A DNA stretch of 58,532 bases, taken from assembly GCF_000377945.1 (NCBI RefSeq), contig NZ_KB898936.1, positions 13,455 through 71,986 on the forward strand, in the 5' to 3' direction. The notes under the pieces are model-generated. The model was not told where the DNA came from and did not search any database. It saw only the letters and a list, made by a program, of their open reading frames with translations. Made by a program: the position numbers and the translations under genes. Shown here piece by piece: positions 1 to 58,532 of this stretch; position 1 is the stretch's first letter, and each line of letters begins with the position of its first letter. The stretch comes from Thioalkalivibrio sulfidiphilus. Its GTDB lineage: Bacteria > Pseudomonadota > Gammaproteobacteria > Ectothiorhodospirales > Ectothiorhodospiraceae.

Positions 1-91
1 CCTAACTCCTAACTCCTAACTCCTAACTCCTAACTCCTAACTCCTAACTCCTAACTCCTAACTCCTAACTCCTAACTCCTAACTCCTAACT
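1..91. repeat. Heptanucleotide tandem repeat, 13 units of CCTAACT
   Basis: Thirteen perfect copies in register run from the window edge to base 91, so the true array may be longer. On the plus strand each unit carries a TAA, and because 7 is not a multiple of 3 the array closes all three frames. It ends 19 bases before the kpsC start. It belongs to the same style of 7-bp array seen at 13553, 35357 and 55081. Confidence 0.95.
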
Positions 92-110
92 AACAACGAG
101 CGTACATACC

Positions 111-2165
111 TTGGTTGCTGTTCTCGGCGTCTGTTCCCGGAAGTTGAGCCGCGATGGCGCCGCGGCGGCGTTGCTGGGGGCGCAGTTGAAATATGTCGCA
201 CCGGGACGGGCCCCCGCCGGGGTTTCGGCCATGGTCGGCTGGGGTCGAAAGACGCCTGCACTTTGCGCCCGCGTCCTGGCCGAGAAGCACGGCCTGCCTT
301 TCATCTCCGTCGAGGACGGCTTCCTGCGCTCCTTCGGTCTCGGCGTGACAGGTGCGCGGGCCCTCTCGGTGGTGGTGGATGATCTGGGCATCTATTTCGA
401 TGCCCGTTCTCCCTCGCGGCTGGAGCAGTTGCTGGAAAAAGGGGACTTCGGAGCCGAGCTGATCCGGGATGCCGAACGCGCCCTGGAGCTCCTGCGCTCC
501 GATCACCTGACCAAGTACAACACGGGCACGGACGTGCCGCCGGGGACCTTTGCGCCCGGCGTTCCCCGCGTTTTGGTGGTGGACCAGACGGCAGGCGATG
601 CGTCCATCGCCGGGGGGTTGGCCGCCGCAGATTCGTTTGCCCGGATGCTCGACGCGGCGGTGACCGAAAATCCCGGTGCGGAGGTGTGGATCAAGACCCA
701 CCCAGATGTGCTGGCCGGAAAACGCGAGGGGTGCCTTGGCGGGGCGCGCGCGCGTTCCGATGTCCGCTGGATCTCGGAGGACTGGCATCCCCATTCGCTG
801 CTGGCCCATTTCGACCGCGTCTACGTGGTGAGCTCCCAGATGGGTCTGGATGCCCTGATTGCGGGGCGTCCCGTCACCTGCTTCGGTGTGCCGTTCTACA
901 GCGGCTGGGGGCTGACCGACGATCGTGTGACCTGTGAGCGCCGCACCGCAAGGCGCAGCCTCATCGAACTGATCGCGGCCGCCTACCTGCTCTATCCACG
1001 CTACCTTGATCCAGAAACAGGCGGGGCGGGGGATTTTTTCCAGGTGGCCCGTTTCATCCGTCGCCAGAAGGCGGTCCGAGCAGGGTTCCCGAAGCGGGTC
1101 TTCTGCGTCGGATTCGAGTTCTGGAAACGGCGCTACGTGCGTCCATTCCTGCCGGCGGATGAGGTGCGGTTTTCGCGCTCCGTTGCCGCCCTTGCCCGGT
1201 CGGATGTGACGGAAAAGGATGTGCTGCTGTGCTGGAGTGCGCCATCCCCGGAACTGCTTGAATGTGCGGAGACGATGGGCATCCCGCTGTGGCGCATGGA
1301 AGACGGGCTCTATCGGTCCGTGGGTCTGGGTTCCGATCTGATCCGGCCGATGTCGCTGGTCGTCGACAAGCGGGGCTTGTACTTCGATCCGCGCGGGCCA
1401 TCCGATCTCGAGCAGCTGCTCGATGCGGGCTGCTTCACGCCGGAGGAGCTGGAGCGGGCCCGGGAGGTCCGCGAACTGATCCTCAGGCATGGCCTGACCA
1501 AGTACAACATCGAGCCCCGCGAACCCGTGAGCTGGCCGAGCGGCGGGAGGCCGGTGGTGCTCGTGCCGGGCCAGGTGGAGGACGATGCGTCAATCATGTA
1601 CGGCTGCGAGTCGGTGCGCACGAACCTGGGACTGCTGGAGGCGGCGCGGGCGGCCTGCCCGGAAGCGTTCATCGTGTTCAAGCCCCATCCCGACGTGGCG
1701 TCCGGCAACCGACGCGGGTACGCGCCTGAGGCCACGGCGTTGCGCCATGCGGACCTGATCGAAACGCGGGCGAGTGTCGTTTCGTGCATAGAGGCGTCGG
1801 ACGCGGTGCACACCATGTCCTCGATGGCGGGTTTCGAGGCATTGCTGCGTGGGAAGAGGGTGGTGGTCTATGGTCGGCCCTTCTATGCGGGCTGGGGACT
1901 GACGGAGGACAGGCTTTCGATCCCTCGGCGAACGCGCAAGCTTACGCTGGAGGAGTTGGTCGCAGGTGCTTTGTTGCGGTATCCCCTGTATTGGGACTGG
2001 GAGCTTAAGGGGTTTACGAGCTGCGAGGTGGTGTTGCGGCGTTTGATTGAGGAACGTGACGCGTTGGCTGCAACGGGTGAGCTTGAAAGACTCAGGACAG
2101 GTTGGTTGCGACGACAAGGGCGTAAAATTCGTGCGCTGCTGGCTGGTCTCAGGTCGGTCGCTTGA
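111..2165 (+). CDS. kpsC: KpsC-type capsule beta-Kdo glycosyltransferase
   Basis: The 684-residue protein is a tandem duplication, as in E. coli KpsC (about 675 aa), which builds the poly-Kdo linker on phosphatidylglycerol for group 2 type capsules in the cytoplasm. The two halves show the same signatures: ISVEDGFLRSFGLG and LWRMEDGLYRSVGLG near each N-terminus, then HLTKYN (about residue 137) and HGLTKYN (about 463), then SSQMGLDALIAG with PFYSGWGLTDDR and SSMAGFEALLRG with PFYAGWGLTEDR. The start is a TTG with only a weak upstream purine run, so the exact start is uncertain; the VAVLGVCSRKL start resembles the family N-terminus. No other capsule gene lies to its right, so any partners would be to the left of the window. 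Family assignment is strong; the polymer made is unknown. Confidence 0.9.
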   Translation: MVAVLGVCSRKLSRDGAAAALLGAQLKYVAPGRAPAGVSAMVGWGRKTPALCARVLAEKHGLPFISVEDGFLRSFGLGVTGARALSVVVDDLGIYFDARSPSRLEQLLEKGDFGAELIRDAERALELLRSDHLTKYNTGTDVPPGTFAPGVPRVLVVDQTAGDASIAGGLAAADSFARMLDAAVTENPGAEVWIKTHPDVLAGKREGCLGGARARSDVRWISEDWHPHSLLAHFDRVYVVSSQMGLDALIAGRPVTCFGVPFYSGWGLTDDRVTCERRTARRSLIELIAAAYLLYPRYLDPETGGAGDFFQVARFIRRQKAVRAGFPKRVFCVGFEFWKRRYVRPFLPADEVRFSRSVAALARSDVTEKDVLLCWSAPSPELLECAETMGIPLWRMEDGLYRSVGLGSDLIRPMSLVVDKRGLYFDPRGPSDLEQLLDAGCFTPEELERAREVRELILRHGLTKYNIEPREPVSWPSGGRPVVLVPGQVEDDASIMYGCESVRTNLGLLEAARAACPEAFIVFKPHPDVASGNRRGYAPEATALRHADLIETRASVVSCIEASDAVHTMSSMAGFEALLRGKRVVVYGRPFYAGWGLTEDRLSIPRRTRKLTLEELVAGALLRYPLYWDWELKGFTSCEVVLRRLIEERDALAATGELERLRTGWLRRQGRKIRALLAGLRSVA

Positions 2166-2241
2166 TGGGTGCGCTGCGCTTCACCCATCATACGGGTTCG
2201 GTTGGGTTTGTAGGATGGGCAAAGCGATAGCGTGCCCATGC
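2164..2241. repeat. BIME copy A (two inverted REP hairpins)
   Basis: First hairpin GATGGGTGCGC...CACCCATC, then a spacer, then GTAGGATGGGCAAAGC...GCGTGCCCAT, which is the same REP in the opposite orientation. It starts at the kpsC stop codon and probably forms the 3' end structure of that transcript. Confidence 0.85.
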
Positions 2242-2268
2242 GGTTATGTTCAGTCTGCTTCGCTGCAA

Positions 2269-2553
2269 TCAGGTACGCTTTCTGAGCGACGCGTAAACTT
2301 TGCCTTTTTCTCGTTTCCCAACGGCAAGAACATATACAAGTAACTCGTCATCCACAACTTCGTACACTAGCCGGTAACCTGCTGAGCGAAGTTTGATTTT
2401 GTACACCGAGTCGTAACCGCTTAACTTATCCGCAGGCACTCGGGGATTGTCTAATCGTTCTGCCAACTTCTTCTTGAATTGGCTCCTGATAGGTGCGCCA
2501 AGCTTTTCCCATTCTTTGAGCGCGGCTGGAAGAAACCGCAGCTTATAGATCAT
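2269..2553 (-). CDS. stbE: RelE/ParE-superfamily toxin, StbE type
   Basis: This 94-residue basic protein has the RelE fold signatures: FLPAALKEWEKLGAPIR near the N-terminus, the DKLSGYDSVYKIKLRSAGYR core, and a C-terminal VYVLAVGKREKGKVY strand. RelE-family toxins cleave mRNA at the ribosome, usually in balance with an antitoxin. Its start overlaps the end of the upstream antitoxin gene by 11 bases, the usual coupling for such modules. The basic C-terminal residues (KREKGKVY) match those used by RelE relatives for RNA contacts. The gene sits in the lower-GC accessory patch between kpsC and tRNA-Val. Toxicity is inferred from family only. Confidence 0.88.
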   Translation of the reverse strand: MIYKLRFLPAALKEWEKLGAPIRSQFKKKLAERLDNPRVPADKLSGYDSVYKIKLRSAGYRLVYEVVDDELLVYVLAVGKREKGKVYASLRKRT

Positions 2554-2794
2554 CCAACGACACCGCTATTGCTTGGTCTTTGTCACCACGGCGTTCCTCG
2601 ACAAGCTGCGCGAGCTCGTAGTCTTCGAGCATGTCTATCAGTGCTTCGTAGGTTTCCGCAGGAATGAGGTAGGCTGCTGGTTTGTTGTGATTTAGCACAG
2701 CGATGGGCGATCCGCTGGCCTGGGCAAGCAATGCGGATGGATTTTTCTTTAATTCTGAAATGCTTACGGAGAAATCTGCTAAAACTTGACGCAT
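2543..2794 (-). CDS. stbD: Antitoxin of the Phd/StbD type
   Basis: The 83-residue protein starts with VLADFSVSISELKKNPSAL, then has the strand-turn PIAVLNHNKPAAYLIPAE and a charged C-terminal helix (YELAQLVEERRGD), the layout of StbD/Phd-YefM antitoxins. The N-terminal half binds operator DNA and the C-terminal half wraps the toxin. It is the first gene of a two-gene operon with stbE and overlaps it by 11 bases. Two TAGACC copies lie just upstream of the start and could be its operator. Confidence 0.88.
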   Translation of the reverse strand: MRQVLADFSVSISELKKNPSALLAQASGSPIAVLNHNKPAAYLIPAETYEALIDMLEDYELAQLVEERRGDKDQAIAVSLDDL

Positions 2795-2799
2795 ATTAA

Positions 2800-2819
2800 T
2801 AGACCACTATTTAGACCTA
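2800..2819 (-). promoter_or_regulatory. Possible autoregulatory operator of stbDE
   Basis: TAGACC occurs at 2800-2805 and again at 2812-2817, one turn apart, 6 to 25 bases before the stbD start in an AT-rich stretch that also looks promoter-like on the minus strand. Antitoxins of this class normally repress their own promoter. Binding is inferred. Confidence 0.4.
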
Positions 2820-2889
2820 ATTATGGGTTTTATGTTAGTGCAAATTGAGCGGCGGTACAATCAGCGGCGCAACACAACAATGACAATCT

Positions 2890-2975
2890 GATGGGCGCGC
2901 TGTGCGCTTCGCCCATCCTACGGGTTCGGGGTGTTTGTTGGTTTGTAGAGATGGGCAAAGCAGAGCGTGCCCATG
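2890..2975. repeat. BIME copy B
   Basis: Same two-hairpin arrangement as copy A (GATGGGCGCGC...GCCCATC, then GATGGGCAAAGC...GTGCCCAT). It lies between the divergent stbDE and Phd-PIN modules. The rest of the 390-base gap holds copy C and the two module operators. Confidence 0.85.
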
Positions 2976-2989
2976 TGGTTATGGAACCC

Positions 2990-3075
2990 GATGGGCGCGC
3001 TGCGCTTCGCCCATCCTACGGGACTGGATTTGGGATATTGGTCGGGTGTAGGTGGACAAAGCACCGCGTGCCCAG
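2990..3075. repeat. BIME copy C, second hairpin decayed
   Basis: The first hairpin is intact (GATGGGCGCGCTGCGC...GCCCATC). The second half has drifted (GGTGGACAAAGCACCGCGTGCCCA) but is still recognisable in position and sequence. Confidence 0.75.
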
Positions 3076-3137
3076 GCGGCCCCGAGACGTTTCCCTGGCC
3101 TTGTATCGCAACCTGTAGGTTTGCCAGGAGTTATAAG

Positions 3138-3160
3138 GTGTGTACAATAAACGTGTACAC
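3138..3160 (+). promoter_or_regulatory. Probable operator of the Phd-PIN module
   Basis: The palindromic core TGTACA occurs at 3141-3146 and 3154-3159, 13 bases apart, inside GTGTACA direct repeats. The second copy is the perfect 8-mer palindrome GTGTACAC. The pair lies 25-47 bases upstream of the antitoxin start, where an autoregulatory site is expected. Confidence 0.5.
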
Positions 3161-3184
3161 ATTGCCGGGTCCAAGGTTATCGCA

Positions 3185-3421
3185 ATGAAAACGATCAATG
3201 TTCGGGAAACCAGGGAAAGGCTTTCTCACCTCTTGGATGCTGTGGCTACCGGTGAGGAGATTGTCATTCTTCGACATGGAAAGCCTGCCGCTCGCTTGAC
3301 AGCGCCACAACCTGAGCCGGTTCGCTTCCTCGACCGCTCCTCGCTCAGGAGCGCGTTGCCGCCGTCCAAGGAAAATGCCGCCGCTGTAGTACGTCAGCTT
3401 CGGGACGAAGAGCGTTACTAA
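3185..3421 (+). CDS. Phd/YefM-family antitoxin
   Basis: The 78-residue protein begins MKTINVRETRERLSHLLDAV, continues with GEEIVILRHGKPAARL, and ends in a charged tail, all typical of Phd/YefM antitoxins: an N-terminal DNA-binding dimer domain and a C-terminal toxin-binding segment. An upstream in-frame start at 3140 exists but would run through the operator-like repeats and adds a non-homologous leader, so 3185 is preferred. The stop codon shares one base with the PIN toxin start, so the two are translationally coupled. Confidence 0.88.
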   Translation: MKTINVRETRERLSHLLDAVATGEEIVILRHGKPAARLTAPQPEPVRFLDRSSLRSALPPSKENAAAVVRQLRDEERY

Positions 3422-3849
3422 TGCTTTACTTTGATACCAGTGCTTTGTTGCCCTATTACCGCCAGGAGCAGGCCAGTGAACAGGTTCAGGCACTGTTGCT
3501 CGCTCAGTCGGAGCCAGTGCTCATCAGCCATTTAACTGAGGTGGAAGTTGCCAGTGCCTTGGCGCGATGGGTGCGTGTGGGGGAACTGAATGAGCCTGAT
3601 GCCAACCGGATTGAAAGTGCGTTTTGTGATGATGTTCGCCAAGGACGTTTTGTGCGTTGTCCTATTGATACCGCACATTATCAACGCGCCATCCATTGGA
3701 TTGGCATGCACAAGACAAGCCTGAGTACCCTGGATGCGCTTCACCTCGCCTGTGCCGAGTATTATCAGGCCTGTTTGATCACAGAAGATGATGCGCTATT
3801 GAAAGCTGCTTCCTTCTTTGGTTTGGATGCCAAGCGTGCGGATGGTTAG
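3421..3849 (+). CDS. PIN-domain toxin (VapC-like ribonuclease)
   Basis: The 142-residue protein is a complete PIN domain. MLYFDTSALLPYY carries the first catalytic Asp (residue 5), LTEVEVASALAR the conserved Glu (about 42), TLDALHLACA the third acid (Asp about 104), and LITEDDALLKAA the last acidic cluster (about 120). PIN toxins are Mg-dependent RNases, often acting on tRNA or rRNA. It follows its Phd-type antitoxin with a TAATG overlap. Pairing a Phd antitoxin with a PIN toxin is common. Target unknown. Confidence 0.9.
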   Translation: MLYFDTSALLPYYRQEQASEQVQALLLAQSEPVLISHLTEVEVASALARWVRVGELNEPDANRIESAFCDDVRQGRFVRCPIDTAHYQRAIHWIGMHKTSLSTLDALHLACAEYYQACLITEDDALLKAASFFGLDAKRADG

Positions 3850-3856
3850 AAATATA

Positions 3857-3940
3857 ATGGGCGCGCTGTGCTTCGCCCATCCTACGGATTCGGCGTGTTG
3901 GTTGGATTTGTAGGATGGGCAAAGCGATAGCGTGCCCATG
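3857..3940. repeat. BIME copy D
   Basis: Two opposed REP hairpins, 8 bases after the PIN toxin stop. Copy E follows 13 bases later, and the pair flanks the RAYT gene on its 5' side. Confidence 0.85.
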
Positions 3941-3952
3941 CCGGTAAGGTCT

Positions 3953-4036
3953 GATGGGCGCGCTACGCTTCGCCCATCCTACGGATTCGGGGTGTTGGTT
4001 GGATTTGTAGGATGGGCAAAGCAAAGCGTGCCCATG
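3953..4036. repeat. BIME copy E
   Basis: Nearly identical to copy D, including the CGGATTCGG spacer and GTTGGATTTGTAGGATGG. It ends about 60 bases before the RAYT start. Confidence 0.85.
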
Positions 4037-4098
4037 AGTCTTGAGGCCCAATATCCACCATAATCTAACTACCCACTCAGCAGACAAGGAGGTCTGTT

Positions 4099-4638
4099 AT
4101 GACTGGCTATCGAAGGCTTTATATCCCCGGCGGTTGTTACTTCTTCACGGTTGTCACGCAGGATCGCAGTCCCATTCTGACTGCACCTGCCGCGATTCAT
4201 CGGTTACGCGAAGCGGTCCGCAGGACCATGGCTGCGCATTCGTTTCAGATCGATGCCATGGTGATCCTCCCTGATCATATTCATGCAGTATGGCGCCTTC
4301 CGGATGGTGATCAGGATTTCCCCGTGCGCTGGCGCAAGATCAAACATTTCTTCAGCATTGGCCAGGCTCCAGGTTTACAGCGGAAATCTTTGGCAAGACG
4401 CAGGGAGAAGGGTGTCTGGCAGCGCCGGTATTGGGAACATGCCATTCGGGATGAACTGGATTGGCGACGGCATGTTGATTATGTGCATTACAACCCTGTG
4501 AAGCACGGCTATGTGGCCAGTCCTGGGGATTGGCCACACAGTTCATTTGCCAAGGCTGTGCGTATGGGGTGGTATCCCGAAGGGTGGGGGACTTCGGTAC
4601 CCGTGGTATTGAAGGGCATGAGGTGTGTGGGGGAATGA
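4099..4638 (+). CDS. REP-associated tyrosine transposase (RAYT, Y1_Tnp family)
   Basis: The 179-residue protein has the single-strand HuH-type transposase features. ILPDHIHAVWRLPDGD gives the metal-binding HxH at about residues 57-59, and HVDYVHYNPVKHGYV gives the catalytic tyrosine region at about 130. The N-terminal YRRLYIPGGCYFFTVVT and the WQRRYWEHAIRDELD segment are standard for RAYTs. RAYTs cut and rejoin REP hairpins and are thought to have spread them. It is flanked on both sides by BIMEs (D/E upstream, F immediately downstream), the typical domesticated setting. The start at 4099 follows an AAGGAGG ribosome-binding site at 4087-4093. It looks intact. Confidence 0.93.
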   Translation: MTGYRRLYIPGGCYFFTVVTQDRSPILTAPAAIHRLREAVRRTMAAHSFQIDAMVILPDHIHAVWRLPDGDQDFPVRWRKIKHFFSIGQAPGLQRKSLARRREKGVWQRRYWEHAIRDELDWRRHVDYVHYNPVKHGYVASPGDWPHSSFAKAVRMGWYPEGWGTSVPVVLKGMRCVGE

Positions 4639-4722
4639 TGATGGGTGCGCTGCGCTTCACCCATCCTACGGGTTCGCCGAATTTGTTGGATTTGTAGGAG
4701 GGACAAAGCAACGCGTGCCCAT
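4639..4722. repeat. BIME copy F
   Basis: It begins right at the RAYT stop codon. First hairpin GATGGGTGCGC...CACCCATC; the second (GAGGGACAAAGCAACGCGTGCCCAT) is slightly degraded. It is followed by GCGGTCGAGGAAACC, which also follows copy G, so these two copies share an extended common ancestor. Confidence 0.85.
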
Positions 4723-4737
4723 GCGGTCGAGGAAACC

Positions 4738-4761
4738 AGATGGGTGCGCTGCGCCCATCCT
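4738..4761. repeat. Half REP copy
   Basis: A single truncated hairpin, GATGGGTGCGCTGCGCCCATC, directly after the GCGGTCGAGGAAACC spacer of copy F. Confidence 0.75.
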
Positions 4762-4792
4762 TCTCTGCTCGGTTTGCCATTCCATGGATTAA

Positions 4793-4813
4793 GGCATATG
4801 CTAAGCATATGCC
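4793..4813 (+). promoter_or_regulatory. Perfect 21-bp palindrome, probable VapB operator
   Basis: GGCATATGCT is followed by one A and then its exact reverse complement. It lies 21 bases before the vapB start and just before the GGTGGAGGA ribosome-binding site. AbrB-type VapB dimers usually bind such palindromes with VapC to repress the operon. Confidence 0.65.
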
Positions 4814-4833
4814 ATTTTGGGTGGAGGATTCTC

Positions 4834-5073
4834 ATGTCTGCAGAGCGTCATGTCAGGTTGTTTCGTAATGGACGTAATCAGGCCATTCGGATCCCCCGGG
4901 AATTTGAACTCGATGTGCAGGAGGCGATTATCCGACGCGAGGATGATCGCTTGATTATCGAGCCCGTACGGAGAGTGAGTTTGTTGGCCGTGTTGGCAAC
5001 CTTGCCGCCAATCGAGGAGAAATTTCCGGATGTCGATGCGGGGTTGCCGGCGTTGGATGATATTGATCTATGA
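4834..5073 (+). CDS. vapB: VapB-type antitoxin (AbrB/SpoVT fold)
   Basis: The 79-residue protein has the swapped-hairpin AbrB signature HVRLFRNGRNQAIRIPREFE followed by DDRLIIEPVRR and a short acidic tail (FPDVDAGLPALDDIDL) that would block the VapC active site. An upstream in-frame start exists at 4645 but runs through REP repeats; the ATG at 4834 has a strong GGAGGA site and is chosen. The stop overlaps the VapC start (ATGA). Confidence 0.9.
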   Translation: MSAERHVRLFRNGRNQAIRIPREFELDVQEAIIRREDDRLIIEPVRRVSLLAVLATLPPIEEKFPDVDAGLPALDDIDL

Positions 5074-5492
5074 GTTCGCCGCGTTATTTGCTGGACACAA
5101 ATATTATTTCGGAGCTGGTTCGCCATCCGCAGGGCGTTGTGGCCAAGCAGATTGCCGCAGTTGGCGAAACAGCGGTGTGTACATCGATCGTGGTAGCCGC
5201 CGAATTGCGGTTTGGGGCGGCGAAGCGGGATTCGGTACGCCTGACAAATCAGGTGGATGCAATCCTGGGGGCGATGGATGTATTGCCGCTTGATGCGCCA
5301 GCCGATAGCGCATATGCGCGATTGCGAGCGGCGCTTGAGAAATCCGGTCGGCCGATCGGTCCTAACGATATGTTGATCGCCGCACATGCCCTGGCTGCGG
5401 AGTGTGTTCTGGTTACGGCTAATGCGGATGAGTTTTCCCGGGTGCCGGGTTTACAGGTGGAAAATTGGCTTGCCGGTTTGGTTGGTGAATAG
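5070..5492 (+). CDS. vapC: VapC ribonuclease toxin (PIN domain)
   Basis: The 140-residue protein is a canonical VapC. YLLDTNIISELVRH has the first Asp (residue 9), VVAAELRFGA the Glu (about 45), GPNDMLIAAHALA the third acidic residue (Asp about 98), and LVTANADEFSRVPGL the last (Asp about 117). Homologous VapCs of this class often cut initiator tRNA, but the target here is not shown. It is coupled to vapB by a 4-base overlap. Its stop lies 7 bases before another BIME. Confidence 0.92.
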   Translation: MSSPRYLLDTNIISELVRHPQGVVAKQIAAVGETAVCTSIVVAAELRFGAAKRDSVRLTNQVDAILGAMDVLPLDAPADSAYARLRAALEKSGRPIGPNDMLIAAHALAAECVLVTANADEFSRVPGLQVENWLAGLVGE

Positions 5493-5499
5493 TGCGCAT

Positions 5500-5582
5500 G
5501 ATGGGTGCGCTGCGCTTCACCCATCCTACGGGTTCGGCATGGTTGATGGGCTGTAGGATGGGCAAAGCAACGCGTGCCCATG
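5500..5582. repeat. BIME copy G
   Basis: Two opposed REP hairpins 7 bases after the vapC stop. The GCGGTCGAGGAAACC spacer shared with copy F follows. Confidence 0.85.
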
Positions 5583-5597
5583 CGGTCGAGGAAACCC

Positions 5598-5630
5598 GAT
5601 GGGTGCGCTGCGCTTCACCCATCCTACGGG
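5598..5630. repeat. Single REP hairpin
   Basis: GATGGGTGCGC...CACCCATCCTACGGG after the spacer of copy G. It is the last REP before the tRNA. Confidence 0.8.
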
Positions 5631-5679
5631 ATGATCGTCACGTTGGCGTCACGTTCATCGGTTGTTGTTCTGCTGAAAC

Positions 5680-5719
5680 AAAAACGGCGACTCGGATTGT
5701 TCCGTAAGTCGCCGTTTTT
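5680..5719. terminator. Bidirectional-looking terminator after tRNA-Val
   Basis: AAAAACGGCGACT (5680-5692) pairs perfectly with AGTCGCCGTTTTT (5707-5719) around a 14-base loop. Read on the minus strand it begins 10 bases after the tRNA 3' end and ends in a T run; it has a T run on both strands. Confidence 0.85.
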
Positions 5720-5729
5720 GCATCATTTT

Positions 5730-5804
5730 TGGTGGGCGGTAGTGGGATCGAACCACTGACCCCTGCCGTGTGAAGGCAGTGCTCTACCGCTGAGCTAACC
5801 GCCC
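5730..5804 (-). tRNA. tRNA-Val (anticodon CAC)
   Basis: The minus strand folds into a full cloverleaf. The acceptor stem GGGCGGT pairs with ACCGCCC, the D arm holds AGCTCAGCGGTAGAGC, the anticodon stem CTGCC/GGCAG encloses the loop TTCACAC with anticodon CAC, and the T arm reads GTGGTTCGATCCCAC. The discriminator is A and the CCA end is encoded (TGG at 5730-5732 on the plus strand). Its 3' end faces the toxin-antitoxin and RAYT patch, the usual side for integration at tRNA genes, although no second att copy was seen. Confidence 0.96.
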
Positions 5805-5816
5805 AGAAAGCGCTGC

Positions 5817-5845
5817 ATCATAGCCATAGTTCCGGCTTGCGTCAA
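5817..5845 (-). promoter_or_regulatory. Sigma-70 promoter of tRNA-Val
   Basis: On the minus strand TTGACG (5845-5840) and TATGAT (5822-5817) are separated by exactly 17 bases, placing the start a few bases before the tRNA 5' end at 5804. Confidence 0.8.
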
Positions 5846-5872
5846 TGCCTCCGCTAGGGTGCGGGCGCCCGA

Positions 5873-7957
5873 TCAGGCGCCCGCTTTTTCCTCGCCGGAT
5901 GTGCTGGCTTTTTCTTCCGCCTCGATCCACTCCTGCACCGCCTTGATGGAGGCGTCGGTGGAGCGGAACACGTACTTCTCGCCGATCACGTCGTACAGGC
6001 CGGTGCGCTTCATGAGGTCCAGGACCTGGGCCTTGACGCCGGCGATCACCAGGGTCACGTCGCGTTCGCGTAGGCGGCGGGCGAGGCCACGGATGGACTC
6101 CTCACCGGAGGCGTCGATCTCGTTGATGCCCTTGGCCACGATGACCAGGTAGCGGGCGTTGGGATGGCGCGCGGCCAGGTTGAGGATGGCGTCCTCGAAG
6201 AAGGCCACGTTGGCGAAGTAGAGCGAGCCGTCGAAGCGCATGATGCAGACCTTCTCGGTGGTCTGAAGGCCGTAGAGCTGGGCGTCGCGCAGGGTGCCGT
6301 CCTCGTAGCGGGCTAGTTCGGAGACCCGGGGGTGCATGCGCCGGTACAGGAACAGGATGATGGCCAGGCCCGCTCCGGCAATGATGCCGAAATCCAGGTT
6401 CGGGGCCGCGGCCAGGGTGACGATGAAGGTGATGATGGCAGCCACACCGTCGTGCTTGTGCGCCTGCCAGGCGTGGTGCACGGCGTGGAAGTTCACCAGG
6501 CCCACCACCGCCATCATGATGATGGCTGCCAGCACTGCCTGGGGCAGGTGGTAGAGGAGGGGGGTGAGGAACAGCAGGGTGGCCAGTACCACCAGGCCGG
6601 TGATTACCGAGGACAGGCCGGTCTTGGCGCCTGATGTCAGGTTCACCGCCGAGCGGGAGAAGGAGCCGCTCACGGGGTAGGCCTGGCTGGCGCTGCCGAC
6701 GATGTTGGCCAGGCCCTGGCCCACCAGTTCCTGGTTGGGATCCAGGCGCTGGCCGGTCTTGGCGGCCATGGCCTTGGCAATGGCGATGGCCTCGGTGAAG
6801 CCCACCAGGGCGATGACGAAGGCGGAGGTAATCAGGGCCGTGAAGGTGCTCCAGCCGAGGCTGGGTATGCTTAGGCTGGGCAGGCCCTGGGGCACGTTTC
6901 CGACCACGGCGCCGCCGCCGTTGAGCAGCACGCTGTCCTCGCTGCTGCGTGCGATGCGCCAGGTGGGGCCGCGGGTTTCAGCGCCCTCGGGGACGGTCTC
7001 GCGCTGGTAGTAGAGGGTGGGCTCACCGGGCACGGCGCGCAGTTCCAGGTCGCGCAGGCGACGCTCCAGCAGGGTGGCCCGCTCGCGTACCTCCTGGGCC
7101 TCCAGGCGGGTGCGGTCCATCTCGTAGCGCAGGTTCAGGGCCTCCATGCCTTGCAGGCCGCGCAGTTCCTGTTCTGCCCGACGTACTTCATCCTCCAGCA
7201 GGTCGGCCCGCTGGTCGTATTCCTTGGCCTCGCGCACCAGTTCGCGCACCTCGGCGTCCGCCAGCGCGTCCAGGGGCACCTGCAGCTTGCGCTCGAAGCC
7301 GGTGGCCCAGCTGATGATGATGGCCACCGCCACCACCAACAGCACGCCTGGGAAGCGAGGGTAGTACTTTTTCAGTGCCCACATGGCGACGATGGCGCCG
7401 ACGCCCATGGCCAGGGTGGGCAGGTGGGTGTCACCGACGCGCAGCAGCATGTACCAGATGTTGACCATGAAGGCATGGTCGGTATCCAGGGGCAGGCCGA
7501 AGATCTTGTTGAGCTGGGACAGGCCGATGATGATGGCCGCGGCATTGGTGAAGCCCACGATCACCGGGTGGGAGATGAAGCTCACGAGGGCACCCATGCG
7601 GAACACGCCCATGGTCAGCTGGATCAGGCCGACCAGCAGGGCCAGCACGATGGCGAGCGCGATGTATTCCGACGAACCCTCCGCCGCCAGGGGGATCAGG
7701 GCGGCGGCGGTGAGCAGGGAGACCACGGCCACCGGGCCGGTGGCCAGCTGGTTGGAGGATCCCCACAGGGCGGCCACCATGACTGGCAGGAAGGCGGCGT
7801 ACAGGCCATAGACCGGGGGCAGGCCAGCCAGCTGGGCATAGGCCATGGACTGGGGGATGAGCACCAGGGCCACGGCGATGCCGGCCATCAGGTCGGCCCG
7901 GACGTTCGTTCCGGTCAGGGGAAACCAGTTCAGGAAGGGAAAGATGCGCTTGATCAT
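5873..7957 (-). CDS. SulP/SLC26-family anion transporter with STAS domain and coiled-coil insert
   Basis: The 694-residue protein is an inner-membrane SulP carrier. It starts with WFPLTGTNVRADLMAGIAVA and the signature LIPQSMAYAQLAGLPPVYGLY, runs through about 11-14 hydrophobic segments with NIVGSASQAYPVSGSFSRS, and ends in a cytoplasmic STAS domain (VCIMRFDGSLYFANV ... INEIDASGEESI). Substrate could be sulfate, bicarbonate or another anion. Unusually, about 125 hydrophilic residues (bases about 6915-7290), rich in Glu/Arg with a coiled-coil pattern, separate ATGFERK from GAVVGNVPQGLPSL, where relatives have a short loop. The start at 7957 (MIKRIFPFLNWF) is preferred over 8008, whose leader looks non-coding. 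It is a single gene with its own 5' region. Confidence 0.92.
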   Translation of the reverse strand: MIKRIFPFLNWFPLTGTNVRADLMAGIAVALVLIPQSMAYAQLAGLPPVYGLYAAFLPVMVAALWGSSNQLATGPVAVVSLLTAAALIPLAAEGSSEYIALAIVLALLVGLIQLTMGVFRMGALVSFISHPVIVGFTNAAAIIIGLSQLNKIFGLPLDTDHAFMVNIWYMLLRVGDTHLPTLAMGVGAIVAMWALKKYYPRFPGVLLVVAVAIIISWATGFERKLQVPLDALADAEVRELVREAKEYDQRADLLEDEVRRAEQELRGLQGMEALNLRYEMDRTRLEAQEVRERATLLERRLRDLELRAVPGEPTLYYQRETVPEGAETRGPTWRIARSSEDSVLLNGGGAVVGNVPQGLPSLSIPSLGWSTFTALITSAFVIALVGFTEAIAIAKAMAAKTGQRLDPNQELVGQGLANIVGSASQAYPVSGSFSRSAVNLTSGAKTGLSSVITGLVVLATLLFLTPLLYHLPQAVLAAIIMMAVVGLVNFHAVHHAWQAHKHDGVAAIITFIVTLAAAPNLDFGIIAGAGLAIILFLYRRMHPRVSELARYEDGTLRDAQLYGLQTTEKVCIMRFDGSLYFANVAFFEDAILNLAARHPNARYLVIVAKGINEIDASGEESIRGLARRLRERDVTLVIAGVKAQVLDLMKRTGLYDVIGEKYVFRSTDASIKAVQEWIEAEEKASTSGEEKAGA

Positions 7958-8048
7958 GGAAGGAAGTCGCCTGGTTATTTTGAATTCTTTTGCACAGCCC
8001 CCGGCCATCGCGGGTCAAGCGCGACGCGCCAGGGACGTTTCCGGGTCC

Positions 8049-8132
8049 AGGAGCCTGTCGGGCTTAGGTTACACCTACTGCGCCGGTGGGAGAGCGAGGC
8101 TCGCTACGGGCACCTAAGTCTGACCGGCTCCT
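8049..8132. repeat. Imperfect 20-bp inverted repeat
   Basis: 8049-8068 (AGGAGCCTGTCGGGCTTAGG) matches the complement of 8113-8132 at 17 of 20 bases, with a 44-base middle. It lies in the 484-base gap between the SulP start and the motB stop; apart from this and the REP at 8396 I see no gene or clear promoter in the gap. Confidence 0.65.
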
Positions 8133-8395
8133 AGGCCGGTGAATCTTTCAGTGTTCTGTGGACGCTCGACCCTCTGCGGGGCCTTGTCTGCCGTGGTGCC
8201 TGGCTTCTAGCCAGGGGGCGCGGCTCGGTGTCGGCATCGCGCTTGCGCCGCGCAACGGCCCTTGTCCGAGGGGGCGGGAGCCACTGTGCGCAGCGCCCGG
8301 CACATGTCCCGAGCACATCGTGGGCGCACATATTAACAAAATCTGATCTAAGGCTGAATCGGCGGGACCGGTCGCCCGCCGGACCGGGTCAGGTT

Positions 8396-8432
8396 CGTAG
8401 GATGGGCACGCTGCGCTTTGCCCATCCTACGG
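8396..8432. repeat. Single REP hairpin after motB
   Basis: CGTAGGATGGGCACGC and GCTTTGCCCATCCTACG form a long stem just downstream of the motB stop (minus strand). It is a diverged member of the REP family and a likely 3' end for the motAB transcript. Confidence 0.75.
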
Positions 8433-8441
8433 GGGTGCGGG

Positions 8442-9314
8442 TCAGTCGCGCAGTTCATAGACTGCGGCCTCGCTTTCCTTGGCAATGGCCGCCTCGGTCT
8501 CCCGGGTCATGACGATGATGCTGATGCGCCGGTTGATGGGGCTCTCGGGGTTTGCCTTGTCGAACAGCACCGTGGAGGCCAGCCCCACCACCCGGCCGAT
8601 CTTGGCCTCCTCCATGCCACCGGCCACCAGGGCGCGCCGTGCGGCATTGGCCCGGTCCGTGGACAGCTCCCAGTTGCTGTAGTTGGGGCGCAGGAACGGG
8701 CGGGCATCGGTGTGCCCGGTGATGCTGATCTTGTTGGGCACCTGGTTGATGAGTCCGCCTAGCTCCTGGAGGATGGCGGCCGAGTAACTGCGCAGCTGGG
8801 CGCTGCCCAGGTCGAACATGGGGCGGTTTTCCTTATCCACGATCTGGATGCGCAGGCCCTCGGGTGTGATGTCCAGCAGCAGCTGGTCCTTGAAGGGCTC
8901 GAGCGCCTGGCTGCGCTCGATGGCCTCTTCCAGGGCCTGCATCAGGGCTTCCAGGCGTTCCTTCTCCTGCTGCGCAGCCAGCTCTTCAAGGGTCTCGGCG
9001 TCCAGGTCAGCCAATTGCTCGGGGGCCATGTCAATGGCGCCTTCGAAGTCGATCAGCGACGGTGAGGTGCCGGTACCAGCTTCAAAGGCGGGGGTGGGGC
9101 TGGCTCCCATGAAGGCTGAGGGGTTCTGAAAGAACTCGGAGATGGCGGCCTTCTGCTCATCGTCGGTGAAGCCGAGGATCCACAGCAGCAGGAAGAACGC
9201 CATCATGGCGGTGGCGAAGTCGGCGAAGGCGATCTTCCAGGCCCCACCGTGGTGGCCGCCCTTCTTGATGATCTTCTTGACGACGATCGGCTGCTTTTTG
9301 TCATCCAGCGCCAA
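8442..9314 (-). CDS. motB: Flagellar stator protein MotB
   Basis: The 290-residue protein has a basic cytoplasmic N-terminus, one membrane helix FADFATAMMAFFLLLWI carrying the ion-binding Asp32, then a plug/linker region with a charged helix, and a C-terminal OmpA-like peptidoglycan-binding domain (ISITGHTDARPFL, NWELSTDRANAARR, NRRISIIVM). It anchors the stator to the wall and conducts protons or sodium; the sequence does not decide which. It follows motA by 6 bases, and MotAB is encoded apart from the second stator pair MotCD at 30837-32542. Confidence 0.95.
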   Translation of the reverse strand: MALDDKKQPIVVKKIIKKGGHHGGAWKIAFADFATAMMAFFLLLWILGFTDDEQKAAISEFFQNPSAFMGASPTPAFEAGTGTSPSLIDFEGAIDMAPEQLADLDAETLEELAAQQEKERLEALMQALEEAIERSQALEPFKDQLLLDITPEGLRIQIVDKENRPMFDLGSAQLRSYSAAILQELGGLINQVPNKISITGHTDARPFLRPNYSNWELSTDRANAARRALVAGGMEEAKIGRVVGLASTVLFDKANPESPINRRISIIVMTRETEAAIAKESEAAVYELRD

Positions 9315-9320
9315 GGCGCA

Positions 9321-10178
9321 TCACTCCTTGGTGCCGCGCAGATGCTGTTCCAGTTCCTGGAAGCTGGGGCGCAGGGTGGAGGCCATGGTCTTGCGGCCGA
9401 ACTCCACCGCCACCTGGGGGCTGTAGCCCTGCACGTTGGCCAGGATGCAGGCCTTCAGGCAGGCGTAGAACTTGGCCTCGTCCTCGGCGCGGCGCTCCAG
9501 GGCCGTGCTCATGGGGCCGACGAAGCCATAGGCCAGCAGGATACCCAGGAAGGTACCCACCAGGGCAGCGGCCACCTTGCCGCCGATCTCCTCGATGGGG
9601 CCACCCAGGGAGTCCATGGTGTTCACGATGCCGAGCACCGCCGCCACGATACCGAAGGCGGGCAGGGCATCCGCCACCCGCTGCACCGCATGCCCGGGCT
9701 CGCCCACCTCGTGATGATGGGTCTCGAGCTCGATGTCCATGAGGTTGTCCAACTCGAAGGGGTTCATGCTGCCGCTGACCACCAGGCGCATGTAGTCGGA
9801 GATGAACTCCACCACGTGATGGTCCTTAAGGATGCTGGGATATTTCTGGAAGATCGCGCTCTCGTGGGGCTCCTCGATGTCCGGTTCGATGCCCATCAGG
9901 CCTTCCTTGCGGGCCTTGGTGAACAGGTCATAGAGCAGGGCGAGCAGGTCCAGGTAGTGGCTTTTCTTGTACTTGGGGCCGCCCATCAGGGCGGGGATGC
10001 CCTTGAAGACCTTGATGATGGTCTTCATGGAGTTGGAGATGACAAAGGCGCCTAGTGCGGCACCGCAGATGATGACCACCTCGTAGGGCTGCCAGATGGC
10101 CAGCAGCTGTCCGCCATGGGCAACGAAGCCGCCGAACACGGCGACCACGACGATGATGGCGCCAAGGATCAGGTTCAC
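9321..10178 (-). CDS. motA: Flagellar stator protein MotA
   Basis: The 285-residue inner-membrane protein has four hydrophobic segments, starting NLILGAIIVVVAVFGGFVAHGG. The cytoplasmic loop contains ARKEGLMGIE, the charged residues that contact FliG, and PAFGIVAAVLGIV contains the conserved proline of helix 3. A GTG start at 10178 with GGGAG 9 bases upstream fits the family length (E. coli 295 aa); the longer reading frame to 10280 adds a non-homologous leader. It is co-transcribed with motB and divergent from the HDOD gene. Confidence 0.94.
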   Translation of the reverse strand: MNLILGAIIVVVAVFGGFVAHGGQLLAIWQPYEVVIICGAALGAFVISNSMKTIIKVFKGIPALMGGPKYKKSHYLDLLALLYDLFTKARKEGLMGIEPDIEEPHESAIFQKYPSILKDHHVVEFISDYMRLVVSGSMNPFELDNLMDIELETHHHEVGEPGHAVQRVADALPAFGIVAAVLGIVNTMDSLGGPIEEIGGKVAAALVGTFLGILLAYGFVGPMSTALERRAEDEAKFYACLKACILANVQGYSPQVAVEFGRKTMASTLRPSFQELEQHLRGTKE

Positions 10179-10336
10179 GAACAGACTCTCCCGTGTCGTT
10201 GATGCGTTTGGGGCGCACAGGCCGGTGGATCGGCTTGAGTGTCCCGGCGCCGGAGCCAATAATACCCAACAAACCCTCACGGCGGGTACCGGTCAGATGC
10301 GGTTTTCCACCCTCCGTCGCTTACGGAACATGCCCC

Positions 10337-11767
10337 TTGGACAAGCCGATAACCCCTGCCGTCTCGCATCTTGCCGGTGAAGCGGCGGCCGCCAGTCCCG
10401 ACGAACTCCCCCTGCTCAAGGGCACCGCGGCCCGGGTGGCGGAGCTCTCGGGCGACAGCCGAAGCTCGGTGAAGACGCTGGCCGCCGCCGTGATGGGCGA
10501 TCCCGCCCTTGCCCTGCGCCTGCTGCACAAGGCCAATGCCGTGCCACACCGGCATTTTCGCAATGAGGTCTCCACCCTGGAGGACGCCGTGCGCATGCTC
10601 GGCACCCAGGCGTTGATCCGCATGGCCACGGATGCGCCGGTGGCCGACGAGCGCCTGGATGCAGCCAGTCTGCCGCGCTACCGACGCAGTGCCGGGCAGG
10701 CCCTGCTGGCCGCGCGCCTGGCCACCGAGTGGGCCGAGAGCCGCCATGACATGTCACCCCCGGAGGTGGCCCTGGCCGCCCTGATGTACAACCTGGGAGA
10801 GCTCTTTCTGCTGGCCCATGGCGATCGGCGTATCGGCCGTTACCTGGAACTGGTGGGCGACAGCCACGTGCTGCCCCACGAGGCGGAATATGTCTCACTG
10901 GGCGAGAGCCTGGAGGAGCTGGGGCTGGTGCTGGCGCGGCACTGGAAGCTGCCGGAGATGGTGCGTGAATCCATGCGTGCCCGGAACGCGCAGCACCTGC
11001 GCACCCTGGGCGTGATGCTGTCCGCGCAGATCGCCCGGGACGCCCTCTCCGGGTGGCGCCATCCCATGCTGACGGCGGACCTGCGCCTGGTCGGGGCCTT
11101 CCTGGACGAACCCGCCAAGCGGGTGGTCGAGCGCATCAACGACGTGCTGGAAGGCTTCAACGGCGATGCGGCCTATTACGGACTGGAGCCGTTGCCGGCG
11201 CTGGTGCTGGACGAACAGGGCCGGAGCATCGCCCAGGACGAGACCTGGCAGGCCCATTTTTGTCTTGCACCCAGGGCCGACGATTTCGCCGCCTGCCTCA
11301 AGGCCCTGCGTGGCGGGGCCGCGGACAGGACCCAGGTCCTCAAGGCCCTGGTGCGCGGCCTGCACCACGGGCTGGGGCTCAACCGCGTGGCCTTCGCCGC
11401 CCTGTCGGCGCAGCGGGAATACCTGGTGGGGGAGCATCTCCAGGGCACGGACTTTGAGCCCGAGTTCAACCGTTTCCACCTCCCCCTGGCGGAGGCCGGC
11501 CTGTTTGCCCGCCTGATGGACAAACCCGCCGCCTTCTGGCTCAAGGCCGACAACCAGGCCAAGGCCTGGCCCCAGGTGCCGGAGCGGGTCCGGGATCTGG
11601 TGGGGGTGCGCAGCTTCTTCGCCATGTCCCTGTTCGTGGGGGACAAGCCCCTGGGGCTGGTCTATGCCGATCGCCGCAGCAGCGAGTGCGAACTGGACGC
11701 GCGCAGCTACGAGGCCTTCCGTCTGCTGGTGCGCATGGCCGGGCAGCGCATCGAGCAGCTGCTGTAG
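10337..11767 (+). CDS. HDOD-domain signalling protein with C-terminal GAF-like region
   Basis: Residues about 20-230 form an HDOD domain, with MGDPALALRLLHKAN, LEDAVRMLGTQAL and LAALMYNLGELFLL, where family members have a degenerate HD-like phosphohydrolase fold. The C-terminal 200 residues (HFCLAPRADD ... SLFVGDKPLGLVYADRR) resemble the sensor region found after HDOD in several gammaproteobacterial proteins. Such proteins tend to link c-di-GMP or motility control to gene expression; the exact role is unknown. The start is uncertain: a TTG at 10337 is chosen, as GTG 10193 or ATG 10202 would almost touch the divergent motA start and add a leader of unusual composition. Confidence 0.8.
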   Translation: MDKPITPAVSHLAGEAAAASPDELPLLKGTAARVAELSGDSRSSVKTLAAAVMGDPALALRLLHKANAVPHRHFRNEVSTLEDAVRMLGTQALIRMATDAPVADERLDAASLPRYRRSAGQALLAARLATEWAESRHDMSPPEVALAALMYNLGELFLLAHGDRRIGRYLELVGDSHVLPHEAEYVSLGESLEELGLVLARHWKLPEMVRESMRARNAQHLRTLGVMLSAQIARDALSGWRHPMLTADLRLVGAFLDEPAKRVVERINDVLEGFNGDAAYYGLEPLPALVLDEQGRSIAQDETWQAHFCLAPRADDFAACLKALRGGAADRTQVLKALVRGLHHGLGLNRVAFAALSAQREYLVGEHLQGTDFEPEFNRFHLPLAEAGLFARLMDKPAAFWLKADNQAKAWPQVPERVRDLVGVRSFFAMSLFVGDKPLGLVYADRRSSECELDARSYEAFRLLVRMAGQRIEQLL

Positions 11768-11860
11768 GCTCAATGGCAGTGAATTCCAGATGAGCGGATA
11801 TACCGGACTGACCCGCATCAATACCCTTCCCCCGGCCTTCTGTAATACTGCGCTCCTGAT

Positions 11861-11887
11861 TCAAGAATCCTGATCGGCGGCCGATTC
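11861..11887 (+). promoter_or_regulatory. Sigma-28 (FliA)-like promoter of the PAS chemoreceptor gene
   Basis: TCAAGAAT (11861-11868), 11 bases, then GCCGATTC (11880-11887). This matches the flagellar sigma-28 pattern (TAAA or TCAAG box, N11, GCCGATAA) in both boxes and spacing. It lies about 90 bases before the start of a chemoreceptor gene, the expected target of FliA encoded at 25576. Confidence 0.65.
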
Positions 11888-11976
11888 ATTCTGATAGGGC
11901 GCCATCGCGCAACATCCCTTAATCCTGATCATGGCCAGCCCCGTGGGCGGTCAAGCAGCCCTTTTGCGGAGAAGAC

Positions 11977-13548
11977 ATGAAGAAAAACCTGCCCGTGACC
12001 GGTAAGGAGATCCCCATTCCCCAGGGGAGAACCCTTATTTCATCCACCGACCTCAAAGGGATCATCACCTACGCCAACGACACCTTCGTGCAGGTGAGCG
12101 GCTTCAGCTGCGAGGAACTGCTGCACAAGAACCACAACGTGGTGCGTCATCCGGACATGCCGCCGGCGGCCTTCGAGGATCTCTGGAAGACGGTAAAATC
12201 CGGCAAGGCCTGGATGGGCATCGTCAAGAACCGCTGCAAGAACGGCGACCACTACTGGGTGGATGCCTACGTCACCCCGGTTTACGAAAACGGCCAGATC
12301 GCCGGCTACGAGTCGGTGCGCGCCATCCCGCGCCGGGAGGACATCGGCCGTGCCGAGCGTCTCTACCAGAAGCTCTGGAAGGGCAAGGTGAATCTGGCCC
12401 GGCGTTTCTACCATGGCGTGATCCCGCGCATGGTGGCCGGTCAGTTGCTGATCCTGCTGGTGGCCTTCCTGCTCGTCTCCGCGGGCCTGGGCCTCGCAGG
12501 CACCCTGGGCGTGTTCGCCGGCGCGGGTGTGCTGTCCGCCGCCCTGGCCGTCTGGTTGCTCAACCCCGTGACCCGGGTCGCGGCACAGGCGCGCAAGATC
12601 GTCGACAACCCGGTGATGGAGGCGGTCTACACGGGCCGCCGCGGCGAGGCAGCCCAGATAGAGACCGCGCTGCATTTCCTGGAGGCGCGCCTGCGCACGG
12701 TGCTGGACCGCATCAGCGTGAGTGCCGAGGACCTGGAAAAGGCCGGTCGCGAGACCTCCAGCACGGTGCACGAGACCGTACAGGGTATCGACCGCCAGCG
12801 GGGCGAGACCGATCAGGTGGCCACCGCCATGAACGAGATGAGCGCCACGGTGCACGAGGTGGCCTCCAACACCGCGCTCGCCGCCGAGTCCGCGCGCCAG
12901 GCGGACAACGAGGCCCGCGCCGGCAAGGCGGTGGTGCACGAGACCGCCCGCGCCATCGAGAAGCTCGCTGACGAGGTGGAGCAGACCGCCCACGCCATCG
13001 AGAAACTGGAGAAGGACAGCGACGAGATCGGCAAGATCCTGGACGTGATCCGGGGCATCGCCGAGCAGACCAACCTGCTGGCGCTGAACGCCGCCATCGA
13101 GGCGGCCCGGGCCGGCGAGCAGGGCCGGGGCTTCGCGGTGGTGGCCGACGAGGTGCGCACGCTGGCCAGCAAGACCCAGGAATCCACCCACACCATCCAG
13201 GAGATGATCGAGCGCCTGCAGGCCGGCGCCCATCAGGCGGTGCAGGTGATGGAGTCCAGCCGCAACCAGGCCCGCAAGGGCGTGGAGCAGGCGGAGGAGG
13301 CGGGCCAGTCCCTGGACCGCATCGCCGAGGCGGTGACCCGCATCAACGACATGAACGCCCAGATCGCCACCGCCGTGGAAGAGCAGAGCGCCGTGGCCGA
13401 GGAGATCAACCGCAACGTGGTCAACATCCGCGACGTGGCGGAGAACAACAACGAGATCGCCGCGCGCACCGAGTCGTCCAGCGAGCGGCTGGTGAGTCTC
13501 TCCCGGGATCTGCATGCCCTGGTGCTGCGCTTCGGGGCAAGCCGATAA
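11977..13548 (+). CDS. PAS-domain methyl-accepting chemotaxis protein, Aer-like
   Basis: The 523-residue receptor begins with a PAS domain (residues about 20-120: [48 protein letters not shown]), as in the redox/oxygen sensor Aer, with no periplasmic domain. One hydrophobic hairpin (about 155-190) is followed by a short HAMP-like segment and a long signalling coiled coil whose tip [20 protein letters not shown] is the invariant CheA/CheW contact. It probably reports energy state or oxygen to the CheA encoded at 27623. A GGAGA ribosome-binding site precedes the ATG. A heptamer array starts 5 bases after the stop codon. Confidence 0.93.
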
Positions 13549-13552
13549 TGCC

Positions 13553-13594
13553 GTGAGGCGTGAGGCGTGAGGCGTGAGGCGTGAGGCGTGAGGG
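13553..13594. repeat. Heptamer array (GTGAGGC)5 plus GTGAGGG
   Basis: Six units in perfect register sit between the chemoreceptor stop (13548) and the next gene. Each unit contains GTG, GAGG and TGA. The last unit provides the apparent GTG start codon of the downstream gene. Confidence 0.95.
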
Positions 13595-14010
13595 AGTATC
13601 TGTTCGTCTATGGCACCTTGATGGGGGAGACGCCGGATGCCGGTGTGAACCGCCTGCTGCGCAGGTACTGCGAGGACGCGGGGGAGGGCTGGGTGCCCGG
13701 GCGGCTGTATCGCCTGGGCTGGTATCCGGGGCTGGTGCTTGAGACCCGCTCGAGGGCCAGGCGGGTGCCGGGGCGCTTGCTCAAGCTCAAGGCACCGGCA
13801 CGCTGCTGGCCGGTGCTGGATGCCTACGAGGGCTATCGGCCCGAGGCACCGGCGCACGGCGAGTACCGGCGCTGCAGGGTCCGGGTAGAGCGAGTGCCCG
13901 GCGGTCGGCCGCTGCTGGCCTGGGTCTATGTCTACCAAGGGCCGCTGTCACGGGGCGAGCCCATCGAGCGCTGGCCACCGCCTGTGCACGCCCGTGTCAT
14001 GCCGTCGTGA
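13588..14010 (+). CDS. Gamma-glutamylcyclotransferase-like (AIG2/GGCT fold) protein
   Basis: The 140-residue protein opens with the family signature LFVYGTLM, contains GRLYRLGWYPGLVL and VLDAYEGY with the conserved Glu of the GGCT fold, and ends with the AWVYVYQGPL strand. Relatives cyclise gamma-glutamyl amino acids or remove gamma-glutamyl groups; substrate is unknown here. The start codon is a GTG inside the last unit of a (GTGAGGC)n array, and the unit before it offers a GAGG ribosome-binding site. Changes in repeat number could therefore alter initiation. Confidence 0.82.
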   Translation: MREYLFVYGTLMGETPDAGVNRLLRRYCEDAGEGWVPGRLYRLGWYPGLVLETRSRARRVPGRLLKLKAPARCWPVLDAYEGYRPEAPAHGEYRRCRVRVERVPGGRPLLAWVYVYQGPLSRGEPIERWPPPVHARVMPS

Positions 14011-14025
14011 ATGAGAAACCCGGGT

Positions 14026-14167
14026 TTGCCGCAGAGGCGCGAAGACGCAGAGTTAATCTGGGAAAAATCGACAGGATTAACATGATTAACAAGATTTGAG
14101 ACTTTGTCTCGCAACGATCAGTGTTCGGGTTTTTTGCAATCCCATAAATCATGTTAATCTTGTCAAC
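14026..14167. repeat. CGCAGAG-type repeat followed by an inverted GATTAACA-type repeat
   Basis: 14026-14052 is the left arm of the CCGCAGAGGCGC-type element seen in full at 42094 and 44072. It is followed by GACAGGATTAACATGATT (14070-14087), whose complement recurs at 14146-14167 around a T-rich middle. No gene is visible in the 240 bases before ispG's stop. Confidence 0.65.
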
Positions 14168-14189
14168 ATTTCTGTTTTCTCAGTGACGC

Positions 14190-14220
14190 GATGGGCGCGC
14201 TGCGCTTCGCCCATCCTACA
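14190..14220. repeat. Single REP hairpin after ispG
   Basis: GATGGGCGCGCTGCGC...GCCCATCCTACA, a perfect member of the REP family, 30 bases beyond the ispG stop (minus strand). Confidence 0.8.
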
Positions 14221-14250
14221 GGCTACGCCTCACCCTTCACGCCTGACCCC

Positions 14251-15480
<1,230 letters not shown>

Positions 15481-15709
15481 GGCGGCGGGTGTCGCAGGGG
15501 TTGGAAAGGCAGGCATTCTAACGTATTTACCGCCGGACTCGGCCAGGGTGCCCTGCCGGTTCGGGCCCGGATCCTGTGATGCCAGGCGGTTGCGAATGCG
15601 TCGGGTTTCCGGCGGGTGCCGCCGGGCGGGGACGTCAAAAGCCTGTCACGGCATTCGGGGCTATGCTCCAATCTATTGAATCTCATCGGAATATTTTTCG
15701 ATTATCCGT

Positions 15710-15725
15710 TGGCACGCGGATTGCT
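15710..15725 (+). promoter_or_regulatory. Sigma-54 promoter of the fliL flagellar operon
   Basis: TGGCACG, four bases, then TTGCT: an exact match to the RpoN -24/-12 consensus with correct spacing. The predicted start is about 25 bases before the fliL ATG. In Pseudomonas and Vibrio the equivalent genes are RpoN and FleQ/FlrA dependent, so the same is expected here. Confidence 0.88.
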
Positions 15726-15759
15726 AGTTACCACTCACTCAAAGGAGCGCTTGCAAGAC

Positions 15760-16263
15760 ATGGCCAAGAGAGACGAACTCAATCTGGACGTAGATACCCC
15801 GCCTGCCAAGGGCGGCAAGATGAAGCTGATTCTGATCGTGGTCCTGGCGGTGCTGCTGGGCGGCGGCATTGCGGGTGGTGTGCTGTTCTTTCTCATGGGG
15901 GGTGAGCCCAGGGAGGAGGTCGAGGCCGGTCCGGCCGTGCTGCCGCCGCCCATCTACAAATCCCTGGAACCGGCCCTGGTGGTCAATTTCCAGGGCCCGG
16001 GCCGGATCCGCTACGTGCAGGTGGGCGTGGTCATGTCCGCCCGGGATCCCAAGGTCATGGACGCGGTGGACGCGCACATGCCGGTGATCCGCAACAACCT
16101 GATCATGCTGCTGAGCGGCAAGACCTACGAGGAACTCAACACGCGCGAGGGCAAGGAACAGGCCCGCGAGGAGGTGCTCGACACCATCCGCCGCGTGCTC
16201 GAGGAGCGTACCGGCGAGGCGGGGATCGAGTCCGTCTACTTCACTTCATTCGTGATGCAGTAG
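15760..16263 (+). CDS. fliL: FliL, flagellar basal-body/stator-associated protein
   Basis: The 167-residue single-pass inner-membrane protein has a short cytoplasmic N-terminus, a membrane helix (about residues 22-46, LILIVVLAVLLGGGIAGGVL) and a periplasmic SPFH-like domain with YKSLEPALVVNFQGPG and GIESVYFTSFVMQ at the C-terminus, the usual FliL ending. FliL rings surround the stator and support torque. The ATG at 15760 with AAAGGAG 12 bases upstream is chosen over an upstream in-frame start at 15616 that would precede the sigma-54 promoter. First gene of fliLMNOPQR-flhB-flhA. Confidence 0.93.
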   Translation: MAKRDELNLDVDTPPAKGGKMKLILIVVLAVLLGGGIAGGVLFFLMGGEPREEVEAGPAVLPPPIYKSLEPALVVNFQGPGRIRYVQVGVVMSARDPKVMDAVDAHMPVIRNNLIMLLSGKTYEELNTREGKEQAREEVLDTIRRVLEERTGEAGIESVYFTSFVMQ

Positions 16264-16270
16264 GAAGCCC

Positions 16271-17251
16271 ATGGCCCAGAGTGACCTGTTATCCCAGGAA
16301 GAGATCGATGCCCTGCTGCACGGCGTGGACAGCGGGGACGTGGAGACCGAGTCCGATCTCCAGGCCCACGACGGCGTGGCGCGGGGCTACGACTTCACCA
16401 GCCAGGACCGCATCGTGCGCGGTCGCATGCCCACCCTGGAGATGATCAACGAGCGCTTCGCGCGCCAGATGCGCATCAGCCTGTTCAACCTGCTGCGCCG
16501 CTCCGCGGAGATCTCCGTGGGCGGCATCAAGATGACCAAGTTCTCCGAGTACGTGCACACCCTGTTCGTGCCCACCAGTCTGAACATGGTCAAGATCAAG
16601 CCCCTGCGCGGCACCGCCCTGTTCGTGGTGGACCCGAAGCTGGTGTTCATCCTGGTGGACAACTTCTTCGGCGGCGACGGCCGTTATCATGCCAAGATCG
16701 AGGGCCGTGAATTCACCCCCACGGAACTGCGCGTGATCCGCATGACCCTGGACCAGGCCTTCACGGATCTGAAGAAGGCCTGGGCGCCGGTGATGGACCT
16801 GGAGTTCGAGTACATGAATTCCGAGGTCAATCCCCAGTTCGCCAACATCGTCAGCCCCACCGAGGTGGTGTGCGTCTCCTCCTTCCACATCGAGCTGGAC
16901 GGCGGTGGCGGCGACCTGCACGTGACCATGCCCTATTCCATGATCGAGCCCATGCGAGAACTGCTGGACGCGGGCATCCAGAGCGACCGATCCGACGTGG
17001 ACGAACGCTGGATCCGCGCCCTGCGCGACGAGGTCAAGGCGGCGGAGGTGGAGCTGTCCTCGATGCTCACCGAGACCACCCTGAGCCTTCAGGACGTCAT
17101 GCGCCTGAAGCCCGGCGACATCATCCCCATCGACCTGCCCGAGCAGGTCCTGCTGCGAGCCGAGGGCATCCCGGTGCTGCGCGGCAAGTTCGGTGTCTCG
17201 GACGGGCACAACGCAATCAAGGTGACCGAGCGCATCCGGCGCGCGGACTGA
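16271..17251 (+). CDS. fliM: FliM, flagellar switch protein
   Basis: The 326-residue protein is the C-ring component that receives phospho-CheY. Its N-terminus carries the CheY-binding peptide LSQEEIDALLHGV (residues 8-20). The middle CheC-like domain includes the FliG-binding GGXG-type motif (SAEISVGGIKMTKF, FFGGDGRY), and the C-terminal SpoA domain has VLRGKFGVSDGHNAIKV. It sits 7 bases after fliL and 27 before fliN. Length is normal for the family. Confidence 0.97.
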   Translation: MAQSDLLSQEEIDALLHGVDSGDVETESDLQAHDGVARGYDFTSQDRIVRGRMPTLEMINERFARQMRISLFNLLRRSAEISVGGIKMTKFSEYVHTLFVPTSLNMVKIKPLRGTALFVVDPKLVFILVDNFFGGDGRYHAKIEGREFTPTELRVIRMTLDQAFTDLKKAWAPVMDLEFEYMNSEVNPQFANIVSPTEVVCVSSFHIELDGGGGDLHVTMPYSMIEPMRELLDAGIQSDRSDVDERWIRALRDEVKAAEVELSSMLTETTLSLQDVMRLKPGDIIPIDLPEQVLLRAEGIPVLRGKFGVSDGHNAIKVTERIRRAD

Positions 17252-17278
17252 CATTTTTACAGGCGGGAGTCAGCAGTC

Positions 17279-17755
17279 ATGAGTGACGACAAGAAACCGG
17301 AAACCGATCAGGACGCCATGGCCGACGACTGGGCCGCCGCACTGGCGGAACAGGCCGAGACCGAGGCCAAGCCCCAGGATCAGCCCGAGGACAAGCCCGC
17401 CAAGGGCAAGGGTGCCAACGCCGAGAACGAATCGGTGCAGAAGGCCAGCTTCGATTCCCTGGCCTCGGAGAGCCGCGGTCCGGCGACCCAGGAGGACGTG
17501 AACTTGGACGTGGTGCTGGACATCCCGGTGACCATCTCCATGGAGATCGGCCGCACCCGGATGCCCATCCGCAACCTGCTGCAGCTCAACCAGGGTTCCG
17601 TGGTGGAACTGGACCGGCTGGCCGGCGAGCCCCTGGACGTGTTCGTCAACGGCACGCTCATCGCCCACGGCGAGGTGGTGGTGGTCAACGAGAAATTCGG
17701 CATCCGCCTCACCGACGTGATCAGCCCCACCGAACGGGTCAAGAAGCTCAAGTAA
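17279..17755 (+). CDS. fliN: FliN, flagellar switch protein
   Basis: The 158-residue protein has an acidic, Pro/Ala-rich N-terminal tail of about 75 residues followed by the SpoA/FliN domain (LDVVLDIPVTISMEIGRTR, LLQLNQGSVVELD, VNGTLIAHGEVVVV, FGIRLTDVISPTERV). It forms the base of the C-ring with FliM and docks the export ATPase complex through FliH. A GCGGGAG site precedes the ATG. Confidence 0.97.
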   Translation: MSDDKKPETDQDAMADDWAAALAEQAETEAKPQDQPEDKPAKGKGANAENESVQKASFDSLASESRGPATQEDVNLDVVLDIPVTISMEIGRTRMPIRNLLQLNQGSVVELDRLAGEPLDVFVNGTLIAHGEVVVVNEKFGIRLTDVISPTERVKKLK

Positions 17756-17761
17756 GCCGCG

Positions 17762-18214
17762 ATGCTGCCACGTTCCTGCCTGTCCCGTTTCTTCATCCGC
17801 CTGCTGGCGGTATCCGCGCTCTGCCTGCCCGCCACGGTGCTGGCCGAGGGTGCGGGCTCGCCCCTGGCCGGCGGCGGCGCCGCCTACCTGGCGCAGCTGG
17901 TGGTGGGCCTGATCATCGTGCTGGCGGCCATCGTGGTGCTGGCCTTCTTCATGCGCCGCATCACCGGCGTGCAGTCCCGTCTGGGCAGCGAGTTCCGGGT
18001 GGTGAGCGGCATCTCACTCGGTGCCCGTGAGCGCATGCTGCTGGTGCAGGTGGGTGACAAGCAGCTGCTGGTGGGCGTGGCGCCGGGGCGGGTGCAGACC
18101 CTGCACGTGCTGGATGAGCCCATCGCCACCGAGCTGCCCAAGGCCCCGAGTGCCTCGGAATCTCCCTTCGCCAGCCGGCTGCGCGCCGCCCTGAACCGGG
18201 GACAGTCCTCGTGA
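17762..18214 (+). CDS. fliO: FliO, flagellar export gate assembly protein
   Basis: The 150-residue protein has a cleavable-looking signal peptide (cut near VLAEG), one membrane helix ([21 protein letters not shown]) and a cytoplasmic domain with [21 protein letters not shown]. FliO scaffolds FliP5FliR assembly. It lies between fliN and fliP and its stop overlaps the fliP GTG start by two bases, so the pair is translationally coupled. Confidence 0.92.
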
Positions 18215-18954
18215 AGCTGCTCATGTCTTTGCTGGGCGTCGCGGCCCTGTGGCTGCTCGCCGGGCCGGCGGCCGCCCAGGGCCTGGACGTGCTCAACGTG
18301 ACCACCGCCCCCGACGGGTCGCAGACCTACTCGGTCACGTTGCAGATCCTGATCCTGATGACGCTGCTGAGCCTGCTGCCCTCGGCGCTCATCATGATGA
18401 CCTCCTTCACCCGCATCATCATCGTGCTGGCCATCCTGCGCCAGGGCCTGGGCACCACCCAGACGCCCTCCAACCAGATCCTCATCGGCCTGGCCCTGTT
18501 CCTGACCCTGTTCGTGATGACCCCGGTGTTCGACCGCATCCACGTGGAGGCGATCCAGCCCTACATGGAGGAGTCCTTGTCCATGGAGGAGGCGGTGCAG
18601 ACCGCCAGCCAGCCCATCCGACAGTTCATGCTGGCCCAGACCCGGGAATCGGACCTGGCCATGTTCGCGCGTATCAGCGGACGCCAGGGCTTCGAGTCCC
18701 CGGAGGACGTGCCCTTCACCCTGCTGATGGCCTCGTTCCTGACCAGCGAGCTGAAGACCGCCTTCCAGATCGGCTTCATGCTGCTCATCCCGTTCCTGAT
18801 CATCGACCTGGTGGTGGCCAGCGTGCTGATGTCCATGGGTATGGTGATGCTCTCGCCGCTGATCATCTCGCTGCCCTTCAAGATCATGCTGTTCGTGCTG
18901 GTGGACGGCTGGGCGCTGATCATGGGCACGCTGGCCGCCAGTTTCTTCACCTAG
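18211..18954 (+). CDS. fliP: FliP, export gate membrane protein
   Basis: The 247-residue protein has a signal peptide (AAAQG cleavage region), then [19 protein letters not shown], the family signature, a soluble segment with ESDLAMF, and terminal helices with [20 protein letters not shown]. Five copies with FliR and FliQ form the entry pore of the flagellar type III export machine. GTG start at 18211 overlaps the fliO stop. Confidence 0.97.
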
Positions 18955-18966
18955 GAGTTTGCAGAC

Positions 18967-19236
18967 ATGACACCCGAAATGGTCGTTGACCTTGGACAGC
19001 AGGCGCTGATGGTGATCGTGCTGCTGAGTGCGCCGGTGCTGCTCACCGCCCTGGTGATCGGTCTGGCCATCGGCATGATCCAGGCCGCCACCCAGATCCA
19101 GGAGATGACCCTGTCCTTCATTCCCAAGCTGCTGGGCATGTTCGCCGCGCTGCTCATCGCCGGGCACTGGATGCTGGACCTGGTGGTGGATTACACCCTG
19201 CGCATGTACGAAAGCATCCCGGCGCTGATCGGCTAG
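18967..19236 (+). CDS. fliQ: FliQ, export gate membrane protein
   Basis: The 89-residue protein has two membrane helices (LMVIVLLSAPVLLTALVIGL and a second ending AGHWMLDLVVDY) joined by a loop with QAATQIQEMTLSFIPK, the conserved FliQ pattern. Four copies wind around FliP5FliR1. It sits 12 bases after fliP with an AGGAG site overlapping the fliP stop. Confidence 0.97.
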   Translation: MTPEMVVDLGQQALMVIVLLSAPVLLTALVIGLAIGMIQAATQIQEMTLSFIPKLLGMFAALLIAGHWMLDLVVDYTLRMYESIPALIG

Positions 19237-19256
19237 CAGAGGCACACGGGCGAACC

Positions 19257-20030
19257 ATGCACTTCACCAGCGCCGAAATCACCGCCTGGATCGGGTCACT
19301 GCTGTGGCCCTTTCTGCGTATCGGCGCCATGCTGCTGGCCGCGCCCCTGTACGGCGCGGGTACCGTGACCGTGCGCGTGCGGGTGGCCATCGCCTTCATC
19401 CTCGCCCTGGTGGTGGCGCCGCTCATTCCGCTGCCGCCGGCGGTGGAGCCCCTGAGTCTGGCCGGGCTGGTGATCAGCGTGCAGCAGATCCTCATCGGGC
19501 TCACCATCGGCTTCGTGCTGCAGATGGTGTTCGCCGCGCTCACCCAGGCGGGCGAGGCCATCGCCCTGTCCATGGGTCTGGGCTTCGCCTCCATGGTGGA
19601 CCCCCAGTCCGGCGTCCAGGTGCCGGTGGTGTCCAGCTACTTCGTCATCATGTCCACGCTGCTGTTCTTGGCCCTGAACGGCCACGTGGCCCTCATCGAA
19701 CTGACCTTGCTGAGCTTCCAGGCACTGCCGGTGGGCGTGGAAGGTATCACCCGCGAGGGACTCTGGGCCCTGGTGAGCTGGGGCAGCACCATGTTCCTGT
19801 TCGCCCTGCTGGTGGCCCTGCCGGCGGTGGCCTCCATGCTGCTGGTGAACCTGTCCATGGGCGTGATCACCCGCGCCGCGCCACAGCTCAACATCTTCGC
19901 CGTGGGCTTTCCCATGATGATCCTGCTGGGCTTCATCCTGCTGATGCTCACCACCCCAGTGCTGCTGCCCCAGTTCACGGAACTGCTGGCCAGCGGCTTC
20001 GACCTGATGGGCATCCTGACGAGGCAATAG
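19257..20030 (+). CDS. fliR: FliR, export gate membrane protein
   Basis: The 257-residue protein has about six membrane helices. Recognisable features are LLWPFLRIGAMLLAAPLYG at the N-terminus, IGFVLQMVFAALTQAGEAIA and GLGFASMVDPQSGVQVPVVS in the centre, and the NIFAVGFPMMILLGFILLM helix near the end. One copy completes the FliP5FliR1 gate. Followed 4 bases later by flhB. Confidence 0.97.
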   Translation: MHFTSAEITAWIGSLLWPFLRIGAMLLAAPLYGAGTVTVRVRVAIAFILALVVAPLIPLPPAVEPLSLAGLVISVQQILIGLTIGFVLQMVFAALTQAGEAIALSMGLGFASMVDPQSGVQVPVVSSYFVIMSTLLFLALNGHVALIELTLLSFQALPVGVEGITREGLWALVSWGSTMFLFALLVALPAVASMLLVNLSMGVITRAAPQLNIFAVGFPMMILLGFILLMLTTPVLLPQFTELLASGFDLMGILTRQ

Positions 20031-20033
20031 GCC

Positions 20034-21188
20034 ATGGCTGAGAACGACGACAGCTCGCAGGAGAAAAGCGAACAACCTACCCCCAAACGCCTGCGCGAGG
20101 CGCGGGAGAAGGGGCAGGTCGCCCGTTCCCGGGAGCTCAACACCACCCTGGTGCTGCTCGCCGGGGCCGGCGCCATGCTGGTGCTGGGCGGCGGCATGCT
20201 GTCGCGCATCCAGGAGCTGGTACGGCGCAGCTTCACCCTGGAGCGGGAGGTGATCTTCGACACCGGCATGATGCACGCCCTGCTCACCCTGCGCATCAGC
20301 GAGGCGTTGCTCATGCTGCTGCCCCTGTTCGGCATCCTGCTGGTGGCGGCGGTCGCCGGGCCCATCGCCATGGGCGGCGGAGGCTTCTCCGGCAAGGCCC
20401 TGGCGCCCAAGTGGAACAAGCTCAATCCCATTGCCGGGCTCAAGCGCATCTTCTCCTGGCAGGGACTGATGGAGTTCGGCAAGACGCTCGCCAAGTTCAT
20501 GCTCATCGCCGCCATCGCCGGCTCCCTGCTGTGGGGGCTGTCCGGTTCCCTCATGGGCCTGGGTTACCAGTCCCTGGAGCAGGGCCTGGGTCGCGCCGCC
20601 TGGATCGTGGGCTGGACCTTCCTGCTGCTGGCCGCCTCGCTGATCCTGGTGGCGCTTATCGACGTGCCCTTCCAGTTATGGAATCACAACAAGCAGCTGC
20701 GCATGACCAAGCAGCAGGTCAAGGACGAGTACAAGGAGACCGAGGGCAAACCGGAGGTCAAGAGCAAGATCCGTCAGACCCAGATGGAGATCGCCCGCCG
20801 GCGCATGATGGCCGAGGTGCCCAAGGCGGATGTGGTGGTCACCAACCCGACCCACTACGCCGTGGCCCTGCGCTACGACCAGAATGGCTCCGGTGCCCCG
20901 AAGGTGGTGGCCAAGGGCGCCGACCTGGTGGCCGCCGAGATCCGCGAACGGGCCCGCGAGGCCGGCGTGCCCCTGTTCCCGGCACCGCCCCTGGCCCGCG
21001 CCATCTTCTACAGCACCCGCCTGGATCAGGAGATCCCGGCGGGACTCTACGTGGCCGTGGCCCAGGTGCTGGCCTACGTCTACCAGCTCAAGGCCGCAGG
21101 ACGGGCCGGGGCCCGCGCCCCCGTGCCGCCCGGCGACCTGCCCGTACCCGATGAACTGTTGCGGCGCGCGCCGCCCGGGGAGTACTGA
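20034..21188 (+). CDS. flhB: FlhB, export gate switch protein
   Basis: The 384-residue protein starts with the family motif EKSEQPTPKRLREAREKGQV, has four membrane helices, and carries the self-cleavage site NPTH (about residue 270, in VVTNPTHYAVALRYD), where cleavage changes export from rod/hook to filament substrates. The C-terminal domain continues with PLARAIFYSTRLDQEIPAGL and a Pro/Ala-rich tail. A separate FlhB C-domain-like protein is encoded at 35370 next to fliK, its functional partner. Confidence 0.97.
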   Translation: MAENDDSSQEKSEQPTPKRLREAREKGQVARSRELNTTLVLLAGAGAMLVLGGGMLSRIQELVRRSFTLEREVIFDTGMMHALLTLRISEALLMLLPLFGILLVAAVAGPIAMGGGGFSGKALAPKWNKLNPIAGLKRIFSWQGLMEFGKTLAKFMLIAAIAGSLLWGLSGSLMGLGYQSLEQGLGRAAWIVGWTFLLLAASLILVALIDVPFQLWNHNKQLRMTKQQVKDEYKETEGKPEVKSKIRQTQMEIARRRMMAEVPKADVVVTNPTHYAVALRYDQNGSGAPKVVAKGADLVAAEIRERAREAGVPLFPAPPLARAIFYSTRLDQEIPAGLYVAVAQVLAYVYQLKAAGRAGARAPVPPGDLPVPDELLRRAPPGEY

Positions 21189-21191
21189 TCC

Positions 21192-23285
21192 ATGGCTGCC
21201 TTTCTCGACAGTCTGAAGAACGTGGGGCGTGCCGGCATGGTCACGCCGTTGCTGCTCATGGCCATGCTGGCCATGATGGTGATCCCGCTGCCGCCGCTCG
21301 CGCTGGACGTGCTGTTCACCTTCAACATCGCCCTGTCCCTGGTGGTGATCCTGGTGGCCATCTACACGCCACGGCCCCTGGAGTTCGCGGTATTCCCCAC
21401 GGTGCTGCTGGTGGCGACCCTGTTGCGCCTGGCCCTGAACGTGGCCTCCACCCGTGTGATCCTGCTCAACGGCCACACCGGCACCGACGCCGCCGGCAAC
21501 GTGATCCAGGCCTTCGGCGACTTCGTGGTGGGCGGCAACTATGCCGTGGGTCTGGTGGTGTTCCTGATCCTGGTGATCATCAACTTCGTGGTGGTCACCA
21601 AGGGCGCCGGGCGCGTCTCCGAGGTGAGCGCGCGCTTCACCCTGGATGCCATGCCCGGCAAGCAGATGGCCATCGATGCCGACTTGAACGCCGGCATCAT
21701 CACCCAGGACGAGGCCCGCAAGCGCCGCGAGGAGATCGCCCAGGAGGCGGACTTCTACGGTTCCATGGACGGTGCCAGCAAGTTCGTGCGCGGCGACGCC
21801 ATCGCCGGCATCCTGATCCTGGTGATCAACATCATCGGCGGCCTGACCATCGGCACCCTGCAGCACGGCATGGCCCTGGCGGATGCCGCCACCAACTACG
21901 TGCTGCTGACCATCGGCGACGGCCTGGTGGCCCAGATCCCCTCCCTGCTGCTGTCCTCGGCCACCGCCATCATCGTCACCCGCGTGTCCGCCGCCCAGGA
22001 CATGGGCAAGCAGGTGTTCCAGCAGATGTTCGCCAGCCCCCGTGCCCTGTACGTGGCCGCCGGCGTGGTGGGTTCCCTGGGCCTGGTGCCGGGCATGCCC
22101 AACATGGTGTTCCTGTCCCTGGGCGCCCTGATGGCCGCCAGCGCCTATCTCACCGCCCAGCGCCGCGCCGCGGAGGAGGCGGCCCTGCTGGAGCCGTCCA
22201 TCGAGGCGGCCGCCGCCGCGCCCAGCCCCGAGACCAAGGAACTGTCCTGGGACGACGTGCCGCCCGTGGACCTGGTGGGCCTGGAGGTGGGCTACCGGCT
22301 CATCCCGCTGGTGGATCGCAGCCAGGGCGGCCAGCTCATGGGCCGGATCAAGGGCGTGCGCCGCAAGCTCTCCCAGGAGCTGGGTTTCCTGATCCAGCCG
22401 GTGCACATCCGCGACAACCTTGATCTGGGTCCCAACAGCTACCGCATCGCGCTCATGGGCGTCACCGTGGGCGAGGGCGAGGTCTTCCCGGACCGGGAGC
22501 TGGCCATCAATCCGGGCCGGGTGTTCGGCCAGATCGCCGGCACCCCCACCAAGGACCCCACCTTCGGCCTGGACGCCGTGTGGATCGATCCCGCCAGCCG
22601 CGAGCAGGCCCAGGGCCTGGGCTACACGGTGGTGGACGCCGGCACCGTGGTGGCCACCCACCTGTCCCAGCTGCTCAAGGAGCATGCCCACGAGATGCTG
22701 GGCCACGAGGAGGTGCAGCACCTGCTGGACGTGCTGGGCAAGCACTCGCCCAAGCTGGTGGAGAACCTGGTGCCCAAGACCCTCTCGCTGGGGGTGGTGC
22801 TCAAGGTGTTGCAGAACCTGCTCGCCGAGCAGATCCCCATACGCGACATGCGCACCATCGCCGAAACCTTGGCGGAACACGGTGCCAAGAGTCAGGATCC
22901 CGGCGTTCTCACCGCCGCCGTGCGCGTGGCCCTGTCCCGCTCCATCGTGCAAAACATCATCGGTACCGCGCCGGAGCTACCTCTGATCGCCCTCGATCCC
23001 TCCCTGGAACAGATCTTGCAGAAGTCCTCCCAGGGCGCCGGTGGCGGCGGTCTCGGCATCGAGCCGGGGCTCGCCGAACGGCTGCAGAAGTCCATCGCCG
23101 AGGCGGCACAGCGCCAGGAGATGGCCGGAGAACCCTCGGTGGTGGTGGTCTCCCCGGATATCCGCGCCTGGATGTCCCGGTGGCTCCGCTCGGCGGTGCG
23201 CGGCCTGCACGTGCTGGCCTACACCGAGATCCCGGACAACAAGCGCATCCGGGTGGTGGCCACGGTGGGACGGGAAGGCAAGTAG
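21192..23285 (+). CDS. flhA: FlhA, export gate nonameric ring protein
   Basis: The 697-residue protein has eight N-terminal membrane helices (NIALSLVVILVAIYTPRPLE, LLRLALNVASTRVILL), the FHIPEP-type conserved loop (KGAGRVSEVSARFTLDAMPG, MAIDADLNAGIITQDEARKR) and a large cytoplasmic domain with HLSQLLKEHAHEMLGHEEVQ that receives chaperone-substrate complexes. It is 3 bases from flhB. A heptamer-type inverted repeat follows the TAG stop within a few bases and separates it from flhF. Confidence 0.98.
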   Translation: MAAFLDSLKNVGRAGMVTPLLLMAMLAMMVIPLPPLALDVLFTFNIALSLVVILVAIYTPRPLEFAVFPTVLLVATLLRLALNVASTRVILLNGHTGTDAAGNVIQAFGDFVVGGNYAVGLVVFLILVIINFVVVTKGAGRVSEVSARFTLDAMPGKQMAIDADLNAGIITQDEARKRREEIAQEADFYGSMDGASKFVRGDAIAGILILVINIIGGLTIGTLQHGMALADAATNYVLLTIGDGLVAQIPSLLLSSATAIIVTRVSAAQDMGKQVFQQMFASPRALYVAAGVVGSLGLVPGMPNMVFLSLGALMAASAYLTAQRRAAEEAALLEPSIEAAAAAPSPETKELSWDDVPPVDLVGLEVGYRLIPLVDRSQGGQLMGRIKGVRRKLSQELGFLIQPVHIRDNLDLGPNSYRIALMGVTVGEGEVFPDRELAINPGRVFGQIAGTPTKDPTFGLDAVWIDPASREQAQGLGYTVVDAGTVVATHLSQLLKEHAHEMLGHEEVQHLLDVLGKHSPKLVENLVPKTLSLGVVLKVLQNLLAEQIPIRDMRTIAETLAEHGAKSQDPGVLTAAVRVALSRSIVQNIIGTAPELPLIALDPSLEQILQKSSQGAGGGGLGIEPGLAERLQKSIAEAAQRQEMAGEPSVVVVSPDIRAWMSRWLRSAVRGLHVLAYTEIPDNKRIRVVATVGREGK

Positions 23286-23292
23286 GAAGGTT

Positions 23293-23389
23293 GAATTGGG
23301 AAGTGAGAAGTAATGGCAAACATAGCGAGCGAGGTGTGAATCGGCAGGCTGGGGGTTGTTCCCACTTCCCGATTCACACTTCTCACTTC
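23293..23389. repeat. Heptamer-based inverted repeat between flhA and flhF
   Basis: Left arm GAATTGGGAAGTGAGAAGTA (23293-23312) reads as 7-base units; the right arm at 23361-23389 (CCCACTTCCCGATTCACACT, then TCTCACTTC) is its imperfect complement. A close relative lies at 42908-43000. Left arm contains TGA and TAA on the flhA strand; right arm ends 24 bases before the flhF start. Confidence 0.85.
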
Positions 23390-23412
23390 AAAGAACGATC
23401 GAGTGACATGCG

Positions 23413-24687
23413 ATGAAGATCAGACGATTTTTTGCACGGGACATGCGCCAGGCCATGCGGATGGTGCGCGAGGAGCAGGGCGACGATGCGGTGATCCTCT
23501 CCAGCCGCAAGGTGGAGGGGGGCATCGAGATCGTCTCGGCGGTGGACTTCGACGAGGAGCTGCTGAGCGACATGAGCCGAGAGCCGGCACCTGCCGCTGC
23601 GAAGGCCGCGCCCGAGCCGCCCCTGGCCGCCCTGCGCGAGGCGGCCCCGGAGGTGGTGGAGCCCATCATGATCCCGACCCCCGCACCCGCCCCCGAGGCG
23701 CGCCCACGCCGTGAGCCCGCCCGGGAGATCGTCTGGTCCCAGGATCCGGCCCTGGTCGCCATGCAGCAGGAGATCGAGACCCTGCGGGGCATGCTCCAGG
23801 ACCAGCTGGCCAGCTTCGCCTGGAACGACCTGAAGCGTCGTGATCCACACCGCGCACAGCTGATCAAGCGTCTCGGCGCCCTGGGTCTCGACGAGGCCCT
23901 GGCCCGCGAGATCGCCGAGGGCGTGCGCCAGATCCAGAGCCCGGAGCAGGCCTGGCGCGAGGGGCTCTACGGTCTGGCCACCCGGATTCCGGTGGCCGGC
24001 GAGGCCCTGCTCGAAGGGGAGGGTGTCATCGCCCTGGTGGGACCGAGCGGCGTGGGCAAGACCACCACCGTGGCCAAGCTCGCGGCCCGTCACGTGCAGC
24101 GTCACGGGCGCGGCTCCATCGCCCTGGTGACCACCGATGCCTATCGCATCGGCGCTTATCGTCAATTGCAGACCTTCGGTCAGATCCTCGGCGTACCAGT
24201 CCATTTGGCGCAGACAGGGCGCCAGTTGGGCGATATCCTATTGGGGCTTGGCGACAAGCAACGGATCTTCGTGGATACCGCCGGCATGAGCCAGCGGGAC
24301 CTGCGCCTGGCGGAGGAGTTGGCTGGGCTTGCGGCCATACCGCGGCTGCGCACGCTGCTGGTGGTGGCCGCCAATGCCCAGCAGGCGGTGCTGGAGGAGA
24401 CCTTCCGCGCCTTCGCTCACCTGCCGCTCACCGGCGCCGTGCTCACCAAGGTGGACGAGGCCGCCAGCCTCGGTCCGGTGCTCTCCGCCCTGAGTCACGG
24501 CGATCTGCCCCTGCTCTACGTGAGCGATGGGCAGCGGGTACCGGAGGACCTGCAGCCGGCCCGGGTGCAGCGCCTGGTGAGCCGCGCGGTGTCCCTGGCC
24601 TCGGACCGACAGCAACGCGCCCGCGGGCATCGCCCGTCCATGGCGCCCCGGAAAGTGAATCGACACGCCCATGCCCAGATACAATGA
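23413..24687 (+). CDS. flhF: FlhF, SRP-type GTPase for flagellar placement
   Basis: The 424-residue protein has an N-terminal basic B domain (KIRRFFARDMRQAMRMVREE), a Pro/Ala-rich linker (about residues 60-110), an N domain and the G domain with P-loop GPSGVGKTTTVAKLA (about 213), TTDAYRIGAYRQLQTF, and VDTAGMSQRD. FlhF marks the cell pole for flagellum assembly and recruits FliF. Its 3' end overlaps flhG by 17 bases. Confidence 0.97.
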   Translation: MKIRRFFARDMRQAMRMVREEQGDDAVILSSRKVEGGIEIVSAVDFDEELLSDMSREPAPAAAKAAPEPPLAALREAAPEVVEPIMIPTPAPAPEARPRREPAREIVWSQDPALVAMQQEIETLRGMLQDQLASFAWNDLKRRDPHRAQLIKRLGALGLDEALAREIAEGVRQIQSPEQAWREGLYGLATRIPVAGEALLEGEGVIALVGPSGVGKTTTVAKLAARHVQRHGRGSIALVTTDAYRIGAYRQLQTFGQILGVPVHLAQTGRQLGDILLGLGDKQRIFVDTAGMSQRDLRLAEELAGLAAIPRLRTLLVVAANAQQAVLEETFRAFAHLPLTGAVLTKVDEAASLGPVLSALSHGDLPLLYVSDGQRVPEDLQPARVQRLVSRAVSLASDRQQRARGHRPSMAPRKVNRHAHAQIQ

Positions 24688-25570
24688 CCCGATCAACGAT
24701 CAGGCCGAAGGCTTGCGCCGCATGAGCGCACCCCGCCCCGTGCAGGTGATCGCGGTGGCCAGCGGCAAGGGCGGCGTGGGCAAGACCAACGTGTCCGTGA
24801 ACCTGTCCGTGGCGCTCGCCCAGGGCGGGCGCTCGGTGATGCTCATGGACGCGGACCTGGGGCTCGCCAATGTGGACGTGCTGCTGGGCCTGCAGCCCCG
24901 GGCCAATCTCTCCCACGTGCTCAAGGGTGACCTGGGCCTGGACGAGATCCTGGTGGAAGGGCCCGCCGGCATCACCATCGTGCCCGCCGCCTCCGGCGTG
25001 GCGCGCATGGCCGGGCTGGATCCGGCCGAGCACGTGGGCATCATCCGCGCCTTCAGCGAGCTGAGCCGTCCGGTGGACGTGCTCATCGTGGACACCGCCG
25101 CCGGCCTGCACGACAGCGTGCTGAGCTTCTGCCGCGCCGTGCAGGAGGTGCTGGTGGTGGTCTGCGACGAGCCGGCCTCCATCACTGACGCCTACGCCCT
25201 GATCAAGGTGCTGAGCCGGGATCATGGCATCAACCGCATGCGCGTGGTGGCCAACATGGTGCGCGGGCCCGACGAGGGCCGGCAGCTGTTCGCCAAGCTG
25301 GTGACCGTGTGCGACCGGTTCCTGGACGTGACCCTGGACTACGCCGGGGCCATCCCCCATGACGAGTATCTGCGCAAGGCCGTGCAGCGCCAGAAGGCAG
25401 TCACCGAGGCCTATCCGTCCAGCCCGGCTGCGCGCGCATTCAAGGAATTGGCCCGTAAGGCCGATACATGGCCCATACCCGCCGGTGGAAGCGGGCGCAT
25501 CGAGTTCTTTGTTGAGCGCCTGGTGGGTTCGGGCTCTAATGACAGGGAGGCCCTGTCATTAACGGACTAG
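24671..25570 (+). CDS. flhG: FlhG/FleN, MinD-type ATPase limiting flagellar number
   Basis: The 299-residue protein has the deviant Walker A ASGKGGVGKTNVSVNLS, DADLGLANVDVLLGL, and the Walker B VLIVDTAAGLHDSV. The start at 24671 keeps the N-terminal DQAEGLRRM, the DQAxxLR activation motif through which FlhG stimulates FlhF GTPase; starting at 24722 would delete it. In Pseudomonas the homologue FleN also restrains FleQ, the activator of sigma-54 flagellar promoters like the one at 15710. Confidence 0.96.
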   Translation: MPRYNDPINDQAEGLRRMSAPRPVQVIAVASGKGGVGKTNVSVNLSVALAQGGRSVMLMDADLGLANVDVLLGLQPRANLSHVLKGDLGLDEILVEGPAGITIVPAASGVARMAGLDPAEHVGIIRAFSELSRPVDVLIVDTAAGLHDSVLSFCRAVQEVLVVVCDEPASITDAYALIKVLSRDHGINRMRVVANMVRGPDEGRQLFAKLVTVCDRFLDVTLDYAGAIPHDEYLRKAVQRQKAVTEAYPSSPAARAFKELARKADTWPIPAGGSGRIEFFVERLVGSGSNDREALSLTD

Positions 25571-25575
25571 CCGCC

Positions 25576-26301
25576 ATGTACTCGAGCGAACTCCTGGACC
25601 GCAACCGCCTGGTGGATGCGCATGTGCCGCTGGTCAAGCGCATTGCCTACCACCTGCTGGGGCGGCTGCCCTCCAGCGTGCAGGTGGACGACCTGATCCA
25701 GGCCGGCGTGGTGGGCCTGCTCGAGGCGGCCCAGCAGTACGATGCAACCCAGGGGGCCAGCTTCGAGACCTATGCGGGGATCCGCATCCGTGGCGCCATG
25801 CTCGACGAGGTGCGACGCTCCGACTGGACGCCGCGCTCGGTGCACCGCAACGCGCGCCGGGTGAGCGAGGCCATGCGCCTGGTGGAAAACCGCCTGGGCC
25901 GTGAGGCACAGCCTGCGGAGGTGGCCGCGGAACTGGGCGTGAGCCTGGACGAGTACCAGCACATGGTCAGCGATGCCGCCTCCTGCAAGGTGTTGAGCTT
26001 CGAGGATATCTTCGAGCCGGACTCCGAGGGCGAGGACCTGCTGCCCGGGGACGAGCCGAGCCCCTTCGAGGCCCTGCAGTCCGATGGTTTCAGGGCGGCG
26101 CTGGCACGGGAGGTGGGCGCGCTGCCGGAGCGTGAGCGGCTGGTGATGTCGCTCTACTACGACGACGAGCTCAACCTGCGCGAGATCGGCGAGGTGCTTG
26201 GTGTCAGCGAATCCCGGGTCTGCCAGCTCCATGGCCAGGCCCTGGTGCGGCTGCGGTCACGCATGAGCGACTGGACCGGTCATTCGGGTGAGCAGGAATG
26301 A
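25576..26301 (+). CDS. fliA: FliA, flagellar sigma-28 factor
   Basis: The 241-residue protein has region 2 (VPLVKRIAYHLLGRLP, VDDLIQAGVVGLLEAAQQYD, FETYAGIRIRGAMLDEVR), region 3 (ENRLGREAQPAEVAAELG) and region 4 (LNLREIGEVLGVSESRVCQL). It directs transcription of late flagellar and chemotaxis genes; the site at 11861-11887 is a likely target. It starts 5 bases after the flhG stop, so it is expressed with the sigma-54 operon. Confidence 0.97.
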   Translation: MYSSELLDRNRLVDAHVPLVKRIAYHLLGRLPSSVQVDDLIQAGVVGLLEAAQQYDATQGASFETYAGIRIRGAMLDEVRRSDWTPRSVHRNARRVSEAMRLVENRLGREAQPAEVAAELGVSLDEYQHMVSDAASCKVLSFEDIFEPDSEGEDLLPGDEPSPFEALQSDGFRAALAREVGALPERERLVMSLYYDDELNLREIGEVLGVSESRVCQLHGQALVRLRSRMSDWTGHSGEQE

Positions 26302-26312
26302 ATTATCGACCT

Positions 26313-26332
26313 GCGCGGCAGTGATGCCGCGC
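26313..26332. terminator. Small GC hairpin between fliA and cheY
   Basis: GCGCGGCA and TGCCGCGC pair perfectly around GTGA, 12 bases after the fliA stop. There is no T run, so it could attenuate or protect the transcript rather than terminate fully. No clear sigma-28 or sigma-54 site is seen in this 110-base gap. Confidence 0.45.
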
Positions 26333-26411
26333 GGGGCGTGAGATTGGATCACTTCAACCCCCGGTACCCCCAGGGTCAGCCGGATGCAATCTGAATTAGG
26401 CGGAGGTCAGT

Positions 26412-26804
26412 GTGGACAAGAACATGAAGATCCTGATCGTGGACGATTTCTCCACGATGCGACGCATCATCAAGAACCTGCTTCGGGATCTCGGCTTCAA
26501 CAACACCAGCGAGGCCGATGACGGCAGCACGGCCCTGCCCATGCTGCAGAACGGCAATTTCGACTTCCTGATCACCGACTGGAATATGCCCAACATGCCG
26601 GGCATCGACCTGCTCAAGGCCGTGCGCGCCGACGACAAACTCAAGACCATGCCGGTGCTGCTGGTGACCGCCGAGGCCAAGCGCGAGCAGATCGTCGAGG
26701 CCGCCCAGGCCGGGGTCAACGGCTACATCATCAAGCCGTTCACCGCCGAAACCCTGCGCGAGAAGATCGAAAAGATCTTCGAACGCATCAACGCGGGGGG
26801 CTGA
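26412..26804 (+). CDS. cheY: CheY, chemotaxis response regulator
   Basis: The 130-residue single receiver domain has the acidic pair Asp11/Asp12 ([13 protein letters not shown]), phosphorylation site Asp56 ([13 protein letters not shown]), the Thr in [10 protein letters not shown] and the Lys in NGYIIKPF. Phospho-CheY binds the FliM N-terminus and changes rotation. A GTG start with GGCGGAGG upstream is used. Operon with cheZ (2-base gap). Confidence 0.97.
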
Positions 26805-26806
26805 GC

Positions 26807-27586
26807 GTGATGGACACGCCTGGAGTGGAGGAGAAGGCCGCCGAGCTCAAGGCCCAGCAGCTGGAGAAGGCCCGTCAGCTGGTCAGCCATATCGAGGCCG
26901 GTGACGAGGAATCTGCCGCCCGGCTGATCGAGGAGCTGGGTCGCATGCACGAGAGCCTGCTGTTCCAGGAACTGGGCAAGCTGACCCGTGACCTGCACGA
27001 GGCCCTCAATGCATTCCGTCTGGACTCGCGTCTCTCCGAGCTGACTCAGACCGACATCCCGGACGCCAAGGAACGACTCAACTACGTGGTCAGCCTGACC
27101 GAGGATGCGGCGCACCGCACCCTCAATGCCGTGGAGGCGAGCCTGCCCATGTCGGAGCAGCTCTCCAGCCGGGCCGGCGATCTGGCCCAGAGCTGGCAGC
27201 GTTTTCGTGCGCGCGAGCTCTCCGCCGAGGAGTTCAGGCAGCTGAGCGGCGAACTGGGTGAGTTCCTGGCCGTGGTGCACGGCGATGCCGAGGCGATCCG
27301 CCGTAACCTGTCCGACGTGCTCATGGCCCAGGACTTCCAGGACCTCACCGGCCAGGTGATCCGCCGGGTCATCAACCTGGTGCAGGACGTGGAGCAGAAC
27401 CTGGTGGGCCTGGTGCGCATCTCCGGCGAGCGTCTCTCCACGCCGGACCAGAAAAAGATGCAGGAGAAGCGCGCCGAGGATCAGAACAAGGGCATGGGGC
27501 CGGCGGTGCCGGGCACGGCCGGTGCCAGCGACGTGGTCAGCGGCCAGGACGACGTGGATGACCTGCTTTCCAGCCTGGGATTCTGA
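26807..27586 (+). CDS. cheZ: CheZ, CheY-P phosphatase
   Basis: The 259-residue protein is a long helical protein with the catalytic motif MAQDFQDLTGQVIRR, where the Asp and Gln correspond to E. coli Asp143 and Gln147, a flexible linker, and the CheY-binding C-terminal peptide DDVDDLLSSLGF. GTG at 26807 is followed directly by ATG at 26810, so either may be the start. Located between cheY and cheA as in other polar-flagellated gammaproteobacteria. Confidence 0.96.
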   Translation: MMDTPGVEEKAAELKAQQLEKARQLVSHIEAGDEESAARLIEELGRMHESLLFQELGKLTRDLHEALNAFRLDSRLSELTQTDIPDAKERLNYVVSLTEDAAHRTLNAVEASLPMSEQLSSRAGDLAQSWQRFRARELSAEEFRQLSGELGEFLAVVHGDAEAIRRNLSDVLMAQDFQDLTGQVIRRVINLVQDVEQNLVGLVRISGERLSTPDQKKMQEKRAEDQNKGMGPAVPGTAGASDVVSGQDDVDDLLSSLGF

Positions 27587-27622
27587 GCGCGTTGCCAAGC
27601 GCATAACGAGAAGGGGTAGGGG

Positions 27623-29653
27623 ATGAGTCTGGATACCGATGACGAGATTCTGCAGGACTTCCTGGTGGAGGCCGGGGAGTTGCTGGAAGGACTCAACGAG
27701 CAGTTGGTGGAACTGGAGCGCAACCCCACCGACCGCGACCTGCTCAATGCGGTGTTTCGCAGCTTCCACACCATCAAGGGCGGTGCGGGCTTCCTCAATC
27801 TCACCCACCTGGTGGCGGTGTGCCACCGGGCCGAAGACGTGTTCAACGTGCTGCGCCAGGGCCAACGTCAGGTGGATGGCGCGCTCATGGATGCGGTGCT
27901 GCAGGTACTGGACGTGGTCAACCGCATGTTCGGCGAGATCCGCGGCGGCGTCGAGCCGGGACCCGCGGATCCCGAGCTATTGACGCGTCTGGAATCCATG
28001 ACCGGGCCCGCGGACGCCGCGCCTGCACCGCCTCCCGTCGCCGAGGCGCCTCCGCCCGCCCCCGAGCCTGCCCCGCCTGCATCCGCCAGCCCTGCCGTGC
28101 CGGCCGGCGATGGCGACATCACCGACGAGGAGTTCGAGGCCCTGCTCGATGCCATGCAGTCCGGTGGCAGCGCGCCCGCCCTGGCCTCAGCACCGGCCGC
28201 TTCGCACAAGAGCGACGAGATCAGCGAGGACGAATTCGAGCACCTGCTGGACGAACTGCATGGCAAGGGCAAGGCGCCTGCCGAGAGCAAGGCCGCAGCC
28301 CCGGCCGCAGGCAAGTCCGCGGACCCCGATCTGATCAGCGAGGACGAGTTCGAGAACCTGCTGGACGAACTGCACGGCAAGGGCAAGGCCCCGGTCGTGG
28401 CGTCTGCCAAGGCCGCGCCCGCCGCTGCTGCGCCTGCCCCTGCCGCCCCCCCCGCGGCTGCCGCCGCCCAGGCACAGCCCGCCGCAGAGACCTCGGTGCG
28501 CGTGGACACCAAGCGTCTGGACGACATCATGAACCTGGTGGGTGAACTGGTGCTGGTGCGCAACCGGCTGGCGACCCTGCGCTCCAAGATGTCCGATGAG
28601 CAGGTGGCCAAGGCCGTCAGCAACCTGGACATCGTCACCGCCGACCTGCAGGCGGCGGTGATGAAGACCCGCATGCAGCCCATCAAGAAGGTGTTCGGGC
28701 GCTTCCCCCGAGTGGTGCGCGACCTGGCCCGCAGCCTCAACAAGGAGATCGATCTGGAACTGCGCGGCGAGGAGACCGACCTGGACAAGAACCTGGTGGA
28801 GGCCCTGGCCGATCCGCTGGTGCACCTGGTGCGCAACGCCGTGGATCACGGCATCGAGTCCCCCGAGGAGCGGGTGGCCGCCGGCAAGTCCCGCACCGGG
28901 CACGTGGTGCTGTCCGCCGAGCAGGAGGGCGATCACATCCTGCTGACTATCGCCGATGACGGTAAGGGAATGGACCCGGACGTGCTGCGCGTAAAGGCGG
29001 TTGAGAAGGGGCTCATGGATGAGGATGCGGCCCAGCGCATGAGCGACCAGGATGCCTTCAACGTCATCTTCATGGCGGGCTTCTCCACCAAGGACGCCAT
29101 CTCCGACATCTCCGGGCGCGGCGTCGGCATGGATGTGGTGAAGACCCGTATCGCACAACTGAACGGCACCATCGAGATCGATTCCAAGAAGGGTCAGGGC
29201 AGCACCCTGCGCATCAAGGTGCCGCTGACCCTGGCCATCCTGCCCACCCTCATGGTGGTGCTGGGTAACCAGCGTTTCGCCCTGCCGCTGGCCAATGTGA
29301 GCGAGATCTTCGACCTGGATCTGTCCCGCACCAACCACGTGGACGACCAGGAGGTGATCATGGTGCGCAACCAGGCCCTGCCGCTGTATTACCTGCGCCG
29401 CTGGCTGGTCCGCCACGATGCACCCGTGGCGAACCGCGAGACTCAGCACGTGGTGGTAGTGTTCGTGGGCAACCGGCGCGTGGGTTTCGTGGTGGACAGC
29501 CTGATCGGCCAGGAGGAGGTGGTGATCAAGCCCCTCGGCGCCTCGCTGCACGGCCTGCCGGGTTTCGCTGGGGCCACCATCACCGGCGATGGCGGCATTG
29601 CCTTGATCCTGGACGTGCCCAGCCTGCTCAAGGCCTATGCGCGGCGTTTCTGA
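27623..29653 (+). CDS. cheA: CheA, chemotaxis histidine kinase with FliM-N-like linker repeats
   Basis: The 676-residue kinase has an HPt domain with phosphorylated His49 (FRSFHTIKGGAGFL), a long Pro/Ala-rich linker, the P3 dimerisation helices (RLDDIMNLVGELVLVRNRLA), the ATPase (HLVRNAVDHGIE, LTIADDGKGMD, FSTKDAISDISGRGVGMD) and the CheW-like P5 (VVLGNQRFALPLANV). A recognisable P2 domain is missing from the linker. In its place are three related acidic motifs starting at residues 166, 200 and 238, the last two reading ISEDEFE-H/N-LLDELHGKG. These resemble the CheY-binding start of FliM. It phosphorylates CheY and CheB. Confidence 0.97.
   Translation: MSLDTDDEILQDFLVEAGELLEGLNEQLVELERNPTDRDLLNAVFRSFHTIKGGAGFLNLTHLVAVCHRAEDVFNVLRQGQRQVDGALMDAVLQVLDVVNRMFGEIRGGVEPGPADPELLTRLESMTGPADAAPAPPPVAEAPPPAPEPAPPASASPAVPAGDGDITDEEFEALLDAMQSGGSAPALASAPAASHKSDEISEDEFEHLLDELHGKGKAPAESKAAAPAAGKSADPDLISEDEFENLLDELHGKGKAPVVASAKAAPAAAAPAPAAPPAAAAAQAQPAAETSVRVDTKRLDDIMNLVGELVLVRNRLATLRSKMSDEQVAKAVSNLDIVTADLQAAVMKTRMQPIKKVFGRFPRVVRDLARSLNKEIDLELRGEETDLDKNLVEALADPLVHLVRNAVDHGIESPEERVAAGKSRTGHVVLSAEQEGDHILLTIADDGKGMDPDVLRVKAVEKGLMDEDAAQRMSDQDAFNVIFMAGFSTKDAISDISGRGVGMDVVKTRIAQLNGTIEIDSKKGQGSTLRIKVPLTLAILPTLMVVLGNQRFALPLANVSEIFDLDLSRTNHVDDQEVIMVRNQALPLYYLRRWLVRHDAPVANRETQHVVVVFVGNRRVGFVVDSLIGQEEVVIKPLGASLHGLPGFAGATITGDGGIALILDVPSLLKAYARRF
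28220..28389 (+). repeat. Two near-identical 56-bp direct repeats inside cheA
   Basis: 28220-28275 and 28334-28389 encode the second and third linker motifs (ISEDEFE...LLDELHGKGKAP) and differ at only a few positions. A more diverged first copy starts at 28118. They indicate internal duplication of a short peptide module. Confidence 0.85.
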
Positions 29654-29719
29654 TGACAGCATCCATGCCGCGTGACGCGCGTGCGACACGCAAGCGGCAA
29701 CATTGAGGAGATGGTTTAG

Positions 29720-30805
29720 ATGGCGGTACGTGCACTGGTGGTGGACGATTCGGGATTCTTCCGACGTCGTATCGTCGAGATCCTCGATGCTGATCCGGGC
29801 ATCGAGGTGGTGGGTACGGCCGCCAACGGTCAGGAGGCCATCGACGAGGCCGCCAAGCTGCGTCCCGACGTGATCGTCATGGACATCGAGATGCCCGTGA
29901 TGGACGGCATCACCGCCGTGCGTCGCATCATGGCACGCCAGCCGACCCCGATCCTAATGTTCTCCTCGCTCACCTTCGAGGGGGCCAAGGCCACCCTGGA
30001 TGCCCTGGATGCCGGTGCCGCTGACTTCCTGCCCAAGCGCTTCGAGGACATCTCCCGGGACCAGCAGGAGGCACGCCAGGTGCTTTGCCGGCGGGTCCGC
30101 ACCCTCGGCATGCGCCGGGCCCGTCCTGCCCCGGCAGTGCCCGGTACGGCGGCCACGGCCACGGCAAGACCCGCCACCACGGCCCCCGCGACGGGTGCCG
30201 TGCCTGCGCGCGTCGATCGCAGCCCGGTACGCATGCGGGATTTCCGCGCGGTGCTGATCGGCACCTCCACCGGCGGACCGGTGGCGCTGCAGAAGGTACT
30301 CACCGCACTGCCGGCCAATTTCCCCTTGCCCCTGCTGCTGGTGCAGCACATGCCGGCCAGCTTCACGCCGGCCTTTGCCCAGCGCCTGGATTCCCTGTGC
30401 GCGATTCGCGTCAAGGAGGCCGCCGACGGTGATGTCTTGCAGCCGGGCCTTGCCCTGCTGGCACCCGGCGGCATGCAGATGGTGGTGGAGTCCCGGGGCG
30501 GTCAGCAGCGGGTACGAATCGTTGAGAGCGAAGCGGGCCAGCACTACCGTCCCTGCGTGGACGTGACCTTCAAGTCCGCCGCGCCGGTGTTCGGCGGCCA
30601 GGTGCTGGCGATCATCATGACCGGCATGGGCGCCGATGGCCGCGAGGGCGTGCGTGCGCTCAAGCAGCTGGGCGCCAAGGTCTGGGCCCAGGATGAGGAG
30701 AGTTGCGTGGTCTACGGTATGCCAGCCGCGGTGGCCGAGGCCGGCCTGGCGGACCGTGTCCTGCCTCTGTCCCAGATCGGGCCCCTGATGGCCAACGGTG
30801 TCTGA
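29720..30805 (+). CDS. cheB: CheB, chemoreceptor methylesterase/response regulator
   Basis: The 361-residue protein has a receiver domain with phosphoacceptor Asp55 ([13 protein letters not shown]), a Pro/Ala/Thr-rich linker (about residues 130-170) and the methylesterase domain with the catalytic Ser in [14 protein letters not shown], His in [12 protein letters not shown] and Asp in [11 protein letters not shown]. It resets receptor adaptation. No cheR or cheD is present in the window, so the methyltransferase must be elsewhere. Confidence 0.97.
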
Positions 30806-30836
30806 TGCCTGAGTCATATCACAACGAGATGAGCCC

Positions 30837-31577
30837 ATGGACATCCTGAGTCTCATCGGCGTGTTGCTGGCCCTGGTGGCCATCATCGGCGGCTCCATCG
30901 CCAAGGGTAGCGGTCTCGAGGCCCTGTGGAACGCGGCTGCCTTCGTGATCGTGGTGGTGGGCACCATCGCAGCCGCCCTGATGCAGACCCGGCTCAAGGT
31001 GTTCATGCACGCGCTCAAGATCTTTCCCTGGGTGTTCATGGCGCCGCGCATCGAGACCGAGGCGGCCATCCAGAAGCTGGTGAACTGGAGCCAGATCGCG
31101 CGCAAGGAAGGCCTGCTGGGACTTGAGACCCTCGCCGAGCAGGAACCGGACCCGTTCTCCGCCAAGGGCCTGCAACTGCTCGTGGACGGCACCGAACCGG
31201 AGGCCATCCGCAACATCCTGGAGGTGGATCTCAACACCCGCGAGCAGTTCGACCTGCAGGGTGCCAAGGTCTACGAAAGCATGGGGGTCTATGCGCCCAC
31301 CCTGGGCATCATCGGTGCGGTCATGGGTCTGATGGCGGTGATGCAGAACCTGGCTGATCCGAGCCGCCTGGGCGCGGGCATCGCCGCCGCCTTCGTGGCC
31401 ACCATCTACGGCATCGCCTCCGCCAACCTGTTCTTCCTGCCCGTGGGTAACAAGCTCAAGAACACGGTGCAGAGTCAGAGCGCGTATCGGGAGATGATCA
31501 TCGACGGGATCATCTCCATCGCCGAGGGCGAGAATCCGCGCAACATCGAAACCAAGCTCAGGGGCTACATGCTCTGA
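30837..31577 (+). CDS. motC: MotC, second stator MotA-type subunit
   Basis: The 246-residue inner-membrane protein is a MotA homologue of the PomA/MotC type: four helices, ARKEGLLGLE in the FliG-contact loop and APTLGIIGAVMGLM with the helix-3 proline. It is shorter than the MotA at 9321. In P. aeruginosa the equivalent MotCD pair, also downstream of cheB, serves swarming and high-load movement; the role here is inferred from synteny. Confidence 0.95.
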   Translation: MDILSLIGVLLALVAIIGGSIAKGSGLEALWNAAAFVIVVVGTIAAALMQTRLKVFMHALKIFPWVFMAPRIETEAAIQKLVNWSQIARKEGLLGLETLAEQEPDPFSAKGLQLLVDGTEPEAIRNILEVDLNTREQFDLQGAKVYESMGVYAPTLGIIGAVMGLMAVMQNLADPSRLGAGIAAAFVATIYGIASANLFFLPVGNKLKNTVQSQSAYREMIIDGIISIAEGENPRNIETKLRGYML

Positions 31578-31624
31578 GGCCGGATCCGATCCTGCCCCGG
31601 GCGCGACCCCGAGACTGACACGAT

Positions 31625-32542
31625 ATGTCGAGACGCAGCAGAAAGCATCACGAGGAGCACGTCAACCACGAGGCGTGGGCGATCCCCTATGGGGATCTGA
31701 TCACCCTGTTGCTGGCCTTCTTCGTGGTGATGTACGCCATCTCCTCGGTGAACGAGGGCAAGTACCGGGTGCTGTCCGATTCCCTGGTCGCCGCATTCCG
31801 GGCGCCACCCAAGTCCACCGAGCCGATCCAGATCGGCGAGGTCGGCCGGCCCGCGCCAGAAATGGAACAGCAGCAGACCCGCAGCCTCGCGCCGCTAGAT
31901 CTGGGGGCGGCACCCGCGCAGCCGGGCGTCATTGACCGGGGCATGGATGACCTGCTGCGCGATGCGGAACTGGACGCCGACGAACTGCAGGCCGCTGCCG
32001 AGGGCATGAGCCGTCTGGCGGACGAGATCGAGCGGGCGATGCTGCCGCTCATGGACGCGGACCTGATCCGCATGCGCCGGGATCGTTTCTGGATCGAGGT
32101 GGAGATCAACACCAGCCTGTTGTTTGCCAGCGGCAGCGCCCAGCTGTCCAGCGAGGCCGTGCCGGTGCTGCAGCGTCTGGCCACCATCCTGCGGGATTTC
32201 CCGGCGCGCATCCAGGTGGAGGGGTTCACGGACACGGTGCCCATCAACACGCCGATCTTCCCGTCCAACTGGGAACTCTCCGCGGCCCGGGCCGCCAGCG
32301 TGGTGAACCTGTTCAGCCGCAATCAGCTGGACCCGACGCGCATGGCCGCCATCGGTTACGGGGAGTATCGCCCCATTGCCGACAACGACACCGCTGAGGG
32401 ACGTCGCCAGAACCGGCGCGTGACTATCGTCGTACTGGCCGAGCGCCGGCCACGCACGGATCGAGCCGTCGAGGCCGAGGATCTGCGCGATGACCTCAAC
32501 GAGATGGTCGATCCCCAGGACCGCAACGGAGGCACGTTCTGA
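31625..32542 (+). CDS. motD: MotD, second stator MotB-type subunit
   Basis: The 305-residue protein has a basic/His-rich N-terminus, a membrane helix with ion-binding Asp24 (AWAIPYGDLITLLLAFFVV), a long linker and the OmpA-like peptidoglycan domain (IQVEGFTDTVPINT, NWELSAARAASVV, RRQNRRVTIVVL). Partner of MotC. Its stop overlaps the ParA-like start by one base. Confidence 0.95.
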   Translation: MSRRSRKHHEEHVNHEAWAIPYGDLITLLLAFFVVMYAISSVNEGKYRVLSDSLVAAFRAPPKSTEPIQIGEVGRPAPEMEQQQTRSLAPLDLGAAPAQPGVIDRGMDDLLRDAELDADELQAAAEGMSRLADEIERAMLPLMDADLIRMRRDRFWIEVEINTSLLFASGSAQLSSEAVPVLQRLATILRDFPARIQVEGFTDTVPINTPIFPSNWELSAARAASVVNLFSRNQLDPTRMAAIGYGEYRPIADNDTAEGRRQNRRVTIVVLAERRPRTDRAVEAEDLRDDLNEMVDPQDRNGGTF

Positions 32543-33330
32543 TGCGCGTCTGGGCCGTGGCCAATCAGAAAGGCGGCGTGGGCAAGACCACCACCGCGGT
32601 GAGCCTGGGCGGACTGCTGGCTGCCCGCGGCGAGAACACCCTGCTGGTGGACCTGGATCCCCACGGATCGCTGACCGCCTATTTCGGCATGGACCCGGAG
32701 AGCGGTACCGCCGGTGTCTATGACCTGTTCCGCCAGACCACGGCCGGCAGCGTGCATCCCGAGACCCTGGTGCACGAGACCCGTTTCCCCCACCTGCACG
32801 TGATGCCCGCCTCCACCGCCATGGCCACCCTGGACCGGCAGCTGGGCGGTCGCGAGGGCATGGGCCTGGTGCTGCACCGCGCGCTGACCGCGATGTCGGA
32901 CCGGTTTGACACCGTGATCCTGGATTGCCCGCCCATGCTGGGTGTGCTCATGGTCAATGCCCTGGCTGCCTGCAACCGGCTGCTGATCCCCGTGCAGACC
33001 GAGACCCTGGCACTCAAGGGCCTGGAACGCATGCTGCACACCCTGGACATGATCCAGCGTTCCCGGCGCATGAAGATGGATTACCTGGTGGTACCCACCA
33101 TGTTCGATCGTCGTACCCGGGCCTCGGTGCAAAGCCTGCGTAAACTTCGCGCCGAACATGCCGATACCCTCTGGGAGGGCATGGTGCCCGTGGATACCCA
33201 GTTTCGCGAGGCCAGCACGGTGGGCATCCCCCTGCCGCTGATGCAGCCCGATGCGCGGGGCGTGGAGGCCTACGACTGGCTGCTACGTCGCCTGGAACGA
33301 GATGAAAAACAGCACAGGGCCGCCTCATGA
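32542..33330 (+). CDS. ParA-family ATPase of the polar chemotaxis cluster (ParC-like)
   Basis: The 262-residue protein is a ParA/Soj ATPase with Walker A NQKGGVGKTTTAVSLGG, LLVDLDPHGSLTAYFG, and Walker B TVILDCPPMLGVLMVNAL. It lies between motD and two CheW-type genes, the position of Vibrio parC and Pseudomonas PA1462, which direct chemotaxis arrays to the old pole. Its end overlaps the next start (ATGA). Not a chromosome ParA: no parB or parS is nearby. Confidence 0.92.
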   Translation: MRVWAVANQKGGVGKTTTAVSLGGLLAARGENTLLVDLDPHGSLTAYFGMDPESGTAGVYDLFRQTTAGSVHPETLVHETRFPHLHVMPASTAMATLDRQLGGREGMGLVLHRALTAMSDRFDTVILDCPPMLGVLMVNALAACNRLLIPVQTETLALKGLERMLHTLDMIQRSRRMKMDYLVVPTMFDRRTRASVQSLRKLRAEHADTLWEGMVPVDTQFREASTVGIPLPLMQPDARGVEAYDWLLRRLERDEKQHRAAS

Positions 33331-34061
33331 ACCCACAACGGGACCCGGTACTCCTGGAGGAGCGCGAGGCGCTGACCCGCTACCTGGACAGCCTGCTTCA
33401 GGAGATCCCTGAAGCACCCCAGGAATCAGAGTCGCAGGCGCGTACCGAAATGCCTGTACCCGCGCCTGTGAAGGCTCCGCCGACGCCGCCTGTGGCCGAG
33501 GTCAGGACCGAGGTGCCTGCCCCCGTACAGGCACCCGTCGTCGAACCGTCGCAGGCACAGTCTCCGTCGCCCGAGGTTGGCCCGCCGGAATGGGGGCGTG
33601 AACGGTTCCAGTGTCTGGGCTTGCGGCTTGCCGGCCTGACGCTGGCGGTACCGCTGGTGAAGCTCAACGGCATCATCGAGATGCCCGATGAGATCACGCC
33701 CATGCCCGGCCATCAGCCCTGGTTCCTGGGCCTGGTGAGGCACTTGGATCGACAGGTCAAGGTGGTGGATATCGCCCGCATCGTGCTGCCGGAGGGACGC
33801 GAGTACGCCCCCATCGAGGCGCGGCACGTGGTGCTCATGGACGACAGCCAATGGGGTATCGCCTGCGAGGGCATCACCGAGGTGATGACCCTGGAATCGG
33901 ACGCGGTGCGCTGGCGAAGCAGTCGTGGCAAGCGTCCCTGGCTGGCCGGAACGGTCATCGAACAGATGTGTGCCATACTGGACGTGGACATCCTGGCCAG
34001 AGATCTCGCCACCGGTCAGTGGAGTGTATCCACCGCGCCCGCCCCGGCCCGAAGGCGCTGA
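33327..34061 (+). CDS. CheW-like protein with Pro-rich N-terminus (ParP-like)
   Basis: The 244-residue protein has about 90 residues of Pro/Ala/Glu-rich, probably disordered sequence with a short helix (LTRYLDSLLQEIPEAPQ), then a CheW-like domain (RFQCLGLRLAGLTLAVPLVK, GLVRHLDRQVKVVDIARIVL, WGIACEGITEVM). By order and layout it corresponds to ParP, the partner of ParC that binds CheA and prevents array break-up. It overlaps the ParA-like gene by 4 bases. Confidence 0.87.
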   Translation: MNPQRDPVLLEEREALTRYLDSLLQEIPEAPQESESQARTEMPVPAPVKAPPTPPVAEVRTEVPAPVQAPVVEPSQAQSPSPEVGPPEWGRERFQCLGLRLAGLTLAVPLVKLNGIIEMPDEITPMPGHQPWFLGLVRHLDRQVKVVDIARIVLPEGREYAPIEARHVVLMDDSQWGIACEGITEVMTLESDAVRWRSSRGKRPWLAGTVIEQMCAILDVDILARDLATGQWSVSTAPAPARRR

Positions 34062-34156
34062 TGCATCGGGCACCGCTGCCGGATTTCGCAATGATAACAA
34101 GCCAGGGGTTCGTCCCCTGATCATCCACAGGACATGAGAAGCCAGAGGACAACACG

Positions 34157-34636
34157 ATGAAACAGGAAGCCAAGGCCAGCGCCCGGGGACCGACCGCCCA
34201 GTACGTGACCTTCCGCCTCGCGGAAGAGACCTATGCGATCAACGTGATGCAGGTGCAGGAAGTGCTGCGTGTCAGCGAGATCGCGCCGGTGCCGGGTGCT
34301 CCCCATTATGTGCTGGGTATCGTCAACCTGCGCGGCAACGTGGTCACCGTCATCGACGCCCGTCGTCGCCTGGGCCTGGAGCCCCGGGAGCCCGATGATG
34401 CCTCGCGGGTGGTGATCATCGAGGTCAGCAACCAGGTGGTGGGTATCCTGGTGGACAGCGTGGCCGAGGTCATCGAACTTGGCGCCGCCGAGATCGAGCC
34501 CGCGCCCAATGTCGGCAACGACGAGAGTTCCAAGTACATCCAGGGCGTGGCCAGCCGCGACGGCGAGCTGACCATCGTGGTGGATCTCAACAAGCTGCTC
34601 TCGGAAGAAGAGTGGGCGGAGATGGCCAGTCTGTAA
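34157..34636 (+). CDS. cheW: CheW, chemotaxis coupling protein
   Basis: The 159-residue protein has the classic CheW sequence: YVTFRLAEETYAINVMQVQE, LGIVNLRGNVVTVIDARRRL, VGILVDSVAEVIEL and DGELTIVVDLNKLL. It links receptors to CheA in the array. A 95-base gap separates it from the ParP-like gene, so it may have its own expression control. Confidence 0.96.
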   Translation: MKQEAKASARGPTAQYVTFRLAEETYAINVMQVQEVLRVSEIAPVPGAPHYVLGIVNLRGNVVTVIDARRRLGLEPREPDDASRVVIIEVSNQVVGILVDSVAEVIELGAAEIEPAPNVGNDESSKYIQGVASRDGELTIVVDLNKLLSEEEWAEMASL

Positions 34637-34690
34637 GCCCGGCCCGAAACCGCCCGCAGGATCCTTACAGGATCCGGGAGGTTGAAAGTC

Positions 34691-34897
34691 ATGGTGGATT
34701 TCGATCCGGTGCCCCCCGTGCACCCCAGCTGGCCCAGCCGGCCGGTACCCGAGGAGGGCGACGAGAAGGGCAGGTATCCGCGCTCACCCACACCCGAGCC
34801 CAGGGACGAGGACGAGGAACAGGCACCGGAGGAGGAGACGCCGCGTCGACCGCCTCCCGATGATTCGACCGGTCGTAACATTGACGAGTACGTATGA
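34691..34897 (+). CDS. Small acidic, proline-rich protein of unknown function
   Basis: A 68-residue frame with a strong GGGAGG site 10 bases upstream, overlapping the next gene by ATGA. It starts MVDFDPVPPVHPSWPSRP, is rich in Glu, Asp and Pro through the middle, and ends GRNIDEYV. The good ribosome-binding site, coupling and place between cheW and the DUF2802 gene argue that it is real. No domain is recognised; it looks disordered with a possible C-terminal binding motif. Confidence 0.65.
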   Translation: MVDFDPVPPVHPSWPSRPVPEEGDEKGRYPRSPTPEPRDEDEEQAPEEETPRRPPPDDSTGRNIDEYV

Positions 34898-35301
34898 TCA
34901 CTCCCCTGATGCTGCTGGCCGTTGCGGCCCTGGTATTCGCCGCCATCGCCGCAGGTGTCGCCCTGTGGGCCATGGTTCGGGTGCGCCGTCTCGGCCGCCG
35001 GGTGATGATCCAGGAGACCGCCCTGCTGTCCCTGCGCGGCGCGCTGAGCGCGGTGTGCTCCAGCGAGATGGCCACCGACCAGAGACAGGCGGAGGTGGAG
35101 CGCCGGCTTCGCCAGCTGGCGGAACAGCAGGAGCAGCTGCTGCTGCGAGATCCAGACCAGGGCCCCTACCAGCATGCCATGCGCCTGGCCTCCCAGGGCG
35201 CCAGCCGCGAGGAACTCATGAAGACCTGCGGCCTGACCCGCGGCGAGGCAGACCTGCTACTTGCCCTGCATGGTGGCAGCGGAGTTGCCCGCAAGGGGTG
35301 A
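34894..35301 (+). CDS. DUF2802 membrane-anchored protein
   Basis: The 135-residue protein has one N-terminal membrane helix (LMLLAVAALVFAAIAAGVAL), a coiled-coil segment (about residues 40-90, MATDQRQAEVERRLRQLAEQ) and the conserved C-terminal ASQGASREELMKTCGLTRGE-ADLLLALHG stretch of DUF2802. The family is found at the end of this chemotaxis cluster in Pseudomonas (PA1465 type). Function unknown; possibly a polar membrane partner of the array. Confidence 0.85.
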   Translation: MITPLMLLAVAALVFAAIAAGVALWAMVRVRRLGRRVMIQETALLSLRGALSAVCSSEMATDQRQAEVERRLRQLAEQQEQLLLRDPDQGPYQHAMRLASQGASREELMKTCGLTRGEADLLLALHGGSGVARKG

Positions 35302-35322
35302 TGCATAAGCTGTGAGGGGTTC

Positions 35323-35352
35323 GATGGGCGCGCTGCGCTTCGCCCATCCTAC
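35323..35352. repeat. Single REP hairpin between convergent genes
   Basis: GATGGGCGCGCTGCGC...GCCCATCCTAC between the DUF2802 gene and the FlhB-like gene, where it may end both transcripts. The heptamer array at 35357 follows. Confidence 0.8.
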
Positions 35353-35356
35353 CAAG

Positions 35357-35384
35357 CACTTCCCACTCCTCACTTCTCACTTCT
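35357..35384. repeat. Four-unit heptamer array overlapping the FlhB-like stop codon
   Basis: CACTTCC, CACTCCT, CACTTCT, CACTTCT in register. On the minus strand these read AGAAGTG-type units, and the TGA stop (35372-35370) and the last four codons (RSEK) of the FlhB-like gene lie inside them. Confidence 0.92.
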
Positions 35385-35654
35385 GTACGGCGTTCTCCCG
35401 CTCAGGAAATACACGAACGCCAGCACTTCGGCGACCGCCACGTAGAGGTTTTCCGGGATTTCGTCGCCCAGGGGGACCTGGGATAGCGCCGCAGTGAGCA
35501 GGGCGTCCTCGTGCACGGGCACATCGTGTTCGCGGGCGATCTCGAGAATGCGTTCGGCCACCTGGCCGACGCCGCTGGCGGTGATACGAGGGGCGTTGCG
35601 GCCGCTGTAGTGCAGGGCCACGGCCTTGCGGGGTGGTTTGCGGCGTTCGCTCAT
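35370..35654 (-). CDS. FlhB C-terminal-domain-like protein (FhlB/FlhX type)
   Basis: The 94-residue soluble protein aligns with the part of FlhB after NPTH: KAVALHYSGRNAPRITASG, AREHDVPVHEDALLTAAL, LGDEIPENLYVAVAEVLAFV. There is no membrane part and no NPTH. Such detached domains (FlhX in Helicobacter) can replace the cleaved FlhB fragment in substrate switching. It overlaps the end of fliK (ATGA), so it is made with the hook-length ruler. The last residues and stop are encoded by a heptamer repeat, suggesting the original C-terminus was replaced. Confidence 0.9.
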   Translation of the reverse strand: MSERRKPPRKAVALHYSGRNAPRITASGVGQVAERILEIAREHDVPVHEDALLTAALSQVPLGDEIPENLYVAVAEVLAFVYFLSGRTPYRSEK

Positions 35655-36892
35655 GCGTGATCGTCCAGCAGGGGGCGCTGGGGCCTGGCCTCGGTCGGGG
35701 CAGGGGGGGCGCCGGCATGGCAGCCCAGGTCCTTCACCTCGAGACGCCGGTTCTCCAGGGACTTCATCAGGCGCGGCAGCTCGGCGCGGATGCGTCCCAC
35801 GGTCTCCTCGTTCTCCGCCCAGAAACGGGTGCGTACCTGATCGCCGGTAACAGAGATGCGTACCCGCACAGGCCCCAGTTCCGGCAGGTCCAGGGCGAAC
35901 TCTGCCCGCCAGCTGGCCTGTTCTTCAGCTTCCGGCTGATCCGGTTCTCGTTCCAGCAGCAGGTGCACCAGGTCGATGCCGTTGCCGCTTCGCAGGGGCA
36001 GTTCCATCAGCCAGCGGGGAAGCCCCGACTCCGAACTCTCCGCGCTGCTCCACTGGTGCAGTGCGAGCCGGGCCAGTGCCGATTCGGCCCGGCTGCGCAG
36101 GGTCTCCAGCAGCGCCTCGCGACCCAGCAAGGCCGGTGGGGTCTCGATGCGGGGCTGGGGCGAGGGTAAGGCGCCGGGTCTGGGCGGCGGTGTGTCCACG
36201 GGGCGGGTGCCTGGCAGGGCGGCGGACGGCGGGCCGGGAAGCGCGCGCAGCCGGGTGGCCAGGGACAGCAGGGCAGACTTGAGATTGGCGGCCGGGCCGG
36301 CGGCGCTGCCTGCCGCGACGGCGGCAAGGCCGGCCTCGTGGAACAGGCCCGAGGCCTGCACGGCCTGCCGCAGGCCCTCCGGGCGGGTGGCCTGATCGGC
36401 GGTGGGCAGTTGCCGGAAAAGCTGCTCGACGGCATCCCGGACACCGGGGGGCAACTCCGCGAGACGCGCGGGCTGTTGCTGCAGGGCCCAGAGGGCGGAG
36501 AGCAGGGCGGTCTGACCGCCCTGAGCGGGCAACAGGCTGGACAGCCAGCTGGCGGCCCCGGGGAGCGCGATGCCCGGGGCAGGGTGGGCTGGGGCAGGGC
36601 GGGCGGAGGCATCGGCTGCGACAGCCGGCAAGGCTGCGCCGCCGCGCTCCACCAGGGCCAGTACTGGCTGAGCGCCGGCGCGCACCACCTGCAGGGTCAG
36701 GCGGTTGCCCTCGGCGGGTGTCTGGGGGAGTTTCAGGGCGAGTTCCAGGCCGCCAACCCGCACCAGGGTGCCCTCGCCGGGCGGGGCAGGTTTCACCACG
36801 GTGGCCTGCAGCAGCTGACCCACCTGCCAGTCGAGACCGGCGGGACGGGGTGAGGCCAGGGTGACTTTCAGGGCCGGCGGGGGGATCTGCAT
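35651..36892 (-). CDS. fliK: FliK, flagellar hook-length control protein
   Basis: The 413-residue protein is Ala/Pro-rich through the middle, as ruler proteins are, and has the FliK C-terminal domain (WRAEFALDLPELGPVRVRIS, GDQVRTRFWAENEETVGRI, LENRRLEVKDLGC). It measures the hook and acts on FlhB to switch export. The ATG at 36892 gives MQIPPPALKVTLASP; the frame extends upstream only through a MITE. The MITE ends 5 bases from the ATG plus its TA duplication and appears to supply the ribosome-binding site. Confidence 0.88.
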   Translation of the reverse strand: MQIPPPALKVTLASPRPAGLDWQVGQLLQATVVKPAPPGEGTLVRVGGLELALKLPQTPAEGNRLTLQVVRAGAQPVLALVERGGAALPAVAADASARPAPAHPAPGIALPGAASWLSSLLPAQGGQTALLSALWALQQQPARLAELPPGVRDAVEQLFRQLPTADQATRPEGLRQAVQASGLFHEAGLAAVAAGSAAGPAANLKSALLSLATRLRALPGPPSAALPGTRPVDTPPPRPGALPSPQPRIETPPALLGREALLETLRSRAESALARLALHQWSSAESSESGLPRWLMELPLRSGNGIDLVHLLLEREPDQPEAEEQASWRAEFALDLPELGPVRVRISVTGDQVRTRFWAENEETVGRIRAELPRLMKSLENRRLEVKDLGCHAGAPPAPTEARPQRPLLDDHA

Positions 36893-36899
36893 CAGGCTA

Positions 36900-37162
36900 G
36901 TGTCCTGTCTGGTAAATATCTTGCCATTTAGCGCGGCTGCGCGGGCATGTGGCAAGGCACGCTTGTGCAGGAATGGCCACACCCATTTCAAGCAAGCGTA
37001 ACACCGCCACATGCCCGCACAGCCACGCCCGGAGGGAGCCCCGCAAATGCGCCAATGCGGCGTTGCACACCTTGCCAAGGGCTTGCCATTGCCTGCAGTG
37101 TGCGCCTTGCCTTGGCGCTTTTGCGGGGCTCTGAATGGCAAGATAGTTACCAGACAGGACAC
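36900..37162. mobile_element. 263-bp MITE, IS630/mariner type, inserted at a CTAG target
   Basis: Terminal inverted repeats of 29 bp (36900-36928 and 37134-37162) differ at one position, starting GTGTCCTGTCTGGTAA. They are flanked by TA on both sides within C-TA...TA-G, the TA duplication at CTAG that IS630-type transposases make. Inside are two further stems: 36935-36953 with 37006-37024 (18 of 19 paired) and 37036-37055 with 37112-37131 (about 19 of 20). No transposase is encoded. The element fills most of the gap between fliK and the phosphatase gene. Confidence 0.88.
36902..36907 (-). promoter_or_regulatory. Ribosome-binding site of fliK supplied by the MITE end
   Basis: On the minus strand CAGGAC from the MITE terminal repeat places AGGA 10 bases before the fliK ATG. 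No other Shine-Dalgarno-like sequence lies between the MITE and the start codon. Confidence 0.5.
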
Positions 37163-37275
37163 TAGTATACTGCGCGGTGGCCGTGCGGGGCAGTCAGGAT
37201 CCATGCCCTTGCAAAGCCGGGGCCCTGGTGTCATGGTGACGCGCGACTCACAAACCCGACAGGATTCGATCAACG

Positions 37276-37752
37276 ATGGTGAATGTGCTGTTTGTCTGCA
37301 TGGGCAATATCTGCCGCTCTCCCATGGCCCACGGCGTGTTCGAGCGGCAGGTGAATGAGGCGGGTCTGGGCCACCTGGTGCGCGTGGATTCGGCTGGCAC
37401 CCATGCCTATCACGTGGGATCCCCGCCCGATGAACGCGCCCAGCGCACCGCCATGAGCCGCGGTGTGGATCTGAGCCGGCAGCGGGCGCGCCTGCTGGAG
37501 GCCGATGATTTCGAGCGCTATGACTACGTGCTGGTCATGGACGAGGAGAACCTGCACAACGCGCTGCGCATCTGCCCCGAGGGGTATCGGGACCGGGTGC
37601 GCCTGTTGCTGGAATTCGCCGAGGCACGTGACGAGCGGGAGGTTCCGGATCCTTACTATGGCGGCAATGCCGGGTTCGAACGGGTGTTCGACATGGTCGA
37701 GGATGCGGTGGAGGGGCTCATGGCCCATCTGCGCCGGCAGCACGGTCTCTAG
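37276..37752 (+). CDS. Low-molecular-weight protein-tyrosine phosphatase
   Basis: The 158-residue protein has the P-loop FVCMGNICRSPMA (Cys8, Arg14) and the general-acid loop VPDPYYGG, the defining parts of LMW-PTPs. It would dephosphorylate phosphotyrosine or a related substrate in the cytoplasm. In exopolysaccharide loci such enzymes act on Wzc-type kinases, but none is nearby, so its substrate is unknown. The upstream region is interrupted by the MITE. Confidence 0.93.
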   Translation: MVNVLFVCMGNICRSPMAHGVFERQVNEAGLGHLVRVDSAGTHAYHVGSPPDERAQRTAMSRGVDLSRQRARLLEADDFERYDYVLVMDEENLHNALRICPEGYRDRVRLLLEFAEARDEREVPDPYYGGNAGFERVFDMVEDAVEGLMAHLRRQHGL

Positions 37753-37769
37753 CCCGCATATTTCACCAA

Positions 37770-37800
37770 GGCGGCCATTTGGCCGCCCTGTTTGCTTTTA
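37770..37800. terminator. Terminator between the phosphatase gene and rne
   Basis: GGCGGCC (37770-37776) and GGCCGCC (37781-37787) pair around ATTT, followed by CTGTTTGCTTTTA. It lies 17 bases after the phosphatase stop and downstream of rne on the other strand. Confidence 0.75.
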
Positions 37801-37822
37801 CCTGACGATCAGGAATCCTTGA

Positions 37823-40669
37823 TCAGCCCGGAGTCTGCTCCTTTGGCTTCTCCGACGCGCCCGATTCCCGGGACGCTGCCTTGTCGGTGCTTGTGGGTGC
37901 AGACACCGGTGCAGATGCCGGTGCCGGGGACGCGGCTGAAGGCGCGGGTGCCTGAGCCGCTGGTGCGGGTGGCCGATTGCCGGATTCACCACCGCCGCCC
38001 TGGGCCGAAGCGGGACGCGCCTGGTCCGAGGGCGGGGCCTCGCGGGGTGCGCTGCTGGCCGCGGGCGCTACCGGTTTTGGTGTCGCCGGAGCGGGTGCCG
38101 GGCTGGGGGCGGGTGCGATCTGGCCGCTTGGAGCCGCAGCCGGGGGCCTGGTCACCGGTGCAGGCGACGGTGCAGCGGCGCCGGCCGCAGCGGCCGGCGC
38201 CTCGCTCCGGGGTGCCGGCTTGGGGCCTGCCTCGCCGGAGGGCTGGGTCGATGCCTGGCCTGTGCCTTGGCCCGTGCTCTGGGTCTGGGGCTGGCTCACG
38301 GGTTGTGACGGGGGCTGGCTACTCGAACCCGACGGGGCCGCAGGCTGCTCGGCGGCAGGCCTGCTTTCCCGGGCCGGGGCGCGGGATTCACCGCGTTCAC
38401 TCGCCTGGGGCTTGTCAGACTCGCTGCGGGGACGCTCGGCGGGCTTGCGCTCACCGCCCTGGCCGGCTTCGCCAGAGGGGGCGGCGCCACGGGATTCCCC
38501 GCCGTTGCCGCCCTCGTCACCCTGACGCTGCTGGTCAGCGCCGCGCTCGCCACCGCCGCGGCGGCGGCGCCGTCCGCCGCGCCGCCCGCGGCTGCGGCCA
38601 CCACCTTCTCCGCCGGTTTCCTGTCGCTCTGCGCTGCTGTCAGCGGTCTGGCTTGTCTCGCGGACAGGTTTCTCGCGTGCGGGTTTTTCGATGGCAGGCT
38701 TCTCGGCGGCCGGTGCCTTCTCGGCAGTGGGCTTTTCCAGAGCCGGTCTTTCCTGCGCGGGTTTTTCCTGGCTGGGGCGGGGGCGGCCTTCGCCCGTATC
38801 CTCGCGGCGACGATCCCGGGTGCTGCTGCGACGACGACCGCGGCCGCCGCGTTCAGCCTCGCTGTCCCGGGTATCACGTCCGCCACGGCCGGTGCTGCTG
38901 CGCCGGGTGCGGGACTTGCTCTCTTCGGTTTCCGTCTCGGCCTCGCTGCGCGGGGCTCCGGCGAACAGGCTGCTCCAGATGCGCGCGAAAAAGCCGGGCT
39001 GGGCCACGGGCACCTGTGCCCGTGCGGGGGCCTCCACGGGTTCCGGGCTCACCGGTGCCGGGGTGGCGGGGCGGATGGTCTGCACCGCGGCGCGTTCCAC
39101 CGGAGCGCTGAGCGGGCGCACCGTGATGGGCTCGGGCAGTTCCTCCTCGGGCAGCATCTGGTAGCTGCTCTTGCCGCGCAGTTCCTCGGGCATCTCGTCC
39201 ACGCGGATCCGGCGCACGTTGAAGTGGGGCGTGACCATGTCCGGGGTGGGCACCAGGGTGACCATCACGTCGTGGCGGCGCTCGATGCCGTTGACCGCAT
39301 CGCGCTTCTCGTTGAGCAGGAAGGTGGCGACATCCACCGGCAGCTGCGCGAGCACGCGGCCGGTCTTGTCCTTCATGGCCTCTTCCTCGATCAGGCGCAG
39401 CACCGACAGGGCCAGGGACTCGACGCTGCGGATGTGGCCATGGCCGCTGCAGCGGGGACAGACGATCTGGCTGGATTCGCCCAGGGAGGGGCGCAGGCGC
39501 TGGCGGGACATCTCCAGCAGGCCGAAGCGGGAGATGCGTCCCACCTGCACCCGGGCGCGGTCCATTTCGAGCGCGTCGCGCAGGCGGTTTTCCACCTCCC
39601 GCTGGTTCTTGGCGGGACCCATGTCGATGAAGTCGATGACGATCAGGCCGCCCAGGTCCCGCAGGCGCAGCTGGCGGGCGATCTCATCGGCCGCCTCCAG
39701 GTTGGTGTTGAGCGCGGTCTCCTCGATGTCGCTGCCCTTGGTGGCGCGGGCGGAGTTCACGTCGATGGAGATCAGGGCTTCCGTATGATCGATGACGATG
39801 GCACCGCCGGAGGGCAGGGAGACCTCCCGCTGGAAGGCCGCCTCGATCTGGCTCTCGATCTGGTAGCGGTTGAACAGGGGCACATGCTCTTCGTAGAGCT
39901 TGAGCTTGCGCAGGTTGTTGGGCATCACCTGCTGCATGAATTCCTGGGCCTGCTGATAGACCGCCGGGACATCGACGATGATCTCGGCGATGTCATTGCG
40001 CAGGTGGTCGCGCAGGGCGCGGATGATGACGTTGCTTTCCTGGTAGATCAGGAACGGACCCTTGCGCTTCTCGGCGGCCTCGGTGATGGCGGCCCACAGG
40101 GTCTTGAGGTATTCCAGGTCCCACTGCAGCTCTTCCACGCCACGGCCGACGCCCGCGGTGCGGGCGATCAGGCCCATGCCCGGGGGGACTTCCAGCTGGC
40201 TCAGGGCCTCGCGGATCTCGCTGCGGTCCTCGCCCTCGATGCGCCGGGAGACGCCGCCGGCACGGGGGTTGTTGGGCATCAGTACCAGGTACCGGCCGGC
40301 CAGGCTGATAAAGGTGGTCAGTGCCGCGCCCTTATTGCCGCGCTCTTCCTTTTCCACCTGGACGATGAGTTCCATGCCCTCCTTGACCAGGTCCTTGATG
40401 GATCCCTGGGGGCTGTCCTCATCGCCGGCGCCGGGCAGGCAACTGCGGGCGATTTCCTTTAGGGGGAGGAAGCCATGGCGCTCGGCGCCATAGTTGACGA
40501 AGGCGGCCTCGAGGCTGGGCTCAACCCGCGTGACGACGGCCTTGTAGACGTTGGCCTTTTTCTGCTCCCGGGAGGGGACTTCGATGTCCAGGTCGTAGAG
40601 TTTCTGGCCATCTACCATGGCCACACGCAGCTCTTCGGGCTGCGTGGCGTTGATCAGGATTCGCTTCAT
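37823..40669 (-). CDS. rne: Ribonuclease E
   Basis: The 948-residue endoribonuclease has the N-terminal catalytic half: [20 protein letters not shown], the S1 domain ([20 protein letters not shown]), the DNase-I-like subdomain with acidic residues ([13 protein letters not shown] and VIDFIDM), and the zinc link CPRCSGHG. The C-terminal half is a long Arg/Glu/Pro/Ala-rich scaffold, expected to bind membrane, RNA and degradosome partners. It processes rRNA and tRNA and starts mRNA decay. The ATG at 40669 follows a long leader; the preceding in-frame start adds no homology. Confidence 0.97.
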
Positions 40670-41107
40670 GTAGGGTTTCTCGGAGGGTCGGGGTCGCCAC
40701 ACCGCCAGGGTTGCCGGGATCTCCGGCTTCTGTCTCCACGGGGTCGAGCGTGCGGGCGCGCATCAACAACAGCGCGCACAGGCACCACCATGAGAGCGTC
40801 AGTCCCATGGGTCTACCGGTGATGGAGGGGTGGGCAAGGTTGATCAATGAGAGCGCTCGGTTGCTATGCGTTCTTGCTGTGATCCCGGACGGTGAGGCCT
40901 GGCGCGGGGCCGGGAGATCGCCGTCCGGGGAAAATCGGTCGGTCACGGGGGGGAGGGCGTTTCGAAGGACACCGCAAGGAATAAGCCGGCGCGGAGGAAA
41001 ACTGCCGATCTATCCCACGTGACACTTCATGATACCAATCTGCAACAATGCGTTCAAACCCTTGATGGATCGGTTATTATCCCGATCCGCCTCAGCCACC
41101 CCGCGCC
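40670..41107. other. Divergent rne-rluC intergenic region, long rne leader
   Basis: A 438-base gap without a convincing gene. In E. coli rne has a 361-base autoregulated leader between the same two genes, and this gap is of the same order. For rluC a TATTAT box (41075-41080) and a GGATCGG/CCGATCC stem (41067-41088) are visible. No strong promoter is seen on the rne side. Confidence 0.5.
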
Positions 41108-42079
41108 ATGAAATCAGCCGATTCCCCACCCTCCAAAGTCACCCTGGTCCGGGTCGGATCCGGTCAGGCCGGCCAGCGCCTGGACAATTTCCTCCTGGGG
41201 CAGCTCAAGGGGGTGCCCAAGAGCCATGTCTATCGCCTGCTGAGGAAGGGGGAGGTACGGGTCAACAAGGGACGGGCGAAGCCCGATTACCGCGTCCAGG
41301 AGGGGGACCAGGTGCGCATCCCGCCGGTGCGCCAGGCCGCGAGCCCCCCGGATGACAGCCAGATGCCCCTACCCAGGGACCTGGCTGAGACCCTGCGCCG
41401 GGCGGTGCTGCTGGAGGACGAGGACCTGCTGGTGCTCAACAAGCCGGCGGGGCTCGCTGTGCACGGCGGCAGCGGGGTGAAACTTGGGCTCATCGAGGCC
41501 ATGCGACGCCTGCGGCCCCAGGCCGAATTCCTGGAACTGGCCCACCGGCTGGACCGGGAGACCAGCGGTTGCCTGGTGCTGGCCAAGCGCAGGGAGGCCC
41601 TGCTGGCCTTCCACGAGGCGCTCAAGTCCGGCGGGGTGGACAAGCACTACGTGACCCTGCTGGCCGGTGTCTGGCAGGGCGGCCCGCGCCGGGTCTCCGA
41701 GACCCTGGCCCGCAAGGGCCCCCGCACCCAGGTGCGCAAGGTGGAGGTCGACGAGGACGGCAAGCACGCCGAGAGTTTCTTCTTCCCGCGCCGGCATTTT
41801 GTCGACGCCACCCTCATGGGGGTTGAGATCGGCACCGGCCGCACCCACCAGATCCGGGTGCACGCCGCCCACGAGGGCTTCCCCGTGGCCGGCGACAGCC
41901 AGTACGGCGATTTCGAGTTCAACCGGCGCATGAAACGCCTGGGGCTCAAGCGCCAGTTCCTGCACGCCGAGACCCTGAGGTTCCAGCTGCCCGGCCATGA
42001 ACGTCTATATAAGATCCACGCCCCCCTGCCGGCGGATCTGGAGGCGGTGCTGGAACGGCTCGAGCCTTTGGATGTCTGA
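41108..42079 (+). CDS. rluC: RluC, 23S rRNA pseudouridine synthase
   Basis: The 323-residue enzyme has an N-terminal S4 RNA-binding domain (RLDNFLLGQLKGVPKSHVYR, RKGEVRVNKGRAKPDYRVQE) and the RluA-type catalytic domain with HRLDRETSG (catalytic Asp near residue 148), VLNKPAGLAVHGG and GTGRTHQIRVHAAH. RluC modifies U955, U2504 and U2580 in E. coli. Its place divergent from rne and upstream of a Gph-like phosphatase and an S49 peptidase is conserved in gammaproteobacteria, supporting RluC over RluD. Confidence 0.95.
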   Translation: MKSADSPPSKVTLVRVGSGQAGQRLDNFLLGQLKGVPKSHVYRLLRKGEVRVNKGRAKPDYRVQEGDQVRIPPVRQAASPPDDSQMPLPRDLAETLRRAVLLEDEDLLVLNKPAGLAVHGGSGVKLGLIEAMRRLRPQAEFLELAHRLDRETSGCLVLAKRREALLAFHEALKSGGVDKHYVTLLAGVWQGGPRRVSETLARKGPRTQVRKVEVDEDGKHAESFFFPRRHFVDATLMGVEIGTGRTHQIRVHAAHEGFPVAGDSQYGDFEFNRRMKRLGLKRQFLHAETLRFQLPGHERLYKIHAPLPADLEAVLERLEPLDV

Positions 42080-42093
42080 AAGCGGGTGAACTT

Positions 42094-42226
42094 CTGCCGC
42101 AGAGACGCGGAGACGCTGAGAACTCCATGAATCAAGTCTGTGGGTATACAGGAACGACTGCGATTCAACAGAACCGCGGTCATTTCATCATTCATTTCTC
42201 TGCGGCTCCGCGTCTCTGCGGCAAAC
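42094..42226. repeat. CGCAGAG-type inverted repeat between rluC and the HAD gene
   Basis: The left arm (42094-42122, starting CTGCCGCAGAGACGCGGAGA) and the right arm (42196-42226, ending GTCTCTGCGGCAAAC) are imperfect complements. Related elements are at 14026, 44072, 49711 and 50685. Confidence 0.8.
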
Positions 42227-42233
42227 GCACCTT

Positions 42234-42929
42234 ATGAGCATCATGTCATCCAGACCCTACCAACTCCTGGTGTTCGACTGGGACGGAACCCTGATGGATT
42301 CCGCCGCCCGGATCGTGTCCTGCCTGCGCGGGGCGATTGCCGATACCGGTGCCGAGGACCGGGACGAGCACGCACTGCGGGACATCATCGGTCTGGGGCT
42401 GGAGGAGGCCATCGCGACCCTGTATCCGGGTTCGGATGCAGGCTTCGTGCATGAATTTCGCACCGCCTACCGGGTGCATTTCCTGGAACGGGATGCCACG
42501 CCTTCGGCCCTGTTCCCGGGCATGGCGGAACTGCTGGCGGACCTGGAGTCGGCGGGCTACTGGCTGGCAGTGGCCACGGGTAAGTCGCGGCCGGGACTGG
42601 AACGGGTGCTGGAAGAGACCGGGCTCGGCCGGCATTTTCTCGCCACCCGCTGCGCCGATGAAACCTTTTCGAAACCCCATCCCGCCATGCTCAACGAGAT
42701 CATGGATGAGCTTGGGCTGATGCCCGCCGACACGCTCATGATCGGCGACAGCGAGTACGATATGCTCATGGCCAGCAACGCCGGTACTGACCGTCTCGGC
42801 GTGACTTATGGGGTGCATGGTGGGCAGCGATTGGCCCGGCACGCACCGGTGGCCCTGATGGATGATCTGCGGCACTTGCCCCAGTGGCTCTCTGGGAGTG
42901 GGAAGGGTGAATTGGGAAGTGCGAAGTAA
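42234..42929 (+). CDS. HAD-superfamily phosphatase, phosphoglycolate phosphatase-like
   Basis: The 231-residue protein has HAD motif I FDWDGTLMDS (nucleophile and acid Asp), motif II VATGKSR, the Lys in SKPHPAML, and motif III MIGDSEYDMLMA. It resembles the Gph-like enzyme next to rluC in many gammaproteobacteria; substrate is not certain. ATG at 42243 is an alternative start. The last residues (GKGELGSAK) and the TAA stop are encoded by the left arm of a heptamer repeat, so the native C-terminus seems to have been replaced. Confidence 0.9.
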   Translation: MSIMSSRPYQLLVFDWDGTLMDSAARIVSCLRGAIADTGAEDRDEHALRDIIGLGLEEAIATLYPGSDAGFVHEFRTAYRVHFLERDATPSALFPGMAELLADLESAGYWLAVATGKSRPGLERVLEETGLGRHFLATRCADETFSKPHPAMLNEIMDELGLMPADTLMIGDSEYDMLMASNAGTDRLGVTYGVHGGQRLARHAPVALMDDLRHLPQWLSGSGKGELGSAK

Positions 42930-43000
42930 GCCTGGTGCTTACGGCATTCCGCGATGGCCCAGAGTCTTTTTCCCACTTCCCCATTCCCACTTCTCACTTC
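42908..43000. repeat. Heptamer-based inverted repeat overlapping the HAD gene stop
   Basis: The left arm GAATTGGGAAGTGCGAAGTA (from 42908) contains the TAA stop of the upstream gene. The right arm (42971-43000) ends TTCTCACTTC, 18 bases before the next start. It is the sister copy of the element at 23293-23389. Confidence 0.87.
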
Positions 43001-43017
43001 AAAAAAGGTTTGACTCT

Positions 43018-43953
43018 ATGTCTCAAGACAACTGGGAACGTGATGCTCTGAAACAGATCGCCCTGGCGGGCATCCAGGAACAACGCCGGGCACGGCGCTG
43101 GGGGATCTTCTTCAAGCTGCTGGGCTTCGGCTATTTGTTCCTGCTGCTGATCATCTTCATGAGCGGCCCCATGGGTCCCGGGGCGAAGAAGCCCGGTCCG
43201 CACACCGCCCTGGTGGACATTCAGGGGATCATCAGCGAGAGCAGCCAGGCCAGCGCGGACCTGGTGACCCAGGGTCTGCGCCAGGCATTCAGGGACAAGA
43301 ACACCGTGGCGGTGATGCTGCGGGTGAACAGCCCCGGCGGCAGTCCGGTGCAGTCCGCCTACATCAACAACGAACTGCGCCGTTTGAAGGCCGAGCATCC
43401 TGACATGCCGGTGTATGCCGTGATCAGCGACGTGGGTGCCTCGGGCGGTTACTACGCCGTGGTGTCGGCGGATTACATCTATGCCGATGCCTCCAGCGTG
43501 GTGGGTTCCATCGGCGTGCGCATGGATGGCTTCGGCCTGGTGGAGGCCATCGACAAGCTGGGCATCGAACGACGGCTCATGACCGCCGGCGAGAACAAGG
43601 GCCTCCTGGACCCCTTCCTGCCCGTCGATCCCCGTGAAAAGGCCCACGTGCAGCGACTGCTGGACAACATCCACGCCCAGTTCGTGGACGCGGTGAAGAC
43701 CGGCCGCGGTGACCGGCTCAAGGGCAGTGATGAGGAGTTGTTCAACGGCCTGATCTGGACCGGCGACGAGGCCCTGGCGCTGGGCATCATCGACGGCCTG
43801 GGCAGCCCCGGTTACGTGGCCCGCGAGGTGATCGGCCAGGAGAACATCGTGGACTTCACGCCCCGCCAAGACATCTTCCGCCGCCTCGCGGACAGCTTCG
43901 GCGCCGCCATGGGCCGGGCGATCGTGAATCTCAGCGAACCGGTGATCAGGTGA
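43018..43953 (+). CDS. sppA: S49-family signal peptide peptidase (SppA, short type)
   Basis: The 311-residue protein has one N-terminal membrane helix (about residues 30-50) and a periplasmic serine protease domain with the Ser in DVGASGGYYAV (about 142) and the Lys in AGENKGLLDP (about 194), a 52-residue spacing like Bacillus SppA (147/199), plus RVNSPGGSPVQSAYI. It degrades signal peptides or membrane protein fragments. The ATG at 43018, with AAAAAAGG upstream, is chosen; the longer frame would begin inside the preceding gene and repeat. Confidence 0.93.
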   Translation: MSQDNWERDALKQIALAGIQEQRRARRWGIFFKLLGFGYLFLLLIIFMSGPMGPGAKKPGPHTALVDIQGIISESSQASADLVTQGLRQAFRDKNTVAVMLRVNSPGGSPVQSAYINNELRRLKAEHPDMPVYAVISDVGASGGYYAVVSADYIYADASSVVGSIGVRMDGFGLVEAIDKLGIERRLMTAGENKGLLDPFLPVDPREKAHVQRLLDNIHAQFVDAVKTGRGDRLKGSDEELFNGLIWTGDEALALGIIDGLGSPGYVAREVIGQENIVDFTPRQDIFRRLADSFGAAMGRAIVNLSEPVIR

Positions 43954-43966
43954 AGGTGGTCAGAGA

Positions 43967-44040
43967 CGTAGGATGGGTGAAGCGCAGCGCACCCATCACA
44001 CCCTGTCAGCATGGGCACGCGTTGCTTTGCCCATCCTACA
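43967..44040. repeat. BIME in reverse orientation after sppA
   Basis: CGTAGGATGGGTGAAGCGCAGCGCACCCATC, then ATGGGCACGCGTTGC...GCCCATCCTACA. It is the same REP pair as in the accessory patch, inverted, 14 bases after the sppA stop. Confidence 0.85.
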
Positions 44041-44071
44041 CAGACTGAGTCAGGAATCCGGCATAAGAACG

Positions 44072-44147
44072 GATTTGCCGCAGAGGCGCCGAGACGCAGA
44101 GTAATGAAGGATTTTTCTCTGCGCCTCAGCGTCTCTGCGGCGAAATC
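44072..44147. repeat. CGCAGAG-type inverted repeat
   Basis: GATTTGCCGCAGAGGCGCCG (44072 onward) pairs with the arm ending TCTGCGGCGAAATC (to 44147) around a short ATGAAGGAT loop. Near-perfect hairpin ahead of the csiV stop. Confidence 0.85.
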
Positions 44148-44169
44148 TGGTTATTCCACTACCCAGCTC

Positions 44170-44919
44170 TCAATTCTCTATCGGCGTGATCTCCACGATG
44201 ATGCCCATCATCGGGTGATCCAGGTAGTGCACTTCCCTTGAGCGCATGCGTCGGCGCTCGCTGATGTAGCTCTCCGCGAACTGACCGCCCTCCAGGGTCC
44301 ACACATGGTCGCCGGGCAGTGTCTCCTGTGTGGCGCGACGGTAGAGCAGGTCGGTCTGCAGGTGCAGGAAACGGGCGAGGCTCAGGGTCACTGTGCCGTC
44401 CACCTCGTAGAGCGGGTTCGGTGCCTCGGGCTCCACGGGGGGGCGGTCCATCATGGGCGACATCACCGGGGCGATCTGCCACGGGGTGAATTCCGGCGTC
44501 TCCTCGGGCACCTTGCGGCCGAGCAGGGGGCCGGCCTGGATGCGCACCGGGATGGCGGCCTCGGGGGCAAGCCCGGGCTGTTCCCAGGCGAAGCTGGCGA
44601 TCACCTCGTAGATGGGGGCCTGCTCCAGCCGGGTGACCACGTCGCGCAGTCCGAAGGGCGTGCCCGAGGCGTCCCTGAAGCGGCTTTCCGGAGGGGCCTC
44701 CCCGAGCACCAGCGCCTCTTCGAGGCGAGGTACGGAGGCGCTCTGCCAGACCTCGCTGTGCAGTGCCTGCCGGTCGGTGTGGCGCACCAGCACCATCTCC
44801 ACCCGGAACATGCGCGGCTCCTGGGCCGGCGCAGGGGCGGGCAGCACGACGGCGAGACACAGGGCGGCGAGCAGGCTGTGTCGGCTCAGGTTTCGGGTCA
44901 GTCTGTGCAGCATGGGCAT
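44170..44919 (-). CDS. csiV: CsiV-family periplasmic protein
   Basis: The 249-residue protein has a signal peptide (SLLAALCLAVVLPAPAPAQE, cut near AQE) and the CsiV domain (MFRVEMVLVRHTDR near the start; a repeat-like LTRFLHLQTDLL-type segment seen as LARFLHLQTDLLYRR; HYLDHPMMGIIVEITPIE at the end). In Vibrio cholerae CsiV binds peptidoglycan and supports LpoA/PBP1A. It follows mfd, a neighbourhood common in gammaproteobacteria. The frame continues upstream inside mfd, but the signal peptide fixes the start at 44919 or 44913. Confidence 0.85.
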   Translation of the reverse strand: MPMLHRLTRNLSRHSLLAALCLAVVLPAPAPAQEPRMFRVEMVLVRHTDRQALHSEVWQSASVPRLEEALVLGEAPPESRFRDASGTPFGLRDVVTRLEQAPIYEVIASFAWEQPGLAPEAAIPVRIQAGPLLGRKVPEETPEFTPWQIAPVMSPMMDRPPVEPEAPNPLYEVDGTVTLSLARFLHLQTDLLYRRATQETLPGDHVWTLEGGQFAESYISERRRMRSREVHYLDHPMMGIIVEITPIEN

Positions 44920-44942
44920 GTCCGTGTCGGTGCGGAGGCGCC

Positions 44943-47900
44943 TCAGGCGGCCTCCCGCTTGATGGCTAGAGTGTTCAGGATACGCTTGACCGCCTGGATG
45001 CGCTGCTCCAGGTCCTCCATGGGCTCGAAGAAGCGCAGTCGCTGCTCCGGGTCCATCTTGTACTTCTTCGGGTCCGACTGGATCAGCTGGATGAGCCGCG
45101 CGGGATCCAGATTGGGGGTGGCCTGGAAGCTGAAGCGACCGCCCTGGGGACCCACCTCCAGCTTGCGCACGCCCAGCGGTTCCAGGCGCAGGCGCAATTC
45201 GGTCACCGCCATCAGGTTCTTGGCCTGGGCGGGCAGCAGCCCGAAGCGGTCGATCATCTCCACCTGCAGTTCCCGCAGGGCCTCCTCGGACTGGCAGCTG
45301 GCGATGCGCTTGTAGAGGATCAGGCGCGTGTGCACGTCGGGGACGTAGTCGTCGGGCAGCAGCGCGGGCACGCCGAGATCCACCTCGGTGACCTCGGCCA
45401 TGGGACGGTCCAGGTCCGGCATCTCGCCCTTCTTCATGGCCTTCACCGCACGCTCCAGGAGCTCGTTGTAGAGGGTGAAGCCGATCTCCTGGATCTGGCC
45501 GCTCTGGCCCTCGCCCAGGAGTTCGCCGGCGCCGCGGATCTCCAGGTCGTGGGAGGCCAGGGTGAAGCCCACGCCCAGGTCTTCCAGGGACTCGATGGCC
45601 TCCAGGCGCTTGACCGCGTCCGGGGTCATGGCCGAGGGGTGTGGCGTGATCAGGTAGGCGTAGGCCCGGTGGTGGGAACGGCCCACCCGGCCGCGCAGCT
45701 GGTGCAGCTGGGACAGGCCCAGCTTGTCGGCGCGGTCGATGATGATGGTGTTGGCGGTGGGCACGTCGATGCCGCTTTCCACGATGGTGGTGCACACCAG
45801 CACGTTGTGGCGCCGGTGGTAAAAGTCCAGCATCACCTTCTCAAGCTCGCTCTCGCGCATCTGCCCGTGGGCGATGCCGATGTCGGCGCCGGGCACCAGT
45901 TCGGCGATCTCCCGGGCCTTTTTCTCGATGGTCTCCACCGCGTTGTGCAGGAAGTAGACCTGTCCGCCGCGGCGGATCTCACGGGTGATGGCCTCCTGGA
46001 TCAGCGCGTCGTTCCACTGGCTGATGAAGGTCTTGATGGCGTGACGCTCCATGGGCGGCGTGGCGATGATGGACAGATCCCGCAGGCCCGAGAGCGCCAT
46101 GTTGAGCGTGCGCGGGATGGGCGTGGCGGTCAGTGTGAGCATGTCCACCTCGGCGCGCAGGGCCTTGAGTCGTTCCTTGTGGCGCACGCCGAAGCGGTGT
46201 TCCTCGTCGATGATGACCAGGCCCAGACGCTTGAACTTCACGTCCCCCTGGATGAGCTTGTGGGTGCCGATGACGATGTCCACGCGCCCGTCAGCCAGGC
46301 CCTCCAGCACGGTCTTCTGCTCCCTGGCGCTGCGAAAACGTGACAGGGATTCGATGCGGATGGGCCAGTCGGCGAAGCGGTCGCTGAAGTTCTGGTAATG
46401 CTGCTGGGCCAGCAGGGTGGTGGGCACCAGCACCGCCACCTGCTGGCCGCTACTGGCGGCCACGAAGGCGGCGCGCATGGCCACCTCGGTCTTGCCGAAA
46501 CCCACGTCGCCGCACACCACCCGGTCCATGGGCCGGGGGGAGGCCATGTCCTCCAGCACCGCCTCGATGGCTCGTGCCTGGTCCGGGGTCTCCTCAAATG
46601 GGAAGCTGTCTGCAAAGGCCGCGTAGCCGGTGGCCTGCACGTCGAAGGACTGGCCCTGGCGGGCAGCACGCCTGGCGTAGATCTCCAGGAGCTCGGCGGC
46701 CACGTCCCGGGCCTTTTCCGCGGCCTTGCGGCGGATCTTCGCCCATTGCTCGCCGCCCAGCTTGTGCAGGGGGGCGTGTTCGGTGTCGGCGCCGGTATAG
46801 CGGCTGACCAGGTGCAGGGAGGACACCGGCACGTAGAGCTTGTCGCCGCCGGCGTACTCCAGGGCCAGGAACTCCGCTTCCTGGCCGCCCACGGCCAGTT
46901 TCTGCAGACCCAGGTAGCGGCCCACGCCGTGTTCCTCGTGGACCACCGGGGCGCCCGGATGCAGGTCGGTGAGGTTGCTGATGACCGCGTCCGCGTCCCG
47001 GGTGGGACGCTTGCGCCGGCGCTCCTGGCGGGCCCGCTCGCCGAACAGGGCGGGTTCGGTGATGACCGCCAGTCCGCAGCAGGCCATGCGCATGCCGTCC
47101 TCGACGGGCGCGACGGTGATGGCCAGGCGTACGTCGCCGTTCACAAAAGCCTGCCAGTCCTCTACCGGGGTGGGTGTCAGTCCGAAGGGGCGCAGGCTGT
47201 CGATGAGGAATTCCCGGCGTCCGGCGGACTCGGCGGCGATGAGCACGCGGCCGTCGAAGCCGTCCAGGAAGGTCTTGAGCGAGGCAGCCGGATCGGACTG
47301 GCGGATGTGCAGGCGCAGGTCCGGGAGGGCGCTCACGTCGAAGTTGACCGCACCGGCGGTGGTCTCCAGCTGCTCGGGGCGTTCCACCCGGATGCCCGGG
47401 CGCCCGGTGAGCTGGGCCTTGAGTTCCTCGGCGGTGAGAAAGATCTCCTCGGGCGAGAGGATGGGGCGCTCACGGTCGTGGCGGCGCTGCTCATGGCGGT
47501 CCGCCGCCTGGGTGAGAAACTCCGCGGCGGTGTCCTCGATGCCACCCACCTGGATCAGGCGAACGTTGCCGGGCAGGTAGTCGAACAGGGTGTCCAGCTG
47601 CTCGAAGAACAGGGGCAGGTAGTACTCGATGCCCGCCGGGGCCGTCCCCTGGCTCACGTCCCGGTAGATGACACTGGCCTGGGGGTCACCCTCGAAGCGG
47701 GTGCGGTAGCGCTGGCGGAAGCCCTTGATGGCCTCCTCATCCATGGGGAACTCATGGGCCGGCAGCAGGCGCACTGTGTCCACGGTATCGAGGCTGCGCT
47801 GGGATTCGGGGTCGAAGCTGCGGATGGACTCGATCTCGTCATCCAGCAGGTCCACTCGGTAGGGCACCTGGCTGCCCATGGGGAACAGGTCGATGAGCGA

Positions 47901-48416
47901 ACCGCGCACGGCGAACTCGCCGTGCTCCATCACCTGGCTGACGCAGTGGTAGCCCGCCTGCTCCAGGTTGCGGCGCAGGGCGTCCCGATCCAGCCGGTCG
48001 CCGTTGGCGAGCATCAGCACACGTCCCTGGAGCCAGGCCCGGGGCGCGATGCGCTGCATCAGGGTATTGACCGGCACCACCAGGATGCCCCGGCTCAGGT
48101 CCGGCAGGCGGTAGAGGGTCTCCAGGCGCTGGGAGATGATGTCCTCGTGGGGGGAGAACAGGTCGTAGGGCAGGGTCTCCCAGTCCGGCAGGGTGAGCAC
48201 CGGCAGGGTGTCGTCGCCCAGGAAGAATTCCAGTTCCCGGGCCAGGGTCTCGGCCTCCCGGGTATCCGGGGTGATCACCACACCCAGCCCCTTGTGTCCC
48301 GCCAGGGCGCGGGCCATGGCAAGGCCCCGGGCGGCGCCATAGAGGCGGCCCCAGCGATGCTGGCCGGGCTTGTCGGGCAGGGCGGGCGGGGTAAGCGGGC
48401 TGTACAGGACGGACAT
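44943..48416 (-). CDS. mfd: Mfd, transcription-repair coupling factor
   Basis: The 1157-residue ATPase removes RNA polymerase stalled at DNA damage and recruits UvrA. It has a UvrB-like N-terminal module (ITPDTREAETLARELEFFLG), the RNA polymerase-interacting domain (FLALEYAGGDKLYVPVSSLH), helicase motifs (CGDVGFGKTEVAMRAAFVA, IIDEEHRFGVRHKE, TLTATPIPRTL, TTIVESGIDVPTANT, LRGRVGRSHHRAYAYL) and the C-terminal TRCF domain. Length matches E. coli (1148). The ATG at 48416 is preferred to 48491, whose leader passes through a palindrome. Confidence 0.97.
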   Translation of the reverse strand: MSVLYSPLTPPALPDKPGQHRWGRLYGAARGLAMARALAGHKGLGVVITPDTREAETLARELEFFLGDDTLPVLTLPDWETLPYDLFSPHEDIISQRLETLYRLPDLSRGILVVPVNTLMQRIAPRAWLQGRVLMLANGDRLDRDALRRNLEQAGYHCVSQVMEHGEFAVRGSLIDLFPMGSQVPYRVDLLDDEIESIRSFDPESQRSLDTVDTVRLLPAHEFPMDEEAIKGFRQRYRTRFEGDPQASVIYRDVSQGTAPAGIEYYLPLFFEQLDTLFDYLPGNVRLIQVGGIEDTAAEFLTQAADRHEQRRHDRERPILSPEEIFLTAEELKAQLTGRPGIRVERPEQLETTAGAVNFDVSALPDLRLHIRQSDPAASLKTFLDGFDGRVLIAAESAGRREFLIDSLRPFGLTPTPVEDWQAFVNGDVRLAITVAPVEDGMRMACCGLAVITEPALFGERARQERRRKRPTRDADAVISNLTDLHPGAPVVHEEHGVGRYLGLQKLAVGGQEAEFLALEYAGGDKLYVPVSSLHLVSRYTGADTEHAPLHKLGGEQWAKIRRKAAEKARDVAAELLEIYARRAARQGQSFDVQATGYAAFADSFPFEETPDQARAIEAVLEDMASPRPMDRVVCGDVGFGKTEVAMRAAFVAASSGQQVAVLVPTTLLAQQHYQNFSDRFADWPIRIESLSRFRSAREQKTVLEGLADGRVDIVIGTHKLIQGDVKFKRLGLVIIDEEHRFGVRHKERLKALRAEVDMLTLTATPIPRTLNMALSGLRDLSIIATPPMERHAIKTFISQWNDALIQEAITREIRRGGQVYFLHNAVETIEKKAREIAELVPGADIGIAHGQMRESELEKVMLDFYHRRHNVLVCTTIVESGIDVPTANTIIIDRADKLGLSQLHQLRGRVGRSHHRAYAYLITPHPSAMTPDAVKRLEAIESLEDLGVGFTLASHDLEIRGAGELLGEGQSGQIQEIGFTLYNELLERAVKAMKKGEMPDLDRPMAEVTEVDLGVPALLPDDYVPDVHTRLILYKRIASCQSEEALRELQVEMIDRFGLLPAQAKNLMAVTELRLRLEPLGVRKLEVGPQGGRFSFQATPNLDPARLIQLIQSDPKKYKMDPEQRLRFFEPMEDLEQRIQAVKRILNTLAIKREAA

Positions 48417-48453
48417 CAGGGGCGGTCGGATGCGGGCAAAATGGCCGCCCATT

Positions 48454-48482
48454 TTACTGCACCGGCGGGGCCGGTGCAGTAA
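48454..48482. promoter_or_regulatory. 13-bp perfect palindrome in the mfd 5' region
   Basis: TTACTGCACCGGC, three G, then its exact complement, 38 bases upstream of the mfd start. It could be an operator or a leader hairpin; no regulator is implied by the sequence. Confidence 0.5.
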
Positions 48483-48484
48483 CA

Positions 48485-48595
48485 GTGGCAAGTCTCAAGT
48501 GGCTAGTGGCAAGGAAAACCGTGCCGGGTCACACATCGGTGATGATGGTGATGCGGGTTTCCTTGCCACTGGCCTCTGCCTTCAAGACTTGCAGG
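48485..48595. repeat. Inverted repeat between mfd and the DUF2892 gene, overlapping its stop codon
   Basis: TGGCAAGTCTCAAGTGGCTA (from 48485) pairs imperfectly with the arm ending CTTCAAGACTTGCA (to about 48595). The right arm contains the TGA stop (48584-48582) and final codons of the DUF2892 gene. Confidence 0.8.
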
Positions 48596-48779
48596 TCTTG
48601 AATCCGATGATGTTGTAAGCCGGGCACCAGCCGATGACGGCGGTCACCAGGGGGATGATGCCGATCCAGCCCCAGGGGGTCTGGGGTCCGACGAACACCA
48701 GGGCGATCAGCACGAGGCCCACCACGGCGCGGATGATGCGGTCGGCGGAACCCATGTTCTTCAGTGTTTCCAGGCTCAT
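48582..48779 (-). CDS. DUF2892 small inner-membrane protein
   Basis: The 65-residue protein starts LKNMGSADRIIRAVVGLVLI and has two membrane helices (AVVGLVLIALVFVG and IGIIPLVTAVIGW) ending CPAYNIIGFKTC, the standard DUF2892 (YgaP-like) pattern with a conserved Cys-Pro. A GGAGG site precedes the ATG. It lies downstream of a Crp/Fnr-family regulator, a pairing seen in other proteobacteria. The final CKS and stop fall within a repeat arm. Function is unknown; rhodanese or sulfur-related roles have been suggested for relatives. Confidence 0.9.
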   Translation of the reverse strand: MSLETLKNMGSADRIIRAVVGLVLIALVFVGPQTPWGWIGIIPLVTAVIGWCPAYNIIGFKTCKS

Positions 48780-48836
48780 GATGTCTGTCCTCCGGTTGGG
48801 AATGACAGGGAGCATAGTCCAGGATGGGGCGGGGTT

Positions 48837-48853
48837 CAGTGATCTTGTCACTG
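48837..48853. promoter_or_regulatory. 17-bp dyad upstream of the DUF2892 gene
   Basis: CAGTGA, five bases, TCACTG. It resembles a Crp/Fnr half-site pair but with one base less between the halves. It lies 58 bases before the DUF2892 start and downstream of a Crp/Fnr gene, which could bind it. Confidence 0.4.
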
Positions 48854-48872
48854 CTTCGCAGGGTGAACGCGC

Positions 48873-48935
48873 AGGAGGCCCGACCCCGGGCCGAATGCCG
48901 AGGCTTGGGCTGTTCGGCCCGGGGTCGGGCCTCCT
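48873..48935. repeat. Perfect 23-bp inverted repeat after the Crp/Fnr gene
   Basis: 48873-48895 (starting AGGAGGCCCGACCCCGGGCC) is the exact complement of 48913-48935 around a 17-base loop. It begins 18 bases past the regulator stop and, lacking a T run, may be a dispersed palindromic element or a transcript stabiliser. Confidence 0.85.
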
Positions 48936-48952
48936 ACGACATCTGACGGTGA

Positions 48953-49624
48953 TCAACCCTTGGCGAGCCGCTCCAGGGCAGGGCGGTCGAGCAGGTCGAT
49001 CTGGCCCCGGGAGAGGTGCACCCAGCCCTGGCGCTCGAAGTCCTTGAGGGCGCGGCTGACCACCTCCCGGGCGCTGCCCAGTTCCACGGCCAGGTCCTGG
49101 TGGGTGCAGTGCAGGGCGTCCTGGCCATGGGCCAGTTCCAGCAGGCGCTGGGCCAACCGCACGTTGAGGCGGCCGAAGGCCACCTCGTCGATCAGGGTCA
49201 TCAGTTCCGCGATGCGCTGGCCATAACCCTGGAACACGAAGCGGCGAAAGCCGGGGGAAGACTCGATGCCTTCCATGAACCGGGGCGCGGGGATGGCGAT
49301 GCCATTGACTTGGGTCTCGCAGATGCCTTCGGCGCCGTAGCGGTTGCCGCCCAGCAGGCAGGAGGTGGTGAGCACGCAGGACTCACCGGTCTGCACCCGG
49401 TAAAGCACGATCTCCCGCCCGCTGCTGGAGGTCTGCTGCACCCGCACCGAACCCTCGGTGACCAGCAGGTATTGTTCGCAGACGCTGCCGGGCCGGAACA
49501 CCACGGCGCCTTCCGGCGCCTGGATCTCCCGCGCATCGGCCAGCACGCCGAGACCCGTGGGGTCATCCACCTGATCGAGGGTCGGGAAGTGCCTTGTCCA
49601 GTGGGGCTTTTGTGCTGCTGTCAT
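48953..49624 (-). CDS. Crp/Fnr-family transcription regulator
   Basis: The 223-residue protein has an N-terminal cyclic-nucleotide-like sensor domain (EGAVVFRPGSVCEQYLLVTE, REIVLYRVQTGESCVL), a long dimer helix, and a C-terminal winged helix (HQDLAVELGSAREVVSRALK, FERQGWVHLSRGQIDLLD). Four scattered Cys are present but not the N-terminal Fnr cluster, so oxygen sensing through Fe-S is unlikely. It is upstream of the DUF2892 gene, its probable target. Confidence 0.9.
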   Translation of the reverse strand: MTAAQKPHWTRHFPTLDQVDDPTGLGVLADAREIQAPEGAVVFRPGSVCEQYLLVTEGSVRVQQTSSSGREIVLYRVQTGESCVLTTSCLLGGNRYGAEGICETQVNGIAIPAPRFMEGIESSPGFRRFVFQGYGQRIAELMTLIDEVAFGRLNVRLAQRLLELAHGQDALHCTHQDLAVELGSAREVVSRALKDFERQGWVHLSRGQIDLLDRPALERLAKG

Positions 49625-49710
49625 GGGTCGGTTGTCCGATGCTGTGAAAGCGAGCCGTAATGGTGGCCAAGGTCAGCATGAAGGGCCAGAAGGGTTTTAC
49701 TTCAACCAGG

Positions 49711-49760
49711 TTTTCTTTGCGTCCTTGGCGAAACCTTCGCGCCCTTTGCGTTCAAAGGCT
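49711..49760. repeat. CGCAAAG-type repeat arm between aguB and the Crp/Fnr gene
   Basis: GGTTTTCTTTGCGTCCTTGG followed by CGAAACCTTCGCGCCCTTTG is a diverged relative of the arms at 50685-50786. The surrounding 147-base gap holds nothing else recognisable. Confidence 0.5.
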
Positions 49761-49771
49761 TTGAATCCCGA

Positions 49772-50647
49772 TCAATCCCGGTAACGCCTGAGCAGATCCT
49801 GGTAGGCGTCGATGCGCCGGTCACGCAGGTAGGGCCAGATGCGGCGCACCTGCTCGGCGCGGGCCATGTCCACCTCGGTCACCAGCACGGTCTCCTGGTC
49901 CGTGGGGGCCTGGGCCAGGAACTCTCCCTGGGGGCCACACACGAAGCTCGATCCCCAGAACCGGCTGCCGGCGGTCACGCCGCTGGGGTCCGCCTCGAAA
50001 CCGGTGCGGTTGACGCTCACCACCGGCAGGCCGTTGGCCACGGCATGGGCCCGCTGGATGGTGATCCAGGCCTCCCGTTGGCGGGCCTGTTCGTCCTCGG
50101 GGTCTTGGGGGTTCCAGCCGATGGCGGTGGGGTAGATCAGCAGTTCCGCGCCGGCCAGAGCCATGAGCCGCGCCGCTTCTGGGAACCACTGGTCCCAGCA
50201 CACCAGCACGCCCAGCCGACCCACGCTGGTGTCCACGGGCTCGAAGCCCAGGTCGCCGGGGGTGAAGTAGAACTTCTCGTAATAGCCGGGATCGTCGGGG
50301 ATGTGCATCTTGCGGTAGGTGCCGGCGAGCCGCCCGTCCGTATCCAGCACCACGGCGGTGTTGTGATAGAGCCCTGCGGCACGACGCTCGAACAGGGAGC
50401 CCACGATCACCACGCCGTGCTTCGCCGCGGCCTCCGAGAGGGCCTGGGTGCTGGGGCCGGGGATGGGCTCGGCCTGGTCGAACACCTCCGTGTCCTCGGT
50501 CTGGCAGAAGTACAGGCCGGTGTGCAGTTCCTGCAGCACCACCAGCCTGGCGCCGGCGGTGGCCGCCTCGCCGATGGCCTTGAGGCTCCTGGCCAGATTG
50601 GCCTCACGGTCGGCGGTGTTGGCCTGCTGCACGAGTGCGATCTTCAT
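49772..50647 (-). CDS. aguB: AguB, N-carbamoylputrescine amidase
   Basis: The 291-residue nitrilase-superfamily enzyme hydrolyses N-carbamoylputrescine to putrescine. It starts MKIALVQQANTADREANL and carries the Glu in LQELHTGLYFCQ, the Lys in YRKMHIPDDPGYYEK and the nucleophile in VLVCWDQWFPEAARL. It pairs with AguA encoded upstream, giving agmatine to putrescine. The start at 50647 is preferred to 50743, whose leader is repeat sequence. Confidence 0.94.
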   Translation of the reverse strand: MKIALVQQANTADREANLARSLKAIGEAATAGARLVVLQELHTGLYFCQTEDTEVFDQAEPIPGPSTQALSEAAAKHGVVIVGSLFERRAAGLYHNTAVVLDTDGRLAGTYRKMHIPDDPGYYEKFYFTPGDLGFEPVDTSVGRLGVLVCWDQWFPEAARLMALAGAELLIYPTAIGWNPQDPEDEQARQREAWITIQRAHAVANGLPVVSVNRTGFEADPSGVTAGSRFWGSSFVCGPQGEFLAQAPTDQETVLVTEVDMARAEQVRRIWPYLRDRRIDAYQDLLRRYRD

Positions 50648-50684
50648 GGGGCTCGTTTCCAGGGTGTGGCTTGGGAAAAGAAAT

Positions 50685-50786
50685 TTTCGACGCAAAGGCG
50701 CAAAGACGCAAAGTTTCGCAAAGATCGATGAAGTATTGATCAAAAAACTTTGCGGACCTCCGCGTCTTTGCGCCTCTGCGTCGAGG
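50685..50786. repeat. CGCAAAG-type inverted repeat between aguA and aguB
   Basis: TTTCGACGCAAAGGCGCAAA (from 50685) pairs with the arm 50747-50786 ending TTTGCGCCTCTGCGTCGAGG. It is a well-preserved member of the CGCAGAG/CGCAAAG family, with 8-base internal spacing. Confidence 0.85.
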
Positions 50787-50795
50787 TTATCCGCA

Positions 50796-51830
50796 CTAGG
50801 CCAGCACGCCCTCCGGCAGCTGCATGGTGACGCAGTGCAGGCTGCCGTACTGGCGGATCAGGGTGCGGCAGTCGATGCCGATGATCTCCCGGTCCGGGAA
50901 CACCTCGCCCAGGCGTTCAAGGGCGACGGTGTCCGTGGGGTCGTCGTAGGTGGGCACCAGCACCGCGCCGTTGATGATGAGGAAATTGGCGTGGGTGGCG
51001 GGCAGGCGCCGGCCGTCCTCGTCCCGGATGGGGGCGGGCAGGGGCAGGGGCACCAGGCGGTAGGGTTCGCCGTCAGCGGTACGCAGGGCCTTAAGTTCCG
51101 CCTCCATGGCCTTGAGCGGTCCATGGTGGGGATCGTCCCGGTCCTCGCAGGTGACATAGGCAATGGTGTCGGGGGTGCACAGGCGCGCCAGGGTATCCAC
51201 GTGGCCGTCGGTATCGTCTCCCGCAAGAAAGCCGTGTTCCAGCCACAGTACCCGTTGCACGCCCAGGGACTGCTTCAGCACCTGCTCGATGCCGGCGCGA
51301 TCCAGTTTCGGGTTGCGGGTGGGGGTGAGCAGGCAGCCGGCGGTGGTCAGCAGGGTGCCCTGGCCGTCGGATTCGATGGAGCCGCCTTCCAGCACCAGGT
51401 CCACGGTCTCCACGGGGAGGTCGCCGAAGATGCCCTGCGCCTTGAGACGCACGGTGATCCGGTTGTCCTCGTCGGCGGGATACTTGCCGCCCCAGCCGTT
51501 GAAGGTGAAGTCCAGCAGCTTGAGACGGCCATCCTCCAGCACCGTGATGGGGCCATGGTCGCGGGCCCAGGTGTCGTTGGCCGGGGCGAGTGCGGTGATC
51601 ACCCGCCCCATGTCGGCGCCGGCGGCCTCGAGCCGTTGCAGGACGTGCTTGCGGTGGGCCTCGTCCTGGCAAACCACCAGCAGGCGCTCGAAACGGGTGA
51701 CGGCGGCGCCGATGTTGGCGAACACCGCATCGGCATCATCAAGCAGGGTGGACCAGTCGCTACGGCCATGGGGCCAGGTGAGATGGACGCCGCTCTGGGG
51801 CGCCCACTCGGCGGGCAGGACTCGGGACAT
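50796..51830 (-). CDS. aguA: AguA, agmatine deiminase
   Basis: The 344-residue enzyme converts agmatine to N-carbamoylputrescine and ammonia. It shows the family start LPAEWAPQSGVHLTWPHGRS-DW, NDTWARDHGPI, LEGGSIESDGQGT, and the C-terminal catalytic Cys333 in YGSLHCVTMQLP. It begins 9 bases after the upstream small-protein stop, so the two may be coupled. Confidence 0.96.
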   Translation of the reverse strand: MSRVLPAEWAPQSGVHLTWPHGRSDWSTLLDDADAVFANIGAAVTRFERLLVVCQDEAHRKHVLQRLEAAGADMGRVITALAPANDTWARDHGPITVLEDGRLKLLDFTFNGWGGKYPADEDNRITVRLKAQGIFGDLPVETVDLVLEGGSIESDGQGTLLTTAGCLLTPTRNPKLDRAGIEQVLKQSLGVQRVLWLEHGFLAGDDTDGHVDTLARLCTPDTIAYVTCEDRDDPHHGPLKAMEAELKALRTADGEPYRLVPLPLPAPIRDEDGRRLPATHANFLIINGAVLVPTYDDPTDTVALERLGEVFPDREIIGIDCRTLIRQYGSLHCVTMQLPEGVLA

Positions 51831-51839
51831 GGAGAAGAC

Positions 51840-52139
51840 TCAGCGGGCGTCGGGGCGTTCGCCGCGCACCACGGTGTGCAGAACGAAGGGACCTTCGAAG
51901 AACACGGAATAACCGTTGTAGTCCCAGCGGCTGATGGGGGGCTCGCCCACGGCGGGATGGCGGGTCTCGGGTTCGCCGAAGCGGGCCAGCACGGTGCGTT
52001 CATGCATGCCGCGGGTGGGCTGTTCGTCCATCTCCACCACCACCGGCTTGCCGTCGATCAGCAGCACGTCGGCCGTTGCGGGCAAGCTGGCAAGCACGAG
52101 GGCCGACAGGCCGAACAGGAATCCGCGTACAATGAACAT
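51840..52139 (-). CDS. Small exported protein of unknown function
   Basis: The 99-residue protein has a signal peptide (FLFGLSALVLASLPATADV) and a mature part of about 75 residues including PTRGMHERTVLARFGEPETR and DYNGYSVFFEG, reminiscent of the short periplasmic/outer-membrane proteins with a SmpA-like turn. A GGGAG site 7 bases upstream selects 52139 over 52154. First gene of a probable operon with aguA. Function not known. Confidence 0.8.
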   Translation of the reverse strand: MFIVRGFLFGLSALVLASLPATADVLLIDGKPVVVEMDEQPTRGMHERTVLARFGEPETRHPAVGEPPISRWDYNGYSVFFEGPFVLHTVVRGERPDAR

Positions 52140-52302
52140 GATGCACTCCCGCATGCTGGGTAAGGTCGATGCACTGACTATAGCATTGGACCCTGCTTCA
52201 GGAAACCATCCCAGGTTGTTGAGCCGACAACATTTTTCACCGCCGGTTCCTTGACACCCGTCACGGTGTCGAACCGCACCACATCAGCGACGGAAACCCG
52301 CC

Positions 52303-53016
52303 ATGGAGTTCGACCCTCCACTCATCGAGGCGACGCTGCTGCGCCGCTACAAGCGTTTTCTGGCCGACGTGCGCACCCCGGACGGCCGTGAGTTCACCGC
52401 CCACTGCCCCAATACCGGCTCCATGATGGGTTGCATGGAACCCGGGTCCCGGGTGTGGCTGAGCCATTCCCCGGATCCCAGGCGCAAGTACGCCCACACC
52501 TGGCAACTGGTGGAGTCAGGGGATGCCCTGGTGGGCATCAACACGGGCCTTTCCAACCGGCTGGTCGAGGAGGCCATCGGCAGAGGCCTGATCGCTGAGC
52601 TGGCCGGTTGGCCCGGTCTGCGCCGGGAGGTGCGTTACGGGGATCAGGGCAGCCGCATCGACCTGCTGCTCGAGGACGGGGATCACCGCTGCTATGTGGA
52701 GGTCAAGAACGTGACCGCCGCGGTCAGTGAGGGCGTGGCCATCTTCCCCGATGCGGTCTCTGCCCGGGGCAGCAAGCATCTGGAGGAACTCATGCTTATG
52801 GTCCGTAAAGGCCACCAGGCGGCGCTGGTGTTCTGCGTGCAGCGGGGCGACGTGCATACGGTGCGGCCCGCCGATGCCATCGATCCCCTGTACGGACAGC
52901 GCCTGCGCGAGGCGGCGCAGGCCGGTGTGCGGGTGCTGGCCTGTGGCGCCCGTGTCTGGCCCGGCGGTGTGCTGCTCGAGCGTGTGCTCGACGTGGATCT
53001 GAGCCGCGCCGGATAA
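52303..53016 (+). CDS. sfsA: SfsA-family protein (sugar fermentation stimulation homologue)
   Basis: The 237-residue protein has an N-terminal OB-like domain (LLRRYKRFLADVRTPDGREF, HCPNTGSMMGC) and a nuclease-like C-terminal domain (RIDLLLEDG, CYVEVKNVT, FPDAVSARGSKHLEEL) with the conserved acidic and Lys residues. SfsA proteins bind DNA and may act as nucleases; the biological role is uncertain. Single gene, with a CATCAGCGACGGA region upstream and no obvious promoter. Confidence 0.94.
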   Translation: MEFDPPLIEATLLRRYKRFLADVRTPDGREFTAHCPNTGSMMGCMEPGSRVWLSHSPDPRRKYAHTWQLVESGDALVGINTGLSNRLVEEAIGRGLIAELAGWPGLRREVRYGDQGSRIDLLLEDGDHRCYVEVKNVTAAVSEGVAIFPDAVSARGSKHLEELMLMVRKGHQAALVFCVQRGDVHTVRPADAIDPLYGQRLREAAQAGVRVLACGARVWPGGVLLERVLDVDLSRAG

Positions 53017-53089
53017 AAAGCCATGAATCCATGCCCAATTCCCCGTGTCGCCGCTGTATCGGCCCGCCCGGCTGTGATTTAATCCGCGC

Positions 53090-54337
53090 ATGTTTCGTCC
53101 CCTCGAACTCTACATCGGCCTGCGTTACACCCGCGCCAAGCGCCGCAACCACTTCATCTCCTTCATCTCCCTGATCTCCATGGCGGGGATTGCCCTGGGG
53201 GTGACGGCGCTGATTACCGTGCTGTCGGTGATGAACGGCTTCGAGAAGGAGCTGCGCGAGCGCATCCTCGGCATGGTCTCCCATGCCACCATCAGCGATT
53301 TCTCCGGGCGCCTGGCGGACTGGCAGACCCTGGCGGCACGCATCGAGGGCGAACCCCGGGTACTGGGCGCGGCCCCCTTCATCCAGGCCGAGGGCATGCT
53401 CCAGGGCCAGGGTCAGGTGAGCGGCGCCCTGATCCGCGGCATCCTGCCGGAGCGGGAGAAGCACGTGTCCCGTGTGGCCGAGCACATCAAGTTCGGCAGC
53501 ATGGAGGCGCTTCGCGGCGGCGAGTACGGCGTGGTGCTGGGCAAGGAACTGGCGGCGAGCCTGGGCGCCGGGGTGGGCGACCGGGTGACCCTGGTGACCC
53601 CCCAGGCCACGGTCACCCCCGCCGGTGTGATGCCCCGGTTGCGGCGCCTCCTGGTGGTGGGCGTGTTCGAGGTGGGCATGTATGAATATGACCGTAGTAC
53701 CGCCTTCATGCACCTGGACGACGCGCGCCGGGTGTTCCAGTACGAGGACAACGTCACCGGTCTGCGCCTGAAGATGGACGACATGATGCGCGCCCCCTTC
53801 ATCGCCCGGGACCTGGCCGATCGTCTGGGCGGGCGCTACTGGGTCAGCGACTGGACCCGCCAGCACGCCAACTTCTTCCGCGCCGTGCGCACCGAGAAGA
53901 CGGTGATGTTCATCATCCTGTCGCTGATCGTCGCCGTGGCTGCCTTTAACATCGTCTCCACCCTGGTGATGGTGGTCACCGACAAGCAGGCGGACATCGC
54001 CATCCTGCGCACCCTGGGCCTGTCGCCCGCCTCGGTGATGGGGGTGTTCATGGTGCAGGGCACCCTGATCGGCCTGGTGGGCACCGCCTTCGGCATAGCG
54101 GGCGGCGTGACGCTCGCGCTCAACGTGGAGACCATCGTGCCCGCCATCGAGCAGATGCTGGGCATGCAGTTCCTGCCCGCCGACGTCTATTACATCAGCG
54201 ACCTGCCCTCGGATTTGAAGGGCTTCGACGTCATGCGGGTCGGCGTGCTGGCCTTCCTGCTCACGGTGCTGGCCACCCTTTACCCGGCCTGGCGGGCCTC
54301 CCGGACCCAGCCCGCCGAGGCCCTGCGGTACGAGTGA
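53090..54337 (+). CDS. LolC/LolE-family lipoprotein-releasing permease
   Basis: The 415-residue inner-membrane protein starts [21 protein letters not shown], has one N-terminal helix, a large periplasmic domain (about residues 45-270) and three C-terminal helices ([40 protein letters not shown]). With LolD it extracts outer-membrane lipoproteins for LolA. Only one permease gene precedes lolD here and none follows, so this may be the LolF type that acts as a homodimer. It ends one base before the lolD start. Confidence 0.92.
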
Positions 54338-54338
54338 C

Positions 54339-55031
54339 ATGGTGGATACCGATTTCCATAACGGCCCGGTGATCGAGGCCACGGGACTGAGCCGCATCTT
54401 CGACGAGGGCGGCCTCAAGGCCCGTGTGCTAGAGCACGTGAATCTGACCGTACAGCCCGGCGAGCGGGTGGCCATTGTGGGTGCCTCGGGCAGCGGCAAG
54501 AGCACCCTGCTGCACCTGCTGGGCGGTCTTGACAGGCCCACGGCGGGCACCGTGAAGGTGTGCGGCGTGGACATGAGCCGCCTGGGTGATGCCGCCCGGG
54601 GACGGTTGCGCAACCAGCACCTGGGCTTCATCTACCAGTTCCATCACCTGTTGCCCGAGTTCACGGCGCTGGAGAACGTGGCCATGCCCATGCTCATCCG
54701 AGGCATGCATCCCACCGCCGCCGCCGACCGGGCCCGGCACCTGCTGGAGCGGGTGGGCATGACCAATCGCCTGGAGCACAAGCCCGGCGAACTCTCCGGC
54801 GGCGAGCGCCAAAGGGCGGCCATTGCCCGCGCCCTGATCACCGAGCCCCAGGCGGTGCTGGCCGACGAGCCCACCGGCAACCTGGACAGCAAGCGCGCCG
54901 AGGACATCTACCAGCTGATGATGCGCCTCAACCGTTCCTCCGGCACCGCCCTGGTGATCGTCACCCACGACATGCGCCTGGCGGAGAAGATGGACCGGGT
55001 GCTGACCCTGGTGGACGGTAGATTGGGGTGA
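54339..55031 (+). CDS. lolD: LolD, lipoprotein-release ABC ATPase
   Basis: The 230-residue ATPase has Walker [18 protein letters not shown], the LolD-type [18 protein letters not shown], signature [16 protein letters not shown] and Walker [13 protein letters not shown]. It energises the adjacent permease. The TGA stop is inside the sequence GGGGTGAGGG, the first unit of the repeat block that follows. Confidence 0.96.
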
Positions 55032-55080
55032 GGGTAGATCGGCGTGAGGGGTGAAGGGTGAGGGGTGAGGCGTAAAGCAC
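55021..55080. repeat. Heptamer-type block overlapping the lolD stop
   Basis: GGGGTGAGGGTAGATCGGCG, then GTGAGGG, GTGAAGG, GTGAGGG and GTGAGGC units. It is the inverted counterpart of the array at 55081-55241 and carries TGA, TAG and TAA in all frames on the lolD strand. Confidence 0.85.
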
Positions 55081-55241
55081 TTACCCCTCACCCCTCACCC
55101 CTCACTCCTCACTCCTCACTCCTCACTCCTCACTCCTCACTCCTTACCCCTTACCCCTTACCCCTTACCCCTTACCCCTTACCCCTTACCCCTTACCCCT
55201 TACCCCTTACCCCTTACCCCTTACCCCTTACCCCTTACCCC
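55081..55241. repeat. 23-unit heptamer array overlapping the DUF2062 gene stop
   Basis: Exactly 23 units in register: TTACCCC, TCACCCC twice, TCACTCC six times, TTACCCC fourteen times. On the minus strand each unit holds a TAA or TGA. The last unit (55235-55241) supplies the TAA stop and Gly codon of the DUF2062 gene. Confidence 0.97.
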
Positions 55242-55759
55242 TCTGCCTTCTTGCCGCGCCGACGCCAGTTGATCCGGCTCAGGATGTGCAGGCGCCACAA
55301 CACCCGGACGGCTACGTAACCGGCGATCGCCGCCACGGTGGCCATGATCAGGCTGCCCACCAGCAGGGGCTTCCAGATGATCAGCAGCTCCTGGGTGAAC
55401 CATTGCAGGCTCAGTTCAAAGGAAAAGCCCACCCGGGGCAGGTCCAGCACCTTGCGGCCGATGGTGTAGGCGGTGTAGTAGATGGGGCCCATGGTGAGCG
55501 GATTGGTGATCCACACCAGCAAGACCGAGATGGGCAGGTTCACCCGCAACATGATGGCGATCAGGGCCGAGATGATCATCTGGAAGGGCAGGGGCAGCAG
55601 GGCGATGAACAGGCCCACCGCGAAGGCACCGGCCACGGAACGCCGGTTCATGTGCCAGAGGTTGGGGTCGTGCAGCAGGGTGCCCAGGAAGCGCAGCGAC
55701 TGGTGATCTCTCACACGATGGTAGGCGGGGAACAGTCGCTTGATGATCTTCTTGGCCAT
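55235..55759 (-). CDS. DUF2062 inner-membrane protein
   Basis: The 174-residue protein has a basic N-terminus, then RSVAGAFAVGLFIALLPLPF-Q, LPISVLLVWITNPLTMGPIY and a C-terminal helix pair, the DUF2062 pattern. The function of the family is not established. It is convergent with lolD and divergent from comEC, as in several gammaproteobacteria. The stop codon is part of a heptamer array. Confidence 0.9.
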   Translation of the reverse strand: MAKKIIKRLFPAYHRVRDHQSLRFLGTLLHDPNLWHMNRRSVAGAFAVGLFIALLPLPFQMIISALIAIMLRVNLPISVLLVWITNPLTMGPIYYTAYTIGRKVLDLPRVGFSFELSLQWFTQELLIIWKPLLVGSLIMATVAAIAGYVAVRVLWRLHILSRINWRRRGKKAEG

Positions 55760-55840
55760 GGACGGCGGTCGGAGGTTTGAGTTTCAATCCATCGTACAGG
55801 TCATGGTAGACCGGATTCGTGACATCCCAAGGAGGGGATC

Positions 55841-58153
55841 ATGCCGATACTGGCCCTGGGCTTCCTGCTCGGCGTCTGGTTGCTGCAACTCCAGGCCCAT
55901 CTTCCATCCTCCGTTTGGATGTTATCAGCCGTACCCGCCGTGCTGCTCGGCGGGGCGCTATTGTACAGTCCGGGCGCCCGGAGTCACCGTGTCATCGTTC
56001 GGGCACTGCTGTGGCTGCTGGTTGCCGTGCCTGCCGGCTTTGCCTGGGCGTTGTTCGACGCGGGCCGTCGCCCGGATCCGCCGTCCGCGGATCTGCGTCA
56101 CGACGGGATCTTCGAGGGCCGCATCGTCTCCCTCCCCGTGGTCTATGACCATTCCACGCGCTTCCTGTTCGAAATTCCGGCTCCCGACGGGACGCAAACA
56201 CTTCGCCTGCGGGTCTCCTGGTATGGAAGGGTTCCGGATCTGAGGCCGGGTGAAACCTGGCGGCTGCACCTGCGCCTGCGTGCGCCCCGCGGCTTCATGA
56301 ACCCCGGGGGATTCGACTACGAGGGCTGGCTGCGCCAGCAAGGGGTCTGGGCGGTGGCCACGGTGCGCGCGGACCCGGACAACCAGCGACTGGAAGCGGC
56401 CCGTGGTCTGTCCGGCGGCGTGGACCGCCTGCGCCAGCGCATCATCGAAGGGCTGGACCGAACGCCGGGGGAGGCCCGCTTCGCAGGTGTGCTCATGGCC
56501 CTCGCGGTGGGCCATCGCGCCCGGATTCCCGACGAGCACTGGTCGGTGTTCCTGGCCACGGGCACCAACCACCTGATGGCCATCTCGGGCCTGCACATCG
56601 GCCTGATGGCGGGCCTGGGTTACGGCCTGGTCAATCTGCTGTGGCGTCGCCAGCCGGTCCTCGCTCTGCGTCTCCCGGCCCAGCGGGCGGGCGCCCTGGC
56701 GGCGGTCCTCACCGGGGCCTTCTATGCCATGCTCGCGGGTTTCGCCGTACCTACCCAGCGGGCCCTGGTGATGCTCTGCGTGGTCATGCTCGCCGTGTGG
56801 CTCGGGCGCACCGGACAGCCATGGCGCGTGTTGTCCCTGGCACTCATCGCGGTGCTGCTGTGGGACCCCGGTGCAGTGCTGGGGGCCGGGTTCTGGCTCT
56901 CCTTCGGCGCTGTGGCGGTGATCCTGCTCTCCCTGACGGGGCGCCTGCGCCCGCCCATGGGCTGGCGGGCCGCCGCCCGCATCCAGGTGCTGGTCGCCCT
57001 GGGGCTGACGCCCCTGCTGCTCGTGTTCTTCAGCCAGACCTCGGTGGTGGCGCCCCTGGCCAATCTGCTGGCGGTGCCCTGGGTGGGGCTGCTGGTGGTG
57101 CCTCTGACCCTGTTCTCGGCGGCGCTCACGCTCCTGCATCCGCTCGCGGGCCTGCCCGTTGCCTGGCTGGCGGATGGGCTGATGGGTCTCATCTGGATCT
57201 GGCTCGAGTTTCTTGCCAGCCTGCCCTTTGCCCGCTGGTATGCCTCGCGTCCTGCCTGGGCCCTGGCCCTGGCGGCACTGGGGATTGCCCTGTGGCTGCT
57301 GCCACGGGGGTTGCCGGGCCGGATGCTGGCGCCGGTGCTGTGTCTGCCGCTGCTCTGGCCGCCGTCGCCGGAACTGCCCGAGGGCGGGTTGCGCCTGACC
57401 CTGCTGGACGTGGGGCAGGGGCTTGCCGCGGTGGTCCAGACTCGCCATCACACCCTGGTCTATGACACCGGGCCCGGTTTCCCCTCGGGCTTCGACACGG
57501 GACAGTCGGTGGTGGTGCCGTTTCTGCGTCACCAGGGCGTGGCGCGGGTGGACCGGCTGCTCATCAGCCACGGCGACAACGACCACGCGGGCGGGGCTCA
57601 GAGCGTCATCGACCTGATCCCGGTCAAGAAGGTCCAGGGTACCTGGGGCCTGCGCCAGACCCGCGTCCCGGCAATCCCTTGCGAGCGGGGCATGGCCTGG
57701 CGCTGGGACGGTGTGGATTTCCGCATCCTGCATCCGCCGCCCTACTGGGGTGACGACAACATCTCCTCCTGCGTGTTGCAGGTGGAGGGGCCGGGTGGCA
57801 GGGTGCTGCTGCCCGGTGACGTGGACGGTCTCGGCGAGGTGGTGCTGCTGGATTTCGCGGCAGAGGGCTTGCGTAGTGATGTACTGGTACTACCCCATCA
57901 CGGCGCTCGGGACGCGGCCAGCGACACCTTCCTGGACCGGGTGTCACCCACTCTGGCGCTGGTGGGGGCGGGATTCAACAACCGTTTCGGCCATCCCGAT
58001 GCATCGGTGCGCGAGCGGCTGGACATTCGCGGCATTCCCTTGCGCGGCACGGCGGAGGAGGGCGCCATCCGCGTGGATCTGCTGCCCGGAGAGCCGCTGC
58101 ACAGCCCGCCGGGATGGCGCATCACGGCACGGCGCTACTGGCACAGCGAGTGA
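55841..58153 (+). CDS. comEC: ComEC/Rec2 DNA uptake channel protein
   Basis: The 770-residue inner-membrane protein has an N-terminal OB-like domain (DGIFEGRIVSLPVVYD), the competence domain (GTNHLMAISGLHIGLMAG, about residues 240-260, with about nine further helices), and a C-terminal metallo-beta-lactamase domain (LLDVGQGLAAVVQT, LLISHGDNDHAGGAQ, VLPHHGARDAASD). It imports single-stranded DNA in transformation; the nuclease-like domain may degrade the other strand. The ATG has AAGGAGGGG upstream. A repeat hairpin starts right after the TGA. Confidence 0.95.
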   Translation: MPILALGFLLGVWLLQLQAHLPSSVWMLSAVPAVLLGGALLYSPGARSHRVIVRALLWLLVAVPAGFAWALFDAGRRPDPPSADLRHDGIFEGRIVSLPVVYDHSTRFLFEIPAPDGTQTLRLRVSWYGRVPDLRPGETWRLHLRLRAPRGFMNPGGFDYEGWLRQQGVWAVATVRADPDNQRLEAARGLSGGVDRLRQRIIEGLDRTPGEARFAGVLMALAVGHRARIPDEHWSVFLATGTNHLMAISGLHIGLMAGLGYGLVNLLWRRQPVLALRLPAQRAGALAAVLTGAFYAMLAGFAVPTQRALVMLCVVMLAVWLGRTGQPWRVLSLALIAVLLWDPGAVLGAGFWLSFGAVAVILLSLTGRLRPPMGWRAAARIQVLVALGLTPLLLVFFSQTSVVAPLANLLAVPWVGLLVVPLTLFSAALTLLHPLAGLPVAWLADGLMGLIWIWLEFLASLPFARWYASRPAWALALAALGIALWLLPRGLPGRMLAPVLCLPLLWPPSPELPEGGLRLTLLDVGQGLAAVVQTRHHTLVYDTGPGFPSGFDTGQSVVVPFLRHQGVARVDRLLISHGDNDHAGGAQSVIDLIPVKKVQGTWGLRQTRVPAIPCERGMAWRWDGVDFRILHPPPYWGDDNISSCVLQVEGPGGRVLLPGDVDGLGEVVLLDFAAEGLRSDVLVLPHHGARDAASDTFLDRVSPTLALVGAGFNNRFGHPDASVRERLDIRGIPLRGTAEEGAIRVDLLPGEPLHSPPGWRITARRYWHSE

Positions 58154-58251
58154 GTTCAAAATTCAAGATTCAAAATTCAAAGGCGATGGCGGAGGTAGCT
58201 CAGGCATTGAAGCTACCCCACCCTTTGAATGTTGAATTTTGAATCTTGAAC
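58154..58251. repeat. Heptamer-based inverted repeat directly after comEC
   Basis: GTTCAAAATTCAAGATTCAA (from 58154) has 7-base ATTCAAA-type spacing. The right arm (58220-58251) has TTGAATG, TTGAATT, TTGAATC, TTGAACC units. It starts at the base after the comEC stop and ends where an insertion sequence seems to begin. Confidence 0.88.
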
Positions 58252-58532
58252 CCAGATTGTCCATTAGCCATTTTTCTTGAGGATGAGGCAAACTGTGGGC
58301 CATCGCGCCGCGGCTGCGGGCGCACGGGTTTCTAATGGATACCATTAGAGAAAGCCATTGCGGATCAACTGGATAGATAAAGGTCATGGCGAAATCAGTG
58401 CTTCAGGGAGAAGGATTCTCGGTCAGTTTCAGCAACCGTGAGGTCACGGCCTGGGGCGGCTTAGCGCTGCTCAAGCAAATGCTCGACAGCATGGGGTTTC
58501 GGCAAGCGGCAGCCGGCTGGGGTTTGCCCGAG
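58252..58532 (+). mobile_element. Left part of an IS1380-like insertion sequence, cut by the window end
   Basis: The transposase start at 58386 indicates an element; its left end is probably near 58252 (CCAGATTGTCCATTAGCC), just after the repeat arm. The right end and target duplication are outside the window, so the boundary is an estimate. The 134 bases before the ATG contain TTTCTAATGG and CCATTAGAGAAA as a small inverted pair. Confidence 0.5.
58386..58532 (+). CDS. Transposase N-terminus, IS1380-like (partial)
   Basis: The 49 visible residues start MAKSVLQGEGFSVSFSNREV and continue TAWGGLALLKQMLDSMGFRQ, a pattern of IS1380-family DDE transposases (T-x-WGGL ... LL). The catalytic region is beyond the window. 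The gene is open to the edge, so whether it is intact cannot be judged. Confidence 0.75.
   Translation, partial: MAKSVLQGEGFSVSFSNREVTAWGGLALLKQMLDSMGFRQAAAGWGLPE

Follow-up and report, generated by a model that had tools for sequence, protein, structure and literature searches.

The region immediately upstream of fliK, the hook-length control gene, in Thioalkalivibrio sulfidiphilus carries a mobile element, namely a 263-bp IS630-type MITE for which no helper is visible, and both the reality of this insertion and its typing in an earlier note on this DNA are confirmed. As a whole, we read the locus with considerable confidence as the product of an IS630-type MITE mobilised in trans, with a body made of hairpin modules and an effect on fliK that is neutral to mildly repressive. 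On this reading, an IS630 transposase provided in trans would have moved the non-autonomous element from another site to a TA inside a CTAG, 5 bp ahead of the fliK ATG; the simplest timing is in the line leading to this strain, once it had split from the congener G004, and the helper IS630 would no longer be found in the genus. The body would not derive by deletion from the IS630 elements found but would consist of two head-to-head hairpin modules set between IS630 ends. In a fliK mRNA started upstream, the whole element would form a single long, two-armed stem that would lock the Shine-Dalgarno (SD)-like AGGA, hence a most likely neutral to mildly repressive outcome for fliK, unless transcription were to start inside the element or processing to open the stem.

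In the 58.5-kb stretch of DNA analysed here, referred to as the window, the element covers positions 36900-37162, unstranded, between duplicated TA dinucleotides, with one CTAG at 36897-36900 on the fliK side (the TA duplication being 36898-36899) and another at 37162-37165 on the phosphatase side. Its terminal inverted repeats (TIRs), 36900-36928 on the plus strand and 37134-37162 on the minus strand, differ by 1 mismatch in 29, and the longer inverted repeat of 38 nt has arms that are 92% complementary; the minus strand of the left TIR carries the SD-like AGGA for fliK. Internally, two stems are each formed by arms of 23 nt that are 91% complementary, i.e., 36931-36953 with 37006-37028 and 37036-37058 with 37109-37131. 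As such, the length, the 29-bp TIRs with their single mismatch, the two large internal stems and the left end located 7 bases from the fliK ATG (36892-36890, minus strand), all of them put forward in the earlier note, were recovered at these positions. None of 100 shuffles of the window contained two matches to the 17-nt tip of the MITE within 2 mismatches. The element is short and without a transposase gene, the open reading frames of at least 60 aa touching it being of 61, 72 and 115 aa on the plus strand together with the open fliK frame on the minus strand. This last frame (35651-37273) runs through the entire element without a stop, as far as a TTG at 37273, and is therefore compatible with a longer, fused start, while the short start, MQIPPPA, is common to the relatives G004 and G003.

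As for the neighbouring genes, fliK itself (413 aa, 35651-36892, minus strand; Pfam Flg_hook, E 4.8e-19) is followed downstream by a gene resembling the C-terminus of FlhB (35370-35654, minus strand; Pfam Bac_export_2, E 3.3e-20), and on the other side of the element lies a divergent gene for a low-molecular-weight phosphotyrosine phosphatase (37276-37752, plus strand; Pfam LMWPc). Using the phosphatase gene as query, the corresponding site was located in G004, where it is empty and reads ...GCATTTGTCTAGTGTACTG..., with a single CTAG, an identity of 92.8% and 95.9% on the two sides, and a fliK-phosphatase intergenic region of 118 bp versus 383 bp here. A relative lacking the element is thus uninterrupted at this point, and, as for the TA duplication in CTAG claimed in the earlier note, CTAG is found on both sides of the element and once in the empty site; CTAG being a palindrome, the empty site cannot separate a 4-bp CTAG duplication from a 2-bp TA duplication, which look alike. 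This empty site could be aligned in one relative only, G004, and the fliK start is separated from CTAG by the 4 bases CAGG here and TTGT there, so that the junction has changed further. With fliK as query, the named genomes gave no match, near records being possibly absent from that set. The gene is intact despite the insertion, with a dN/dS to G004 of 0.18 over 408 codons (0.06 for the phosphatase), values which include the time before the insertion.

The element is one of a family in its own genome. A BLAST search of this genome (G000; 3.05 Mb in 69 contigs) with the element yielded 34 rows distributed over 13 places, of which three have 75-76% identity, so other copies do exist, and these places correspond to 10 or 11 copies, because some pieces at contig ends belong to one copy: the pieces on C10 and C44 have a common flank, those on C48 and C45 are flanked like the two sides of a single copy found intact in G004, and C27 and C4 may hold the halves of another. 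Copies often lie at contig ends, as in C4, C27, C44, C45 and C48 of G000 and in several MAGs; assemblies therefore break inside them and copy counts are uncertain. Beyond the strain, matches to the element occurred in 8 of 40 genomes, i.e., the five genomes of the genus (own included), G005, G038 and G039; plasmid records gave no match either for the element at fliK or for the Pseudomonas one. G000 and G004 have three further insertion sites in common (L003/L036, L012/L138 and C48+C45/L134), from which it follows that the family moved before the two genomes split and, most simply, afterwards as well.

The IS630 type claimed in the earlier note is borne out by these other copies, the empty site, the CTAG target and ends common to IS630 elements elsewhere. 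A terminal-pattern scan of named genomes returned at least 119 stretches, many ending at contig ends. In L214 (Noviherbaspirillum malthae; 1168 bp) and L250 (a gammaproteobacterial MAG; 1152 bp), an IS630 transposase is enclosed by inverted ends of the CTAGTGTCCTGTCCCGCAAATAAC type, which differ from each other at 1 of 24 and 4 of 24 positions, respectively. Their transposases carry Pfam DDE_3 and match NCBIfam transpos_IS630 at 287 and 278 bits, respectively. With L153 (Aquabacterium; 3713 bp, judged by eye to have an IS630-like transposase frame and a second frame inserted), they make up the loci with an IS630-like frame between paired ends among the at least 119 pattern loci. L186 and L158 have distant end pairs, with no IS630 open reading frame among those listed, and were rejected as IS630 elements. 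Relatives of the L214 transposase were found at E 1e-10 in 11 of 116 genomes related to the window, and the end test applied to seven loci from this search was positive for three (L273, L274 and L283, from two genomes of the same family), with near-perfect TA-ended repeats and TAGTGT or TAATGT tips. An IS630 transposon reportedly prefers TA in CTAG, going by the title of the 1991 work of Tenzen and Ohtsubo, and the CTAG target fits IS630. The IS630-family element ISY100 duplicates TA (PMC2170065). Another CTAG/YTAR-targeting family, e.g., of the IS5 type, could have given the same picture through a 4-bp CTAG duplication, as does MITEPsy1 of Pseudomonas syringae, which duplicates CTAG or YTAA and whose IS5 assignment carries a question mark (PMC3189936), but elements with nearly identical ends encode an IS630 transposase, and we regard such an origin as very improbable.

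The helper itself is missing from view. An IS630 transposase with matching ends was found neither in the genome nor in the five genomes of the genus: none of these five, own included, holds a relative of the L214 transposase or a Pfam DDE_3 match. Among the matches listed, exact ends in G000, G002, G003 and G004 pair only at about 40-340 bp, and in 32 loci around unpaired ends, with about 2.5 kb examined on each side, no convincing partner at IS length was found, the nearest candidate, L087, having 9 mismatches in 26 at 972 bp, near background; in two of these loci, L086 and L095, a short partner is present. A MITE can outlive its helper and the absence of the latter from the genome was not counted as defining; we infer mobilisation in trans, because no transposase with these ends was found in the genus.

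Regarding the expression of fliK, the earlier note had proposed that the TIR supplies the ribosome-binding site and that the native leader was displaced. The first proposal stands in part. The minus strand ahead of fliK reads ...CCAGACAGGACACTAGCCTG-ATG; AGGA lies in the left TIR, 10 nt before the ATG, the TIR is the source of the only SD-like match at fliK, and the best pairing with the 16S tail amounts to -4.0 kcal/mol, versus +0.5 in G004 and -1.7 in G003; in a read-through transcript, though, this AGGA is paired in the TIR stem. As to the second, no good native SD was displaced, the two compared relatives having no comparable match to lose. From these values, it could be argued that the element was recruited, i.e., that the insertion was kept by selection for raised FliK translation thanks to a useful SD with a better pairing energy than in either relative, at 10 nt before the ATG of a gene that is intact and shows a dN/dS to G004 of 0.18. 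Yet this dN/dS includes time before the insertion, the arrangement is seen in one strain only, and -4.0 kcal/mol is ordinary with respect to the window median of -3.6 (26 long, uncurated open reading frames). Moreover, in the transcript started upstream, the predicted probability for the SD to be unpaired rounds to 0, and in four shorter modelled transcripts three of its four bases (A, G, G) are mostly paired with only the last A open, whereas the empty G004 leader is modelled as mostly open before the AUG. No sigma-70-like site (and no terminator) was found in 36800-37320, and sigma-54 and sigma-28 matches were no better than in shuffles. We therefore consider recruitment unlikely and the MITE a weak candidate as ribosome-binding-site donor for fliK; under the preferred reading, the models point to a likely effect ranging from none to mild repression, and the dampening of hook-length control suggested in the earlier note would be possible.

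While the single insertion is that of an ordinary MITE, its structured interior matters more. An 81-nt hairpin, whose stems covary and whose internal loop is conserved, is present there twice, the two copies being inverted relative to each other. A covariance model (R1; 81 positions and 22 pairs, of which 17 show changes in both partners) was trained on twelve cores taken from bacteria outside Thioalkalivibrio and selected once a shared motif had been noticed (14 non-redundant cores, L198 and L216 being left out). Applied to the 58.5-kb window at E up to 1, R1 returned exactly two matches, namely the MITE hairpins in opposite orientation: copy A at 36938-37019 on the plus strand (49.7 bits, E 8.9e-10) and copy B at 37045-37124 on the minus strand (51.7 bits, E 2.8e-10). 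At E up to 0.1, there were 17 matches in 40 loci and none in the IS630 loci L214, L250 and L153. In genome surveys limited to 23 to 32 scored candidates per genome, R1 had matches in 59 of 144 genomes related to the window (E 1e-4) and in 51 of 200 drawn across the phylum (E 1e-5), the own genome included in both. In the own genome, six module matches of 65-71 bits were observed outside the 13 BLAST places. Matches from outside Pseudomonadota, e.g., in an Elusimicrobia record (L175, 49.2 bits), all come from MAGs, so that a cross-phylum claim depends on correct binning.

In a held-out set of 59 matches from 36 loci, which were found by and aligned to R1 and are thus biased in favour of the model (L159 and L156 coming, besides, from MAGs that also gave training rows), standard pairs filled 93.7% of the pair cells versus 60.0% in shuffles, and the covariation score was 0.826 versus 0.206 in shuffles and at most 0.18 for slid pairs. 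Each letter of CAAGGCGC and GCAACGC is conserved in 51 to 59 of the 59 rows while the stems vary freely; as the motif had already entered into the choice of training cores, the stems provide cleaner evidence than the loop letters. Close pairs of modules were found in plus then minus order in 21 of 21 cases, the window's included, with a spacing of 25 to 45 bases in 20 of them and 91 in the other. Among the matches listed, the terminal-pattern scan gave 49 complete elements, of which 26 are 160-169 bp and 10 are 260-279 bp long; a loose motif count over these elements (46 of 49, against a shuffled mean of 15.6) proved too permissive and was abandoned for the covariance model. Covariance models of Rfam 15 had no match at gathering score in 11 loci. 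With the threshold relaxed to E up to 1, 36800-37300 of the window gave two miRNA matches, both far below their gathering scores, and 1340-1560 of L159 gave none. A description of the module, motif letters included, was not found in the open-licence literature, which is weak evidence of absence, and a term search of the main text of a 2024 review of prokaryotic MITEs found IS630, hairpins and phyla absent from it.

The usual view of bacterial MITEs is that they derive from insertion sequences by deletion. Here, by contrast, the interior is the common part and the ends vary. Tentatively, and with rather more doubt than belief, we suggest that an undescribed 81-nt module spreads via MITEs with exchangeable ends, in Pseudomonadota and apparently in other phyla, that its loop is recognised by a conserved cellular factor and that the head-to-head pair is the preferred working form; on this view, the conserved loop CAAGGCGC/GCAACGC within freely covarying stems would imply recognition by that factor as folded DNA or RNA. 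If a single hairpin is carried, in many genera, by elements whose ends belong to different transposases, something in cells must maintain the module, and if true, one name would cover perhaps many separately described repeats. Among known systems, RUP of Streptococcus pneumoniae is likewise short, with IS630-Spn1-like TIRs, a TA target and about 110 copies (PMC2229807, PMC3049150), but it is AT-rich, 107 bp long and accompanied by its IS in the same species, whereas the MITE at fliK is GC-rich, has no helper found in the genus and contains two inverted modules common to distant bacteria. Correia/NEMIS elements of Neisseria share TA ends, 24-bp TIRs and structured transcripts, for which RNase III cleavage is proposed, and are set apart by description, with sizes of 107 and 155 bp (PMC2229807). 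The IS630 elements L214 and L250 have nearly the same terminal repeats and CTAG ends but encode a transposase, and the hairpin module was not found in these loci at E up to 0.1. Finally, R6 of Pseudomonas fluorescens (177 bp with 34-bp inverted repeats) is close in size to the one-module Pseudomonas elements of 164-166 bp, a likeness in size as described (PMC2718517).

The variety of the ends is apparent in the 30 loci with the top R1 matches, of which 16 have the module enclosed by TA-ended inverted repeats and 10 by an inverted repeat that lacks TA at one or both ends. In the other 4 no ends were called, in at least one case wrongly, the end-finding having looked at the wrong place in some short loci, i.e., L305 (which has ends and equals L030) and probably L307, L308 and L321. 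Tips of the AGTG type, grouped by eye, are common to several loci (e.g., L304, L311, L317 and L319), those of the (T)AGGGAAACACTGAT.. type to many loci of one genus (the TA-ended call of L316 being the inner part of such an arm), and further groups comprise TAGGGCCTGTT.., the CAGTTGA type (L293, L294 and L310), TAACGCGGGTG.., TAGAGCTCATC.. and TAGTACTC..; two of these tips are repeated within their genomes. Among the matches listed, no autonomous element with AGGGAAACACTGAT.. or TAGGGCCTGTT.. tips was seen by eye, a weak negative. That the module resides in several transposase families is something we infer, because only TAGTGTC tips are tied to a transposase.

The two arms of an element also change together. 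Over the 38-nt arms of 17 window-type elements, there were 3.1 differences within an element versus 6.3 between elements (0 of 20,000 permutations as good), and for 13 elements of the second type 3.5 versus 4.0 (20 of 20,000), figures inflated by relatedness and obtained with 6 of 36 loci left out for want of clear ends; several tip variants do recur in the two arms of a single element. In inverted repeats, template switching reportedly homogenises arms and inverts spacers, as described in yeast (PMC8604942), hence covariation alone is no proof of a working RNA. This bears on the view that the structure is a selected RNA leader regulator of fliK rather than a mobile element there by chance. 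The fold of the fliK-strand element is indeed strong (-186.7 kcal/mol, z -11.8 versus 100 dinucleotide shuffles), and the module does combine covarying stems with a conserved internal loop. Against it, the genome has the same element at 12 further places, G004 has an empty fliK site, covariation can arise by template switching without RNA, and one copy, L004, has an inverted hairpin-B core; such a regulator is thus hardly credible, and a MITE that landed there by chance is the reading retained.

In L004 (G000:C10:99862-100138), the hairpin-B core is inverted with respect to the other copies, which fits, as expected, spacer inversion in an inverted repeat. Other variants were observed along the way. 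In a longer class (340 bp; L084 and L101), the loop of hairpin B contains an insert of about 71 bases that includes three small hairpins; this insert was found under both terminal-repeat types, and L143, L147 and L148 were assigned to this class by length only. A second module-bearing MITE of 233 bp, with TAGAAACGGCAGTTGACCG tips, is present in L293 (G000:C14) and L294 (G004). At the other extreme, minimal elements amount to about two terminal repeats back to back, i.e., L103 (42 bp) and probably L067.
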